Shown: positions 1 to 45,106 of the stretch, piece after piece
Layout: each line of letters opens with the position of its first letter
Position numbering within the stretch: position 1 is the first letter of the stretch
From: a virus
Length of the DNA stretch: 45,106 nt
Virus record (IMG/VR): IMGVR_UViG_3300043411_002265
Span: 1 to 45,106 of that record
Direction: 5' to 3' (one strand)
Position numbers and translations under genes: made by a program
Notes under the pieces: generated by a model
What the model saw: the letters and a program-made list of their open reading frames with translations, nothing else
Databases searched by the model: none
What the model was told of the DNA's origin: nothing

Positions 1-152
1 CACTTCCCTGATATGGCCTTGGAGTCCACGTTCATGGACGCCATGACCAGCAGGGCAGTTTTTGTCAACTCGGTATGTTTACGCCTAGCCATGAACTTTC
101 TCAGGACAAAATCTTCCGGAGAGAACAGGGGCTTTAGCGGAATCCCTTCCAC
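1..152 (-). CDS. Partial unknown protein, continues off the left edge
   Basis: A reading frame is open from the left edge on the minus strand and continues beyond the window. The only reasonable independent start is GTG at 152, with AGAGAGG about 12 bases upstream, which is a long spacing. The visible product contains FSPEDFVLRKFMARRKHTEL and is rich in Lys and Arg; I recognise no family. The same frame stays open upstream to the stop codon of the 201-aa gene, so it may instead be expressed by a -1 frameshift from that gene. Start and function are therefore both uncertain. Confidence 0.5.
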   Translation of the reverse strand, partial: MEGIPLKPLFSPEDFVLRKFMARRKHTELTKTALLVMASMNVDSKAISGK

Positions 153-187
153 ATGGAGTTCAAGCCTCTCTGCAGCCCATGGGTAGT

Positions 188-196
188 CTAAAAAGA
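188..196 (-). other. Possible -1 ribosomal frameshift site at a stop codon
   Basis: The 201-aa gene ends TCT TTT TAG. If the Phe tRNA on TTT slips back one base it re-pairs perfectly with TTT and reading continues TTA GAC TAC CCA into a frame open to the window edge (over 60 codons). The heptamer is not a canonical X XXY YYZ, and I checked no downstream pseudoknot. This is an inference from frame structure only. Confidence 0.3.
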
Positions 197-793
197 CGTT
201 TCGCCCTCGGCTACCGCCATGCGTACCATGAGATCGAACTCGGTGAGACCACGAGACAGGGCTTCGATGACCGCCTCTGGGAGAGTCTTCAGGGCCTCAT
301 ACGCTTTGGCAGGCTCCCCTGGGACCTTACGGGTAGACCTTTTTCCGTCGCTACCGATCACTGTGTACTCCTTGAGAGCGTAGGACATCGTCATGATAAC
401 CTGGTGGTTCTGCAGGGTAAGCATGGAGGAAAACTTCTGCCGGTCGATCGCCAGGTTGATCCTATTGCTTACATCGGTGGAGCGAGTGCGGAAGGTGGCA
501 TACAGCCGGCCTTTGATCACTTCCATCTCCTCGGAGTACCCATCCTTGCTGAACATCAGTGAGTCAAAGATAGTCAGCAGCTTCACCTTGGAGTACAAAG
601 GCGGAGTCTCCTGGGAAGTCTCGGATGCCTCCGCCACCTCCTCAGGTTTCTTGGATTCATCCTTCTCCGCCAGGAAGTCTTTCAGGGCTTCGTTGGTGTC
701 TTTTCCGGACAGAATAGCCATCGCGTCCTCTTCGGTAGCAGGATCTGAACTAAACAGGTCTACTTGGTCTTCTGTTACTGGTTTTTTGGACAT
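188..793 (-). CDS. Unknown 201-aa phage protein downstream of terminase, possible assembly chaperone
   Basis: The start at 793 has a good AGAGGTG ribosome binding site. The first 65 or so residues are acidic and Ser/Glu-rich, probably disordered. They are followed by a folded region (about residues 66-195) with a basic stretch around RSTDVSNRINLAIDRQKF and a helical C-terminus (LPEAVIEALSRGLTEFDLMV). It follows the terminase gene by 9 bases, so the two are probably co-transcribed. The order of a small helical-ended protein with a slippery stop followed by an open -1 frame resembles phage tail-assembly chaperone pairs, but no sequence match supports that name. The function is unassigned. Confidence 0.8.
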   Translation of the reverse strand: MSKKPVTEDQVDLFSSDPATEEDAMAILSGKDTNEALKDFLAEKDESKKPEEVAEASETSQETPPLYSKVKLLTIFDSLMFSKDGYSEEMEVIKGRLYATFRTRSTDVSNRINLAIDRQKFSSMLTLQNHQVIMTMSYALKEYTVIGSDGKRSTRKVPGEPAKAYEALKTLPEAVIEALSRGLTEFDLMVRMAVAEGETSF

Positions 794-802
794 GTGTCAC
801 CT

Positions 803-2380
803 CTATTGTAGGAATTCGTAGTCACCGGTCATGAACTGGTATGCTATGTTAGCAAAAACAGCGGAGTGAAGCCAGTCATCCGGTTCATCCGGGTGGTGGC
901 GGAACACCCTGCTCCCCGCAAAGGTCTCTTCCTCGAACACGTTCAAAGCGTCTTTCCAATGAGGCTCGTGGAGATCCCAGCAAGGAGTTTCAAACCTGTC
1001 CCGTCCCATACGTATCTTCATCAATACGTTGTCGATGGCCTGAGTGCGGTCGGCAGCCAGGAATAATCCTTGTTTATCCCACCGTAGCTTTATCTTGGCC
1101 ATGACGTAGTTTATAAGGATAACCTTGTCGAACCCAAGTTCTTTTTGCAGTAGTTGCCCCTGAAGCACCCCAACCCCCCTGTCAGCCCCTATCATCTGGC
1201 ATCTCCACTCCCGGAACAGTTGTACGGCCCTCTCCACCTGGGCAAGGATATGGATACCTTGCATCTTCTCGGAGTACAAGTTGTAGAGCTTACCTTGGTG
1301 GTCTACCCCTATCACCGTCATCACCGTAAAGGACTTCGTGGATCCTGTCACAGACCAGTCGATGCCCAGGATGCGATGGGTGAACTGCCCCGTCTGCGGG
1401 TGCTTGTAGGCGTAACTCTTCCACTCCTGGTTGCAACACGACAACGCCTCCCGGACGGAGATAGCCTTGCCGGCCAAGTCTGTAGCCAGCCCAAAAGCTT
1501 CGTTGGCGAGCTTGGCAGGGGAATATAGTCCTCCATTCAACGCCTGGTCTACCTTCTCCCGTATCCGCAACCATTTGTTCTGCCGGGTATTGGAGGTCAT
1601 GATGAACTGGGGGAGGTGGAAACCGATCTTGTTCTTGATATCGGTGGCGGCGATCCATCTACCCTCCGCCATGTTGATAGGCTTCAGACACCTGTCGCAG
1701 ACGGGGCCGATGTCCTTGCTGCAGATAATCATGCAGGTATCGTAGTTATCCGGGATAACGTGGTGTCCACAATGTGTACACTTGCACACCCACTCCATCC
1801 GGTTGGTAGTCATCCACGCCTGCTCCAGCGTGTTGGCGGTGGACTTAGATGTACCTGAGAGAACCTTGAATCCAAACTCCGAAGCGGAGAGAATCTCGTA
1901 GATAGGAACCAGCGCGTCCCATGAAACGTCCTGCACCTCGTCCACCAGCAACTGGTCCGCCATGATTCCCCGGATACGGTCAGCGTCGTGTTCGTTCTCT
2001 GCATAGGAGAGATAGATCTTCGATCCGTTGTTGAAGCTCTTCTCAAACACGTTACGAGTTGTGTTTGTATTGGTGAAGTGTTTCTTTACGAGTGGGGATC
2101 GGATCAGAGGGTCAACGTACATTCCACTGAATCGCTTCGTTTGAATCTGCAGGGGTGCTATGTACAAGGAGTTGAAGTGGCTTCGCAGGATGGACTTTGT
2201 TACCAGTCTTCCTCCCTGTGACACGGATTTTCCTACCTGTCTTCCGGCCTTGAGAACCATGAACTCAGGGTCGAGATCATACACCAACTCGAAGGGGAGG
2301 TAGTTGTCGAACGACAGCTTCGCCCCCTTCAAATCAAGTAGGGCAGTGGCAAGTCTGGAGGGTCTGGCGTTTACTTTCAT
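803..2380 (-). CDS. terL: Phage terminase large subunit (DNA packaging ATPase/nuclease)
   Basis: This is the motor that translocates genomic DNA into the procapsid through the portal and cuts it to length. The N-terminal ATPase domain shows a Walker A motif KAGRQVGKS (about residues 44-52) and a Walker B LLVDEVQD (144-151). The nuclease domain begins near residue 338 with GIDWSVTGS, the first acidic residue being D341, and a later GADRGVG supplies another. Between the two domains lies a Cys cluster (C199, C201, C204, C216, C220, C228, C231) that looks like a zinc-binding insertion. The 525 residues are a normal length for the family. The gene is divergent from the ubiquitin-like cassette. No strong ribosome binding site precedes the ATG at 2380. 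Confidence 0.9.
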   Translation of the reverse strand: MKVNARPSRLATALLDLKGAKLSFDNYLPFELVYDLDPEFMVLKAGRQVGKSVSQGGRLVTKSILRSHFNSLYIAPLQIQTKRFSGMYVDPLIRSPLVKKHFTNTNTTRNVFEKSFNNGSKIYLSYAENEHDADRIRGIMADQLLVDEVQDVSWDALVPIYEILSASEFGFKVLSGTSKSTANTLEQAWMTTNRMEWVCKCTHCGHHVIPDNYDTCMIICSKDIGPVCDRCLKPINMAEGRWIAATDIKNKIGFHLPQFIMTSNTRQNKWLRIREKVDQALNGGLYSPAKLANEAFGLATDLAGKAISVREALSCCNQEWKSYAYKHPQTGQFTHRILGIDWSVTGSTKSFTVMTVIGVDHQGKLYNLYSEKMQGIHILAQVERAVQLFREWRCQMIGADRGVGVLQGQLLQKELGFDKVILINYVMAKIKLRWDKQGLFLAADRTQAIDNVLMKIRMGRDRFETPCWDLHEPHWKDALNVFEEETFAGSRVFRHHPDEPDDWLHSAVFANIAYQFMTGDYEFLQ

Positions 2381-2489
2381 GCAAGTATCTGTACAGTCAA
2401 TATATTCCTATTTTACGGTATAAACAAAATGGGAGCCAGCGATGCTCCTAAAACACATGTGTTCAACGCCAAAAAAGAGGAACCTCAAA
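2381..2489. promoter_or_regulatory. Divergent promoter region between terminase and the ubiquitin-like gene
   Basis: This 109-base gap separates two divergent genes. On the plus strand it has CGGTATAAAC at about 2416-2425, an extended -10-like element. It is followed by a hairpin (GGGAGC...GCTCCT, about 2430-2449) in the presumed leader. The ribosome binding site AAGAGG at 2475-2480 precedes the small gene. An AT-rich stretch (ATATATTC) near 2398-2407 could serve the terminase in the other direction. No -35 element was identified with confidence. Confidence 0.45.
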
Positions 2490-2696
2490 ATGGCAAACCG
2501 CATCGAAGCTACAGAAATCAATGTCCCTGGCCGTAACACTTTCCGCGTACCTGGTGCGCTGAGTGTGGATGACGCCGTTGCTGCCTTCGGCGATGACCTC
2601 GGTCTTCGTGGAATGACTGGCTCTGTGGTTGACCCCACAGGCGACTCTACTACCCGCGTGCTGAATTTTGCACACAAGGTTGGTAACAAGGGCTAA
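2490..2696 (+). CDS. Ubiquitin-like protein resembling PRTRC system protein C
   Basis: Small 68-aa protein with a good AAGAGG site nine bases before the ATG. The predicted pattern is beta-grasp-like: strand (RNTFRVPG), helix (SVDDAVAAFGDD), then strands ending in RVLNFAHKVGNKG. The C-terminal GNKG ending closely resembles the GTKG ending I recall for PRTRC system protein C. A terminal Gly is what ubiquitin-like proteins need for E1 adenylation and conjugation, and no processing would be required because the Gly is already the last residue. It heads a cassette with E2-like, JAMM and E1-like genes, which strongly supports the role of modifier. A terminator follows directly, so this gene may be expressed far above the rest. 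The ubiquitin-like fold is inferred, not computed. Confidence 0.7.
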   Translation: MANRIEATEINVPGRNTFRVPGALSVDDAVAAFGDDLGLRGMTGSVVDPTGDSTTRVLNFAHKVGNKG

Positions 2697-2717
2697 ACCT
2701 GGCGTAACGCCGGGCTT

Positions 2718-2746
2718 GGGGGAGGGGCTTGCTCCTCCCTTTTTTT
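2718..2746 (+). terminator. Intrinsic terminator after the ubiquitin-like gene
   Basis: A GGGAGG/CCTCCC stem (2720-2725 with 2734-2739) is followed by seven T residues. It lies between the modifier gene and the 774-aa gene. Partial readthrough would give excess modifier over the enzymes. Confidence 0.8.
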
Positions 2747-2768
2747 GTTTATATACCGGAGACGTACC

Positions 2769-5093
2769 ATGGAAGCACCAGAAAAATCACTGTTAGACCG
2801 TTGGATGACTACCAAGTTTATTCCGCTGGTAGATCGCCACTCAATATTATCCGAGGGAGAGAGCATAGTAGACAGCCCTGTTCTCACCTACAGCAGTACC
2901 CTGCTGGAGTTGCTCTCCAGCATCGACCCAACCTACTTCCAACCCGCCCCCAACCATGACAACGAGGTTCTGTGGAACACCTTGAGAGCGGTGTTTGATA
3001 TGGACGGGTATGAGGACGGAGCAAGGCCATCTGAGGAGGAGTTCCTCCAGCTCTTCGAGAGAATTAAACAACACCGAGAGGTCCCCAAGATCGATTTCTA
3101 CTCCTTGTCCATGCTGATTGTACAGGAGCTTTCCAATAACGAGATCATGGAAATTCTATGGTCCCTGAGTATCTACGTGTACAGCACCAAGTCTCTTTTG
3201 ACAGGCTGCCGTTTTACGGATAACCAGCTGCAGGGTAACCCCTTGGGAGATTTGAGCTCCGCTATCACAAAATCAGGGGTACGCTCCGTCTCTGACACGA
3301 GAAAATCGAAGTACCTGTCATGGATGACCTCCGACACAGTTACGTACCCGGAGCTAACCGAACAAAGGGTGGAGGCCATCCAGGGCACAATCCAGTCCGT
3401 CGTTACTCATATCCTGGAAAGCATGGAGGATCTTGATGGGTACCTCCTCACCATGAACAAGATACTCTGCATACGGCTTCTTCTCAAGTACACCGCCTTC
3501 CTGTCCAGCTTCCGGGCTTTCAGAACGGAAGAGCTGGCAGCAAACAACGCGCTCCAGGTAGTGAAAAGCTACCATACCGGTCTTGTCGCATCGGGCGTAA
3601 GTAATAGTTTGTATGCCATGTCAGAGTCAGATGGGGGACTAGGACGCACCATCACGACGGCCCTGGCCCACAAGAGAATGCAGGGAAAGTCCATGTCCCC
3701 GGGTATGCTGAGAAACCTGGTTTTTCATCGAAGCTACACCTTCCCCGCTCTGTCCTCCTCCTACAGGCAGGAGCAGTGCTGCCTGAACACTTTGATCCTT
3801 GCGAGGTGGTACGGACTCCTGGAGAGGTCCTCCGAGGGTTCTCTGGAAGAGCTGTGCTTTGGTAGGAGTTCCTATGCACCGAGGCAGCACTTGTCGAACA
3901 GCTCTTCTGTAGCCATGTACGCCGCTGTTGGGGGGGTGATGGTACCCTGGGTAGAGCAGCAGGCGGAAGACCCTATGGAGATGGCGGATAAGGTGGACCT
4001 TGGTGGGGTTGTCCTGGTGTCTGACACTGACAAGACCAAAGTGTTAAACCGGGTTCTGAAAAGGATAGTCAGTGCGTCTCCTCTGGTGAGGGCAGAGGTG
4101 GAACACAGGGAAGTAACCTCAGGGGTACTGGACGCTGTTTTCCAGGAGTACATGGACACCGTGTTCACGGGGGGTGTCCCCTGGGAGAGCCTGGATGGAG
4201 CTCAGGCGGTGTACTTGCAGTATGTCTCCAGGTATTCCCACGGGGATGCCTCTCCTACTGATATAGATGCGGATGTACTGACTGATATGAGAAGAAGCGG
4301 GCTCTCCGCACTACGCCTGGAACAATACGCCTACGGAGAGATACCCCCCGCAGGGAGGGCCCCCGTGCCTGACCGGGGTGACCTCCTTCAGTTTGACTCC
4401 CGCTTTGGGGAGTACATTGGGAGCTCCCTATCCAGGTACCTGGGATTTCGTATGTCAGAACCGACGGTAGCTGCCATGAGACAAAAGATACGTAATACAC
4501 AAGATAGCAACCTCTCCAGACACACCTTGTTCTTGGGGGAGATGATCTCCTTCATACGGGACTGGCAGGAGCTCATGAGATGGAAGCACGTACATATCAT
4601 CAGAATGTCTGTGTCTACCTTTGTGGCAACCGTCGAGTTGGACAATACCAACACCCCGTACCCGGTGTTGACAAAAGGGTTTTCTTCTATAGGGAGGGCA
4701 GTCTATTGGGATGACCCATCTCATTCCGAAACTATGGATGAACTGATAGGGCATGTATCGTCTCCGGCTTCCGTGAGAACCGGGGTAGCCGACCCTACCT
4801 TGGACAGCCCACTGCTACCAGAAATGGGCTTGCAGTACTCCGTGATGGAAGGTCTGCTCCCGAAGGGACTGGGGGACTCCCCTTCTGGAATACCGGAAGG
4901 GCCTATCGTTACGAGGGCGCTGGGAAACCTACAGTTGTCCTACCCGAAGAAGGGGGAGGAGGAGACAGATGGGACGTTCGATCCGAGGTTCCTGTTTCAC
5001 CCCTCCCTGGCTATCACTGCGTACCGAAAGATGTCAGAAGCCGTGGACGTCGCACACAAGGTGTACACAACCGTTGAGAAAATGAGGTGCTGA
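2769..5093 (+). CDS. Large unknown protein of the ubiquitin-like cassette (774 aa)
   Basis: The ATG at 2769 is chosen because CCGGAG lies seven bases upstream; a longer frame begins at 2745 inside the terminator. The product is soluble, without a signal peptide or clear membrane segment, and looks largely helical through residue 400 (for example LEELCFGRSSYAPRQHL). The C-terminal half is mixed. I recognise no catalytic motif. By position it sits where PRTRC clusters, as I recall them, carry protein F, but it is about twice that length and no similarity could be shown. Candidate roles are substrate adaptor, E3-like factor or scaffold for the E2-like protein. The function is unassigned. Confidence 0.85.
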   Translation: MEAPEKSLLDRWMTTKFIPLVDRHSILSEGESIVDSPVLTYSSTLLELLSSIDPTYFQPAPNHDNEVLWNTLRAVFDMDGYEDGARPSEEEFLQLFERIKQHREVPKIDFYSLSMLIVQELSNNEIMEILWSLSIYVYSTKSLLTGCRFTDNQLQGNPLGDLSSAITKSGVRSVSDTRKSKYLSWMTSDTVTYPELTEQRVEAIQGTIQSVVTHILESMEDLDGYLLTMNKILCIRLLLKYTAFLSSFRAFRTEELAANNALQVVKSYHTGLVASGVSNSLYAMSESDGGLGRTITTALAHKRMQGKSMSPGMLRNLVFHRSYTFPALSSSYRQEQCCLNTLILARWYGLLERSSEGSLEELCFGRSSYAPRQHLSNSSSVAMYAAVGGVMVPWVEQQAEDPMEMADKVDLGGVVLVSDTDKTKVLNRVLKRIVSASPLVRAEVEHREVTSGVLDAVFQEYMDTVFTGGVPWESLDGAQAVYLQYVSRYSHGDASPTDIDADVLTDMRRSGLSALRLEQYAYGEIPPAGRAPVPDRGDLLQFDSRFGEYIGSSLSRYLGFRMSEPTVAAMRQKIRNTQDSNLSRHTLFLGEMISFIRDWQELMRWKHVHIIRMSVSTFVATVELDNTNTPYPVLTKGFSSIGRAVYWDDPSHSETMDELIGHVSSPASVRTGVADPTLDSPLLPEMGLQYSVMEGLLPKGLGDSPSGIPEGPIVTRALGNLQLSYPKKGEEETDGTFDPRFLFHPSLAITAYRKMSEAVDVAHKVYTTVEKMRC

Positions 5094-5095
5094 AA

Positions 5096-5455
5096 ATGAG
5101 TGTCCTGGTATTTGGGGTACCTCCCCAGGAACTTCCGGAGGTAGTAGAGGAGGATACGGTTGACGACCCTATTCCTCCCGGGTCCTTGCAGGCTTATAAG
5201 GATTCTGTGAGGGCCATACTGGACCTGGAGAACGCCTACACGAAGGCGGTGTTCTCCAAGGCGCCAGCCGGGGAGCTGGAAGACCTGGAGCAGCAAAGAC
5301 TGCGTTTGACCTACCTGGAATCCAGGCAGGGAGAGAGCGTTATGAAGGGAGTGAGGAAGATGAGCATGTCAGACGCCCCGGACCTGGAGGTAATCCTGCG
5401 GGAGTTCGTGGCGTCACAGAGTCTAAAAACACAGAAGGTGAGGAGATTTATATGA
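5096..5455 (+). CDS. Small acidic unknown protein of the ubiquitin-like cassette (119 aa)
   Basis: The start ATG at 5096 is preferred over the in-frame GTG at 5087 because GAGG, eight bases upstream inside the end of the previous gene, is correctly spaced for it. The N-terminus is acidic (PEVVEEDTVDDP). A long helical middle follows (YKDSVRAILDLENAYTKAVF, then a Glu/Leu/Arg-rich helix) that could form a coiled coil, and the C-terminus is basic (LKTQKVRRFI). It overlaps the E2-like gene by ATGA, which implies translational coupling and suggests a complex with that protein. No family is recognised. Confidence 0.8.
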   Translation: MSVLVFGVPPQELPEVVEEDTVDDPIPPGSLQAYKDSVRAILDLENAYTKAVFSKAPAGELEDLEQQRLRLTYLESRQGESVMKGVRKMSMSDAPDLEVILREFVASQSLKTQKVRRFI

Positions 5456-6654
5456 GTAGAGAAGAGGCCCTGTCCTCGGTGATTTATCTGGATGGCACGG
5501 TTCGGTGTACTACCCCATCAGGTAGCTCGAAACTGGTGTCACTCGAGTCCTACCGTAACATGTTGAGGGCGTCCAGGATTGTAGACGACGCCGTACAGAC
5601 GACCGCAGAGGAGGTGAGCTCTGTTTACGACCTTTCTCCACCCAGGAACCTTATCTCGATTGAGATAGTCACTGAAAAATCCACAAAAACCCGCAAGCTG
5701 CGGGTAATGTGTTTGTACCCAGAGGCCACAAACAAGATCCTGTTCGAGGGGAAGAAGGGGTCTGGGGTGCATCAGTCCTTCAACGTCAGGTACCCCAGGA
5801 TTCTTCTGTGCCATACCCTGCTGGAAGACAAAACTTCCCCGGGTACCTGGATCTGGGAGAACACAAAGTACTACACCGCGGTAAACCCTGACCCATCCTG
5901 GTACTTGGGAAAGCCGGGTATATTTACCGGGGATGGGCTGGACTCCACCAACCTTATGAGGCTTCCGTTCAACAATGCGTACAACGATGGAAACCTCTGT
6001 TATGGGTCCGTGTCCTTCAGCAGGTCGTTAAAAGCAGAGACTTTGAGCCAACTGGACTGGATGTACAACTTGCTGTCGGAGTCCGTGTATAACACAGACC
6101 TGGATTACGGAGGCTGTGTTGCAGACCTGGACACCTGCGTGTCGAAGTACCCGGAGTTGGCCCATCACAAGTCTCGGCTATACAAGCTCGGGTCGGCCTG
6201 GTGGTACGGGCTACTGGAGATGTTCGAGACATTTCCATACGACTTGCTGACAAGGATAGATCTCCATAAAGTACCCGATAACGTGTCCCGGAACGGGGTG
6301 CCAAAACGGGACGTCACCATGAGCACATCCAGCCTTACCACCCTCAGTGCGATAAAGTTCTTGAAGGAGGAGAAGGTGACCGATGGGCTTTCCACCAAGG
6401 AGATGGAACTGCTGTTGAGCCTGGTCGATGAGGGCATCCGTAAGCACGCGGAGGAGAAGGCGTACTACCAAATCATGGAGGAGAGGAAACGAGAAGCCCG
6501 GGAGGCTCAGAGTGGGCCCTTCTCCAGGCACACGCACAGTGGCTCCTCGCAACTGGACTGTCTTAGAACCATGGTGCCTACCCCGACCGTTCAACACCTG
6601 ATAGATATAGGCGTGGTTACGCCCAGGTGGGAACACCACGGGGTAGCCCCCTAG
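5452..6654 (+). CDS. E2-like conjugating protein resembling PRTRC system protein B
   Basis: The 400-aa product contains LPFNNAYNDGNLCYGSV at residues 171-187. This matches the signature I recall for PRTRC protein B (N-x-Y-x-x-G-x-x-C-x-G), where the Cys is the proposed E2 active site; here it is C183. An upstream VRYPRILLC strand (112-120) fits the E2 core strand before the active-site region. The N-terminal 100 residues and the C-terminal Lys/Glu-rich helix (about 300-365) are additional. The expected reaction is to accept the activated ubiquitin-like protein as a thioester and pass it to a target amine. Its ATG overlaps the upstream stop. A terminator follows at 6699-6727. The E2 assignment rests on one motif plus context. 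Confidence 0.65.
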   Translation: MSREEALSSVIYLDGTVRCTTPSGSSKLVSLESYRNMLRASRIVDDAVQTTAEEVSSVYDLSPPRNLISIEIVTEKSTKTRKLRVMCLYPEATNKILFEGKKGSGVHQSFNVRYPRILLCHTLLEDKTSPGTWIWENTKYYTAVNPDPSWYLGKPGIFTGDGLDSTNLMRLPFNNAYNDGNLCYGSVSFSRSLKAETLSQLDWMYNLLSESVYNTDLDYGGCVADLDTCVSKYPELAHHKSRLYKLGSAWWYGLLEMFETFPYDLLTRIDLHKVPDNVSRNGVPKRDVTMSTSSLTTLSAIKFLKEEKVTDGLSTKEMELLLSLVDEGIRKHAEEKAYYQIMEERKREAREAQSGPFSRHTHSGSSQLDCLRTMVPTPTVQHLIDIGVVTPRWEHHGVAP

Positions 6655-6680
6655 CAATAAAGCGAAAACCAGCGAAAAAA

Positions 6681-6690
6681 CTGGTATAAC
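6681..6690 (+). promoter_or_regulatory. Possible promoter element CTGGTATAAC
   Basis: An extended -10-like TGGTATAA lies in the gap before the JAMM gene. It sits just ahead of the terminator hairpin, so a transcript begun here would start with that hairpin. It may be a leader attenuator or a chance match. Confidence 0.3.
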
Positions 6691-6698
6691 ACCTTTGT

Positions 6699-6727
6699 AG
6701 GGCGGCATTCAGTCGCCCTGTTTTTTT
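6699..6727 (+). terminator. Intrinsic terminator between E2-like and JAMM genes
   Basis: An AGGGCG/CGCCCT stem (6699-6704 with 6714-6719) is followed by G and seven T residues. The ribosome binding site AAGAGG of the next gene starts one base after the T run, so readthrough or a leader function must feed the JAMM and E1 genes. Confidence 0.8.
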
Positions 6728-6740
6728 AAGAGGAAAAACA

Positions 6741-8165
6741 ATGGACATCTTGTTACCCGGCCTTCGTGCCAGCGTTACCCATCTCGAATACGCCTCTGGC
6801 GTAGGATCAGAATACCAGGAGCTGTTTATCACTACCGTGGAAGGTAAGGTGCTAAAACGGATATCCCTCCCGCACAACCGAAAGATGATACTCCCCGTAG
6901 ACAAGGTGCCTGTTGCCAAGAAGGATAACCTGCCTGAGGTAGTGGCGGACTTCGCAGGGTTCTTCCCGGGAGGACGGAAAATCCCGGTGAAATACCTGGA
7001 TCAGATCATTCAGTTCTTCAAGGCGTTCATGAAGATGAACCCAGGGGCTGCCAGTCAATACGCGGTTCAGCACAGCTACGAGGCGATGGCGCATATCGTC
7101 TGGAGCCCTGACACAGGGTACCGGGTAGCTATCCCGACCCAGATCGTATCCGGAGCGCATGTCTCCTATGAGTGGGACCACTTGGCTCCTAACGAAGTTG
7201 TCCTGGTTGATATCCACTCCCACAACTCCATGGGTGCGTTCTTCAGCGGAACAGACAATGGAGATGACAACAACAAGCTACAGTTCTCTGGAGTGATTGG
7301 ACAGTTGGACAAGCCTGTGCCCGCTACCAAGTGGCGGTTTAACGATACCAAAAACAAGTATGAGGATATCCAGATCAGCGATATCTTCGAAGCTGAGCCA
7401 TTTGAGGTTCCCAAGGAGTGGATGGACCGGGTATCAATCCGCACCTATCAGATCCCTTCTGTACCTTCGTACGGGCAAGCCGGTCAGCGCGGGGGGTACT
7501 ACCATAACCCTCGGCAGCGGAACGACAGAGGGCAGTTCAAGAAGAAAAGCGGAGTGTCCTCCATCTTTGCTCGCAAGGTCGGAGACCCGCTCCCGGAGAA
7601 GGCCCTGAGTCTGGAGGACCTGGAGCTTGACCTCGGAGCCTGGGGGGATTGGCCGGGTGCACCGGCAGAGTCCTCTGCTCCAGTAGAGCCGAAGTGGATA
7701 GGAGAGGATGACATCATCAGGTCGGACTTCACCGTGGTGCGCATGCCCTATTTCAAGGGGGTGGAGGAGTTGGAGAGTCGGTTCATCAACACCATGGATA
7801 TGGCGTACAGCCCAACAGGGGCGGTGGGTATCGACGTGCTTGACTCCCAGTACGACGCCTGGCTGGAGATCTTCGGTATAGACCTGAACACAAAGCCTGG
7901 CGATGTGTGGATAGACATGGCCTACGCAGTTCCGGCATACGCCATGGAAGGAACCCATGGGGACTTCATGGCCTGCCTGAACCCCGAAGACAACTACATC
8001 AGCATGCTGGAGCGGGTACACGTTCCTGTTCTGGTTACCACCGCCGAGAAAAACAGGCTGGAGTCCCTGGAAGGGGCGATGCTGAAACCTGTAACCACCA
8101 CGGCAGGGGTAGTAATGGAGCCCGTAAAGGATTCGCCTGAACCGGCGCTCCTTCCTGCTCCTTGA
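6741..8165 (+). CDS. JAMM/JAB (MPN+) metalloprotease resembling PRTRC system protein A
   Basis: The motif HSHNSMGAFFSGTD (residues 159-172) is a complete JAMM signature, H-x-H-x7-S-x2-D. H159, H161 and D172 are the predicted zinc ligands and E114 in SYEAMAHIVW is the likely general acid/base. JAMM enzymes cleave isopeptide bonds or trim ubiquitin-like proteins, so this is the predicted deconjugase of the cassette. The domain covers about residues 85-235. A low-complexity linker rich in Gly, Arg, Asn and Lys (about 245-275) follows. Then comes an acidic C-terminal region of about 195 residues with no recognised fold. AAGAGG lies seven bases before the ATG. It lacks the NlpC/P60 domain of lambda-type tail-tip proteins, which argues against a tail role. 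Confidence 0.85.
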   Translation: MDILLPGLRASVTHLEYASGVGSEYQELFITTVEGKVLKRISLPHNRKMILPVDKVPVAKKDNLPEVVADFAGFFPGGRKIPVKYLDQIIQFFKAFMKMNPGAASQYAVQHSYEAMAHIVWSPDTGYRVAIPTQIVSGAHVSYEWDHLAPNEVVLVDIHSHNSMGAFFSGTDNGDDNNKLQFSGVIGQLDKPVPATKWRFNDTKNKYEDIQISDIFEAEPFEVPKEWMDRVSIRTYQIPSVPSYGQAGQRGGYYHNPRQRNDRGQFKKKSGVSSIFARKVGDPLPEKALSLEDLELDLGAWGDWPGAPAESSAPVEPKWIGEDDIIRSDFTVVRMPYFKGVEELESRFINTMDMAYSPTGAVGIDVLDSQYDAWLEIFGIDLNTKPGDVWIDMAYAVPAYAMEGTHGDFMACLNPEDNYISMLERVHVPVLVTTAEKNRLESLEGAMLKPVTTTAGVVMEPVKDSPEPALLPAP

Positions 8166-8172
8166 CAACACG

Positions 8173-8192
8173 CCGGCTCTTACGGGAGCCGG
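8173..8192 (+). other. Hairpin in the JAMM-E1 gap
   Basis: A perfect seven-pair stem CCGGCTC/GAGCCGG with a six-base loop lies between the JAMM stop and the E1 ribosome binding site. The tail is T-rich but interrupted (CATTTCTTTT), so it is at best a weak terminator; mRNA processing or stabilisation is equally possible. Confidence 0.4.
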
Positions 8193-8218
8193 AACTCATT
8201 TCTTTTAGGAGATTCTCA

Positions 8219-11200
8219 ATGTTCGAATTCATTGCTGGTGACGCACTGCCCAGAAACATCTGGCTTGTTGGGTGTGGTGGTACGGGATCGCGTATCCTGC
8301 AGCCGTTGATGCAGCTCATCGCTAGTCGCAGGATCCCCTTGACTACAAACATCTTCCTCATCGACGGGGATACTGTCGAGGCGAAGAACTGTACCAGGCA
8401 GTTGTTCCTGCCCGAAGAGGTTGGGGACTATAAGGCCAACATCCTGGCGGACAGATACCACGAGCTGTACCCCAACATCAGCCTTATCCCTATCACCGGG
8501 TATCTCTCCGTGCGGGAGGTGCTGAAGCCCTTTATGGACCCATTGGTGGTGGAGGAGTTCAGGAACGCAGTGGAGACTTCTCTCGGTATTTCCGATGTGG
8601 TGTTTCACCCTGACACCGTGAATAACCTGTCAAAGTGCTGGTACGGACCGTTGTACGCCACGTACTTGGGAGTGCTGATCCAGAACATCCGTAAGTTCCT
8701 GCCACCGGAGTCCACAGCAGAAGACATACAGGAGTACATGATGGAGACCCTGCGAAGACTGTTTGGGGGGTCCTGGAAAGCGGTAGCTCTTAGAGCATTC
8801 CACTTCATACAGTACGTGCACCTGTCCAGGGGAATAGAAGGCTACAACCCTCCACCAGACTGGAGGGTGGCGTTCAACATGGTGAAACTCAGTTTCCCTG
8901 AATCCGGTCTGGACATCTCCACCCTCCCGGAGTGGACAAGAGAGGACGCCCTGAGCCTTGGGCTGTGGAGCAACTTCCACAAGTTGGAAAGCATCGTGCT
9001 TGGCGATTGGTCTCAGGAGGAGATGCTGGCTATCGGGGCAACTCTGTGGTTCACCAATAACTACACAGAGGACGGTGGAAGTATCCGGGATGGAATACAG
9101 GCGTTACACGACCTCACAGACCCGGGGGTCCTTAGACAAATATCCAGCTTGAAAATGGTATCCCCAATAGGGGCCGCGTACGCTTCTCCATGCAGCCCTC
9201 TCGACTCGGAGCGTAAAAATAATATAGTGTCACGGACACCACGGTTGGGTAGGTATAGCCTTGACTCTATGGTACCACTGCAGAAAGCGGTTAGCGGGTT
9301 TTGCTCCCCGGACATCATCATCCTGGCCGTAGACTCCCCCAACGCCAGGAAGGAGATACTGGCAGTTGCCACTCTGCTGACCAAGGACACGGAGTCAGAC
9401 CGCAGGCGCAAGATACTGGTAGTGGACCCGGGTAACGAGGATAACTTCGGACAGGTATCCGTAACTACTCTCGGAAAGAAGCTGCCCTTGCCTATCATGG
9501 ATTCCTTTGTCCCTGAGAAGGAGAAGGCGAAGTTCAACTGCGGTATGTCTACGGTCCACTACATGCCGGAGCCCTGCAGCTTCATTGGAATGGACCTGGA
9601 CATGCCTGGGCAGATAAAAGAGTTCCTGGAGCAGCTTCCCAACAAGGGGTTCTTCACAGAGAGCCTGGACTTCCTCCCATGGTCCCCCTTCTCGTTCCTG
9701 TTACGGAAAAAGAGTGAGGTAGCTGTCTCCTGTGCGGGGATGGACCAGACCCTGGCGATCAACAATGTGATGGCGTCCATGACGGTGTCCGCGTTGCAGA
9801 ACGCTATCTTCCAGGCGCCCGCTACGATGGAGACAAGCAGGTTCAGCCTGGTGTCTTCTGTCATGGGGCAGTCTACGGATATCCCCTGGTTCCGTCGAAA
9901 GATGGGAGAGGGTGACGTGGAAGACACCTCAATAGCCTATATGGGGGAGACCACAGAGACCCTGCTACTGGTCTACCGGTGCCAAGGTGTTGAGCACCTG
10001 GATGTGTATAACAAGGTCACCATGGAATGTATTTCGACCACCGCGGAAACCCCGATGTTCACCCTGGTGTTACAAGCCATGTACGAGGGGAACAACTACA
10101 GCACTGCGGATATCCTGAACGCGAAGATCGTTTTCGTGAGCCTGGTAGCTGGGGTTCCCTACCCAGTGTCCATCGTATCCACTCCAGGGTCCACCGGGAG
10201 ACAACAGTGTGGAGTCGTGCCCATGAGGTCGGCCCACGTCAGGATAACCCCGCTGGCGGTCAGTGAGGAGGCCTTTACAGAAGAGTGCGGAAGGGATTAC
10301 ACACCAGGGCCAGCTACGATAAGCCATGTGCTATTCCTGGCCGGTATCCTCTCGAACCCATCGGGCTACTCCAGCAAGGTCCTGGCGAAAAGCCTGGAGT
10401 CCCTTGAGGTCGTAAGCCTTGGGTACCGAGGTATCGTATCCGGATTCCTGGAAAACGCGCCAGAGTTACTGCCAGAGATCTTCACGCCGGATCCACTATT
10501 CCAGGATAACGGGGTATGGGAAGGCCTGTCCTCGGTGAGTTTGGCGATTGCGCATGCCAGGCTGAACACCCTGTCGTTAATGGAGCTTGTCAGGAAGAAG
10601 AGGGGGCTGTGGGGTGGAGAGCAACCGAAAGAGTTGAACACACTTTCCACCCTGGAGTTGATCGTGAAGGATACCGTAACCGCTGCTCAGTCCAGCGTTG
10701 TGGTATACGAGATGATTGTAGCCGGGGGAACGAATACCAGGCCCAGGTCTTCGTTATGGTACTTCGGAGTACCGACAACCCTGAAGTCTCCGTACTCCGA
10801 TACCGTCTTCATCAACGCTCCAAAGGACCCCCAGAGAATCTGGAGGCAAAAGGCGATACGGAAAACGATGTCCAATATCCGGGGGTTCATATACCAAGGA
10901 GCGGCAACCTCCTCCCCGTTTGGGCCTGCACCCGATAGGCTGCCAGTGTCGAACTCCATGTACCCCCCGAGAATCACGAAGTTGGTGTACCTGTGTGATA
11001 ATTCGACGGTGTCATCCAGGGGAGTCCTGACGAGGAGCTACCTGTTACGAAACACCCTGGTGTCCTCCGAGTTCTCGGTGAGGGAGCTTCAGCGTGTCTG
11101 TGGAAACGAACTGACCCTGGGGTATATCCTGGACGATGGGACTTGGCAGGAGTTCTCCAGGGGGGCGAAGCTTGTTCCGACGTCGAGGGACCCTGAGTTA

Positions 11201-11302
11201 GCGTTGGTTCTGTCGTGGAATGTAAACTTCCTGGACCCGTTGGTGAAGATAACCCGTGTCGCCCCTGTGGAGGAGACGGCGGCAGTGGAGGTAGCAGAAT
11301 AA
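8219..11302 (+). CDS. Very large ThiF/E1-like activating enzyme with a C-terminal extension
   Basis: The ATG at 8219 is chosen because TTTAGGAG lies seven bases upstream. Residues 13-23 (NIWLVGCGGTG) are the nucleotide-binding Rossmann loop. LIDGDTVEAKNCTRQLF (47-63) is the classic E1 signature, with R60 as the conserved Arg. After an insertion of about 260 residues come IIILAVDSPNARKEI (366-380), VVDPGNEDNFGQVSV (401-415) and SCAGMDQTLAINNVMAS (504-520). The last two resemble motifs I recall in PRTRC ThiF proteins, with C505 a candidate catalytic Cys. Predicted role: adenylate the C-terminal Gly of the 68-aa protein and charge the E2-like protein. At 1027 aa it is several times the length of bacterial ThiF proteins. 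Residues from about 535 onward match nothing I recognise. Confidence 0.8.
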   Translation: MFEFIAGDALPRNIWLVGCGGTGSRILQPLMQLIASRRIPLTTNIFLIDGDTVEAKNCTRQLFLPEEVGDYKANILADRYHELYPNISLIPITGYLSVREVLKPFMDPLVVEEFRNAVETSLGISDVVFHPDTVNNLSKCWYGPLYATYLGVLIQNIRKFLPPESTAEDIQEYMMETLRRLFGGSWKAVALRAFHFIQYVHLSRGIEGYNPPPDWRVAFNMVKLSFPESGLDISTLPEWTREDALSLGLWSNFHKLESIVLGDWSQEEMLAIGATLWFTNNYTEDGGSIRDGIQALHDLTDPGVLRQISSLKMVSPIGAAYASPCSPLDSERKNNIVSRTPRLGRYSLDSMVPLQKAVSGFCSPDIIILAVDSPNARKEILAVATLLTKDTESDRRRKILVVDPGNEDNFGQVSVTTLGKKLPLPIMDSFVPEKEKAKFNCGMSTVHYMPEPCSFIGMDLDMPGQIKEFLEQLPNKGFFTESLDFLPWSPFSFLLRKKSEVAVSCAGMDQTLAINNVMASMTVSALQNAIFQAPATMETSRFSLVSSVMGQSTDIPWFRRKMGEGDVEDTSIAYMGETTETLLLVYRCQGVEHLDVYNKVTMECISTTAETPMFTLVLQAMYEGNNYSTADILNAKIVFVSLVAGVPYPVSIVSTPGSTGRQQCGVVPMRSAHVRITPLAVSEEAFTEECGRDYTPGPATISHVLFLAGILSNPSGYSSKVLAKSLESLEVVSLGYRGIVSGFLENAPELLPEIFTPDPLFQDNGVWEGLSSVSLAIAHARLNTLSLMELVRKKRGLWGGEQPKELNTLSTLELIVKDTVTAAQSSVVVYEMIVAGGTNTRPRSSLWYFGVPTTLKSPYSDTVFINAPKDPQRIWRQKAIRKTMSNIRGFIYQGAATSSPFGPAPDRLPVSNSMYPPRITKLVYLCDNSTVSSRGVLTRSYLLRNTLVSSEFSVRELQRVCGNELTLGYILDDGTWQEFSRGAKLVPTSRDPELALVLSWNVNFLDPLVKITRVAPVEETAAVEVAE

Positions 11303-11308
11303 GAAGAA

Positions 11309-11366
11309 GAAAAAGCCCGGGTAGCGTCCGGGGTGCTTCAGCCCGGGTTACACCGGGCTTTTTTTG
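11309..11366. terminator. Bidirectional terminator between convergent genes
   Basis: A GCCCGG/CCGGGC stem (11341-11346 with 11353-11358) with seven T residues ends the E1 transcript. A second CCCGGG block at 11315-11320 next to an A run gives the leftward transcript a matching stem and T run. It closes the E1 gene and the leftward gene that ends at 11368. Confidence 0.75.
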
Positions 11367-11367
11367 G

Positions 11368-11784
11368 TTACAGCTTTTCTCTTGAAGTTTCAGTAACCGA
11401 ATCAACCACGTCGTAGGTAGCCATCTCCGCCCCCTGCTGGGTGTACAGGGTGAGCACCTTGGTACTCTTGTCCAGTTTCCAGGAACCGAGGGCAACGTCC
11501 TCCAGGGTTGACAAGCTGAGCTGGTACGACCTTGGTACCACCTCAAGGTCCCCTACCACACGGCCGTCAACCACAAGGTGTTGGAAACCGAGCAGAGTCG
11601 GGGTGAACGTGGAAACCAACACCCCTGCCACCAGCTCCTGTGTGGGGAGCGGCGTGGCGGTTACCGTGTTTCCCTTGATAAGGGAGAACGATACGTTGCC
11701 AGGAAGGACATCGATAATGCCGCCCTTGGCGTAAGCCAGGGTGACAGGGGTGTTGATTTCTACTACGAACTGGGTCACGTCCAA
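11368..11784 (-). CDS. Unknown 138-aa protein, probably beta-rich
   Basis: This is the last gene of a leftward group of five. The sequence alternates hydrophobic and Thr/Val-rich strands (GNVSFSLIKGNTVTATPL; LVVDGRVVGDLEVV), suggesting a beta-sandwich such as those in virion decoration or neck proteins. No signal peptide or catalytic motif is seen. It overlaps the upstream gene by 10 bases, so translation is probably coupled. The structural role is only a guess from fold character and neighbours. Confidence 0.75.
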   Translation of the reverse strand: MDVTQFVVEINTPVTLAYAKGGIIDVLPGNVSFSLIKGNTVTATPLPTQELVAGVLVSTFTPTLLGFQHLVVDGRVVGDLEVVPRSYQLSLSTLEDVALGSWKLDKSTKVLTLYTQQGAEMATYDVVDSVTETSREKL

Positions 11785-12806
11785 TCCTCATAACGGTTAC
11801 CTGGAAGTCGACGAAGGATGCTTAACGTCCTGGTGTTGGTGTCAAAATCTCGTTTCTCCTGGTTCAGCCTGGCGGTGGCCAAGGACTCCGCACGACGACC
11901 TGGCATGGCCCCAACCTGGGCGCCAGCAGTAGCTCCAGCGGCGCCCCCAAGAACCCCTTGTACTGCCTGCTTCCAGGCAGCGGGGTTTTTGGACTTGGCT
12001 GCGGACATGATACCCAAGCCTGCACCACCTAGCGCTCCTACCGCAGCTCCAAATCCTGCCTCATTGCGGAGACGGCTTCTAGCCAGGGAAACATCATCCG
12101 TCAGCTTCCTCACGTCTTCCCAGTTCTTCACTACGGCCTTTGACGCAGCAGCAGGGGTACCAAACATGGCGGCACGTTCGTACTCAGCGTCGATACCGTA
12201 CTCGTTGAGAAGAGGACTTACTCTGGTAACGGCCTTGTGCGCGTCTGCGTACGCCTGGTCCCTCTTAAGGACCTCTTTGGCTACCTTTTGGAGGGCAGTG
12301 CGTTCCTGCAAGGTTTTCTGTCTATCCTGGATTTCTCCCTGCCCTTGGCCCTTCACAGAGTCAGCAGCGAAGGCTTCCAGGCTGGAACCTTTTATCGGAA
12401 TGCGCCTCTCTGTGGAGCGAAGGGCTCCAGCAATGAAGGCGGTTTTTTGCAGAGTATGCCGGTTCCTGTTAGTGAAGTACGAGTCTTTAAACCCTTGTGG
12501 GTCATCCTGGCCAGACCTCTTCCCAACGTGGTACGCCGCCCCTACACCACCGACACCAACAACCCCTGCGGCAACTTTCCCAGCAGTCCCAATCCCGGAG
12601 GGGATGGCCTTAGGGGGGGTGTGTGGGTGATCCGCGTCGATCTTAGCCCTCATTTTCAAAACGTGTTCTTTGGATCGCTCGTTAGATTCCGTCACCAATT
12701 TATCTAAGGGGTTTACACCTTGGTCAACCACTGAAGCTCCTTTTGGTTTGCGTACACGATCAATAACGTCACTTACTGCTTTTTTTGCTGATTTGAAACC
12801 TGTCAT
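11775..12806 (-). CDS. Unknown Ala/Gly-rich protein with glycine-zipper membrane segments (343 aa)
   Basis: The N-terminal region is basic and polar. A short Gly/Val-rich hydrophobic stretch follows near residue 95 (VAAGVVGVGGVGAAYHVG). The middle is helical and charged. A pair of Gly/Ala-rich segments lies near residues 250-310 (AAVGALGGAGLGIMSAA; GVLGGAAGATAGAQVGA), typical of glycine-zipper proteins. Such segments occur in phage internal virion proteins that insert into host membranes during DNA entry, but also elsewhere. It starts 13 bases after the end of the next upstream gene. No catalytic motif is seen. Confidence 0.75.
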   Translation of the reverse strand: MTGFKSAKKAVSDVIDRVRKPKGASVVDQGVNPLDKLVTESNERSKEHVLKMRAKIDADHPHTPPKAIPSGIGTAGKVAAGVVGVGGVGAAYHVGKRSGQDDPQGFKDSYFTNRNRHTLQKTAFIAGALRSTERRIPIKGSSLEAFAADSVKGQGQGEIQDRQKTLQERTALQKVAKEVLKRDQAYADAHKAVTRVSPLLNEYGIDAEYERAAMFGTPAAASKAVVKNWEDVRKLTDDVSLARSRLRNEAGFGAAVGALGGAGLGIMSAAKSKNPAAWKQAVQGVLGGAAGATAGAQVGAMPGRRAESLATARLNQEKRDFDTNTRTLSILRRLPGNRYEDWT

Positions 12807-12818
12807 TCTCGGACTCCC

Positions 12819-13376
12819 CTACCTGTTCGTCATGTTCATGAGCTTCAGATACGTATCCAAAGCGCGTTGTTTATCCTTCCTGTCAGAAGCCACGGTGAAC
12901 TCCTGTTCCTGCAAATCCCCTGGTTTTAAAACGCCGTCCAGTCCCTTGGGTATGAAATCGAATCCGTCATTCTCCAGCGTCAACCTTGCCAGGGTTCTTG
13001 CAGCCTCCATGGAGACATCCTTGGAAGGCGGATAGAGGTTCATCATGTGCAGAAGACCATACACCAACTCCAGGCTAGTTACCTCTGGTAGCACATCCAG
13101 GTCGGAGTCAGGCATATCCCCGTTCAGGATGTCAATGGCGTGCATCATGAAGATGATGTCGTCATAGAACCGATCAGGGTCCTCCTCCATTGTCCGTAGT
13201 AACCGTAACTTGGCAATCAGCAGCGGAGTTACCGAAAACGGAGCGAACTCTGACACCCAGGTCTCTATCTCAAAGTCGTTCCACCCAGGGCCAAACACGT
13301 TGGCCAGGTGGTTACGCAGATGATACAGCGACCTGTCTTCAAGAGAAGGGTTCGTGTAGCGTTCAGCTTCGTTCAA
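12819..13376 (-). CDS. Unknown 185-aa helical protein
   Basis: Acidic, largely helical protein (for example PLLIAKLRLLRTMEEDPDRF) with no recognised domain, signal peptide or membrane segment. Its ATG overlaps the stop of the upstream gene by four bases (ATGA), so it is translationally coupled and probably acts with the 293-aa protein. It lies in the group of possible virion genes between the ubiquitin-like cassette and the large inverted repeat. The function is unassigned. Confidence 0.75.
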   Translation of the reverse strand: MNEAERYTNPSLEDRSLYHLRNHLANVFGPGWNDFEIETWVSEFAPFSVTPLLIAKLRLLRTMEEDPDRFYDDIIFMMHAIDILNGDMPDSDLDVLPEVTSLELVYGLLHMMNLYPPSKDVSMEAARTLARLTLENDGFDFIPKGLDGVLKPGDLQEQEFTVASDRKDKQRALDTYLKLMNMTNR

Positions 13377-14254
13377 GCGTACCTCGCTACAATAGCCTTC
13401 AGGTCGGATGGCAAAGATTCCAAAACAGCTTTGGCGGTAGCAGGGTCACCGGTAAGTTCCTTGACAACGTCCGCCCCGAGTACGTCGGTCAGATCAGGGG
13501 CAATACTCATCACCCTCTCGATCGACACTGTTTTACCGCCCAAGGACACTTTCATCGCTGAAGCCACTGCAGCCACCTTCGTTAGTACACACTCTTCAAA
13601 GAAATCCATTCCCATTAAACCAGCCTTCTTGTCCAAAGCTGCTACGGCGTTACCTATCGCTACTATCCCATGACGGGTCGTCTCTGGAGTCTCCAAGTGA
13701 GTCAGCACTTGGGCTATTTTCCCAAATTCTTCGTTTCCGGTGATCCGTAAGCGACATTCCAGGTTACGTACCGCAGCCTCTTTGTCCAGGAAACCTACGC
13801 CGGCATGCCGGAGGACTTTCTCGGAAGAGATGGAGTCCCCGTAGGATGCGTACAGCGCCTGGCACTGGCTGGCCACTTTCTCAATATCGACCATCTGGTC
13901 GAGCCTTTCTTCAAGGACGCGCTCAGCAAGCGTTAGCTCCTGTGCAGCCTCCTTGGTCAACCCGGTACCAGAAGCGTCGCCCTGATAACGAGAATGCAGT
14001 GAATCTGTGTATTCTTTCACCTGTCCCCCCAACCCGTACAGCTCAACTGCACGGTTAACTTGGGCGATCTTCTCCAGGCCTACTGGGCAGGATTCTACAC
14101 CAGGAAGCTTGGCGTACTCAATAGCCACGGCCGACAACAGGGTGGTCTCCTTGTCAGAAGTCAGGTATGGCTCCTGTACCTTGGCGGTCTTTACCATGTC
14201 GTAAAGCTCTGGCAGTAGACCGAGCAGAGGCTTGATGTGGTGTACGTGGGACAT
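13373..14254 (-). CDS. Unknown 293-aa all-helical protein
   Basis: A soluble protein built of short amphipathic helices rich in Ala, Leu, Glu and Lys, with no membrane segment. Phrases such as HAGVGFLDKEAAVRNLECRL and LTHLETPETTRHGIVAIGNA look like helical-repeat architecture. It starts two bases after the stop of the gene at 14257-15111 and overlaps the 185-aa gene. I recognise no family. A structural or scaffold role would fit the neighbours but is not shown. Confidence 0.75.
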   Translation of the reverse strand: MSHVHHIKPLLGLLPELYDMVKTAKVQEPYLTSDKETTLLSAVAIEYAKLPGVESCPVGLEKIAQVNRAVELYGLGGQVKEYTDSLHSRYQGDASGTGLTKEAAQELTLAERVLEERLDQMVDIEKVASQCQALYASYGDSISSEKVLRHAGVGFLDKEAAVRNLECRLRITGNEEFGKIAQVLTHLETPETTRHGIVAIGNAVAALDKKAGLMGMDFFEECVLTKVAAVASAMKVSLGGKTVSIERVMSIAPDLTDVLGADVVKELTGDPATAKAVLESLPSDLKAIVARYA

Positions 14255-14256
14255 TG

Positions 14257-15111
14257 TCAGAGGTCTCCGAAGGCACCGCGGATTACGAGGTGGTCGTCTT
14301 GGTTGAAGAGCTGAGGAGCTGCGTTGATCATGAACGGGGACATGGCCGGGATGGCTTCTCCCATCTCTTTTCTGTGAGCCAGGATCTTGGCTTTATGGGC
14401 CTTCAGGGCATCCAGGTGCAGGTTGTTGGACATGAGCAGGGCGTTGATGTAGGGGTTAGGATCTTTCTCTTCCCGGATACTGCGTAGGGAAGCGCGGATG
14501 TTGTTATCGTAGGTCCTGTCTGCCTTGGCGCGTCGTACCGCCGATACACCGGACACACCAGCTCCCAGGATCCCAGCAAGGATAAGAGGGTTACGACGAA
14601 AGGCCGCGTAGGCCTTCAGGGTGCCGGCCAGTCCAAGTTGTTTGGCACCAGGGCCGTGCAACACCGATGGGTCTCGGAGAAGGTCGAATGCACCCCCCAT
14701 GGCAACTGCACCAAGACCCCCGACCAAGGTATTCCCCACAACGCCAGCGGCAACCCTGGCAGGCGGTATAGAAGTGTTGATGGTTGTCTTGTAGGGATCT
14801 TCGTTTTCCATCCTGGCATACTGCTTCAGCATCTCCACCTTCTCGGCATGAGGGATGGCGATCATGGCGTTGCTTTCCAGCATGGTACGGAGGTTATGGT
14901 ACGGACGACCTTGGGACTGGGCCATCAACAGGCCGCGGGCCATATCAATCGCTTCTTTGCGCTGGTCTCTTGTAAGTTCGCCGGCCATCAGGTAATCCAG
15001 GTAGGTATCTCGTACAGCTATTTTAACACTCTGCCTCCGCAAGGCAACTTTTTTTGGGAGGTACGGGCGGTCCGGACCGGGACCCAGGGCGGGGGATAAG
15101 GATTTGTCCAC
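14257..15111 (-). CDS. Unknown protein with glycine-rich hydrophobic segments; start uncertain
   Basis: The frame is open to 15183, but the upstream part lies inside the large inverted repeat and is unlikely to be coding. GTG at 15111 is the best available start, giving about 284 aa, although its AAGGGG site is farther upstream than ideal. The N-terminus is basic (KKVALRRQSVKIAVRD). Two hydrophobic Gly/Ala stretches (VAAGVVGNTLVGGLGAVAMG; LILAGILGAGVSGVSAV) may be membrane-inserting. The C-terminal part is polar. It leads the leftward group of five genes, so transcription probably starts in the inverted-repeat region. The function is unassigned. Confidence 0.7.
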   Translation of the reverse strand: MDKSLSPALGPGPDRPYLPKKVALRRQSVKIAVRDTYLDYLMAGELTRDQRKEAIDMARGLLMAQSQGRPYHNLRTMLESNAMIAIPHAEKVEMLKQYARMENEDPYKTTINTSIPPARVAAGVVGNTLVGGLGAVAMGGAFDLLRDPSVLHGPGAKQLGLAGTLKAYAAFRRNPLILAGILGAGVSGVSAVRRAKADRTYDNNIRASLRSIREEKDPNPYINALLMSNNLHLDALKAHKAKILAHRKEMGEAIPAMSPFMINAAPQLFNQDDHLVIRGAFGDL

Positions 15112-15295
15112 ATTTGATACACTTTCACCCCTTAGGTGGGATCTGGTCCAGGGGTGGTCCAGGGGTGGTCCACCCTGGGCCAAGGTGGTCCACCTAGTGT
15201 TTCCTTTTTAGTTTCAATAACTTAGAGGTTAGTGAACACTAACTGGTCCAGGTGGTCCACCTAAACTGACAAAAATACCTACCGTGGACATTTTG
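15104..15295 (+). repeat. Left arm of a large inverted repeat
   Basis: This 192-base arm is the imperfect reverse complement of 15470-15661, with the ends and several long blocks matching exactly. It contains GGTCCA at 15145, 15156, 15167, 15187, 15245 and 15254; the first three are spaced 11 bases apart. It also holds the interrupted palindrome GGTGGTCCACC. Its outer end overlaps the presumed start codon of the leftward gene. Confidence 0.9.
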
Positions 15296-15469
15296 TCGTT
15301 GACCCATCGGTCCAACTTTTCACGCCGAAACATATACTCCCTGAAGGCTTGGGGGCCTATAAATATAAATATATATTAAATTTTAATGTATAAGTATATG
15401 GCGTGCTCCTTGGGCCAGCCTGACGACTTATATGTATTCCGACTTCGACCCGGTCCAGGTGGTCCACCT

Positions 15470-15661
15470 CAAAATGTCCACGGTGGGTATTTTTTTGGAT
15501 TTGGGTGGACCACCTGGACCAGTTAGTGTCCACTAACCTCTAAGTTGTTGAAACCAAAAAGGAAAAGGGGTAGTGACAAAAAATGTCACAGGTGGACCAC
15601 CCCTGGACCACCCCTGGACCAGATCCCACCTAAGGGGTGAAAGTGTATCAAATGTGGACAA
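15470..15661 (-). repeat. Right arm of the large inverted repeat
   Basis: Imperfect reverse complement of the left arm, of identical length. It contains TGGACC at 15506, 15515, 15593, 15604 and 15615, the last three spaced 11 bases apart. An arm-specific hairpin (TGACAAAAAATGTCA, about 15574-15588) has no counterpart in the left arm. That shows the arms diverge internally while the iteron blocks and ends are conserved. Confidence 0.9.
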
Positions 15662-15669
15662 GACCCTAC

Positions 15670-15692
15670 AAAAAAAGAGGCCATAAGGCCCC
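15670..15692 (-). terminator. Intrinsic terminator at the end of the leftward replication block
   Basis: On the minus strand GGGGCC-TTAT-GGCCTC forms a six-pair stem with one wobble, followed by seven T residues. It lies just after the 87-aa gene and insulates the inverted-repeat region from leftward transcription. Confidence 0.8.
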
Positions 15693-15717
15693 TTTCTTTA
15701 TCAGAGAGTCTACTTAA

Positions 15718-15981
15718 TTATTCAGCAGAGCTCTCTGGTTTTGCATCAGCCTCTTCTTTTTTCAGAGAGGCTTGCTTCTCAACCTGTTCTTCCATCGCAT
15801 GGAACGTGGCAACGAGGTCTTGGTCCGACATCCTCACCATATTTTCGTACATTAGTTGCTGGCAGAGATCCTTCACAAATTCTGCGGAGGCATTGTCCAA
15901 CATTTTGAGTACACCTTGCGTGATGGCCACACGTGCTGTTGCTTTCAGAGCGAGTGGTCGTTGGTTTTGGTCGTTCGACAT
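15718..15981 (-). CDS. Small unknown protein at the end of the replication operon (87 aa)
   Basis: ATG at 15981 is chosen because AAGGTG sits about six bases upstream; an in-frame GTG lies at 15990. The product has helical segments (ALKATARVAITQGVLKMLDN and DLVATFHAMEEQVEKQ) and an acidic tail rich in Glu, Ala and Ser. No family is recognised. It is directly downstream of the DexA-like exonuclease and next to the candidate origin, so a DNA-replication accessory role is plausible but unproven. Confidence 0.75.
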   Translation of the reverse strand: MSNDQNQRPLALKATARVAITQGVLKMLDNASAEFVKDLCQQLMYENMVRMSDQDLVATFHAMEEQVEKQASLKKEEADAKPESSAE

Positions 15982-15991
15982 TTTTTTCACC

Positions 15992-16627
15992 TTAGGTTGG
16001 TTTGATTCTTCGCCATGCCTCTTGTACGGTGAGCGCTTGTGTCACACAATCGTCAAGAGCGTTGTGGTACGTGCCCTTACGGACAGAGTTCTTGTACTTC
16101 CCCCCAAACACAAAGGTCTCGAGGGTGCGTACGTCCATGAAGTCCCAGAATGGCATAGGAAAGTCCCTGTCGTTCGAGGATGATTTCATGGCGCGAACCC
16201 CGGTGTTCCGGTACGCGTGTGCAAGCATATCAATATCGAAGTTGGGAGCGCAAGCCCAGGCCTTGCCCCCCTTGCAGTTTTTCAGGATCCAGTCCCATAA
16301 CTCATCCAACGCCTGTGGGAGGTGCACCTTCTCCGGGTGCCCAATAATCTGGGCGTAGGCTTCTGCCTTGTCCGGCTTACTCCACCATGCCACCGTGCTC
16401 TCCTCAACCAGCCTCCCTACTTGGGTCTCCTTATGAAGCACCCGATAGAACGTAGGACAGGCGTAGCCCCCATCCTTGTCGATCAGGCTTTCTTGTTCCC
16501 CCAGCGGGTCGAACGCGATGGCTCCTATGCTCAGGATCACCGCGTTATCCTTCGTACCCAGGGTTTCCAGGTCAATCATGAGGTCCGTCCTGGACCCCTT
16601 CTTGTGGTAGCTACCAAGTTCAAGCAT
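15992..16627 (-). CDS. DexA-like 3'-5' exonuclease (DEDD superfamily)
   Basis: Exo I motif MIDLETLGT (residues 17-25) gives the first Asp and Glu metal ligands. Exo II is NFDIDMLAHAYRNTG and Exo III is HNALDDCVTQAL near the C-terminus, so all DEDD catalytic residues appear present. The 211-aa length and the WDFMDVRTLE segment match the T4 DexA / Rv2179c-like exonuclease group, which degrades 3' ends of DNA or RNA. It overlaps the primase-helicase gene by eight bases. Likely roles are nucleotide recycling, proofreading support or RNA trimming during replication. A DNA polymerase is not in the window. Confidence 0.85.
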   Translation of the reverse strand: MLELGSYHKKGSRTDLMIDLETLGTKDNAVILSIGAIAFDPLGEQESLIDKDGGYACPTFYRVLHKETQVGRLVEESTVAWWSKPDKAEAYAQIIGHPEKVHLPQALDELWDWILKNCKGGKAWACAPNFDIDMLAHAYRNTGVRAMKSSSNDRDFPMPFWDFMDVRTLETFVFGGKYKNSVRKGTYHNALDDCVTQALTVQEAWRRIKPT

Positions 16628-19589
16628 TGACTATCTCCGCTAGTTTCTCTTCGTCTTCACCCACCTTCGTGAGCCCCTCGTTATCACTCGTCCCATGTCC
16701 TCGGGTGGCGTACTCCGCTATCCTTCTCAGCTCATCCGGAGCCTTGTTCAGGTCGAACCTGGATAGCCTCTTCCTCGATCCATGCACCCGGTATCTTCCT
16801 GTGGACTCGAAATAGCTGGACTCCTGCATCAGCGTCTTGATCGAGTTGAAGGAATGGTTGTACTGCCTTCCGGTAAACCGATACCTGGCCATTACCCTGG
16901 CGTGCATATCACTCATCCAGATGTAGATCTTGCTGTCGTCCACGACGATATGCTCTTCCGACAGGATGGACCTTTCCGAAGTCAGGGATGACAACAGGGT
17001 CTCCCAGAAGTCTTGAAGGATATCTCCCTCTTGCTGGTCTACCACATCTGCCTTGATATGAGCGTACATGTCTTTCTCCAGGTCTATATACTCCGGGAAG
17101 TACGCATCTCTCAGCTCCTGCGCCATCAGCATGACTACCGACCATACGTTGGCCGTCCTCTTGCTGCAGCGTGTAGCCTCCGAGATACCTTGACAGGTTC
17201 TCCGACGCTTGGCGATAACCTCCTCCGGGTCCCTGCGAGACGCTTCCAGTATCCAGAACAGCCCCACACTGGTAGAGCTCCCTGTATCCGAAGCAGAGTT
17301 CAGCCAGTGGTAGGTGTCGTCCTCGCCATTCTTCGCTTCGGGAATACGGACAGGGATAAGCCTGGACCGTAGCGCGGGGTCATCGGGGATGTCCTCTCCA
17401 TTCAGCATGAAGTTGGCACGTACCTTGACCTCTACCACTTTCCCGACTCCTTCCCGTGATCCCATGGTCCTACCGGTTCGGTTGTACCAACCCCGGAACT
17501 TGGAGAAGTACTCCTTGGACTCCCCATCGTTTCTCATGTCGTCGATAGACATCGGCAAGGAGGAGTAGTAGCTGGCCTTTCTTTCCATACCCACACCGCT
17601 ACCCATGTTACTGATGTTGGTGCTGCCCAGCTCCCCCATCCCATACAGGTTTTGCACCCATTTGTTGATCGTGGATTTACCTCGCCCGTGCTTTCCCCAC
17701 ATATAGAGAATGGGGAACTCCCCCAGCTCCCCGAAGAACACGTCGGAGTATGCGTTGGCCCTGGACCAGCCCATGAATATCATGGTCATCAGCATGTTCC
17801 CCCCGAAGTTCTCCGAGAACTTGGAAATGAACATCTTCGTCAGGTCCTTGTAGTCCTGGTCCGAGTTCAGGATACGCATCACCGGTAGCCCCTCTCCATG
17901 AGAAGCGTCTTCCAGTTGCGAGGCGGCCTTGATACCAATGGAGTTCCCATTGATCCAGAAGATGTCGTCTTCGTCCTTGTTTCCCATCAGGATGTTTCCG
18001 CCAGGTTCAATCACACAGTTCTTGAACACCCATACCCTGAACTCCTTGGTCTTCACGAAGCCACAGTAATCCAGCAGGTGAACCAGGTGGTACGGGGTGG
18101 TGTTGAACAAGAACGACCATAGGTCCCGCAGGTCTTTCTCGGTACCCATGAACGTGCCATCTACTGAGTCCGCCACTGCGATCTCGAACATATGCTTTGA
18201 TACCTTGATCTCCGAGGTGATCTCCACTTCCGAGCTGAAGCCGGCCTGGTGAATGACGCGGATCAATCGTATCCTACCAGCACTACGGCTCAGGAAGATC
18301 ACTGACATCCTCATGATGAAATCCGTCAACTGCTCATCGTAAGTAACCCCGTCTTTTCCGGGTTTCCTCCGGTAGTAGCATCCGTTCTTCTCGATGATCG
18401 AGGAGTTTTCAATGGAGCGTTCCCCAGTGGTTGACTCCTTGGTGGTGTTGGCGCTGACGTAGTGCTCCAGGGCATACGTGATCGTCCCACCTTTCTTTAG
18501 GTACTGGTCGATGTCCTTTTCTTCCTGTGGAGGGCGGATATGGGTACAGGCAGGTAGACCACTGCTCTGCAACAGAACTGTGATCTGATCCCTGTACTTG
18601 TCCCCCGCTCCACCAACTCCATCGCTGTCGAATGCGGTGGTCACCTCGATCTTCTTTTTGCTGGTGGTGAGGAACCCACGAAGGAACGATAGCTGGTCTT
18701 TCCCGATCGACCCATTCGTACCGATTACCCCGCCATCCCAGTCAGATTCCAGGACGCTGATCACATCGTTCTCACCCTCAACGATCATCAGCTTGGTGTG
18801 CTTGTCCAGGTCACTCTGGTTATAAAACATCGAGCCATCGGACCAATACTCTTTCCGTTGCTGGAAGGAGAGGTTCTTGGTCGGGTCCTTCATGGTGAAC
18901 CGTACTGCGTTCTTCCGATAGGTAAACGGGTAGATGAACATTGGCTTGGAGAACAGGTCCCCGGTCTTCTTTCCGTTCAGGAGCCCCGTAGTCTCGATGG
19001 CCGCATGGTCATACCCGAGAGAAAGGAAGTGCTGCATCAGGACGTTCCCACCCCCCGTCCAGCCTACCTTCATTCTCTTCAGGGTATCCAGTCGATGCCC
19101 ACGTACCTCGATCTGATACTTTATAGGCGTACGCCCGTCCAGCTCAGGATACGTACGGGTATCTGTGAGCAAGCAGTCGTGGTAGAAGTCCATCGCCATG
19201 TTCCGCAAGGCCTGAGTGATGCTACCGGATCTCTTCGGGAGTTCCATGGCGAAGTCTTTTGCAAGGGCCTCGCATGCCTGGTACGCATCTGCTTCGGGGT
19301 CCAGATTGTTGAGATGTAGGTACAGGTCGATGACGGTGCCGCCTTCGTTGCAGCTAAAGCAGTGGTATCTGTCATAGGCCCCCTTCTCATCGTTCAAGGA
19401 GGCAGACCCATCTGCTTCATACACCGTGAACGCATCGTTATGGTGCCCCAGCGGGCAAGGGTTCACCCGCATGGCGGACCCCACGTTCAGTACTTCCGCA
19501 TCCGGGCAGTACTTCTCTACCGCTTGCAGCATACGGACATTCTGTTTTACGAGGGTGAAAGGGTCTTGTTCTGGTCTGACTTTTGTCAT
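16620..19589 (-). CDS. Bifunctional DNA primase-helicase (CHC2 zinc finger, Toprim, P-loop ATPase)
   Basis: The N-terminus carries a zinc finger of the primase type (C45, a His at 49 or 50, C77, C80). A Toprim domain follows with MIVEGEND (E271) and FDSDGVGG (D321, D323), the metal-binding residues for primer synthesis. The C-terminal half has a Walker A motif WGKHGRGKST (631-640), a Walker B-like MSIDDMRN (680-687) and an Arg-containing LRSRLIPVRIP later. This resembles the SF3/D5-type helicases of phages and plasmids. At 989 aa it is long for a primase-helicase; residues 390-600 are unassigned. GAGG lies seven bases before the ATG. Expected role: lay primers and unwind the fork. Confidence 0.85.
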   Translation of the reverse strand: MTKVRPEQDPFTLVKQNVRMLQAVEKYCPDAEVLNVGSAMRVNPCPLGHHNDAFTVYEADGSASLNDEKGAYDRYHCFSCNEGGTVIDLYLHLNNLDPEADAYQACEALAKDFAMELPKRSGSITQALRNMAMDFYHDCLLTDTRTYPELDGRTPIKYQIEVRGHRLDTLKRMKVGWTGGGNVLMQHFLSLGYDHAAIETTGLLNGKKTGDLFSKPMFIYPFTYRKNAVRFTMKDPTKNLSFQQRKEYWSDGSMFYNQSDLDKHTKLMIVEGENDVISVLESDWDGGVIGTNGSIGKDQLSFLRGFLTTSKKKIEVTTAFDSDGVGGAGDKYRDQITVLLQSSGLPACTHIRPPQEEKDIDQYLKKGGTITYALEHYVSANTTKESTTGERSIENSSIIEKNGCYYRRKPGKDGVTYDEQLTDFIMRMSVIFLSRSAGRIRLIRVIHQAGFSSEVEITSEIKVSKHMFEIAVADSVDGTFMGTEKDLRDLWSFLFNTTPYHLVHLLDYCGFVKTKEFRVWVFKNCVIEPGGNILMGNKDEDDIFWINGNSIGIKAASQLEDASHGEGLPVMRILNSDQDYKDLTKMFISKFSENFGGNMLMTMIFMGWSRANAYSDVFFGELGEFPILYMWGKHGRGKSTINKWVQNLYGMGELGSTNISNMGSGVGMERKASYYSSLPMSIDDMRNDGESKEYFSKFRGWYNRTGRTMGSREGVGKVVEVKVRANFMLNGEDIPDDPALRSRLIPVRIPEAKNGEDDTYHWLNSASDTGSSTSVGLFWILEASRRDPEEVIAKRRRTCQGISEATRCSKRTANVWSVVMLMAQELRDAYFPEYIDLEKDMYAHIKADVVDQQEGDILQDFWETLLSSLTSERSILSEEHIVVDDSKIYIWMSDMHARVMARYRFTGRQYNHSFNSIKTLMQESSYFESTGRYRVHGSRKRLSRFDLNKAPDELRRIAEYATRGHGTSDNEGLTKVGEDEEKLAEIVNA

Positions 19590-19605
19590 AGGGTAACCTC
19601 AGTGG

Positions 19606-19632
19606 ATAAAAAAGCCGGACTAGCCGGCTTAG
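19606..19632 (-). terminator. Intrinsic terminator after the dUTPase gene
   Basis: On the minus strand AAGCCGG-CTAGT-CCGGCTT is a perfect seven-pair stem followed by a T run. It lies between dUTPase and primase-helicase, so the latter either relies on readthrough or has its own start of transcription. Confidence 0.8.
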
Positions 19633-19655
19633 TCAACATGATCGTGCGGATTCCG

Positions 19656-20156
19656 TCAGGTTCCGGTGCTTCCGAACCCGTTTTCCCCACGATCGGAAGG
19701 ACTCGGGAAGGAATCCACAACGTCCCATTCTGCTTGTACCACACTTTGGAAAACCATTTGAGCGATGCGATCACCCGGCTGGATCACAATAGGATCAGCC
19801 AAGGCCCCACCCATCATGGCCCCAATAAGAGAGAGGTCCCCCGAGAACGGGCGTCTCCAGAGAACGATCTGTATCTCTCCCTGGTAATCAGAGTCGATAA
19901 CCCCGGTCAGGTTACCCAGTACCACTCCTCTGCTTCCCAACCCTGATCGTGGATAGATCGTGCCTACCACCCCAGGGTTGCCGATGCTTATTGCGATACC
20001 TGAAGGAACCACAACCTGGTCACCTGGGCTGAGCGTGATCGGGGAGTTAATGGCCGCTACCAGGTCAATGCCCGCAGCTCCTGGTGTTTGGTAGGAGGGC
20101 AGCGCCCACAGGCCGGATTTGAAACGTGAATCAATAGGTTTTATGGCGATTTTCAT
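19656..20156 (-). CDS. dut: dUTP diphosphatase (trimeric dUTPase)
   Basis: Hydrolyses dUTP to dUMP and pyrophosphate, keeping uracil out of DNA and feeding dTMP synthesis. All five trimeric dUTPase motifs are visible: AGIDLVAA (1), PRSGLGSRG (2), GVIDSDYQGEI (3, with the catalytic Asp), GDRIAQMVF (4) and RGENGFGSTGT (5, the C-terminal lid). The ATG at 20156 is used because TTGAGGAC is well spaced upstream and the product then has the normal length of 166 aa. It overlaps the HD-domain gene by ATGA. Confidence 0.95.
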   Translation of the reverse strand: MKIAIKPIDSRFKSGLWALPSYQTPGAAGIDLVAAINSPITLSPGDQVVVPSGIAISIGNPGVVGTIYPRSGLGSRGVVLGNLTGVIDSDYQGEIQIVLWRRPFSGDLSLIGAMMGGALADPIVIQPGDRIAQMVFQSVVQAEWDVVDSFPSPSDRGENGFGSTGT

Positions 20157-20821
20157 GCTAGTGTCCTCAATCTCTTTTGTAGGGAGTCCTGCTCTTCTCG
20201 CAGGTTCTTCAGGGCCCTGTCTTCCCACAGGCTGCTCCCGATCTCTGTTTTGAATATCCTGCCACCTCCGTCGAGAAAGTTCAACAAGTCATTCACCGTT
20301 CTTTTTCTCTCGATCAGGAACATCTTCAGGATATCTTTTTTCGTAAACATGTCCATGGCACTTTTTGTGTGCATGTAGTACATAAAGTACTCAGACTCCA
20401 ACCCAAAACAATACTCCAGGTATTCCTCTCTTGGCGCCCCGAGAACTGAGGCGTCCGCGTCGAGACATACATCGAGCATCGGCGGGTGGGTATTCAAAAG
20501 CGGGTTTTCTGTAGCCAGGATAGCCTTGTGGGCGTTCTCCAGTGGCCTGGAGGGAAACACCATGAGTCCAGTAATCGGATCCATGAAAGCCCCTACGTGC
20601 TTGGCGTATAGCTCCGCGCTAAGTCTCTCGTTCTCCCCGCTTCCAGGAATCAGGATTGCGTCATGGTACCACGCAAAGTCCACCATCCAGTGTGGCAGGG
20701 TATCGGAGACTGACAACATCTTCATTATTTTTATGAGTTGGGCAGGGTGGTCTATACCATGGTGTTGCCTCCATGGTGCCAGGTACCCTTGCATTACTTC
20801 GGAGAGTGGGGATTGCCGCAT
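20153..20821 (-). CDS. HD-domain metal-dependent hydrolase, COG4339-like
   Basis: The motifs run in the order expected for the COG4339 HD superfamily: HHGIDHPAQLIKI (near residue 20), AWYHDAILIPGSGENERLSA (H53 and D54 the HD pair), then LDADASVLG followed by a Tyr- and Glu-rich stretch ending LESEYFMY. These proteins are predicted metal-dependent phosphohydrolases; the substrate is unknown, possibly a nucleotide given the dUTPase next door. The start at 20821 (MRQSP) is provisional. ATG at 20795, overlapping the upstream stop as TAATG, is an alternative. The C-terminal helix looks like a coiled coil. Confidence 0.75.
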   Translation of the reverse strand: MRQSPLSEVMQGYLAPWRQHHGIDHPAQLIKIMKMLSVSDTLPHWMVDFAWYHDAILIPGSGENERLSAELYAKHVGAFMDPITGLMVFPSRPLENAHKAILATENPLLNTHPPMLDVCLDADASVLGAPREEYLEYCFGLESEYFMYYMHTKSAMDMFTKKDILKMFLIERKRTVNDLLNFLDGGGRIFKTEIGSSLWEDRALKNLREEQDSLQKRLRTLA

Positions 20822-21765
20822 TTTCTCAAAAGCTCTGCACTCTGCTTCATGACGGGTTGTAACAGGCCCGCTATGGAGTTCTTGTCCCTTGGTTTCCGGT
20901 GTTTCGAGCATACATCCCGATAATCGCAGTACGACGTGCATAAGAAGTTTTTCTCGGCCTTGAACATGCCATCCCGATAGACTTTATCTACTGCATTAAA
21001 CAGTCGTCCGAGAAGGTTGTTCCGGATCCTTGTCCTGAGTTCCTCGTTTCCATACACCGAGCCCATTTTTACCTCCATGGCTTCTATGAAGTGAATCCCC
21101 GTTGTCAGGGACTTTACTTCCGGGTACTTCGCAACCACCAGCGTTCCGTATGACTCTAGCTGGAACTCGTGGTTTCGTATACCCCAATCCGGGTTCCCGC
21201 CCAGCTTGTGGTCCATCAGGATCCTGTCTTTGTTCGTTAGCAGGATCTGCAGGTCGATCTTGGAGCGGAACATCGCGTTTCTACTGGAGAAATCCACAGG
21301 GTTCCAATCCTTGTCTACCGCAACCTCGTCTTCTGCCAGGATACCCTCCACGTCATGCTTCCTCTTGAAAGAGGCGATACGGGAGGAGAACTCTCTGATG
21401 GATACTTCGAGGGGATCAATCAGGTGCGTGTGGTCCTTGAATTGTTCCTTGTTATAGCCGGCCAGGTCCATTGCTTCATGGAACCCGACCTCTTTGGTAA
21501 TGACATGATCCAGAACTTCGTGGGCGAGCTTCCCCACATCAGTACGGATGGAGTCCTCCTGCATGACCGCCTCTACCAGTTCTTCCATGTCCTGTACCTT
21601 GATAATGTACTTAAGGTAAAAAGCCAACGGACAGGAGTTCAAGGTTTTGTATTTGGATACCGACCACGGGGACATTCCGTCTACGGAAAAATCCACCCGG
21701 TCACTCCCGATGATGTCCTCGGCGCGTGCCTGTATGGCACTAATGAATTTTTCTTGGAGGTCCAT
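20794..21765 (-). CDS. Cas4/RecB-like PD-(D/E)XK nuclease with Fe-S cysteines
   Basis: ATG at 21765 is chosen for its AAGGGA site. Nuclease motifs are AHEVLDH (H82), a SKIDLQILL strand with the Asp, and LMDHKLG with the Lys. One Cys near the N-terminus (SCPLAFYLKY, C45) and three near the C-terminus (LCTSYCDYRDVC) match the four Fe-S ligands of Cas4 and AddB-type nucleases. Phages use such 5'-3' exonucleases in recombination or host DNA degradation. There is no CRISPR array or Cas gene in the window, so a Cas4 role in adaptation is not suggested. It overlaps the 183-aa gene upstream. Confidence 0.85.
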   Translation of the reverse strand: MDLQEKFISAIQARAEDIIGSDRVDFSVDGMSPWSVSKYKTLNSCPLAFYLKYIIKVQDMEELVEAVMQEDSIRTDVGKLAHEVLDHVITKEVGFHEAMDLAGYNKEQFKDHTHLIDPLEVSIREFSSRIASFKRKHDVEGILAEDEVAVDKDWNPVDFSSRNAMFRSKIDLQILLTNKDRILMDHKLGGNPDWGIRNHEFQLESYGTLVVAKYPEVKSLTTGIHFIEAMEVKMGSVYGNEELRTRIRNNLLGRLFNAVDKVYRDGMFKAEKNFLCTSYCDYRDVCSKHRKPRDKNSIAGLLQPVMKQSAELLRKCGNPHSPK

Positions 21766-22291
21766 TGAGGGTCCCTTGTGGTATGCGTTTTCGAATGGTA
21801 GCCAAGCCTTCTTCATCAAAGGCCTCTGGCTCTGTTTCCAGCCAGCAGATCTCCTTCTCCAGGAGTACCCGAATGTCTTTCTCTTCCGTGTCTTCTTCCC
21901 CTACGCACGAGAGCCATGCTTTCAAGGCACCTGGTGCGTTAAGCAGAAGACGAAGGTACGCTGACCTCACCTCTCTGCAGGGGGAGACTACATAAGTGAT
22001 GGAAGACTTGTAGATCTTCATTACCGGGGGAAGTTCTGCTGGTTCCGCTATCATGACAACGAAGTCATCTACCGCTTCCACAAAGGGGGCGGCAGGCATC
22101 ATGGCCAGTAGGTAGTCTTCGGTATCGTCCAGTATGATCGAAGTAACGCGGTCGTACGCCGACCCGTTACGAAAAGAGACGTCCTCCACTCTTGGGAGGG
22201 CGTAGGGCCCCTCCTCTCCGGGGTTTCCTGATTGGTTGCCTGTCAGGTAATGAAAGGCTTCCACAGTAAACTTCCAGCGGGAGAGGCTCAT
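21740..22291 (-). CDS. Unknown 183-aa protein in the replication block
   Basis: Acidic soluble protein with a strand-rich centre (SYRNGS-like and SIILDDTEDYLLAMMP) and a helical C-terminus ending in a basic tail. No family or motif is recognised. It begins three bases after the Cys-rich gene ends and overlaps the nuclease gene by 26 bases, so it is co-expressed with recombination and replication genes. The function is unassigned. Confidence 0.75.
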   Translation of the reverse strand: MSLSRWKFTVEAFHYLTGNQSGNPGEEGPYALPRVEDVSFRNGSAYDRVTSIILDDTEDYLLAMMPAAPFVEAVDDFVVMIAEPAELPPVMKIYKSSITYVVSPCREVRSAYLRLLLNAPGALKAWLSCVGEEDTEEKDIRVLLEKEICWLETEPEAFDEEGLATIRKRIPQGTLNGPPRKIH

Positions 22292-22294
22292 GGG

Positions 22295-23170
22295 TTACAC
22301 CTCGTAACGTACGGAGGCGTCTTCCCGTTCTACCACTTCCGCAGTTCCTTCAATGACGATGTCACCAGGATTGCGGTGGCTGTCATCCCCGATACGGGTA
22401 GCGCCAGACTTGTTTTCCAGGGACATGGTAGCACGACGTTCTACACCCGCCTGGAAAGCTTCCAGTTGGTGACGACGGCTCTCTCCAGAGTAGCTGAACA
22501 GCTCTCGCAGGAACGCTTCGACATCAGGTGACAAGGTGAAGGAACCTGGCGCAGAGAAGGAGACGCTGGTCAGGAACACGTTCTTGTTCTCCGGATGGCG
22601 GGAAGCTTCCACGGTGTAGGAGCGACGGTAGATGTGGGTCTTGGTAGACTTCACAAGCTTCTCGAAGTTCATGCCACCACGATACCCGGTCTTGCTGAAG
22701 TTGATCAGGAAGATATCGGACAGGTCAGCCTTGATGACTAGGAACTTGAGACTCTTGGTGCAAGGCACCTTATTGTTCTCTTCGTTCCACTGGGAGAACT
22801 GGCAGGTACGGCAGTCACCATACTTCCAGCCTGTGATACCATCAGGGCTTTCGCAGAGGCGGCGATCACTTCCGAGGTCTTCCGGCCACAGGTCACGGGT
22901 AGTCCAGATACGTAGAGGGACCACGTCCATGGTTTTGAGCACTTCATTGCTAAGGACGAAGTCACCGGGCTTGCACGACGGAAGGGTATCCGTGTTAGTG
23001 GTGGCCTGTACCAGCTTCAGCATACTCGGGTGCCACTGGATTGGCTTGTCGCCCACACCTTCAATCACTTCTCCCATCCTGGCAAGCAGGGCAAGAGCGT
23101 TAGCACGTAGGGTGGCGTCCTGGATGGCTTCAGCAGCCGTTGTCATTTGTGGGGTTACGATGTCAGTCAT
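22295..23170 (-). CDS. Cys-rich 291-aa protein, candidate ssDNA-binding or recombination factor
   Basis: The central part has four Cys residues in a zinc-ribbon-like array: LCESPDG, then GDCRTCQF, then VPCTKSL. Strand-rich segments on either side (SLKFLVIKADLSDIFLINFS; VFLTSVSFSAPGSFTLS) could be an OB-like or beta-sheet fold. The C-terminus is polar and acidic. Phage proteins with a central zinc ribbon next to a Cas4-like nuclease and primase are often single-stranded DNA binding or recombination factors, but no homologue was confirmed. It starts within the end of the 70-aa gene (eight-base overlap). Confidence 0.75.
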   Translation of the reverse strand: MTDIVTPQMTTAAEAIQDATLRANALALLARMGEVIEGVGDKPIQWHPSMLKLVQATTNTDTLPSCKPGDFVLSNEVLKTMDVVPLRIWTTRDLWPEDLGSDRRLCESPDGITGWKYGDCRTCQFSQWNEENNKVPCTKSLKFLVIKADLSDIFLINFSKTGYRGGMNFEKLVKSTKTHIYRRSYTVEASRHPENKNVFLTSVSFSAPGSFTLSPDVEAFLRELFSYSGESRRHQLEAFQAGVERRATMSLENKSGATRIGDDSHRNPGDIVIEGTAEVVEREDASVRYEV

Positions 23171-23375
23171 CTTTGTTATCTCTTTGTGAGTTACAGTTTT
23201 GGCAGTTTTTACAACCGCCGGAAGTCAGAACCTCGGTCTCCCCATTTTCAACGAGGGCACCCAGCTCTTCTTTGGAGACGCCCCAGTCTTTCTGGATGCG
23301 TTTAGGAACCTCCCCAGAAGCCAAGAAGCTTTCTAGTTCAGTTCCGGTAAGCACGATACGGCTGGTCTTCTCCAT
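23163..23375 (-). CDS. Small protein with a C-terminal Cys cluster (70 aa)
   Basis: The C-terminus has GGCKNCQNCNSQ, three Cys in a CxxCxxC pattern that could bind metal as part of a dimer or with its neighbour. The N-terminal part is helical and acidic (TELESFLASGEVPKRIQKDW). It overlaps the Cys-rich 291-aa gene by eight bases and follows the 86-aa gene closely. No family is recognised. Confidence 0.7.
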   Translation of the reverse strand: MEKTSRIVLTGTELESFLASGEVPKRIQKDWGVSKEELGALVENGETEVLTSGGCKNCQNCNSQRDNKDD

Positions 23376-23380
23376 AAAGG

Positions 23381-23641
23381 TTATACCCTGTTATTGTCTT
23401 GTTGTGAAGGCGTGGAGGTTTTCAAGGCAGTCAGGTCAGCTACCTGGATACGAAGCAGTGAGCCTACTTCCTGGGGTATGAACGCCCCACGTTTCGGGGA
23501 GTTTCTGTCCAGCACGCACTTGAGCAGCGCGTCCATGGCGTCTTCCATCTCCTTGCTGTCTTCTTCTGTACGGAAGTCCATCTCGTAGAAGCTTCCGTCT
23601 TTCTGGTAGCTGATCTGCACATCAATCTTTGCTTTACCCAT
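23381..23641 (-). CDS. Small unknown protein heading the replication block (86 aa)
   Basis: First gene of the leftward replication group. The N-terminal part looks like a strand-turn-strand (AKIDVQISYQKDGSFYEMDF) followed by an acidic helix. The C-terminus is Ser/Thr-rich and polar. Its last codons include the string GGGTATAA, which resembles the promoter-like motif seen elsewhere. No function is recognised. Confidence 0.7.
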   Translation of the reverse strand: MGKAKIDVQISYQKDGSFYEMDFRTEEDSKEMEDAMDALLKCVLDRNSPKRGAFIPQEVGSLLRIQVADLTALKTSTPSQQDNNRV

Positions 23642-23673
23642 GGAGCATTTCCCCTGTATGTGGTCTTTGTATG

Positions 23674-23697
23674 AATCAAAAAAAGCCTTCCTGGCTA
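23674..23697 (-). terminator. Weak intrinsic terminator between accessory and replication blocks
   Basis: On the minus strand AGCC-AGGAA-GGCT forms a four-pair stem followed by seven T residues. It lies after the 79-aa gene that ends at 23722. The short stem suggests only partial termination. Confidence 0.5.
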
Positions 23698-23721
23698 GTA
23701 CGAAAGCAATACTACCCGGTT

Positions 23722-23961
23722 TTAATCGGGCAGTCTACCTTCGTGTTTTGTCCAATCCCGCAGGGCCTTTCTTATCCCCCGGTCGAAATCATCTTCTCTT
23801 GTGCAGGAGAGTTCGGACAGGTAATCTTCTGCGTCTCCCGCGGACGAGAGCATCGCCCCCGCAGCGAAGTCATACCCACGCTGGAACTCCTTGCTCTCCT
23901 CCATCACTTTTTCTACCCGGGCTTTCCACCATTCCAGGGTTTTACCGACGAGTCTCAACAT
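23722..23961 (-). CDS. Small unknown protein (79 aa)
   Basis: ATG at 23961 follows the upstream stop by two bases, with GGGGAG 11 bases before it. The product is helical and charged (TLEWWKARVEKVMEESKEF; EDYLSELSCTREDDFDRGIR) and resembles small phage early proteins with no assigned role. It is the last gene of the accessory group. Confidence 0.7.
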   Translation of the reverse strand: MLRLVGKTLEWWKARVEKVMEESKEFQRGYDFAAGAMLSSAGDAEDYLSELSCTREDDFDRGIRKALRDWTKHEGRLPD

Positions 23962-23963
23962 AC

Positions 23964-24443
23964 CTAGCTGAACTCCCCTACCATGCAATCCCAGGTTCCA
24001 TTCCCATTTTTAATACAGTACCCGTCTTCCTCCACTCGGTGTCTAACGAGGTTATTAGGTCCGGGGCTTGCGTGGTTTCTTTTGAGGAAGTCCTCATAGG
24101 ACCGATACCCTAGCACACTCCCCTCCTCCCTCCACTTTTTCTCCAGGTCCTCTGGAGAGTGGGGGTGAGATCGTTCTGTAATCGTAGACATCATCTCCGA
24201 GTACTCTATCTTGTCATCGTACTCGTTGTAGATCACCCCTGCTTTCAATAGGGGTTTCCAGTCCTCCAGGTCGTGTACTCCCATCTTCGGGTACACGTGC
24301 AAGCTGAAGCACCACCCCCAGCTACTCTTCCCGATATGAATACTGTCTGGCTTGTTCCTACATTCGTCCGACAGGTCCTCCAGTTTCTCCATCACTTCCC
24401 TGGACATTCCGGCGTCAGGCTTCAGGTAGTAATTTGTTCCCAT
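23964..24443 (-). CDS. Conserved phage protein of unknown function (MGTNYY family)
   Basis: The N-terminus MGTNYYLKPD and the IHIGKSSWGWCFSLHVYP segment (about residues 35-52) are hallmarks of a small protein family common in phage genomes, for which I know no established function. The usual Cys pairs of that family are mostly absent here. It has a strong AAAGGAG site, located inside the end of the upstream 68-aa gene. Confidence 0.8.
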   Translation of the reverse strand: MGTNYYLKPDAGMSREVMEKLEDLSDECRNKPDSIHIGKSSWGWCFSLHVYPKMGVHDLEDWKPLLKAGVIYNEYDDKIEYSEMMSTITERSHPHSPEDLEKKWREEGSVLGYRSYEDFLKRNHASPGPNNLVRHRVEEDGYCIKNGNGTWDCMVGEFS

Positions 24444-24621
24444 CTTCTCTCCTTTTGGAAAGTTGGTATTCCAGTTGTTTTATCCTCGTACGAAGGCGAA
24501 ATACCTTCGCACGAAGCTCATACACCTCAGTTGGAGTCCAGTCAGCTCCGCATGCGCACTCACTATCGCTCCTCGCTGCGCAGACGCAGTCTGTACCAGG
24601 TATGTAACGAGGGTGGGTCAC
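24415..24621 (-). CDS. Small Cys- and coiled-coil protein (68 aa)
   Basis: The N-terminal half has four Cys (CVCAARSDSECACG) and the C-terminal half a basic heptad-like helix (ELRAKVFRLRTRIKQLEYQL). It overlaps both neighbours, by four bases with the 100-aa gene (ATGA) and by 29 with the MGTNYY gene. It could be a small metal-binding regulator, but that is inference. Confidence 0.65.
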   Translation of the reverse strand: MTHPRYIPGTDCVCAARSDSECACGADWTPTEVYELRAKVFRLRTRIKQLEYQLSKRREDGNKLLPEA

Positions 24622-24920
24622 GTAGTCCCTGGCTCAAGAGTCTTCAGCATCCTGAATGCCTCCTTCATCTTCTCTACCTGGAGACAGGCCCGTTTGAGGT
24701 GAGCCTCCTCTTCTTCCAGTTGTTTCCCCAGTCCCCTGACCCCATCGTGGGTGACGGGGAGACCCGCGCAGACGAGGCTGAGGTCTTCCAGGATAAGGTA
24801 GAGGGCGTGGTTGTCCCGATCGAGGTTCCCCATCAACCAGTTAACCATTGCGGCTTTCTCCGACTGCAGCTTTTTGATGGTAGCAGCCTGGGTAACTTCT
24901 GCTGGTGCTTTCTTCTTCAT
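24618..24920 (-). CDS. Small coiled-coil protein (100 aa)
   Basis: Highly charged helical product with heptad character at both ends (TIKKLQSEKAAMVNWLMGNL; LEEEEAHLKRACLQVEKMKE). No domain is recognised. Its start has an AGAGGAAAC site. A structured non-coding stretch lies upstream and may be its leader. Confidence 0.7.
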   Translation of the reverse strand: MKKKAPAEVTQAATIKKLQSEKAAMVNWLMGNLDRDNHALYLILEDLSLVCAGLPVTHDGVRGLGKQLEEEEAHLKRACLQVEKMKEAFRMLKTLEPGTT

Positions 24921-25064
24921 GCTCGTTTCCTCTTGTTAAAGTTTTGGCTCCGTTTCGACCATCGGTGGAGCCAGGCCGCATGAGACTACCAGTGGTCTGG
25001 CAGATTACTCCCTAGCTCGCACACCAAGGGTGTGCCGCCTCGGTTCGTCCCCCACCTGCCATAG
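24921..25064 (-). other. Gene-free stretch with three hairpins, possible structured RNA or leader
   Basis: On the minus strand three stems can be drawn: GCACACC/GGTGTGC, AGACCA/TGGTAGTCT and TGGCTCC/GGAGCCA. The last encloses about 15 bases. No long frame or good ribbon of ribosome sites is present. It could be a structured leader of the 100-aa gene or a small RNA. I tested it by eye as a tRNA and it does not fold as one. Confidence 0.4.
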
Positions 25065-25256
25065 TTATCGGGACTTTTCAATCATTACGAACACTACCAC
25101 AACCAGGGCACCAAGGATACAGTGTATCCCGTCCGCCAGCAGCTCCATGTCTCCTCCTGGGAGCAGGTTCCACCCGAAGTGGTTTCCAATCAGCACGCCG
25201 TACACGATACACCCCAGGGCGAGCAGTATCGTGGGCCCGTGCTTTCCCTTACCCAC
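25065..25256 (-). CDS. Small two-span membrane protein (63 aa)
   Basis: GTG at 25256 overlaps the end of the upstream gene and is chosen over an upstream ATG because it gives a compact protein with a charged N-terminus. Two hydrophobic segments (ILLALGCIVYGVLIG and CILGALVVVVFVMI) are separated by a short polar loop. It could be a host-membrane-acting phage protein, such as an exclusion or lysis accessory, but nothing in the sequence decides this. Confidence 0.65.
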   Translation of the reverse strand: MGKGKHGPTILLALGCIVYGVLIGNHFGWNLLPGGDMELLADGIHCILGALVVVVFVMIEKSR

Positions 25257-25743
25257 CCTGCTTCTTCCTGGCGTCTGAGCAGACACGACTCCAGTAGTCC
25301 ACACCCTCATCGGTGTTGGACCAGGTGAACGCGCTGTTCACCACCTCTCCCACATCCAGGAACCTGCCCGAGTGGGAGGTGCTCTTGTGTACCCGGTAGA
25401 TGATATTCTCCAGGGTTCCGTTCGGGTTACCCATCTCCTCAATGTTTTTCAGGAGCTTGGAGTATTCCTGCTCAGTGAGCACCTCCCGCACCTCCTGCAG
25501 CCCCTTCTCGTAGATGGACACTGGGGATACGTAGGTACCCGACAGCATATCCGCTACCAGGTTTCCTATCTCGTCTTGTGTCCTGCATGCTTTCTCTCCA
25601 TCTCCGTTATGGAACTTGGTCAGGTGACCAAAGCCTCTCACCTCGAGGATGAGGGTGTTCTCGGCGTCCGTTATCCTTCCTGAGTCCCTGTCGTACTTGA
25701 ATGGCCCCTCAAACGCGCCTACCAGGCAGGTTCTCTCGCTCAT
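25249..25743 (-). CDS. Unknown 164-aa phage protein
   Basis: Soluble acidic protein with a distinctive central segment RGFGHLTKFHNGDGEKACRT and QDEIGNLVADML, which I associate loosely with small conserved phage proteins. The C-terminal half is helical (VLTEQEYSKLLKNIEEMGN). No catalytic motif is seen. It overlaps the next gene upstream by ATGA and the small membrane protein downstream. Confidence 0.75.
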   Translation of the reverse strand: MSERTCLVGAFEGPFKYDRDSGRITDAENTLILEVRGFGHLTKFHNGDGEKACRTQDEIGNLVADMLSGTYVSPVSIYEKGLQEVREVLTEQEYSKLLKNIEEMGNPNGTLENIIYRVHKSTSHSGRFLDVGEVVNSAFTWSNTDEGVDYWSRVCSDARKKQGG

Positions 25744-26258
25744 CTTTCACCTCTCAGAGTTTGTTGTACAAGTTCCAGCTCCTTCGCTGCTTCCTTGGGG
25801 TCACAGCCGTTATTCAACCAGGAGATTGTGCACTCCAGGCTGGTCAGGGCTTTTAGCACCCTCATGGTTTCTTCTGGTATTTCCCAGAGGGGGTATACCA
25901 TGGTTCCGTACTTGAAGTTACACCCCATGTAGCATCTCGGCTTCCCGCCTTCCCAACTATGGAAAGGACGGGCACTCCAGAGACCTTCCTCGACCTGCTT
26001 AACTTTGACGAGAGCCCCTGGATACAGATTTGGAAGCCTTATCGGTTCCTCCGGAGCTTCCATCTTGGGCCGAGAGAAGAAGAGACGCTGCTCGTCTTTT
26101 GGCTGGATACAAGAGTACGCAGCTACCCGGACCCCGGCGGAGTCCTTTACGTAGATAATCCCTCCAAGGATTTTGTCTACTGTGACGTAGCCCCACCTGT
26201 CACCTGACCACAGTTTTTCTCCGGGTTTGCACCCGCTAAAGTCGTTTGTATTACCCAT
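25740..26258 (-). CDS. Unknown 172-aa protein of the accessory block
   Basis: ATG at 26258 has AGAGG nine bases upstream and lies inside the end of the preceding gene. The product starts with a strand-rich region (KLWSGDRWGYVTVDKILGG) that may be a small beta barrel, and ends with a helix. Cys residues are scattered (CYMGCNFKYG). No family is recognised. Confidence 0.7.
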   Translation of the reverse strand: MGNTNDFSGCKPGEKLWSGDRWGYVTVDKILGGIIYVKDSAGVRVAAYSCIQPKDEQRLFFSRPKMEAPEEPIRLPNLYPGALVKVKQVEEGLWSARPFHSWEGGKPRCYMGCNFKYGTMVYPLWEIPEETMRVLKALTSLECTISWLNNGCDPKEAAKELELVQQTLRGER

Positions 26259-26598
26259 TGTTGAGGTCCTCTTGTTTCTCATAGATTTCAAGGATCATCT
26301 TCCGGTCTCGTGCGGAGAGCCGGCTGGTACCGTTTCTTATCTTGTAGTACGCCAGGTCCAGTTTCTTCTTCTGGAGCTCTGCATAAGAGTCGATGTTCAG
26401 CCTCGGTACCTTCCCTCTGACGGATTCCTCTTTGGCCATAGCGGTAGCAACCCAGTCCGGTCCCGTTGCGCAGTCTCTAATCCGCTGCCTCTTCCTCTTG
26501 GCACTCACCCTTGGTCTCTCCTTTCCGTACACACAAGTTCCAGTCTTCCCCACGTGGGAGGCCAGGCTTGTTATCGTTTCTGGTATTGTGAGTTTCAT
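26251..26598 (-). CDS. Unknown basic protein (115 aa)
   Basis: Basic central section (GKERPRVSAKRKRQRIRD) suggests nucleic-acid contact. The second half is a charged helix pair (YAELQKKKLDLAYYKI; LSARDRKMILEIYEKQED). It overlaps both neighbours by a few bases. A regulatory role is possible but not shown. Confidence 0.7.
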   Translation of the reverse strand: MKLTIPETITSLASHVGKTGTCVYGKERPRVSAKRKRQRIRDCATGPDWVATAMAKEESVRGKVPRLNIDSYAELQKKKLDLAYYKIRNGTSRLSARDRKMILEIYEKQEDLNNG

Positions 26599-26885
26599 GA
26601 CTCCCCCTCGCAACTAAATTCACGTTCCCAGGTGACAACGTCCCCATCTATCCACCACGCCTCACCATACTTGTTATGGTGGTCGGGTAGTTTGTGGACG
26701 TCTTCTTTCTCGTGGTTTTCCGTCGGTATCTTCAGGAGTACCGTTCTCCCCGTTTTCATCCCCCACGCCAGCGCGGCTGAAACCGTGTCAAACCCACGTA
26801 CCGGGCTCTTGATGCAGCCAGACTCCCGGTATCTCTTCGCTTTACGAGGAGTGGTAACGTGGTATAGGAACTCCGGTTTCGTCAT
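26595..26885 (-). CDS. Small protein with KptA/ADP-ribosyltransferase-like sequence character (96 aa)
   Basis: The opening FLYHVTTPRKAKRYRESGCI, then GFDTVSAALAWGMKTGRTVLL, recalls the compact fold used by RNA 2'-phosphotransferase KptA and small ADP-ribosyltransferase-like proteins (H-x-T motif, glycine turn, then a helix). If real, H9 would be the NAD-contacting residue. The match is a pattern impression only; no alignment was possible. It overlaps its downstream neighbour by ATGA. Confidence 0.65.
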   Translation of the reverse strand: MTKPEFLYHVTTPRKAKRYRESGCIKSPVRGFDTVSAALAWGMKTGRTVLLKIPTENHEKEDVHKLPDHHNKYGEAWWIDGDVVTWEREFSCEGES

Positions 26886-27019
26886 GGCACCTCCACGCCG
26901 GAGAGCCCCAGGCTAAAAATTTTGGAGACACAGTACAGGATCCCCAGGAATGTTATCAGCAACAGTACGTTGTCTGCGTCGGATAGGTGGGAGTCTTCCT
27001 TCGGCGGCCAGTCTTTCAC
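26882..27019 (-). CDS. Tiny single-span membrane protein (45 aa)
   Basis: A GTG at 27019 follows an AGAGGAG site and opens a 45-codon frame ending in ATGA overlap with the next gene. A polar N-terminus (KDWPPKEDSHLSDADN) is followed by one hydrophobic helix (VLLLITFLGILYCVSKIF). The overlap and ribosome site support it as real despite its size. Role unknown. Confidence 0.65.
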   Translation of the reverse strand: MKDWPPKEDSHLSDADNVLLLITFLGILYCVSKIFSLGLSGVEVP

Positions 27020-27060
27020 ACGGTTCTCCTCTGGTTAAAAATAAAGGGTTCTTTACAATA

Positions 27061-27070
27061 GGCTTATACC
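27061..27070 (-). promoter_or_regulatory. Promoter-like GGTATAAGCC upstream of the accessory block
   Basis: The minus-strand string TTGGTATAAGCC lies just after the terminator of the 217-aa gene and about 40 bases before the 45-aa gene. It is one of four GGTATAAG sites, each heading a leftward gene group. Its role as a -10 element is inferred. Confidence 0.45.
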
Positions 27071-27081
27071 AAGTTCGGCGA

Positions 27082-27112
27082 CAAAAAAGAAACCCCGCTT
27101 TTAGGCGGGGTT
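27082..27112 (-). terminator. Strong intrinsic terminator after the 217-aa gene
   Basis: On the minus strand AACCCCGC-CTAAAA-GCGGGGTT is an eight-pair stem followed by TCTTTTTT. It ends the 217-aa transcript before the accessory block. Confidence 0.85.
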
Positions 27113-27132
27113 CCAGCACCCTGTTGTACGGG

Positions 27133-27783
27133 TTACCCTCGGCGGTACGCGCCGAGTGTGTAGTACCCGATTCCTGCATCGGGTACATACACCAGCTCCC
27201 AAAGGTAGGTGTTGGTTCCGAACGGGACCTTGAGCAAGTCTTCCTTCAGACTTTCAACAGTGCCTTCCGGCATGCCACCCTTCCGTAGTTCGCTGTCCAT
27301 TGCTCCTACCAACAACCCCCAGGAGGAGAGCATCTTGGAAGCCGCAGCTCTCATCAATGCCGCCCCGTCGGTGGGGTCCACATTGTTGAACAGCCCCTTC
27401 ACAATCTCCTTCTTGAGGAGCTCCACGAACTGGATAGCACAGGGCCCTGCGTCCCGGCGGAAGGTTCCCACGAACATGGTAGGGCGAGCTACCGGTGCAG
27501 GTGGGACGTAGGTGAGGACGCTATCGTCCATCCCGTCAAGAACCACAAGCGTTTCCTGGGACACCCCAGGTACCTCAAAGATTTCTACCGTGTTTCCGTC
27601 CTCCTCGTAGAAGAAGTCTTCATCCAGATCGTCATCCGCGACTTTCCTGGCCAAGGCCGCGCTGGGAGCCAGGACGAAAACAGTTCTGGAGGTACTCCGG
27701 GAGAACCATGCGGTACCACAGCATTCGTCCCCGTACACAATCAGGGCCAAAAACAGTTTCATAGGTTGTTGGTTGTTACACAT
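27133..27783 (-). CDS. Unknown 217-aa protein divergent from the sigma factor
   Basis: Two nearby ATG codons (27789, 27783) follow CGAGGAAA; the second has the better spacing. The N-terminus is hydrophobic (MKLFLALIVYGDECCGTAWF), but the following Cys and His make a signal peptide unlikely. The C-terminal half is helical with a Gly/Leu-rich centre. It is transcribed alone, away from the sigma gene, and has its own terminator. No family is recognised. Confidence 0.75.
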   Translation of the reverse strand: MCNNQQPMKLFLALIVYGDECCGTAWFSRSTSRTVFVLAPSAALARKVADDDLDEDFFYEEDGNTVEIFEVPGVSQETLVVLDGMDDSVLTYVPPAPVARPTMFVGTFRRDAGPCAIQFVELLKKEIVKGLFNNVDPTDGAALMRAAASKMLSSWGLLVGAMDSELRKGGMPEGTVESLKEDLLKVPFGTNTYLWELVYVPDAGIGYYTLGAYRRG

Positions 27784-27820
27784 TTGCATTTTCCTCGTAT
27801 TTGCCTTACATTAAGGGTCA

Positions 27821-28615
27821 GTGTTTACTAACCCGTGGATTCCCGTGAACTTATCCTATTACTACGACTCCATCTGCAAGCAGCCTCTCCTGTCACGGGA
27901 CGAAGAAGAAGCCCTGTTCAACGTGGTCCGAGATACCACTGACCTCTACTCCGATAAGGAGAAGGCGGCAGCCAGGGACCGTATCATAACCGCTAACCTG
28001 AGGTTCGTCTTCCAGAAAGCCAAGGAGAAATCCAAGTCAGATCCGGAGATGTTCGAAGTGCTCATCGCTGCGGGAAACGAAGGGCTGTTGAAAGCCTTTC
28101 GAAAGTTCAATCCGGACAGAGGAATACGATTTCTATCCTACGCCGGATGGTGGGTGCTTCAGACGCAGTTGAAGGAGATGTCCCTCATGCGCATCGTAGC
28201 CCTACCCATTTGGAAACAGCAGCTTGCTGCCAAGATAGCCAGGATACAACTGGACTCGGAAGACCAGGTTCCTATTGATAAGCTGTGCGAGATATTCCCA
28301 GAACACAGCCGTTCAGTTGTGGAGGAGCTTTCTTCCACCAAGTACCTCACCTACTACTTTGAGGATTTCATGGAGGACAACTCCACGTTCGAGGAGGAGT
28401 ACGCCTCGTACCTGCAGGAGGAATCCGAAGACCTCTCCTCTCTCTGCATGAAGCTCCCGCATCCCTGTGGGATGGTCCTTATTATGTACTTCGGACTGCA
28501 CGACGGAATCCGCCGCGGAACAAAATACGTTTCTGCCTCTTTGGGCATTTCAGTAGATGAGGTAAAGAAAGCGAGGAAGAAAGGGCTGGCTATCCTGCAC
28601 CATTTACTCTGTTAA
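27821..28615 (+). CDS. Phage-encoded sigma-70-family RNA polymerase sigma factor
   Basis: The GTG start at 27821 has TAAGGG upstream. The sequence shows sigma region 2: ITANLRFVFQKAKEKS, then VLIAAGNEGLLKAFRKFNPD, then IRFLSYAGWWVLQTQLKEM (regions 2.1-2.4, polymerase-clamp and -10 contact). The C-terminal region 4 has a helix-turn-helix (VSASLGISVDEVKKARKKGL). A short region 1.2-like helix (LLSRDEEEALFNVV) is at the front. It would redirect host or phage RNA polymerase to phage promoters, perhaps the GGTATAAG sites. It stands alone on the plus strand between leftward genes. Confidence 0.85.
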   Translation: MFTNPWIPVNLSYYYDSICKQPLLSRDEEEALFNVVRDTTDLYSDKEKAAARDRIITANLRFVFQKAKEKSKSDPEMFEVLIAAGNEGLLKAFRKFNPDRGIRFLSYAGWWVLQTQLKEMSLMRIVALPIWKQQLAAKIARIQLDSEDQVPIDKLCEIFPEHSRSVVEELSSTKYLTYYFEDFMEDNSTFEEEYASYLQEESEDLSSLCMKLPHPCGMVLIMYFGLHDGIRRGTKYVSASLGISVDEVKKARKKGLAILHHLLC

Positions 28616-28673
28616 CGTCCCGGTGTTTTAACCGGCCAGAGATCCCAATTCATCAGGCTCACCGAGCTACCTC

Positions 28674-30323
28674 TCATCGTGTTTCAACCGCATCCAGCAA
28701 CCACTTCGGCAACAACTTGCTGTTCTTTCGAAGGTACGCCGGAAAGCGGCTGTCTAACAGATATGTTACCCCGAAGTCATCGGGTCCCCTGTTTATCCTA
28801 CCCGTCATCTGACCGAAAGCAATCAGTGACTGGTAGTTATACCATTGAAAGTCCTTTTTCGACATCCTTGATACAAACGGGTCTTCCATCCCTGGGTACG
28901 GCACACGAATGATCGCCTGCCATCGCGCCCTATCGTATTTCATATCAACACCCTGCTGACACACTGGGGAGATAAAAACCGAGTTCTCCGTACACTGGTA
29001 GAACTTGTCCAGTTGAACCTGGAAGTCCTCCGCTGAATGGGGTATTACCCGATCCCCCAGCTTCATCGCCAGGTCTCGAGCGATGTGGTACGACGGAGCG
29101 TGGATGAGTCCTTTGGTGTCCGGGTTCTCCTCCATCAACTCTTTCAGGTTGTTCACCAGGTCCAGGTACTCACTGGGGGTATCCCTCCAGGACCGGTGGC
29201 TGTTATCCGTCATCCACCTTTTGGACATCACTATAGGTCTTGTACCAACAGGGAACTCGGATGTGAGACGGATGAACGCAACCTCGTCTGGCTTCAACCC
29301 GAGCTTCCGACAGTAGTACTCCTTGTCGTAGATCGTTCCGGACATCAACAGTACCCGTTTCCCGTAGTCGAAGAACAGGTCTGCCGGCGCCTTCCCGAAT
29401 GTCTCTGGGATGAACTGCACCTTCATCTGGGTGTCGTTAACCTCTTCCACGATCGTTAAGCGGTTTTTCAGGAAGGTGTCCTCCACCTCCAGCATGAAGG
29501 CGAGCTTCTCCAACCACTTCTCACGCTTCTCGGCGTCTGCTTCTCCCCCCATTCCGGTAGGTGCTACCCTGTCCTGAGAGAGGAACTCCACCCAGGCAGA
29601 AACCTCGTCCTCCTCTTCCGGAGCTCGAAACGGTAGGTTCTTCGGGTAGACGAAGGAGGAGGTAACAAACCCCCGGATCAACCCCTCCAGTTCGTGGGCC
29701 TCGTCGATAACCAGAAGTTCCCTTCCTCCGAAGTACTTCCCAAAGTAATTCTGGTAGAGGAAGCTGTGCAGGTTATGCACAATGATTGAATTCTGTATGG
29801 CAAAACGAATTGCGAATTCGAATGGGCAGTGCTCCTCTTCAGCCAGGGCGTCAGATCCTAGTAGGTCATACCGACAGGATTCGTACTTCGTCCTGTTCTT
29901 CTTCCCCCTCTTTACGCACCATCCTTTGGACACCGTCCGGAACTTATCCCACCCCAGCCACCCACCGAGATCCTGCCCTTCGGAAACTTCCTTGCACGCC
30001 TGATAGAAGGCGTCCGACTTCCCGTAGGTACAGGGGTAGTTACCCTTGCCCTGCATCATGGCCATCCCTTTGAAGTCGTCCAGGTATTGTCGCTGCAGGG
30101 CCTTCCGTGGTGTGAGGATGTGGGCGCTTCCGTAGGCTCTGGCCAGGGTTACCGCAATGGCGGATTTCCCGGAGCCTACCGGAGCTTCCAGAACCACGAC
30201 TTTTGTCCCGGAGCTAAAAACTTTATCTATTGCCCGGATCACGTTGACCTGGCTCGGACGTGGAGCAGCTAAAGGAAAGAAGGACATTACGTCCCTCCTT
30301 CCTAGTTCTGGTAGGCCTGTCAT
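28674..30323 (-). CDS. XPD/DinG-like superfamily 2 helicase with Fe-S cysteines
   Basis: ATG at 30323 overlaps the upstream stop (ATGA). Walker A is APVGSGKS (47-54) and the DEAH box is VIDEAHE (205-211). Between them Cys residues at 98, 110, 136, 150 and 166 include the four expected to bind the Fe-S cluster of XPD/DinG helicases. C-terminal motifs (LLMSGTIYDKEYY; QQGVDMKYD; QMTGRINRG) complete the SF2 core. These are 5'-3' DNA helicases acting in repair and recombination or R-loop removal. At 549 aa it is compact but complete. Confidence 0.85.
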   Translation of the reverse strand: MTGLPELGRRDVMSFFPLAAPRPSQVNVIRAIDKVFSSGTKVVVLEAPVGSGKSAIAVTLARAYGSAHILTPRKALQRQYLDDFKGMAMMQGKGNYPCTYGKSDAFYQACKEVSEGQDLGGWLGWDKFRTVSKGWCVKRGKKNRTKYESCRYDLLGSDALAEEEHCPFEFAIRFAIQNSIIVHNLHSFLYQNYFGKYFGGRELLVIDEAHELEGLIRGFVTSSFVYPKNLPFRAPEEEDEVSAWVEFLSQDRVAPTGMGGEADAEKREKWLEKLAFMLEVEDTFLKNRLTIVEEVNDTQMKVQFIPETFGKAPADLFFDYGKRVLLMSGTIYDKEYYCRKLGLKPDEVAFIRLTSEFPVGTRPIVMSKRWMTDNSHRSWRDTPSEYLDLVNNLKELMEENPDTKGLIHAPSYHIARDLAMKLGDRVIPHSAEDFQVQLDKFYQCTENSVFISPVCQQGVDMKYDRARWQAIIRVPYPGMEDPFVSRMSKKDFQWYNYQSLIAFGQMTGRINRGPDDFGVTYLLDSRFPAYLRKNSKLLPKWLLDAVETR

Positions 30324-30589
30324 AGTCGCCCCAACAGGAACAGCATCTGGAAGAACAACCAAATCCCTCCGAACATGATCGCAGGAACCCCAAATAACCA
30401 AAACAGGGTTGCGTTAAGTCGGTAGGCCTGACGGCGTCGATGGGACTCCTCCGGGTCGGCCGCGAGGCGCTCCAGAAAAGACATTCCATCATGGCTTTGC
30501 CGGCCGAGGGCCAGCAGCACTACAAAGAGGGCAAAGCCCCCCACTAGGATTAACAACGTCCAGCCAATGATGGCCATGATAATTCCCAT
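30320..30589 (-). CDS. Small membrane protein (89 aa)
   Basis: ATG at 30589 has GGAGG six bases upstream. There are hydrophobic helices at each end (WTLLILVGGFALFVVLLALG and LFWLFGVPAIMFGGIWLFFQ) around a basic loop (HRRRQAY). It overlaps the Fe-S helicase gene by four bases. Role unknown. Confidence 0.7.
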   Translation of the reverse strand: MGIIMAIIGWTLLILVGGFALFVVLLALGRQSHDGMSFLERLAADPEESHRRRQAYRLNATLFWLFGVPAIMFGGIWLFFQMLFLLGRL

Positions 30590-30613
30590 AAAAAGCCTCC
30601 GGTAATTGGTTAG

Positions 30614-30654
30614 GAAAAACATAGCGAGATTTCTCCCGCTATGTTTCTTATACC
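30614..30654 (-). terminator. Hairpin terminator downstream of GGTATAAG
   Basis: On the minus strand AACATAGCG...CGCTATGTT is a nine-pair stem followed by five T residues, ending the 149-aa gene. The string GGTATAAG (30647-30654) overlaps that gene's last codons just before the stem, so it could be a promoter with a hairpin leader or part of the gene end. Confidence 0.65.
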
Positions 30655-31097
30655 ACTTTCTTCGTCCGTTTCTTACTTGCCGGCTTCTTCTCGGGTTCCC
30701 CCCACTCTACGGGAGCTCCCCCGTCCTTGCGGAACCTCAACTCTTTTCCTACCACCTCTTTCATGAATGGGTGTACGTAAGACAGGTTCAGGATGCACTC
30801 CAGGTGGGTAGTCTCCAGGGCGCCAACAGGAACCCACTCCCGTACCACCCCGTTTCTGTAGGTCCCCCAATGGTAGGACTTTCGCAGTACTTCGAAGGGG
30901 GCATCCGAGTGTACAGACAACTCCTCCGGCGGAGCAGCGTCCGGGTACGACCGGCGTAGGTAATCGTTACCCCCATCCACCATGTACTCATGACCATTCT
31001 TATCCGTATAGGTCTGATAGTCATGACGGGTGTGAGATGTCAGGATCGTACCGTCCGGAGTCCTGATCCTATTAAGCACAATTTTCTTGGAAGCCAT
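30648..31097 (-). CDS. Conserved phage protein of unknown function (149 aa)
   Basis: Starts two bases after the SNF2-type helicase gene. The sequence (SHTRHDYQTYTDKNGHEYMVDGG trimmed to HDYQTYTDKNGHEYMVDGG, then DYLRRSYPDAAPPEELSVHS) resembles a small conserved phage protein type without known function. The C-terminus is Lys-rich. No catalytic motif is recognised. Confidence 0.75.
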   Translation of the reverse strand: MASKKIVLNRIRTPDGTILTSHTRHDYQTYTDKNGHEYMVDGGNDYLRRSYPDAAPPEELSVHSDAPFEVLRKSYHWGTYRNGVVREWVPVGALETTHLECILNLSYVHPFMKEVVGKELRFRKDGGAPVEWGEPEKKPASKKRTKKVV

Positions 31098-31098
31098 G

Positions 31099-32958
31099 TC
31101 AGCTCTCCTGTGTCAAGGTTACTCCTCTTTCGAGGAAGAATTCCCGTATGTCTTCCTTGTTCTGCATACAGGTATGCGTGTGTTTTTCGATAGGCAGATC
31201 TGCAGTCAACAGGTAGTACTCCGGAGAGAACCTCATGCCTATCCTGTGGCTACGGTCCTGTTGCTGTATGAACCGCTCCAGGCTGAACCCTATGCTGTAG
31301 AAGACATGAGTATACACGCTCGTGCTCAGGTCCGGTAGCGCCTGGCCTGTCTCCTTCTCCAGCTTGTCCGGAGTGGTACCGAGGATGGTTACCCCATAGT
31401 TCACACTCTGGCTTTGGCATACCAGGATGTCCAGCTCCTGGGTGTTGTTGAAACGTCGGATACTGTCTGAAGCGTTCTTCTCCTTCCCGGATACCACCGC
31501 GTACCGAAGACCAGCCTCATCCAGGGCCTTGCACAGGATCTCCTGTTCCGCGGTCATGGTGTACCACACCAGTACCTTGCGCCCTTTCAATTTCCCATTC
31601 AACAGGGAGAGCAGGACGTCCGCCTTGGGTTGCTCCGGGAAAAACAGTGTCTCTCGTTTTGCCCCCGTCTTCTCCCTTCTCTCAAAGGTAAACAGGTCGA
31701 AGGCGCTATCGTCGTCCGACAGGTAGACAAACCCACTCCCGAACTGCTTGAGCTTGCAGTCTCGGGTGAGAGGATTACCAACCTCCACCTTTCTTCCCTG
31801 TATAACGGTGAGGCTGTTTCTCTCCAGTTCATCGTACGCTTGTTTGACCCAGGATGGTACTTCCACGTCAATCATGAAGAACTGTTTGGCCGGCAACTTC
31901 AACCAGTCCTCTTTCCTCATGACGATGCTGCAGGAGCGCAGGATCCCCCGCACCTCGTCCTCGTCACGAAACCCAACGTCGAACCGTTTCTTCTTTTGCC
32001 CGGTTTTTCTCTCCAACTCCGCCTTCTTTTTCTTGGACATGTTGAAGACGCAGTACCGCTCCTTGAACTTGAAGAAGGAGTTCCCTACCAGGGAGGGCTC
32101 CATGATGTTCACGGGTGCGTATACGTCCAGCGGGGAGTTGTTGATCAGTGTCCCCGACATCAAGACAACCTGGGCTCCGGTGACCCGGACCAGGTCCGTG
32201 ATTGCCTCCGTCCTGTTCGAGGTTGGGTCCTTTACCAAGGCCTCGTCCACTGCGATCAAGTCAGGGTTCAGTTGCTTCAGAACCTCCACCCCCGCTGCAG
32301 CCTGGGCGTACCCCACAGTGACGATGTCCGCCTCCAGCATCCCAGCCCAGTCAGCCTCTCGTTCCCGGAGTAGCTTCCGGAGCTCCCGGTTAAGCAGAGT
32401 GGAGTCTGCCCCCTCCTTTTTCAGCTTCTCCATTCTGGAAGCTTCCCTGGAGTCCCAGGTGATCGACTCAGGATGGAACAGGGTCTTGTCCGGGCGGTGG
32501 GTCTTCACTTCGTCTTCCCATACAAAGAGCAAGGGAACTGGGCAGATGACCAGGACCTTGCGGAAGTTCCCCAGGGCAGCGTAGTCCAGTACCACCTTGG
32601 TCTTCCCAAGTCCGGGATCCAGGAGCAGGCCTCCCCCATGGTTGGTGTATAGAAACTTCAGGGCGAGTTCCTGGTGTTCCAGGGGCGTGGTAAAATACTG
32701 AAAAGTCTCCGGTAGCTCCTTCAACTTGACACTACTTTTGTAGAGTGGGAGGACGTCCTCCGAGACGGTTACCCGCTGCCCGGAAGCCTTGAGTCGGGAG
32801 ACCAGGTTATAGACCACGGACTCCTTGGGTTTTGCACAGTAACTTCTTGTTTTCATTGAGTAAAAAAACCCCGGGAACTCCTGGATGCAGGACAGGTCCC
32901 TGGGTGTGGAAATATCGGCTTCAACTAGCCCGGTTTCTTTGTTAAGATATAAGTGCAT
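31099..32958 (-). CDS. SNF2-family superfamily 2 DNA helicase/translocase
   Basis: The N-terminal 90 residues are a variable domain. Walker A is DPGLGKTK (114-121), the Walker B/DEAD-like box is AVDEALV, and motif III is LMSGTLINNSP. The C-terminal core ends with QQQDRSHRIGM, the SNF2 motif VI. Phage SNF2 proteins translocate on double-stranded DNA and are involved in replication, recombination or restart. It begins below a GGTATAAG site. Domain order and the 619-aa length are normal. Confidence 0.85.
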   Translation of the reverse strand: MHLYLNKETGLVEADISTPRDLSCIQEFPGFFYSMKTRSYCAKPKESVVYNLVSRLKASGQRVTVSEDVLPLYKSSVKLKELPETFQYFTTPLEHQELALKFLYTNHGGGLLLDPGLGKTKVVLDYAALGNFRKVLVICPVPLLFVWEDEVKTHRPDKTLFHPESITWDSREASRMEKLKKEGADSTLLNRELRKLLREREADWAGMLEADIVTVGYAQAAAGVEVLKQLNPDLIAVDEALVKDPTSNRTEAITDLVRVTGAQVVLMSGTLINNSPLDVYAPVNIMEPSLVGNSFFKFKERYCVFNMSKKKKAELERKTGQKKKRFDVGFRDEDEVRGILRSCSIVMRKEDWLKLPAKQFFMIDVEVPSWVKQAYDELERNSLTVIQGRKVEVGNPLTRDCKLKQFGSGFVYLSDDDSAFDLFTFERREKTGAKRETLFFPEQPKADVLLSLLNGKLKGRKVLVWYTMTAEQEILCKALDEAGLRYAVVSGKEKNASDSIRRFNNTQELDILVCQSQSVNYGVTILGTTPDKLEKETGQALPDLSTSVYTHVFYSIGFSLERFIQQQDRSHRIGMRFSPEYYLLTADLPIEKHTHTCMQNKEDIREFFLERGVTLTQES

Positions 32959-32980
32959 ATGTTCCCCCTCTATAACTACA

Positions 32981-32992
32981 GGGCTTATACCC
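32981..32992 (-). promoter_or_regulatory. Promoter-like GGGTATAAGCCC upstream of the SNF2 helicase
   Basis: The minus-strand string lies in the 47-base divergent gap, about 25 bases from the helicase start. The same gap must serve the rightward fibre gene at 33006, for which no clear ribosome site is seen. Confidence 0.45.
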
Positions 32993-33005
32993 GGTTTAAC
33001 TGATT

Positions 33006-35603
33006 ATGTCGAATCCTGTACATGGTAACTTGTCCACCCCTCGGTTCCATACCACCCTGGATCCGTACTACGCTTCGGTGGACAACCGCCCCCTGAAAGA
33101 CATCAATACTAACCTGGAGTTTGTAGCCAGGAGTACTGATGCCTCCCTGGATGGGGAGAAGGCCGCTGCCATCGCCCTTGGCTTTGTTGCTCGCGGATAC
33201 GCCACTTCCGAGATGACGGTAGGCGTTCACTCGTACAACGACCCTGCCAACTTCGACCTTACCTTCGATCATGCGTTCCTTATTCAGCACAAGGCTGTTT
33301 CCATCGCGGATACCCGTCTGGTTCCCAAGATCGGCCTTTCCGTGGAAGGTACCCAACTTACCTTGAATCCTGCGATTACCGTAGGGACCTACAAGCTGTA
33401 CTCCATTGACGCACGTATCACTACCCCGGATGCCTCGGTTCCTCACTACGACGCTACCAACCCTGCTTACGCAACCGTATCCCCCTTCGAGATTGGTGGG
33501 GTGGAGTTTGCCCTGATCGACGACGGGGAGGTACTCGACTCCATTCCTGCCTATCCCCCGACTCCGGTGGTAAGTGGGTGGACACGCCTCTGTGTTGCCC
33601 GTATCCCGCAGAGCGCCACCCTGCTCGACGAGGACTACTTCGTCTGGGACAACTACCGATACGACGGGGTCGCTTTCGGTTCTGGGGGCGGCGGACAATA
33701 CGAGCTCAACGTGGATACCCGCGTGGTTGGCACTGCACCTTGGGGCACTTCCCCGAAGATGGTGGTTGCTGGCGGAAAGACTTATATCTACGACCTGCAG
33801 GTGGACGCGGATTTCGCGCAGGTGTACATCGACGGCGCGTTCCAGACTCCAAGCAGCTATGAGAACTCCGCTGGCACTATTGTGATAGACGATGAGTTGC
33901 CCAACGGTACCCGTGTCGACCTGCTTACTACCGCGGGTGGACGATACACTACTGGCAAGATCTGGGAGGATGTCCGTATAGCTGACCCTGGGGAGTCGGT
34001 GTTCAACTCCCTGCGTGTACGCCCGGATTTTGCGTCCTTGTACATCGATGGCCTGTACCAAGCCCGTACTACCTGGGAGGTGACTGGTTCCGACCAGGCT
34101 ACCCTCAAGTCTCCGATTACCAAACGCTGCGTAATCGTCTTCTCGGAACGTAGCGCGGGTCTGGCGGATAACGAATACAACGTGCCCTCCGGGGGTAACA
34201 CTGGGGATGTCCTGGCGAAGGTTACCGGGGCGGACTTCGACTACGCCTGGGTTGCTCCTACCGGGGGCGGGGCGTCGTTGCCTCCAGCGGACCCAGTCAC
34301 CGACCTCGGAAAGGCCTTGGTCTATACCGGCCTCGATATGTCATACCAGCCTACCTACGAGTGGAGAACCGTCTCCGGGAACTCCACAGTATCCACAGGA
34401 TTCTTGCATGAGGAGCTGGTACTCTCCACGCCAGCCCAAGTAGTGGCCACTACACGCCACCCGGGTAACGCCTTGATCTTCCTCGACGGAGCCTTCCAGG
34501 GCAAGCGCGGCACCGACTTCCAGGTAACCGACGGGGTCAATGCTATCGATTTCCTGGCGGTTATTCCTGCAGGATCAAAGATCAACGTCATCTACATCGA
34601 CAACCTGGCCCTGGTTTCTACCCAGCGTCTGGAGACGGCTCTTTTGGCCCTGGTGAATTGCCAGGCCGCCGCCAGCAGGCCTAACGTCGTTGTCCACAAC
34701 GCCTGCAACGCAGGAGACGGGATGTACATGGTTGGGTCGTATGTTTCCAGCGACATTGCGGTAAGCATGGACTACGGCCGTTCCTGGAACCGGTTTACTC
34801 CGACTTCCGGAACCGTACCGGACGAGATCGGCGGCATTACCCGCCTCCCCTCCGGAAGATTTATCGCGGTAGGAACAGCTGGGGTTTCCTACTCGGACGA
34901 CCTGGGTGCCAACTGGACACAAAGTACTTTCGGCGCCCCGCTCCCAGCCAACACTAAACTGATGGCTGTTGTTTACAACACCGAGACCCTGAGCCTTATT
35001 TCCGTGGGGAGCAACGGGGTAGTTGCCTACAGCACCGACAGCGGTGCAACCTTTTCCTGGAACCAGATCAACGTCAACCTGGATCTGACTGATATTGAAT
35101 TGGTGGAAGATGGGGCTAACGGACAGTGGGTAGTCACGGGTGTTGACGGAGCTGGGGTAGTTACTACGCACCTGTACCATTCCAGCGCGGACCCCTCGAC
35201 GAATACCTGGACCGGGATACCGGACAGCACATTTTCCCCTACCACCTTTGGCACAGGGTTCACCAAGGTTGTCTCCAGTGGAGCCACCTGGGTAGTATCC
35301 AGCAAGAACGCCAAGATTCTCTACACGGTCAACCCAAGTGTTCCCACCGCCTGGGCAATGACCTACGAGATCACAAGGTCGGATGAAGCCACCGGGGTTG
35401 CGTATTTTGATGGCCTGTTCGCAGTTTTCTGCATGAACAACATTGCCGCAGTGTCTACTGACCTGGGCTCCAACTGGGATGAGTACATCCTGGGTAACGG
35501 GGATTCCAACGAGGTATTCACCGATATGCTAGTGGAAGGAACCAGTGCCACGATCCTGGGCGGGTTTGATACCGCTCGTTGTTTCAGCAAGATACGAAGA
35601 TAA
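33006..35603 (+). CDS. Large tail-fibre/receptor-binding protein with Asp-box repeats (865 aa)
   Basis: The C-terminal third has repeated Asp-box (BNR) motifs: SMDYGRSWNRF, SDDLGANWTQS, STDSGATFSWN and STDLGSNWDEY, as in sialidase-like beta propellers. Earlier, three copies of a beta module contain DFAQVYIDGAFQ, DFASLYIDGLYQ and NALIFLDGAFQG. The N-terminus is likely the virion-anchoring part. Such proteins bind or cleave cell-surface glycans. It opens the tail-fibre gene cluster. No Shine-Dalgarno is evident before the ATG at 33006. Confidence 0.8.
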   Translation: MSNPVHGNLSTPRFHTTLDPYYASVDNRPLKDINTNLEFVARSTDASLDGEKAAAIALGFVARGYATSEMTVGVHSYNDPANFDLTFDHAFLIQHKAVSIADTRLVPKIGLSVEGTQLTLNPAITVGTYKLYSIDARITTPDASVPHYDATNPAYATVSPFEIGGVEFALIDDGEVLDSIPAYPPTPVVSGWTRLCVARIPQSATLLDEDYFVWDNYRYDGVAFGSGGGGQYELNVDTRVVGTAPWGTSPKMVVAGGKTYIYDLQVDADFAQVYIDGAFQTPSSYENSAGTIVIDDELPNGTRVDLLTTAGGRYTTGKIWEDVRIADPGESVFNSLRVRPDFASLYIDGLYQARTTWEVTGSDQATLKSPITKRCVIVFSERSAGLADNEYNVPSGGNTGDVLAKVTGADFDYAWVAPTGGGASLPPADPVTDLGKALVYTGLDMSYQPTYEWRTVSGNSTVSTGFLHEELVLSTPAQVVATTRHPGNALIFLDGAFQGKRGTDFQVTDGVNAIDFLAVIPAGSKINVIYIDNLALVSTQRLETALLALVNCQAAASRPNVVVHNACNAGDGMYMVGSYVSSDIAVSMDYGRSWNRFTPTSGTVPDEIGGITRLPSGRFIAVGTAGVSYSDDLGANWTQSTFGAPLPANTKLMAVVYNTETLSLISVGSNGVVAYSTDSGATFSWNQINVNLDLTDIELVEDGANGQWVVTGVDGAGVVTTHLYHSSADPSTNTWTGIPDSTFSPTTFGTGFTKVVSSGATWVVSSKNAKILYTVNPSVPTAWAMTYEITRSDEATGVAYFDGLFAVFCMNNIAAVSTDLGSNWDEYILGNGDSNEVFTDMLVEGTSATILGGFDTARCFSKIRR

Positions 35604-35614
35604 CAGAGGTTTCT

Positions 35615-35995
35615 ATGGAAAATCGGTATCTTGAAAAAATATTGAAAAACGCAGATAAGGACCCTAACATAGCTGGGTACGTATATCCGGAGGACGACTC
35701 TCGTAAACGAGTACCAATAAAGAATGCTACTGGAACCACTGTTGGGTTCTTAACCCCACGAGTTGAAAACGGGGCGTGGAGAGCCGGAGCTACTTACGTT
35801 GAACCTGAACACCGCGGAAATGGGTACGCCTCCTTGGCGCTAAAGGAGTTCTTTAAGGATAAAAAAGGGAGGGCGTACATTGAAGATACTAACGTAGCTA
35901 GTAGGAAAGCTTTTGAAAAAGCTGGATTTAAAGAGGTTCCAGGAAAGAAGATAGAGAAAGACTCTGAGGTACTGCACCTCATGACCAAGGGATAA
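35615..35995 (+). CDS. GNAT-family N-acetyltransferase, probable inserted gene
   Basis: ATG at 35615 has AGAGG five bases upstream. The acetyl-CoA-binding motif is TYVEPEHRGNGYASLAL (R/Q-x-x-G-x-G/A), followed by ASRKAFEKAGFKEV. The substrate is unknown. It sits between tail-fibre genes yet its codons are visibly richer in A and T than its neighbours, the pattern of a moron gene acquired by transfer. At 126 aa it is short for GNAT and keeps only the core. Confidence 0.8.
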   Translation: MENRYLEKILKNADKDPNIAGYVYPEDDSRKRVPIKNATGTTVGFLTPRVENGAWRAGATYVEPEHRGNGYASLALKEFFKDKKGRAYIEDTNVASRKAFEKAGFKEVPGKKIEKDSEVLHLMTKG

Positions 35996-36019
35996 CATGA
36001 TAGAGGCACGTCACTAACC

Positions 36020-36937
36020 ATGAGAAAAATCGGTAACATCGTAGGAGGCATTGGAACTTCCGGGACTGGAAACGTAGGAGACATCCTGCGTAAGGTAGGA
36101 GAAGCGGCTGACGCATACGAGTGGGTTCCTCTTACCGAAGTGGTAGGTGGACTGGTGAACGGCACTACCGGTATCACCATTCCGAATGCCAGCGAAGATT
36201 TACTCTACGACGCCACTTCAGGGTTTCTCCATCGATTCAAGGTAAACGGGGTTGACGCCTTTACCGTCTCCGGGAGCGTGGCCTCGCTGGTAACTCTGTT
36301 CAGCCAGGTAAGTGGAGATGAGACCGCTGAGCTGTCTACTATCCGGGCTACCCACGCCTCTTTCAGCGGCACAGTACAAGAGCTCTCGGTTAACCGTGCG
36401 GAAGACTCCGGGTTTGATTTCCTGACCTGTGTTACCGACGCCGGCGGATCCCCCAACATCAGACTGTCCATTGATGGAACCGGGCAGCTTGCCTCTGACA
36501 AACCCACCATCGTTAACGGAGCGGACTACGCGGAGATGTTCGAGTGGGAAGACGGGAATCCTACTATGGAGGACCGCGTGGGAATGACCGTCTGTTTGTC
36601 CACCAGTTCTCCCGGAAAGATTCGGGTAGCTACCGCGTTTGACCCAGGCCACAAGGTCGTCGGAGCGATCTCCGGAAAGCCTACCAGTATCGGGAACGCC
36701 GAACCTCTTGGTTGGAAGGGTAAGTACCCACGTGACCTGTTTGGCCGGCAGGCGGGCCAGGACCCCGTGCCGGAGTTCAACCCTGAGTTAAGCTACTTGC
36801 CACGTCAACTGCGGGACGACTGGGGTGTGGTTGGATTGCTAGGGCAGATCCCAATCTGGAAGGGGCAGCCCATTCACCCTAACTGGGTATTCATCAAGGA
36901 TTTGTCCAAAGACGTTGCATTGTATCTGGTGAAATAA
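36020..36937 (+). CDS. Tail protein with peptidase G2-like autoproteolytic domain (305 aa)
   Basis: The C-terminal half contains NGADYAEMFEWEDGNP (about 170-185) and VVGAISGKPTSIGNA, the hallmarks of the peptidase G2 / intramolecular chaperone domain found at the ends of phage fibre and spike proteins. Such domains assist trimer folding and may cleave themselves off. The N-terminal half is beta-rich (SFSGTVQELSVN). It lies between fibre genes, consistent with fibre assembly. The catalytic residue was not identified. Confidence 0.7.
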   Translation: MRKIGNIVGGIGTSGTGNVGDILRKVGEAADAYEWVPLTEVVGGLVNGTTGITIPNASEDLLYDATSGFLHRFKVNGVDAFTVSGSVASLVTLFSQVSGDETAELSTIRATHASFSGTVQELSVNRAEDSGFDFLTCVTDAGGSPNIRLSIDGTGQLASDKPTIVNGADYAEMFEWEDGNPTMEDRVGMTVCLSTSSPGKIRVATAFDPGHKVVGAISGKPTSIGNAEPLGWKGKYPRDLFGRQAGQDPVPEFNPELSYLPRQLRDDWGVVGLLGQIPIWKGQPIHPNWVFIKDLSKDVALYLVK

Positions 36938-38637
36938 TGGCTGATAGTAACCTGACAAAAACATCCAGGAGTGTAGGAGGGGTAGTAGACCGGGTGACCC
37001 CAGGGTCTACCAACCAGGTATTGACCAAATTGGGCCCGGGAGAGAAGGACTACGGCTGGAGAGACCTGCCTCCTACTTCCGCTGCTGGCCCTTACCTCGA
37101 TGCGGATGGGTACGATAGCCTTACCTACCGTGTGTACACCCCTGCGGATATCACCAAGATCGCCAACCATGCGATCGAGGTGTCCACGGTTATTGGTAAC
37201 CTGGGAACGGCCGTCTCTGGCCTGCAGGAGGATTACACTGCGTTGTCAGTTCGGGTAGACGAGTTGGAAAACAGCCTGGAGGACTACCTGACTGCTACTT
37301 CTGGCGATGCCAGGTACGTCCGCAAGAACACCACTACCGCCCAGGTTCTGACGGCGGAATCCCTGTCTGTAACGAAGATTATTACGAACCGGTTTGAGGT
37401 TCTTACCGCTGGGGGGGCTTTCACCTCGAACTCCTCTATCGTTCTGGACTATGCCGCAGACAACGTACGCAAGTTCTCTGGTGGTGTGTTTACGGGCTCT
37501 CTTGGCCGGCACGAAAGAGAGGCAGATACTTCCATCGCGGAAGAAGCGGAGTACGGGTACTTTGACATCGTTAGTGAGGTAGACCAGGAAACCGAAGCGA
37601 CGAATTATATAGCCCGGGTATCAGTGTCACGTGTTCTGCCCCGTAGAATCCCGGGTACCTCCACCACGTATCCCACCCAGAGAACTGACCTGGGGAGTAC
37701 TGAGTACCCGTTCAAGCACCTGTATGTGGATAACCTGACGCTTGGGTACACGCCCTTGCTTACCGGGAACAAGATCACCAGCTCCCTGTTGCCAGCCTCA
37801 GCTACCCCACCAGACCCGACCGATGTCTGCCTGAAGAAAGGGGGAGACGACACCGCGGAGGGGGTTATCACGTTCCTTGCAGGCCTTAAGACCAACACTA
37901 TCAACCCGGTCTCCACTGGAGCTCCTGTAGATGTATCCGATAGTATCCGACTGGTGGGTACAAACCTGTCGTACTCCGGAGGTGTTTTCACTGGGAAGGC
38001 TGGGTACTACACAGGGCTAACTTCTGAAGAGGAGCTGTCAAAGCAAGGCTTTATCAACATCCTGGGTGCTGGAACCGATGGGGAATCCTGCACGGCGTGG
38101 ATGAACGTGAAGACGGTGCTGCCTCGTAATATCCTGGCTACCAGCATTGCTTACGCTAACCGACGCACCAGTTTGGGTAGCTCTACCTACCCCTTCCTGG
38201 ATACCCACACGGATAACCTGTTCGTGAAAGGTGTTTCCAAGATTTCAAGCCTGCTGCTTCCCACTTCGGCTGCCACGGTTGCAGACCCCGTTACCTCGTT
38301 ACTCGGAGTGGATTACAAGGTTGCCAGCGTGTTTCTTCCGAACTTCGGGAAGTACAAGGCTACTTACGGTGGCGCCATCCAGTACGCTTCCGGGTCCTGG
38401 CAGTGGAAAGCTCAGGGGGGGCCTGGTACACCCGGGGCCCAAGTGGAGAACGATGGTAACCGTTTCAAGTGGACTCATAGTATAGGAACGGAGGACTACA
38501 CATTATCTATTCTTACTGTGGGGCAGTCATTACCAGAGATCTACGAAAAAACTGCGGACTACGTGGTGATCTGGTTTAGAGCACAGGGCGGAAGCACCAT
38601 CACCAATAACTCTTTCGATATCACCCTTCACGTGTAG
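36937..38637 (+). CDS. Tail-fibre protein with internal duplication (566 aa)
   Basis: ATG overlaps the previous stop (TAATG). Two copies of an approximately 140-residue beta module begin SGGVFTG and include LPRRIPGTSTTYPTQRTDLG with STEYPFKHLYVDNL in the first and LPRNILATSIAYANRRTSLG with SSTYPFLDTHTDNL in the second. The N-terminal part resembles the collar region of the previous protein (NQVLTKLGPGEKDYGW). It is a probable fibre shaft or receptor-binding protein. Confidence 0.75.
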   Translation: MADSNLTKTSRSVGGVVDRVTPGSTNQVLTKLGPGEKDYGWRDLPPTSAAGPYLDADGYDSLTYRVYTPADITKIANHAIEVSTVIGNLGTAVSGLQEDYTALSVRVDELENSLEDYLTATSGDARYVRKNTTTAQVLTAESLSVTKIITNRFEVLTAGGAFTSNSSIVLDYAADNVRKFSGGVFTGSLGRHEREADTSIAEEAEYGYFDIVSEVDQETEATNYIARVSVSRVLPRRIPGTSTTYPTQRTDLGSTEYPFKHLYVDNLTLGYTPLLTGNKITSSLLPASATPPDPTDVCLKKGGDDTAEGVITFLAGLKTNTINPVSTGAPVDVSDSIRLVGTNLSYSGGVFTGKAGYYTGLTSEEELSKQGFINILGAGTDGESCTAWMNVKTVLPRNILATSIAYANRRTSLGSSTYPFLDTHTDNLFVKGVSKISSLLLPTSAATVADPVTSLLGVDYKVASVFLPNFGKYKATYGGAIQYASGSWQWKAQGGPGTPGAQVENDGNRFKWTHSIGTEDYTLSILTVGQSLPEIYEKTADYVVIWFRAQGGSTITNNSFDITLHV

Positions 38638-38652
38638 GTGTGAGTAAAAAAC

Positions 38653-39663
38653 ATGACCACTCCAATTACTACCATCTCCCTCGAAAAACGTATCCAACTC
38701 CACCCTGAAGTGGGGGGGTTGCCTCCCGACGCAAGTAACGGGAACATCCTTATGTTCCTCGCAGGAGAGGTTGCCTGGGGCGACGCGGACGACTTGTCTT
38801 TGGAGTCCTTCAAGATCACCGATGGGAACCCTTCAGAGACCTCGTTGGAAGTCAGTTCCCTGGCACCGGAGCTGTTAGCCAGGTTTGCCGGCGTACAGAA
38901 CTTCCGCATGCTCCGTAACACCTCCCTTGCAACCCCTGCCATTGTCCTCGAAGCTACCGGAGGGGACGTTCTTGATCTCCGCTCCGCTCAGGACGTTCAG
39001 GTAAATGGGTCGAGCCTGGTGTCCGCTATTATCAAGTTGACCACGATCGCGCAAGGGGCCCAGGTTAACTACACCAATGTGAACGTGAACTCCGAGGCAA
39101 CTCCGGTTGACGTCACTGGGAATTCCAACGTCCTGGCGTTGGCCGGCGTGAACTCCTTGAGTGATGCTCTGGCCAGCTCCTCCACGTTCCCTAACCTGAG
39201 CTCTGAAAACAGGTCGTACTCTCCAAGGAACATCGTAAGCATTATCAGCAACTTCTCCCCGCCTAAGTTCGACTTCGCCAGGGACACCACTACAACGCCT
39301 AACGCCATCCGTTCGTTTTCCACGAACGACGTGTTGACGGCGGTGCAGTACCTACAGGTGGAAGACAAGGCTGCCAGCCTCACCTCTTATGACCTGAAGG
39401 AAGCTGACTCCGGGAAGTTGTTGAGGTTTACTGGCACGTCATCCCTGTCCTTCCGGATTCCAACTTTCACTACCATGCCAAGGACAGGGTTCTACGTTAT
39501 CATCGAGCAGGCGGGCGTAGGGAAGATCACAGTTTCCCATACGGTTCCTGCCAACTTGACCAACGTGTACGGGGCCTACAAGACCTATGGCAAGGGGGCC
39601 TTGGTCCTGTTGATCCACGAGGGTAACAACGTGTGGAACCTATCGGGAGCTGTGGGGCTGTAA
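38653..39663 (+). CDS. Probable tail-fibre or baseplate-associated protein (336 aa)
   Basis: Last of the rightward fibre group. Ser/Thr/Val-rich with alternating strands (SLTSYDLKEADSGKLLRFTG; FYVIIEQAGVGKITVSHTV), typical of a beta-structured phage fibre tip or capping protein. The opening EVGGLPPDASNGNILMFLAG resembles the first segment of neighbouring fibre proteins. No enzyme motif is seen. The receptor role is inferred from position. Confidence 0.7.
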   Translation: MTTPITTISLEKRIQLHPEVGGLPPDASNGNILMFLAGEVAWGDADDLSLESFKITDGNPSETSLEVSSLAPELLARFAGVQNFRMLRNTSLATPAIVLEATGGDVLDLRSAQDVQVNGSSLVSAIIKLTTIAQGAQVNYTNVNVNSEATPVDVTGNSNVLALAGVNSLSDALASSSTFPNLSSENRSYSPRNIVSIISNFSPPKFDFARDTTTTPNAIRSFSTNDVLTAVQYLQVEDKAASLTSYDLKEADSGKLLRFTGTSSLSFRIPTFTTMPRTGFYVIIEQAGVGKITVSHTVPANLTNVYGAYKTYGKGALVLLIHEGNNVWNLSGAVGL

Positions 39664-39669
39664 CAACCG

Positions 39670-39921
39670 TTAGAAGTTAACGATTGCGTACATCTCCCGC
39701 AACTTCTTCATTGCCCCCTGGTAGTCGCTTGCACTGACGCAGCGACGAGCTTCCGTGTTCAACGCACGAAGCCTAAGGAGAGGAAACCCCTTGATGTTTC
39801 TCCGTATTACCTCATCCAGTTTTGCAGACGCCAGAGCCGCTACAAGCGTGGATAGTTCTTCCATTTTCTCTTCGGGAATTGTCTCGGTCTTGTAAGCGAG
39901 AAAGTCTGTTATTTCAGTCAC
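39670..39921 (-). CDS. Small unknown protein (83 aa)
   Basis: GTG start at 39921 with AGGAG eight bases upstream. The product is helical (MEELSTLVAALASAKLDEVI; YQGAMKKLREMYAIVNF). It ends seven bases from the end of the convergent fibre gene. No function is recognised. Confidence 0.7.
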   Translation of the reverse strand: MTEITDFLAYKTETIPEEKMEELSTLVAALASAKLDEVIRRNIKGFPLLRLRALNTEARRCVSASDYQGAMKKLREMYAIVNF

Positions 39922-39950
39922 CTGGCAATCTCCTGAGCATGCTGGGTAGC

Positions 39951-39975
39951 AAAAAAAAGGCGACGTCGTGCCGCC
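39951..39975 (-). terminator. Intrinsic terminator of the 272-aa gene
   Basis: On the minus strand GGCGGC-ACGAC-GTCGCC gives a six-pair stem with one wobble and eight T residues. A second, longer hairpin (AACAG...CTGTT, 39990-40018) lies just upstream on this strand and could terminate plus-strand transcription. Confidence 0.75.
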
Positions 39976-40041
39976 CTTGTTGTTAGTTTAACAGCTCCCC
40001 CGTCCTGGGGGAACTGTTACAAGTTTTTAACCTACCACCCT

Positions 40042-40860
40042 TTAGCACTCCTCCTTGTCAAGACTGTCGAACAGCCTCTTCAGCCCGTAGGCCGCCGCAG
40101 CTCCTGCTACGGTCCCTACCGCCGCCCCTTGAACGCTGGGGCGCTTGTAGAAAGGCTGGGTAGCCGGAGTGTGACTGTTTATGGAGGCCGCGAAGGTGTT
40201 TTCCGGTGTGGCGGGGGTGGGTGCCTGGGCCAAGGTAGCCTCGGAGATATCCCTCAGTAGCTGGGCCTCCGCGGTTGTCACCTCCACCCCACTCACTACG
40301 TCAGCAGCGAGTCCCTCCAGGAAGCCGGCCATATCGGCGGCCATTGCGGCCCGGAACTCCTGGCGGAGCTCCTCCTTCAGCCCTTCCAGGTCGGGACTGC
40401 GTTGGGCAGCCAAGTTTTCCATGGCTACCTGGCGCATGCCTTCCATGAGTTCCACCATTTTTGTCTCCCGGGCAGCCGCCTCGTCCAAGGCGGCCTGGCA
40501 TGTTTTTACCAGGTCGTCCATCTCCTGGTTCAACTTCCTGTTCTCCTCCTCAATTCCCTGCACCCTACGGCGCAGGTTAAACAAGGCCTTTTCGGCCTCG
40601 GTGTAGCGAGGCTTCCCCTCCTTGGGAGTTTTCCAGGGGGAGGGGGGCTCAGCCTTTTCCTTGGTAGAGACTGGGAGGTCTCCGGCCGCCACGGCCATGG
40701 ACGCTTGCGCGGCGCGGTGGTCCTCGGGAGTTACCAAGATCGGCGGGGGCACCAGAACTGCTACCCCACCCTCCTCCTGGAGGGCGGCGCCCAGCTTTTC
40801 CTTCATGATGTTGTTTTTCGGGGGGAGTGGTTTGTGGTGCACTTTCTTTTGGCTTGTCAT
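40042..40860 (-). CDS. Coiled-coil protein with a C-terminal membrane-like segment (272 aa)
   Basis: A basic, Pro-rich N-terminus precedes a long coiled coil (LRRRVQGIEEENRKLNQEMD and nearby). The C-terminal part has an Ala/Gly-rich hydrophobic stretch (GAAVGTVAGAAAAYGLKRLF) and an acidic tail ending in Cys. GGAGG lies seven bases before the ATG. The pattern is compatible with a scaffold or a membrane-anchored virion protein. It is transcribed below a GGTATAAG site. Confidence 0.7.
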   Translation of the reverse strand: MTSQKKVHHKPLPPKNNIMKEKLGAALQEEGGVAVLVPPPILVTPEDHRAAQASMAVAAGDLPVSTKEKAEPPSPWKTPKEGKPRYTEAEKALFNLRRRVQGIEEENRKLNQEMDDLVKTCQAALDEAAARETKMVELMEGMRQVAMENLAAQRSPDLEGLKEELRQEFRAAMAADMAGFLEGLAADVVSGVEVTTAEAQLLRDISEATLAQAPTPATPENTFAASINSHTPATQPFYKRPSVQGAAVGTVAGAAAAYGLKRLFDSLDKEEC

Positions 40861-40954
40861 AGCATGACCTCCACGGTCGGTTGATAAAGAAAAGATGGTT
40901 GTCTTGTTGTAGCCAGAGGGTTAAAATCTCTGTACTGCAACTTTCAACCTATTT

Positions 40955-40964
40955 CTCTTATACC
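40955..40964 (-). promoter_or_regulatory. Promoter-like GGTATAAGAG upstream of the 272-aa gene
   Basis: The minus-strand string TTGGTATAAGAG lies about 95 bases before the 272-aa gene, in a 125-base divergent gap with the portal gene. It is one of four GGTATAAG copies in this window. Confidence 0.45.
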
Positions 40965-40985
40965 AAAACCGAGGCGGAGTCCTGA

Positions 40986-42812
40986 ATGGCCGCAATGTAC
41001 GACGACCCAAGAAACCTCTCCAGGTTCGGTGGAACAGGGACACCCAACCCTTTCTACACAATCGCTAACCAGTTCGTCCCGCGTAACCTGCACGACGTTA
41101 TCAAGTGGGCGAGGTTCATCTTTACACAATCCCCGACGTTGACCGAAGTTATCCGGAAATACGCTACCTACCCGATCACAGAGATAGAGTACACAGGGGG
41201 TGCTGGTAGTAACCTCACGGAGGCGAACAAGTACAAGGCCCTGGAGGAAAGCCTTAAGCTTCCAAAGTTCCTGGCGGACTCCGGGGTAAACTTCTACACC
41301 ATCGGCAACGACTTTATCTCCATCTACTTCCCCATAATCCGTACCCTGGTGTGTCCTGACAAAAGCTGCAACCACGCCATGGAGATACGTGCGGCGTTGA
41401 GAAGTGGAGACTACAAGTTTCACAATTTCAAGTTCCGTGGAACCTGCACCAAGTGTCTAAAAGCAAGCGCAGACTTCAAAGTCGTGGATGTCAAGTCTAT
41501 GGATGTGTCAGGAATCAATCTGATACGCTGGCCGGCAGAGACCATCACGATTAACCACAACCACATCACCGGTGAATCTGAGTACTGGTACAATATCCCG
41601 AACTCCGTAAAGCGCAGGGTAATGGCGGGGGATCCTAACTTTATCTCCACGATCCCATGGGAGATCATCGAGGCAGTAAAGAAGAAGCAGAGCTTCCTGT
41701 TCTCCCCCGGAAGCCTTTACCAGATGAAGAACCTGGAGTTTGGCGGCATTCTGGAAGGCTACGGCTTGCCTCCTATTATCAGCATGTATTCCTCGGTCTT
41801 CCATATCGCTATCCTCAAGCGGGCCAACGAGGCCATCGCCACCGAGCATATGACCCCGTTGCGGGTAATTTACCCGAACCAGGGCTCCTCCGCCGGGGAT
41901 CCTATCTCCATGATGAGCATGCAAGGGTTCGTAGGCCGTATGGAGGACTCCTTCAAGAAGTTCCGTACGGATCCTAACCACCTGATCGTGGCTCCTATAC
42001 CTGTAGGGTACCAGGCGATTGGCGGCCAAGGCAGGGCTATGCTGGTTACCCAGGAACTGGAAGCCGAAGAGGAGTCCATGCTTCTTGGCATGGGGGTGTC
42101 CCGAGAACTATTGAGTGGATCTACCAACTGGACCAGCTCTACCATTGGGCTACGTCTTCTGGAAAACACCATGAGCTCCTGGACCTCGGAAATGGACCTG
42201 TTCATCCAGTGGACCATGACCAAGATTGGCGCTTACCTGGGGTATTCCCCGGTGAAAGCCAAGTTGAAACCTTTTGCGTTGATCGATGACGAAACACTCA
42301 AGAACCAGGCAGTTCAGTTGGCAGAGGCAGGCCTCATCTCCCCAAGCAAGCTCATGTCCGTCTTTGATATGGACCTTAAGGAAGAGCTGGAGACCTCTGT
42401 GAAAGACAAGGTAGCCATGGCCCTTCGTGATGCAGAGGTTAACGACAAGGTGAAGACTGCCCTGTTCATGAAATCACAGGAGCTGGAAGAGAAGGACAAG
42501 GAATCCTCCGGTATCACCGAGGTTCGCAAGAAGGCGTACGAACTGGCGGTGAACATCGCCAATCGCCCAGATCCAATTGAGCGGGCGCAGCTCTTGTTCA
42601 GCCTGAAGGCGGAAAGTGTGGCTCTGTACACGCAGGTGCAAGAGCTGTTGGATGAGTACACGGTGATGGTGCAGTCCCAAGCGCAGGGGGTACCCATGGG
42701 GGGACTTGCTGCGGGAGATGGCCAGACCACAGGTGTGGAGCCGGTTAACGACGTGGCTGCTTCCGGAAACAACATCAACCCTTCCCGCCTGGCCGGACAA
42801 GCCCAGGCGTAA
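40986..42812 (+). CDS. Portal protein with a zinc-ribbon insertion (608 aa)
   Basis: The portal forms the ring at the capsid vertex through which the terminase pumps DNA. The middle region (RANEAIATEHMTPLRVIYPN; ELEAEEESMLLGMGVSREL) and the C-terminal helical, Gln/Ala-rich end match the general layout of phage portals. Four Cys (C123, C128, C154, C157) form a probable zinc ribbon that is unusual in portals. It heads the rightward group with the RNA polymerase gene. Family assignment is from layout, not a full alignment. Confidence 0.75.
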   Translation: MAAMYDDPRNLSRFGGTGTPNPFYTIANQFVPRNLHDVIKWARFIFTQSPTLTEVIRKYATYPITEIEYTGGAGSNLTEANKYKALEESLKLPKFLADSGVNFYTIGNDFISIYFPIIRTLVCPDKSCNHAMEIRAALRSGDYKFHNFKFRGTCTKCLKASADFKVVDVKSMDVSGINLIRWPAETITINHNHITGESEYWYNIPNSVKRRVMAGDPNFISTIPWEIIEAVKKKQSFLFSPGSLYQMKNLEFGGILEGYGLPPIISMYSSVFHIAILKRANEAIATEHMTPLRVIYPNQGSSAGDPISMMSMQGFVGRMEDSFKKFRTDPNHLIVAPIPVGYQAIGGQGRAMLVTQELEAEEESMLLGMGVSRELLSGSTNWTSSTIGLRLLENTMSSWTSEMDLFIQWTMTKIGAYLGYSPVKAKLKPFALIDDETLKNQAVQLAEAGLISPSKLMSVFDMDLKEELETSVKDKVAMALRDAEVNDKVKTALFMKSQELEEKDKESSGITEVRKKAYELAVNIANRPDPIERAQLLFSLKAESVALYTQVQELLDEYTVMVQSQAQGVPMGGLAAGDGQTTGVEPVNDVAASGNNINPSRLAGQAQA

Positions 42813-42828
42813 CGCAGAGGACTACTGA

Positions 42829-43233
42829 ATGGCGAATGACGCAATGGTAGGAGGATGGGATCCCTCCTCGTATGGAGCCGATTCTACTGGCGTTCCGACG
42901 ATGCCGGGGATGACAAAAGACCTGAAAATGGCACCTACTTCCAAGACTCCGCCTTTGTCGGACTACAATGTCCGTATACAGCGATTCGTTATTGACGAGG
43001 AGAACGCAGGTGATATCGCCATGCTGGAGAACCTCTGGACGATCGGTATGGACCCGACACGGGACGAGATCGTCATCCTGAACAACAAGGAGTTCACCAA
43101 CGAGGCTACCCTGGTCATCGTGGTTACCTTTCTTGAGCACAAGAAAAGAAAGGTTAACTGGAGATTGGGGGATAGCGCACCGAGTCTACCAACTGCCAAG
43201 GATGTCTTTGAAGAAATTAACCGGAAGAAATAA
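42829..43233 (+). CDS. Unknown 134-aa protein between portal and RNA polymerase beta
   Basis: N-terminus is Gly/Ser/Pro-rich and probably disordered. The rest alternates strands and helices (DYNVRIQRFVIDEENAG; EATLVIVVTFLEHKKRKVNW), ending in a basic helix. It starts 16 bases after the portal gene and ends two bases before the beta-like gene, so all three are co-transcribed. No family is recognised. Confidence 0.75.
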   Translation: MANDAMVGGWDPSSYGADSTGVPTMPGMTKDLKMAPTSKTPPLSDYNVRIQRFVIDEENAGDIAMLENLWTIGMDPTRDEIVILNNKEFTNEATLVIVVTFLEHKKRKVNWRLGDSAPSLPTAKDVFEEINRKK

Positions 43234-43235
43234 CT

Positions 43236-45106
43236 GTGGCCATACGAAACATCTTCACTGACCCGTCCCAAACCGAGGAGCTCTCCAAGAGGGAACTCTT
43301 GAAGGGAATCCAGTCCCAGTTTCCTGTGGAGACGGGGGAGTACCGCCTGGAAGCCTCGGATATTGTCGTAGATGACTCCCCCCTTACAAAGGCGGAGGAG
43401 AAGGACGCGCTGTTGAAGACAAAATCGGTCATGCGACACGTTCGGGGGACCCTAACCCTGAAGGACAAGCGCACAGGTAAAGTTTTGGACGTGGAGAAGA
43501 ACTTCCCCTTGTCTGACTTCTACAAGATGACCGATAAGCACACCCTGATCTACAAGGGAAACAACTACTCCATCGCCAACCTTATCCAGCTCATGCCCGG
43601 CGTGTACACCCGCAGCAAGAAGGATGGGGAGCTGGAAGCACAGATCAATACCGGTACGGGTCGTGGCTTATCTATGCAGTTAAACCCCGAATCCGGGGTG
43701 TTCACTATGATGGCTCAGGGGTCCAAGGCAAAGATCCCGGTGGCACCCCTCCTTACCGAAGTCTTCGGGGTGACCGCCCGAGAGGTGTCCCAGTACATCC
43801 CAGGGGATGTGTGGGCCAAAAGCTCCGCCAACCTTACCCCCGTGAAGGTGACTGGGGCTATCGACACCTTGTACTCCAGTGTAGTTGACCGATCTCTGCA
43901 GAAGCCTGGCGCTTCCTACGATGACAAGCGTCTGGCAGTTAGGCAGGCATTGGAGAAGTCCCAGTTGTCACCAGTAACTACTAAGATCACACTTGGTGTA
44001 GAGAAGGAGGCAATTGACAAAGAGGTCCTCCTAAAGGCGATGAAGAACATCGTTGACGTACACACGGGTGTACGCGAGGAAGACAACCGTGACTCACTGG
44101 AGTTCAAGAGGGTGCAGAGCCTCCCCGACTTTGTTCGGGACCGCTTCGCTAAGGAAGACGAGTCTGTCAAGAAGGTGAAGAAGCACCTGACCTACCGCCT
44201 TACCCGTATCGACCAGGAAGAGCCGAAGATCAAGGGGGTTATCGGAGCGAAGCCGTTCAAGGACGTGTTCTCCAACATCATTGTTCGGAGTAACCTATCC
44301 TCCACCCCGACCGAAACCAATCCACTGGAATCCTTGGAGAACGTAGGAAAGGTTACCGCTATCGCTGCCGGTGAGGGTGGTATGAGTAGCAGCCGTATGG
44401 CTGACTTCAACACCAAGAACATCCACCCGTCTCACCTTGGCATCATCGACCCGAGCCGTACCCCGGAATCCGGGAACGCAGGCCTTGACCAGCGTTTCAC
44501 CATTTCCGCCATGCGAGACGACAAGGGTATTCTGTATTCCAAGCTGACCAATGCCAAGACCGGGAAGGAGGAGGCGGTCTCCGCACAAAAGCTGATGTCA
44601 GTAGCTGTTGGATTTCCACACCAGAAAGGTACTAAGGTGTACGCCCAGGTGAAAGGTAAGATCCTGGAGGTGGATCGCTCCAAGGTGGACTACTGGATTC
44701 CTGACAGCACCCACATGTACACCGTTACCACCAACATGGTTCCCTTTATGGGGAACAACCACCCTGGCCGTTTGACTATGGCTGGCAAGGCCTTGACGCA
44801 AGCCCTTTCCCTGGAGAACCGGGAGGTTCCACTGGTTCAGACCATGGCTCCCTCCGGCAGATCTTTCTCCAAGGACTTTGGAGAGTTCATCAGCACCCGG
44901 TCACCCGTAGACGGCACGGTAGAACGAGTTGCTACAGACCAGATTGTTCTTCGAGACAAGGAAGGAAAGCTGCACAAGGTGGAGCTCATCAAGAATATGC
45001 CTTTTAACGCGAAGGGGTTCCATGATGATATCCCGGTTGTGAAGGCGGGGGACGCTGTCAAGAAGGGGCAGGTCATCGCGGATAACACCTACACCAAAGA
45101 CGGTCA
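43236..45106 (+). CDS. RNA polymerase beta subunit homologue (partial, continues off the right edge)
   Basis: A GTG start with GGAAG eight bases upstream opens about 623 codons before the window ends. It aligns by eye with bacterial beta: MTDKHTLIYKGNNYSIANLI and LMPGVYTRSKKDG (about 98-131), EDNRDSLEFKRVQSLPDF (about 282-299), NPLESL through GKVTAIAAGEGG (362-382, the rifampicin-region equivalent), IHPSHLGIIDPSRTPESG (396-413) and, near the edge, NMVPFMGNNHPGRL and PVVKAGDAVKKGQVIAD. This is a genuine multisubunit polymerase relative, as in giant phages. It lies directly behind the portal, possibly so the enzyme can be packaged. The catalytic beta C-terminus and beta-prime are outside the window. 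Confidence 0.85.
   Translation, partial: MAIRNIFTDPSQTEELSKRELLKGIQSQFPVETGEYRLEASDIVVDDSPLTKAEEKDALLKTKSVMRHVRGTLTLKDKRTGKVLDVEKNFPLSDFYKMTDKHTLIYKGNNYSIANLIQLMPGVYTRSKKDGELEAQINTGTGRGLSMQLNPESGVFTMMAQGSKAKIPVAPLLTEVFGVTAREVSQYIPGDVWAKSSANLTPVKVTGAIDTLYSSVVDRSLQKPGASYDDKRLAVRQALEKSQLSPVTTKITLGVEKEAIDKEVLLKAMKNIVDVHTGVREEDNRDSLEFKRVQSLPDFVRDRFAKEDESVKKVKKHLTYRLTRIDQEEPKIKGVIGAKPFKDVFSNIIVRSNLSSTPTETNPLESLENVGKVTAIAAGEGGMSSSRMADFNTKNIHPSHLGIIDPSRTPESGNAGLDQRFTISAMRDDKGILYSKLTNAKTGKEEAVSAQKLMSVAVGFPHQKGTKVYAQVKGKILEVDRSKVDYWIPDSTHMYTVTTNMVPFMGNNHPGRLTMAGKALTQALSLENREVPLVQTMAPSGRSFSKDFGEFISTRSPVDGTVERVATDQIVLRDKEGKLHKVELIKNMPFNAKGFHDDIPVVKAGDAVKKGQVIADNTYTKDG

Follow-up and report, generated by a model that had tools for sequence, protein, structure and literature searches.

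A 45,106-nucleotide stretch of an IMG/VR virus record (IMGVR_UViG_3300043411_002265), hereafter the window, carries a PRTRC-like phage cassette for Ubl, E2, JAB and E1 in which the enzymes are enlarged and which, judged from its sequence, very likely serves conjugation. We consider it probable that the cassette constitutes a reversible ubiquitin-like protein-conjugation pathway encoded by the phage. The first-pass annotation had proposed six plus-strand genes, encoding a ubiquitin-like modifier (Ubl), two unknown proteins, an E2-like protein, a JAMM (JAB) protease and an E1-like enzyme, and we found all six at their proposed loci (Table 1). Leave-one-out HMMs, built from the proteins of other phages only, with the window's own proteins left out, recovered four of the four recognised parts (values in Table 1). 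As each of these models had a single significant match among the 341 window ORFs, solely the expected gene, chance is excluded. The catalytic residues of the enzymes are intact in the window and conserved across 63-81 relatives.

Table 1. Positions of the cassette genes, their flanking genes and associated hairpins in the window.
Feature	Position	Strand	Evidence
Terminase large subunit	803..2380	-	phrog_675 6.2e-50; 61% identity to Arash terminase
Ubl, 68 aa, mature C-terminus VGNKG then stop	2490..2696	+	leave-one-out HMM 1.2e-10
Terminator-like hairpin after Ubl gene	2718..2741	+	consensus match only
Gene 2, 774 aa, unknown product	2769..5093	+	positional equivalent of PRTRC_F; sequence not alignable; no Pfam family
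Gene 3, 122 aa, GTG start, unknown product	5087..5455	+	position conserved only
E2-like conjugating enzyme, 400 aa, candidate thioester Cys C183, motif N175-x7-C183	5452..6654	+	leave-one-out HMM 1e-25
Terminator-like hairpin between E2 and JAB genes	6697..6721	+	consensus match only
JAMM/JAB metalloprotease, 474 aa, E114, H159-S-H161-x7-S169-x2-D172	6741..8165	+	PRTRC_A 1.4e-19; Prok-JAB 3.2e-8; leave-one-out HMM 1e-68
E1-like adenylating enzyme, 1027 aa from ATG 8219 (1046 aa from TTG 8162), ThiF domain with inserts	8219..11302	+	ThiF 4.3e-13; PRTRC_ThiF 1.5e-16; leave-one-out HMM 4e-51
Terminator-like hairpin closing cassette	11340..11359	+	consensus match only
Conserved neighbour gene	11368..11784	-	tail to tail with E1; phmmer matches to 27 other ORFs of loci

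The modifier is, as claimed, a short protein ending in Gly, and K67 and G68 are invariant in 32/32 Ubls. Its AlphaFold model (pLDDT 84.7) predicts a beta-beta-alpha-beta-beta topology with a loose tail ending at G68, that is, a beta-grasp modifier with an exposed C-terminal Gly. Structural neighbours of the model were preSUMO-2, SUMO, ubiquitin and protein G/L (Z up to 4.9), SUMO and ubiquitin being among the best matches. The PRTRC_C and Prok_Ub models did not match the window Ubl and matched 10 and 7 of its 32 relatives, respectively, while a PDB sequence search with the Ubl gave chance matches only. Weak matches to DUF4265 (0.18) and to lanthipeptide SflA (0.035) were dismissed as chance. 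A G-x-K-G terminus was found in 34 of the 7,251 ORFs of at least 50 aa in the collected loci; 33 of them belong to such cassettes, as Ubls or Ubl-like ORFs, and the remaining one is an antisense ORF in the window. This end is specific to cassette Ubls.

Twelve distinct phage loci encode head-to-tail Ubls in 2, 3, 4 or 6 copies, with 4 in KLEB27-3 and 6 in L054, and every unit ends with G-x-K-G, often directly abutting the next unit or a short tail. Such a following unit or tail needs removal by a protease, and the common end of the units points to processing of polyUbl by JAB. The window Ubl is a single unit and requires no processing; the hairpin behind its gene could let Ubl be produced in excess over the enzymes. 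Eukaryotic polyubiquitin genes similarly encode head-to-tail units, which a protease has to separate behind each terminal Gly, but the phage units end with GTKG instead of GG and are presumably cut by a JAMM enzyme instead of cysteine DUBs.

In the E2-like protein, the candidate Cys of the first-pass annotation, C183, proved to be invariant in 63/63 relatives, together with P115 and N175, and the N-x7-C spacing is kept as well. The neighbours of its AlphaFold model (pLDDT 76.7) were led by the E2 enzymes Ubc12, UBE2D3 and UBE2N, a weak match with Z at most 5.0. This comparison uses VIA rows only, because plain Foldseek with the whole E2 model returned only noise (MHC class II). Prok-E2_D matched the window E2 weakly (0.039), yet this match is present in 29/36 aligned E2s. 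PDB sequence searches with E2 and with JAB gave no match. The JAB protein was expected to be a complete JAMM isopeptidase, and its motif residues E114, H159, H161, S169 and D172 are all present and conserved in 75-76 of 77 sequences. The JAB gene is interrupted exactly at the HxH codons in phage ME3 and in two other loci (L097 and L098); a group I intron lies inside the ME3 insert, and the L097 and L098 inserts gave weaker group I matches. Interruptions of this kind are typically seen in genes that are conserved and expressed.

The best E1 start is the ATG at 8219, with AGGAG upstream; the residue numbers used here follow the TTG start. The residues expected of an E1-like enzyme are present (G37xGG, D68, N76, R79, K91 and D391), as is an SC motif at C524, a candidate catalytic Cys unnamed in the first-pass annotation and conserved in 73/81 sequences. 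This conserved set includes the residues for ATP binding and the putative catalytic Cys of an E1, and the best PDB match of the E1 family profile was ubiquitin E1 (2.6e-12). The description "enlarged enzymes" holds for the window member, whose E1 is lengthened by ~265 aa inserted behind residue 117 and by a further ~450 aa at its C-terminus, but not as a general trait, since the E1s of relatives mostly have 230-500 aa. Gene 2 corresponds by position only to PRTRC_F, a fast-evolving, alpha-helical protein, and most relatives have a small protein at the position of gene 3. Profile comparisons of genes 2 and 3 with the corresponding genes of other phages returned nothing for the window, and a weak match of gene 3 to DUF1681 (0.006) was dismissed as chance.

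Within one clade of large phages, the cassette makes up a core module. This clade is defined by the terminase gene, which flanks the cassette and is divergent from the Ubl gene. The cassette is present in 4/4 isolates having this terminase and, at least as JAB, in 34/34 terminase-selected contigs with adequate flank, usually between the terminase and virion genes. On the other flank in the window, the conserved neighbour gene has an Arash relative, gp245, annotated as a virion structural protein. Other phage lineages hold the cassette at other genomic places; in KLEB27-3 and ME3 it lies near nucleic-acid genes, not virion genes. Among 76 distinct JAB loci, E1 is present in all 76 and E2 in 63, and the order E2-JAB-E1 is kept in 59. 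The IMG/VR relatives were found by alignment-based scans; single-protein scans of IMG/VR (P0006, P0005, terminase) gave no matches. The RNA polymerase (RNAP) subunit of the window phage is real (Rpb2 domain 3, 3.8e-6), but the first-pass view that a full set is unusual in a phage with its own subunit does not stand, as the full set is the rule in this clade. Phage RNAP occurs in 6/6 long records of the clade tested and in 1/12 other cassette records tested. RNAP is therefore not functionally tied to the cassette, and its role as a required partner is ruled out. In a literature search whose scope left out preprints and most subscription journals, no paper joined PRTRC with phage and ubiquitin-like, and no phage Ubl conjugation cassette was found.

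In the proposed pathway, E1 would adenylate the C-terminal Gly68 of Ubl and then hold Ubl as a thioester, for which C524 is the candidate. Ubl would be handed to C183 of E2, which would attach it to an amino group of the target, most likely a lysine, and genes 2 and 3 may help to select targets. JAB would strip Ubl off targets and, in relatives that make polyUbl or a Ubl with a C-terminal extension, would also free the Ubl units from these precursors. Our leading but tentative guess for the targets is virion or assembly proteins of the phage itself, with host targets ranking next. Virion targets are suggested by the position of the cassette between terminase and virion genes, by its presence in the 4/4 isolates and, at least as JAB, in the 34/34 adequate contigs, and by the LC-MS detection of E1, JAB and E2 in purified virions of the related Salmonella phage Arash (PMC10585845). 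Primase, DNA ligase and ribonucleotide reductase are likewise on the list of 116 Arash virion proteins, so that detection of the enzymes may reflect carry-over, as its authors allow (PMC10585845). Moreover, given the location near nucleic-acid genes in ME3 and KLEB27-3, the target cannot be deduced from gene order within a single clade. A more speculative possibility is that this lytic phage clade depends on the Ubl pathway to complete its life cycle: E1, E2 and JAB would be packaged with the virion, and the proteins covalently tagged and untagged would be those of the phage's own virion or assembly, or else injected and host proteins.

Anti-defence or host takeover, in which Ubl would disable host proteins (defence sensors, RNA polymerase, proteases) by being joined to them, seems to us rather unlikely. 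Enzymes packaged with the virion could act immediately after injection (PMC10585845), and the genes beside the KLEB27-3 and ME3 cassettes, for RNA repair and nucleotides, are typical of host takeover. However, counter-defence accessory genes are usually patchy, whereas this cassette is present clade-wide and fixed beside the terminase. In addition, no PADLOC family was recognised beyond generic E1 similarity: the window E1 is only weakly similar to BilD (0.0075) and to E1-E2 models (3.6e-5), and the Bil/CBASS component models for E2, JAB and Ubl had no match in the window cassette. The bacterial antiphage defences Bil and type II CBASS have the E1, E2 and JAB chemistry in common with the cassette, but they belong to the host, whereas the cassette is encoded by the phage. 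Bil reportedly tags phage tail proteins.

The E2 with its invariant Cys, together with JAB, argues for protein conjugation rather than sulfur carriage. A sulfur-carrier system, with Ubl thiocarboxylated like ThiS or MoaD and acting as sulfur donor for a cofactor, tRNA or amino acid, is improbable; the E1 does belong to the ThiF superfamily, but ThiS/MoaD pathways do not include such an E2, polyUbl precursors or the JAB that all lineages here have, and no sulfurtransferase was found among the profile matches of the cassette genes. Lambda tail assembly proteins I and K (Ubl plus JAB-NlpC/P60) likewise combine a Ubl ending in Gly with a JAB in a structural gene cluster of a phage, but clusters of this type are described without E1 or E2, hence for processing only (PMC1779556), whereas the window has the full conjugation set.

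On sequence grounds, the conjugation cassette is PRTRC-like, not PRTRC. Plasmid PRTRC (proteins C, F, B, A and ThiF) apparently equals operon type 6d of Iyer et al. 2006 (PMC1779556). The resemblance noted at first pass stands for gene order, which matches C(Ubl)-F-B(E2)-A(JAB)-ThiF of an annotated plasmid (L141), with gene 2 as F by position only. Both share the order Ubl, helical protein, E2, JAB and E1, homologous JAB and E1, and an E2 that lacks the classical His and keeps the Cys. Unlike plasmid PRTRC, the phage cassette has an additional small gene ahead of E2 and the status of a terminase-linked core module, and its relatives often encode polyUbl. Recent acquisition of a plasmid-type PRTRC, with its plasmid-linked role, would account for the gene order and for PRTRC_A and PRTRC_ThiF being the best NCBIfam matches, but it is very improbable. 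Both matches missed the curated cut-offs (70.4 of 101.8 bits and 60.5 of 144.75 bits, respectively), and the PRTRC ParB-related protein was found in 0/14 phage records, including five isolates, a count that does not prove its absence from the window phage because the window record is incomplete. Moreover, the window clade and canonical/plasmid PRTRC form separate clades (support 1.00 each), and the window clade is phage-only, with no bacterial sequence found falling inside it. Burkholderia phage BgVeeders33 and four IMG/VR loci (L039-L041 and L081) carry a nearly canonical phage-borne PRTRC with a full Ubl, F, E2, JAB and E1 set; they group with plasmid PRTRC in the tree, the window does not. 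The phage-borne PRTRC Ubl ends with GTKG, akin to the cassette Ubls. A decaying or inactive relic is scarcely credible: the enzymes of this member are enlarged and divergent, but frames are open, catalytic residues intact and the core conserved, and JAB, E1 and E2 were detected by MS in Arash (PMC10585845).

A full ubiquitin-like pathway would thus be owned by a virus and kept clade-wide, with the modifier in places encoded as a polyprotein. In bacteria, ubiquitin-like conjugation is known mainly as host defence. If the clade indeed tags its own proteins, covalent protein tagging would be a normal step of viral morphogenesis or early infection, and not only of bacterial defence. Arash, Vibrio D69, Bacillus KLEB27-3 and Acinetobacter ME3 offer cultured test cases for prokaryotic E1-E2-JAB function, and the same phages bear on whether polyubiquitin-type precursors arose independently in viruses. 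The Arash Ubl is annotated in the wrong frame; the correct one is OQ632216.1 complement 180513-180713 (MSTSIRATVVHIPGRD...RRTGTKG). Iodoacetamide was part of the Arash virion LC-MS procedure (PMC10585845). The expected tryptic remnant of conjugated Ubl is one glycine, which would add +57.0215 to Lys and is isobaric with carbamidomethyl. Since this is the mass of the usual iodoacetamide adduct, ordinary proteomics would miss the modification, which exposes a practical blind spot.

The window, an IMG/VR virus record, spans 45,106 bases. The six-gene plus-strand cassette read in the first-pass annotation was recovered as consecutive window ORFs, as presented in the table below. Its JAB and E1 calls were confirmed by family searches, which identified the JAB (PRTRC_A, 1.4e-19; Prok-JAB, 3.2e-8) and the E1 (ThiF, 4.3e-13; PRTRC_ThiF, 1.5e-16). 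For the E2 we observed a hint, Prok-E2_D at 0.039, across the region containing C183, and the Ubl was not identified by family searches of the window alone. A sequence scan placed terminator-like hairpins 3' of the Ubl, E2 and E1 genes. Profiles were then built from relatives in phage records and IMG/VR with the window left out, and run against all 341 window ORFs; each returned the expected gene alone, at 1.2e-10 for Ubl, 1e-25 for E2, 1e-68 for JAB and 4e-51 for E1. Across 63-81 relatives, the conserved JAB residues were the catalytic set E114/H159/H161/S169/D172, in agreement with the JAMM isopeptidase first described as complete, and those of E1 were G37xGG, D68, N76, R79, K91, D391 and C524. 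E2 residues P115, N175 and C183, the last already named as candidate cysteine, were kept in 63/63 relatives. The classical E2 motif is HPN-x7-C, as in UBC9; N175-x7-C183 has equal spacing but lacks the His. The E2s of type 6d operons likewise lack it (Iyer et al., PMC1779556).

Positions of the cassette and of related features in the window and in collected loci
Feature	Record	Position	Strand
Six consecutive cassette genes	window	2490-11302	+
E1 neighbour	window	11368-11784	-
Sigma-70 region 2 protein	window	27821-28615	
RNA polymerase beta-like N-terminal half	window	43236-45104	
Arash Ubl gene	L002	107-307	
Arash Ubl gene	OQ632216.1	180513-180713	complement
ORF with three neighbour modules	L102	3487-4734	
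Interrupted JAB gene, Acinetobacter phage ME3	L005	3799-6909	
Interrupted JAB gene	L097	about 4942-7384	
Interrupted JAB gene	L098	about 5126-6796	

For the Ubl, the proposed structural check gave a beta-beta-alpha-beta-beta model whose tail is loose (pLDDT 84.7); its top matches were preSUMO-2, SUMO-2, protein G/L and ubiquitin, at Z <5. The E2 model (pLDDT 76.7) matched Ubc12, UBE2D3, UBE2N, UBE2L3, UFC1 and Cap2 with residues about 50-266 aligned, at Z <=5.0. Such matches support both assignments, alone falling short of proof.

Within one phage clade the cassette is a core module. A terminase-based search of IMG/VR, independent of the cassette, gave 53 loci, several of them near-identical copies, so that independent phages are fewer than contigs counted. 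In 34 of these loci the record extends about 9 kb or more upstream of terminase; in 32 of the 34 (counted by hand) this region holds Ubl, E2, JAB and E1 and then the same neighbour, lying tail to tail, and the other two have JAB elsewhere in the record. All four isolates sharing the terminase (Arash, D69, D181 and D148) carry the cassette, which also occurs in other lineages, including ME3 and KLEB27-3, with different surroundings. In a JAB+E1+E2 tree the window lies inside the terminase-defined clade (support 1.00), apart from plasmid PRTRC, and no JAB among 84,980 bacterial and archaeal species genomes scanned fell inside its clade. Since the window system falls below the curated PRTRC cut-offs and does not group with PRTRC, and no ParB-related protein was found in 14 phage records (the window itself is an incomplete record), we call it a phage-specific sister system; the likeness first proposed holds for its PRTRC-like working and not for membership.

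The protein encoded beside E1 is conserved in its C-terminal part, GSWxWDK..LTMxRQDGT; this module occurs in three copies in a single ORF of another locus, L102. The window's RNA polymerase beta-like protein (Rpb2 domain 3, 3.8e-6) is cut by the record's end; RNA polymerase beta was found in all six long records tested from this clade.

Using the Ubl profile on the collected loci, we found tandem Ubls in 12 distinct loci, a count leaving out L034, which has two separate Ubl genes. Several contigs have a pair; Vibrio phage D69 has three copies, Bacillus phage KLEB27-3 and L049 have four, and L054-L056 and L066 have six. Because units end in G[TV]KG and run straight into another unit, a linker or a short tail, and K67 and G68 are unchanged in 32/32 aligned units, these boundaries are strong evidence for the predicted mature C-terminus and for JAB as the putative processing protease of Ubl precursors. 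The window Ubl stops immediately after GNKG. The Ubls of L062, L074, L075, L080 and L087 extend up to about 110 aa beyond GTKG, where cleavage would bare the terminal Gly.

The analysis establishes the parts, their order and intactness, core conservation and the unit boundary. In the mechanism that we infer as the best reading, E1 would activate Ubl Gly68 and pass Ubl to E2 C183, Ubl would be joined to targets through an isopeptide bond, and JAB would both reverse conjugation and process precursors. We tentatively favour virion or assembly proteins as targets; host or defence proteins rank next, as a rather doubtful choice, and the remaining probability falls to other targets or non-conjugation. 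In the Salmonella phage Arash, E1 (gp246) and E2 (gp248) are deposited as 'structural protein'. The 116 proteins tabulated from sucrose-purified particles include Gp246, 247, 248, 249 and 251, and also replication enzymes, for which the authors consider carry-over possible (PMC10585845). That paper counts 252 coding sequences (PMC10585845), the GenBank record ends at gp251, and, judged from GenBank's structural labels, the paper's numbering looks one higher beyond gp239; E1, JAB and E2 are on the virion list under either numbering. At the Ubl gene the annotation gives gp251c, an ORF in the wrong frame, and Ubl is therefore undetectable when annotated Arash proteins are searched; this entry calls for correction. 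Trypsin would cut after the penultimate Lys of Ubl, leaving on the target lysine one Gly (+57.0215), the same mass as carbamidomethyl. Iodoacetamide was used in the Arash study (PMC10585845).

Three JAB genes are interrupted precisely at the HxH codons. A group I intron (81 bits against a gathering cut-off of 50) lies in the ME3 insert, together with a tRNA-Met and additional ORFs; for L097 and L098 the group I matches were weaker, at 33 and 29 bits. Another large-phage lineage (L053, L063, L065, L069, L073, L077 and L078) has two E1-like genes, possibly a two-subunit E1, together with an E2-like protein about 800 aa long wherever this could be seen; several of these loci encode, between the two E1s, a Ubl that ends in GxKG and carries an additional N-terminal segment.

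Follow-up and report, generated by a model that had tools for sequence, protein, structure and literature searches.

The DNA examined here, a 45,106-base linear IMG/VR record (hereafter the window), carries a long inverted repeat packed with iterons, and in related large phages such origin-like elements occur in several copies per genome, most of which are evenly spaced; this multi-copy arrangement is the new observation reported here. We are rather confident that the element is an iteron origin fired by the product of a nearby gene, termed here Pri-Rep, and that it is one of several such origins per genome. In a wider reading that we hold to be probable, this phage family replicates from three to five near-evenly spaced origins of the SaPI/PICI type that are all read by one Pri-Rep, all copies have changed their iteron word jointly on several occasions, and selection for a shorter copying time acts on how many origins there are and how they are spaced.

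Salmonella phage Arash (180.8 kb) and Vibrio phage D69 (186.7 kb) have terminases that are 61% and 47% identical, respectively, to the window terminase, and the window primase is about 29% identical to the primases of both. This kinship is our reason for regarding the window as a fragment of a much larger genome, namely, as far as sequence comparison can tell, a 45-kb piece of a phage of roughly 165-187 kb related to Arash and D69. No DNA-level relatives of the element region were found in the phage collection, and scans of IMG/VR with a single primase or terminase sequence gave no matches; the IMG/VR relatives described below were found by scans with primase and terminase alignments, the primase alignment yielding about 15 true relatives.

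The architecture of the element can be read directly from the DNA (Table 1). The region proposed as a dyad in the first-pass annotation of the window aligns to its own reverse complement from end to end (558 bp, 76%) with a self-complementarity score of 433, compared to a maximum of 36 in 200 first-order shuffles, and is thus real; the next-best inverted repeat within the window scores only 45. Each arm consists of two ungapped blocks separated by 25 unmatched nt, the outer pair (15097-15174/15591-15668, 78 nt) being 96% complementary and the inner pair (15200-15304/15461-15565, 105 nt) 89% complementary. The arms are equal in length, as had been described, but measure about 201 bp from position 15104 rather than 192 bp. 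Words GGTCCA/TGGACC, of which at least 14 had been claimed, occur exactly 14 times in the element, compared to an expectation of 0.38 based on the remainder of the window, and the shorter GTCCA/TGGAC 19 times, compared to 1.67 expected; their spacings of 11 and 9 bases and the nearly pure A/T stretch of about 40 bases in the middle were likewise borne out, and no other segment of the window exceeds 34 A/T of 45. In every GTCCA-type element counted the orientation of the iterons reverses at the axis. Boxes similar to the inner box adjoin the core also in relatives (e.g. AACATACACCCACC and AACCATACCTCACTTT, compared by eye). The element is preceded by a strong terminator of the minus-strand replication operon and followed by the next minus-strand gene. 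This terminator hairpin was seen by folding and is absent from the output of the promoter/terminator scan; of the insulating terminators suggested initially, it is the convincing one, whereas the hairpin on the other flank (15032-15056) is weak. As for a reading as an RNA element, no Rfam family matches the region.

Table 1. Features of the window discussed in the text, with positions counted from its first base
Feature	Positions	Strand	Basis or remark
Terminase gene	803..2380		closest to Arash group
Gene on other side of element	14257..15021	-	no homologues in relatives
Whole dyad element, putative iteron origin	15104..15661	.	self-alignment, shuffle control, like architecture 3' of pri-rep in relatives
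Left arm	15104..15304	+	ungapped self-match blocks
Outer box TTGTCCACATTTG, left end	15104..15116	+	sequence; contains GTCCA
Left iteron array	15145..15192	+	GGTCCA at 15145, 15156, 15167 (11-bp pitch) and 15187
GGTCCA pair, 9-bp pitch (15245/15254)	15245..15259	+	word count
Inner box AAAAATACCTACCGTGGACATTTTG	15271..15295	+	sequence
A/T-rich core, putative unwinding element	15358..15402	.	40/45 A/T
GGTCCA pair, 9-bp pitch (15452/15461), within right half	15452..15466	+	word count
Right arm, inverted copy	15461..15661	-	ungapped self-match blocks
Inner box, inverted copy	15470..15494	-	sequence
TGGACC pair, 9-bp pitch (15506/15515), mirrors 15245-15259	15506..15520	-	word count
Right iteron array	15593..15620	-	TGGACC at 15593, 15604, 15615 (11-bp pitch)
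Outer box, right end, inverted copy	15649..15661	-	sequence
Intrinsic terminator of replication operon	15664..15699	-	15661-15705 folds at -21.9 kcal/mol, then T run
90-aa gene beside element	15718..15990	-	no homologue in any relative examined
Exonuclease gene between pri-rep and element	15992..16627	-	phrog_255, E 5e-47
Pri-Rep, 989 aa, proposed iteron binder	16620..19589	-	Pfam and predicted structure
Probable single-stranded DNA-binding protein, 291 aa	22295..23170	-	OB-fold-like matches, best Z 7.8

The position of the element with respect to the pri-rep gene was also observed directly. A scan of D69 for self-inverted repeats returned one dominant match (125061-125392), located just 3' of the exonuclease and primase genes, i.e. 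in a position syntenic to that of the element in the window, and a dyad element with an A/T core occupies the same place in many IMG/VR relatives. Pri-rep and an element could both be placed in 17 genomes, and in every one of them the element closest to pri-rep is found on its 3' side, 0.8-13 kb from the gene end; the truncated contig G010 lacks this part of the genome.

Sequence searches of Pri-Rep detect only its primase half, with a DnaG-type Zn ribbon and a Toprim domain (Pfam), and the assignment of the remainder rests on a predicted model (mffaa6187986e; mean pLDDT 77, pTM 0.50). In this model residues 120-384 match the DnaG primase core (5guj, Z 23.6), residues 392-969 match the replication initiator of SaPIbov1 (8tch_B, Z 22.4, 459 residues) and residues 390-966 match SCCmec Cch (5dgk_A, Z 22.1, 459 residues); the best Foldseek matches agree with the SaPIbov1 initiator/Cch assignment. 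The rmsd to known structures is large (10-12 Å; 12.5 Å to 8tch), probably due to a differing arrangement of domains in the model. On the basis of these structural matches, and with the reservation that they concern a prediction, the protein is best described as a Pri-Rep fusion, in which a SaPI-Rep/Cch-like AAA+ initiator-helicase follows a DnaG-type primase. The initial proposal that this element next to the replication genes is the best origin candidate receives strong support from comparison, namely from its placement in 17 of 17 genomes, from the PICI/SaPI plan of the region and from the predicted SaPI-Rep/Cch-like fold of the adjacent protein.

Another product of the replication block, encoded at 22295-23170, was considered as the iteron binder, with the idea coming from its homologues, which are limited to the relatives with TGTCCA-type iterons (all of them), G007 and G015. 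It was set aside as binder or initiator on account of its OB-fold-like model and of the T7-type SSB that D69 has at a comparable position, and also because G015 possesses a homologue yet a different iteron word. The pair formed by this protein and the T7-type SSB of D69 suggests a non-homologous replacement of SSB.

The copies of the element were counted directly in eleven near-complete relatives: five copies are present in Arash, G009, G012, G013, G016, G019 and G020, four in G001, and three in D69, G004 and G017. Thus, the element stands as a candidate origin, but the notion that it is "the" single origin probably does not, given the three to five copies in complete relatives. The gaps between copies are 39.7, 33.7, 38.4, 34.8 and 34.2 kb in Arash, and 57.7, 60.2 and 68.8 kb in D69. 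Randomly placed points would leave a smallest gap this large with P = 2e-5 (Arash), 0.005 (D69), 0.009 (G001), 0.03 (G017) and 0.055 (G004). In the five-copy genomes the elements occupy orthologous loci, as judged from flanking proteins, so their P-values are not independent and the even spacing among them is largely inherited; the three-, four- and five-copy groups are more nearly independent of each other, yet some loci are shared among them as well. Arash and D69 were deposited as linear genomes, matching ends are present in G004, G009, G012, G017, G019 and G020, and for G001 and G013, which have none, the wrap-around gap was assumed. No clear multi-copy element was found in the fragments G007 and G015. 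In the window only one copy is visible, with flanks of 15 kb and 29 kb, which fits a spacing of 30-60 kb but proves nothing; that this phage, known only as a fragment, has further copies is an inference. The element is very probably a start site of replication, origin activity itself being inferred, and copying from three to five such sites, usually at even distances around the genome, would be an unusual mode for a bacterial virus.

Even spacing, several copies per genome, dyad symmetry and independence from gene orientation would also fit an anchor for segregation, condensation or packaging, i.e. an evenly spaced site for a DNA-organizing protein at which no replication starts. We consider such an anchor improbable, since one copy always lies 3' of the initiator-type pri-rep gene, the A/T core between opposed iterons follows the plan of PICI origins, and no ParB-like or condensin-like gene was detected among the window proteins scanned.

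Baculovirus homologous regions (hrs) resemble the origin-like elements in being dispersed palindromic repeats, several per genome, that contain origins, but they double as enhancers bound by IE-1, and no A/T-core dyad beside an initiator gene is described in the study consulted (PMC2834656). By analogy with hrs, which both enhance transcription and contain origins (PMC2834656), the phage element could be mainly a transcription enhancer and only secondarily an origin. The phage family does encode its own sigma factors, and Arash also RNA polymerase beta-type subunits, and it probably runs its own transcription. Nevertheless, we give this interpretation only a slim chance: the elements are not tied in a conserved way to gene starts or to gene orientation, their even spacing has no obvious use for an enhancer, and a scan that does not cover phage-specific promoters detected no consensus sigma-70 promoter within the element.

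The genes flanking the elements are convergent, divergent or codirectional, and with such variation the element cannot be the promoter of one gene. The same observation bears on the operator-only alternative that the first-pass annotation had left open, taken here as a regulatory site solely for the neighbouring minus-strand gene (14257-15021). In the window the element does occupy the intergenic stretch after the replication operon and ahead of the next gene, and iterons are able to act as operators, but in relatives the element is retained whatever the orientation of its flanking genes and is present at several places in each genome, and neither this gene nor the 90-aa gene has homologues in them; an exclusive operator role fits poorly and is very unlikely. 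The GC-skew check that had been proposed gave no support for origin activity, as no consistent sign change was found at the elements (rotation controls). In most genomes the right side has the higher AT skew, but this trend is weak, with rotation tests mostly not significant, and its sign is reversed in G017.

Within each genome all copies of the element share one iteron word, and the words differ between lineages. By reading the elements, without a motif program, we assigned nine words in about 20 genomes: GGTCCA (the window), TGTCCA, TGTCTA, TGTAGC, TGTAAC, TGTCAC, TGATAC, TGTGTC and TGTTCC (G015, in which only one weak element was seen). The concerted change is itself a direct observation: on the pri-rep tree the nine words require eight changes, which is the minimum, and among close relatives of Arash the same five loci carry three different words. 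Concerted words at conserved loci are expected if one trans-acting protein reads all copies, and are unexpected for mobile insertions. Thus, a small transposon-like element (MITE), or some other inverted repeat that inserted recently, for which long terminal inverted repeats, noncoding character and several copies per genome in relatives might speak, is hardly tenable, being already contradicted by the orthologous loci that the copies occupy across deep divergence, and further by the even spacing of most copies, by the concerted words and by the absence of a visible target-site duplication at 15104/15661.

If the element is an iteron origin, Pri-Rep is the proposed reader of its words. The ratio of C-terminal to ATPase identity of Pri-Rep averages 0.74 for pairs of genomes with different words and 0.89 for pairs with the same word, the pairs being non-independent. 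Together with analogy, the lower C-terminal identity when words differ is suggestive of the C-terminal domain reading the iterons, with the binding itself inferred.

Known replicons were compared with the arrangement found here. The published origin of PICIs directly follows pri-rep on its 3' side and comprises two iteron sets around an A/T-rich region; a pri-ori segment replicates when cloned (PMC6092414). The window and its relatives resemble the PICI/SaPI replicons (SaPIbov1, EcCICFT073) in possessing two iteron sets that flank an A/T region, in the origin-like element lying 3' of the primase/initiator gene, and in the fold of the initiator-helicase, which matches that of SaPIbov1 at the level of prediction only. 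They differ in that the phage element is separated from pri-rep by other genes instead of being immediately adjacent, the carrier is a large tailed phage and not an island, the primase half of Pri-Rep contains the full DnaG-type Zn ribbon and Toprim, the dyad of the window is long and near-perfect, and complete relatives contain three to five mostly evenly spaced copies. Identification of the window phage itself as a PICI was rejected: its terminase and portal genes are those of a large phage, its relatives are ~165-187 kb long, and, among the traits of such mobile elements, no integrase was found in the 30 window proteins scanned with PHROGs. By this comparison the origin module probably works like a SaPI/PICI replicon, without the phage being a PICI.

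SCCmec Cch resembles the corresponding part of Pri-Rep in its predicted fold, but its structure lacks the DnaG-type primase half, and we know of no multi-copy origin in SCCmec. In satellite phage P4 the alpha protein combines primase, helicase and origin recognition, and iteron sites are present at more than one place (ori and crr), but these are two sites on a genome of ~11 kb and not an evenly spaced set. The P4 alpha protein with its cognate ori is also mentioned in the PICI study (PMC6092414). T4 possesses several origins (oriA-oriG) on a phage genome of ~170 kb, including oriE with evenly spaced 12-nt iterons, but its origins have no common sequence motif, and oriF and oriG start from promoter R-loops (PMC3016281). 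The likeness to T4 is therefore in several origins per phage genome, whereas the copies in the relatives of the window are a common dyad element, and the iterons argue against an R-loop origin of the T4 type, with phage-specific promoters lying outside the promoter scan. Herpes simplex oriL and oriS, with inverted initiator sites around an A/T core and three copies per genome, differ in belonging to a eukaryotic virus, in having the unrelated initiator UL9, and in being shorter and not evenly spaced.

In the mechanism we propose, Pri-Rep would bind the GGTCCA iterons from both sides of the core, two oppositely oriented initiator-helicase complexes would assemble on the element and melt the A/T core, and the forks would be primed by the primase domain of Pri-Rep itself. 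With three to five mostly evenly spaced origins, the genomes of the complete relatives would probably be copied from several of them at once. Binding, melting, origin activity and the bidirectionality suggested by the symmetry are all inferred.

Bacterial chromosomes normally have one origin per replicon. If our reading is true, these phages offer a clean natural system for asking what leads some genomes to rely on multiple, evenly spaced origins, how all of these are served by a single initiator, and how the specificity of origin and initiator changes jointly across several loci. A connection would also emerge between large tailed phages and the machinery with which phage satellites (SaPI/PICI) and SCCmec replicate. 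A search of the literature, restricted to open-access papers, retrieved none that names Arash or evenly spaced phage origins; this speaks only weakly for novelty. Replication can already be mapped, since the element is present in two phage isolates, Salmonella phage Arash and Vibrio phage D69.

Several further observations concern the records themselves. Contigs G005, G006, G016 and G020 start or stop inside an element, as expected since repeats break assemblies, and fragment records of this phage family may be cut at their origins. The contig ends of G012, G017, G019 and G020 carry terminal repeats of exactly 127 bp, which look like assembler k-mer overlaps of circular assemblies and not like true phage ends. 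Small "hypothetical" genes overlap or abut origin-like elements in D69 (L006, 19806-20392) and Arash (L007, 16739-17439), and these annotated genes may not be real. In G014, internal repeats of up to 1 kb are clustered at ~49-70 kb; they lie apart from the origin elements and may be repetitive structural genes. In the window, a protein with Sigma-70 region 2 is encoded at 27821-28615 on the plus strand (Pfam E 1.7e-6). The window terminase is closest to the Arash group and the window primase, whose branch is long and weakly placed, has its highest score with the TGTCCA group; judged from these affinities, the genome may be mosaic. Finally, an imperfect inverted repeat at 70865-71178 of G015, which contains GTTCCC words and is less A/T-rich at its centre, may represent a further class of iterons.

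What the first reader, a model, noticed from the sequence alone, without database searches (positions are those of the whole stretch)
43236..45106. Multisubunit RNA polymerase beta homologue behind the portal gene
The visible 623 residues match bacterial beta through most N-terminal landmarks in a single unsplit gene, whereas phiKZ-like phages split their beta and beta-prime genes. Location directly after the portal gene raises the possibility of packaging in the virion.
Basis: partly seen in the sequence, partly recalled or inferred. Interest (0 to 1): 0.8.

Follow-up and report, generated by a model that had tools for sequence, protein, structure and literature searches.

The report
Phage-packaged bacterial-type RNA polymerase subunit
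The end of this phage fragment carries the first half of the beta subunit of a bacterial-type RNA polymerase belonging to a widespread, barely described phage group, whose one proteome-studied member appears to package the enzyme in its particles together with a sigma factor, so it probably starts transcription without the host's polymerase.

Summary
ORF 43236-45104(+), GTG start, open at the contig edge, is the N-terminal part of an RNA polymerase beta subunit. Close relatives (45-53% identity over the whole visible length) are Salmonella phage Arash gp206, Vibrio phages D69/D181/D148 and about 60 IMG/VR loci, with a portal gene upstream wherever there is room. In these relatives beta is one chain with all active-site residues. 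It also runs on into beta-prime: the beta chain carries the beta-prime N-terminal head, without its zinc domain. Beta-prime is cut in the clamp (not in the Arash subclade) and again after the catalytic loop. The window virus is a long-branch member; whether its beta is fused to the beta-prime catalytic part is unknown, because the record stops. Virion packaging is supported by published Arash proteomics: beta is the most-detected protein, and my re-analysis puts beta, beta-prime C, sigma gp10 and a SNF2 helicase at structural-protein levels, unlike replication enzymes. All 16 large records tested have one beta, two sigma factors and no detectable alpha; phiKZ-type phages have two polymerase cores and no recognisable sigma. 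I infer one injected core used successively with two sigmas. New variant of a known kind.

The parts
43236..45106 (+). RNA polymerase beta subunit, N-terminal 623 residues, 3' end cut off by the record edge
42829..43233 (+). small ORF (134 aa) between portal and beta, in the position of Arash gp205
   Evidence: position and end-to-start spacing; no Pfam match; homology to gp205 judged by position only
40986..42812 (+). portal protein (44% to Arash gp204)
   Evidence: phrog_2739 portal; 37-46% to the ORF upstream of beta in relatives
27821..28615 (+). sigma factor of the non-virion type (Arash gp196 family), candidate middle/late sigma for this polymerase
   Evidence: Pfam Sigma70_r2 above cut-off; relatives in 16 of 16 large records of the group
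803..2380 (-). large terminase, 61% to Arash gp1; places the virus in the Arash-like group independently of the polymerase
31099..32958 (-). SNF2/UvsW-type helicase (Arash gp198 homologue), neighbour shared with the group; not shown to act with the polymerase

Best explanation
This is the N-terminal half of the beta subunit of the single multisubunit RNA polymerase of an Arash-like tailed phage. The rest of the enzyme lies beyond the record edge and should follow the relatives: the beta chain continues through its catalytic barrel, runs on into the beta-prime head (zinc domain lost), then the beta-prime catalytic barrel (same chain or a following ORF), with the bridge-helix/trigger-loop half of beta-prime as a separate protein of about 606 aa. 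The enzyme is loaded into the particle with a dedicated sigma (gp10 type) and a SNF2 ATPase, injected with the DNA, and transcribes early genes without host polymerase; a second sigma (gp196 type, present in this window) is made in the cell and redirects the same core to later promoters. Shown: beta identity, group membership, gene order, catalytic residues and both sigmas in relatives, virion detection in Arash. Inferred: the state beyond the edge, packaging in this virus, injection, early transcription, sigma succession.
For: Beta identity. Relatives at 45-53% over the full visible length with portal upstream. Rest of the enzyme in relatives: Arash gp206 carries Rpb2_6, Rpb1_1, Rpb1_2 and gp216 carries Rpb1_5; beta active-site residues invariant in 39 sequences; beta-prime D-x-DGD in all 63 hits, bridge helix and trigger-loop His kept; beta-prime C half in 18 of 18 records. 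Exactly one beta per large record, 16/16, alpha 0/16 with the control positive in 13/14, gp10-type sigma 16/16, gp196-type sigma 16/16. Virion: PMC10585845 Table 2; unique peptides per 100 aa are sigma gp10 10.3, capsid 9.8, beta 8.4, SNF2 8.1, beta-prime C 6.6, portal 5.5, against primase 0.2, ligase 0.6, helicase gp197 0.4, ribonucleotide reductase 1.4; gp196 not listed. Clamp helices, the sigma docking site, are recognisable in the beta-prime part.
Against: The gene is truncated in the window and none of its own catalytic region is seen. The window is a long branch (1.1 changes per site) in the group. Only one member has proteome data; its authors consider carry-over possible, and their total-spectra column looks uneven (primase 932 spectra from 2 unique peptides). 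No transcription experiment was found for any member. Catalytic-loop Asn458 is replaced by Ala or Ser throughout and trigger-loop Met932/Arg933 are changed, which may alter activity.
Confidence: 0.72

Rival explanations
1. A real phage RNA polymerase, but made in the infected cell for middle/late genes; its detection in particles of the relative is carry-over of an abundant protein.
For: The Arash authors raise this themselves; many non-structural enzymes are in the same table at low peptide counts.
Against: Unique-peptide density of beta, beta-prime C and sigma gp10 equals capsid and portal and is several- to tens-fold above replication enzymes; genes lie among head and tail genes.
Confidence: 0.15
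2. Degenerate, catalytically dead beta that now serves as a structural or ejection protein of the head.
For: Asn458 lost throughout, trigger-loop Met/Arg changed; embedded in structural genes; very abundant in Arash particles.
Against: All metal-binding Asp of the beta-prime loop and the beta E-D/K/K/R residues are kept; the beta-prime C half and sigma co-occur in every genome tested.
Confidence: 0.08
3. Bacterial rpoB contamination or recent capture from a host.
For: Several 'phage' database records with rpoB are in fact bacterial contigs (L136 has rplA-rplJ-rplL-rpoB-rpoC).
Against: Only 25% identity to bacterial RpoB against 45-53% to phage beta; portal, terminase and sigma neighbours match the Arash group; the beta-prime part of relatives is a separate 100/100 lineage.
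Confidence: 0.01

Closest known systems
Salmonella phage Arash ('Arashvirus', OQ632216) gp206/gp216 RNA polymerase
   Same: Orthologous beta (49% identity over the window's 623 residues), same portal-small ORF-beta order, related terminase (61%), portal and sigma
   Different: The window virus is far from Arash (long branch, different genome arrangement); fusion to the beta-prime catalytic part unknown. The Arash paper does not describe the beta/beta-prime fusion in the text read.
phiKZ-type jumbo phage virion RNA polymerase
   Same: Multisubunit, beta/beta-prime only, no alpha, found in virions; beta-prime cut after the catalytic barrel; SNF2 helicase gene next to beta-prime C (PMC7598289, PMC7824862)
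   Different: phiKZ type splits beta, has two polymerase sets and no recognisable sigma; here beta is whole and continues into beta-prime, one set, two sigmas
mReC, multimeric RNAP-encoding Caudovirales (PMC7481178)
   Same: Tailed phages with alignable beta and beta-prime
   Different: mReC were selected for beta-prime of at least 800 aa with NADxDGD, and those with a detected capsid gene have PF07068; this group has A/S-x-D-x-DGD, beta-prime in pieces and a PF05065-like capsid
Single-chain or virion-fused phage polymerases (crAss-like, P23-45 TMP-RNAP; PMC7481178, PMC10770324)
   Same: Virion transcription by double-barrel enzymes (P23-45); beta and beta-prime parts joined in one chain (crAss-like)
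   Different: The crAss-like enzyme is reported too divergent to align with cellular subunits; this one aligns along its length
Cobetia phage Carin-5 and Yersinia phage YerA41 polymerases
   Same: Phage beta and beta-prime genes; Carin-5 has an annotated sigma next to them (not supported by Pfam here)
   Different: Separate lineage; beta about 925 aa and not joined to beta-prime; RNAP genes among replication/nucleotide genes

Membership tests
Arash-like phage RNA polymerase group | Beta ortholog similar over the full visible length | tested here: met
   45-53% over about 620 residues to all members
Arash-like phage RNA polymerase group | Portal gene and small ORF immediately upstream of beta | tested here: met
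   the small ORF by position only
Arash-like phage RNA polymerase group | Same terminase, portal and gp196-type sigma families | tested here: met
   terminase 61%, portal 37-46%, sigma 41-45%
Arash-like phage RNA polymerase group | Beta chain running on into the beta-prime head; beta-prime C half as separate gene | not testable with these tools
   window ends inside beta; seen in relatives
Arash-like phage RNA polymerase group | Polymerase in the virion | not testable with these tools
   published for Arash only
phiKZ-type jumbo phage RNAP | Beta encoded by two or more genes | tested here: not met
   single beta ORF in relatives; the visible 623 residues are unsplit in the window
phiKZ-type jumbo phage RNAP | Two polymerase sets per genome | tested here: not met
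   one beta in each of 16 large records of the group; the window's own record is a fragment
phiKZ-type jumbo phage RNAP | No sigma homologue | tested here: not met
   sigma in the window and two in each of 16 records
mReC (Weinheimer and Aylward 2020) | NADxDGD in a beta-prime of at least 800 aa, separate from beta | tested here: not met
   0 of 63 relatives have N at that position; beta-prime in pieces; not readable in the window itself
mReC (Weinheimer and Aylward 2020) | Major capsid protein PF07068 | tested here: not met
   Arash capsid protein weakly PF05065, no PF07068; no capsid gene identified in the window
mReC (Weinheimer and Aylward 2020) | Monophyly with mReC RNAP | not tested
Cellular RNA polymerase beta | Beta over the curated equivalog cut-off | tested here: not met
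   152.8 of 896 bits for the 623-residue part, 311.8 of 896 for Arash gp206

The most novel reading that the evidence does not exclude
A phage lineage that packages a complete sigma-containing bacterial-type holoenzyme: one polymerase core, descended from a beta-beta-prime fusion later re-cut inside the beta-prime clamp and after the catalytic barrel, is injected with a virion sigma for early genes and then re-used with a second, newly made phage sigma. This would be a third transcription strategy beside phiKZ (two cores, no sigma) and T4-like (host core, phage sigma).
Probability: 0.45. Interest if true: 0.75.

Novelty: new variant of a known kind. Interest (0 to 1): 0.55.

Why it matters
Virion multisubunit polymerases are known mainly from phiKZ-type phages, and a 2020 review states that none had been purified (PMC7598289). 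This group has a simpler layout (two or three chains, one set, own sigmas) and cultured members, so the open questions of how such an enzyme is packaged, passes the tail and starts transcription become testable. The beta-beta-prime junction kept in both layouts, with the cuts elsewhere, also bears on whether split phage polymerases are primitive or secondarily broken: a group I intron sits in beta of one Vibrio phage where its near-identical relative is intact.

Tried and rejected
Single-protein scan of IMG/VR with P0001 found nothing; alignment queries were needed. The bacterial genome collection gave only two MAG contigs, likely phage. Use of the tree to decide whether the window's beta is fused to the beta-prime catalytic part: it falls next to the fused clade (95/95 and 98/84) but on a long branch, and best identity is to a separate-type member (53%), so undecided. 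The zinc-like beta-prime relative gp7 as an extra polymerase subunit: weak match (E 4e-7), no Pfam; left open. Contamination and recent host capture rejected. No further copy of the polymerase or beta-prime C half in the window. In the second look with VIA-align the listed chains cover residues 8-906 of the L083 beta model only, so the beta-prime head there rests on sequence profiles, not on the model. Two oversize region requests failed.

Full report
What is there. The ORF at 43236-45104 on the + strand reads 623 residues without a stop to the record edge. It starts with GTG, 8 nt after a GGAAG, two bases behind the stop of the preceding ORF. NCBIfam beta models match at 9e-45 and 1e-39, PDB beta chains at up to 1e-34; Pfam Rpb2_3 passes its cut-off and Rpb2_2 falls just short. 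Blastp against bacterial RpoB gives 104 bits against a maximum of 31 for 200 shuffles. An AlphaFold model from 43 related sequences (mean pLDDT 75, poor in about 354-422 and 495-535) finds RNA polymerase beta chains (E 1e-28, TM about 0.6). The record is an IMG/VR virus contig of 45106 bases, so the gene cannot be followed further.

Which virus. The best hits are Salmonella phage Arash gp206 (49%) and Vibrio phages D69, D181 and D148 (46%), over the full 623 residues. Arash-like neighbours surround it in the window: portal (44%), the small ORF in the place of gp205, terminase (61%), helicases and a sigma factor (41-45% to the gp196 type), and a primase with a 29% relative in D69. Alignment searches found 30 and then 64 IMG/VR loci, many on contigs of 145-193 kb. 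A portal ORF lies upstream of beta in every locus with room for it. The window is a long branch inside this group, next to the Arash/Vibrio subclade.

What the complete gene looks like in relatives. Arash gp206 (1525 aa) carries beta to its C terminus and then beta-prime through the catalytic loop; gp216 (606 aa) carries the rest of beta-prime, with bridge helix and trigger loop. Active-site residues of beta (E-D, K, K, R) are invariant in 39 sequences. The catalytic loop reads A/S-x-D-x-DGD in all 63 hits, so the three Asp are kept and Asn458 is not. In most members the reading frame ends near Arash position 1110-1142 and a second ORF of about 385 aa starts near 1144. A profile comparison shows that the tail of this shorter beta (L083 residues 1000-1133) matches bacterial beta-prime from residue 18 on (E 1.5e-7) and does not match beta (0.99), with the zinc-binding domain missing, while residues 850-1000 match the beta C terminus. 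So in members of both layouts beta runs on into beta-prime. My inference is that a beta-beta-prime fusion came first and was later cut in the clamp; an origin in the other direction would still need the joined head. The fused layout forms one side of a branch in the tree (99/91). Two types of beta gene are interrupted at the same site; both have a group I intron there (RF00028, about 101 and 108 bits), and in D181 an HNH endonuclease follows in the insertion while near-identical D69 is uninterrupted.

Is it packaged. Published LC-MS of sucrose-purified Arash particles lists gp206 as the most-detected protein, gp216 among the top five, and sigma gp10 (PMC10585845). The authors leave carry-over open. 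I divided unique peptides by length for a chosen set of 31 proteins: sigma gp10 10.3 per 100 aa, capsid 9.8, beta 8.4, SNF2 gp217 8.1, beta-prime C 6.6, gp218 5.9, portal 5.5; replication and nucleotide enzymes lie at 0.2 to 1.7 (an RNA exonuclease at 2.9). This argues for real packaging of a polymerase with sigma. The total-spectra column is less reliable, since proteins with two peptides have hundreds of spectra. The second sigma, gp196, is not in the list. For the window virus packaging is inference from orthology and gene position.

Transcription programme. Sixteen large records of the group each have one beta, one gp10-type sigma and one gp196-type sigma (two records have a second weak or split match); a beta-prime C half was found in all 18 records searched for it. 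Alpha was found in none, with the control search positive in 13 of 14 genomes; a very divergent alpha is not excluded. Reviews state that phiKZ-type phages have two polymerase sets and no recognisable sigma (PMC7598289, PMC7824862, PMC13282480). I therefore propose one injected core with a virion sigma for early genes and a second sigma afterwards. The sigma succession is not shown. The rifampicin pocket is substituted at most contacts, in the window itself too, which predicts that early phage transcripts continue in the presence of the drug.

Place among known systems. The beta-prime catalytic part of the group is a separate lineage (100/100) from bacteria and from the other phage enzymes I could align (Carin-5, YerA41, RHph_TM30, Va2, 1.031.O). 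It fails the published selection criteria of mReC (NADxDGD, beta-prime of at least 800 aa) and lacks their capsid family PF07068 (PMC7481178), and it fails the phiKZ layout (split beta, two sets). I found no paper that describes the fusion or the sigma-containing virion enzyme; the only paper in the library naming 'Arashvirus' is the isolation report. The library holds open-licence papers only.

Verdict. The window contributes a divergent member to a known but hardly described variant.

Noticed in passing
window 6741-8165(+) and 8162-11302(+): Adjacent genes with a JAB-type peptidase domain (Prok-JAB) and a ThiF/E1 domain in a 1046-aa protein: a possible ubiquitin-like conjugation or deconjugation pair in a phage; weak partial relatives are Arash gp247 and gp246.
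   Followed up: no
L071 7425-8105 (Arash gp7, 226 aa): Virion protein with weak similarity (E 4e-7) to the zinc/trigger-loop part of beta-prime, separate from the polymerase genes; similar weak matches in seven other records.
   Followed up: partly
L005 9503-9783 and 5706-5913; L019 11536-11817: Group I introns inside or next to the beta and portal genes of Vibrio phage D181 and in beta of an IMG/VR relative, one followed by an HNH endonuclease.
   Followed up: partly
L083 13370-16290, L021 13327-15240, L109, L124: In separate-layout members, unrelated genes, several looking like tail or fibre proteins, lie between beta and the beta-prime catalytic ORF.
   Followed up: partly
L002 31139-34454 (Arash gp217, gp218): SNF2 ATPase and an unknown protein follow beta-prime C and are about as densely detected in virions as the polymerase; possible parts of the packaged complex.
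   Followed up: partly
window 36020-36937(+): Peptidase_G2 autoproteolytic chaperone domain in a putative tail-fibre or appendage protein.
   Followed up: no
L136 (CAKLQF020000005.1), L134, L135: Records labelled phage in the public collection that look like bacterial contigs with rpoB/rpoC (L136 has rplA-rplJ-rplL-rpoB-rpoC); they inflate database searches for phage polymerases.
   Followed up: partly
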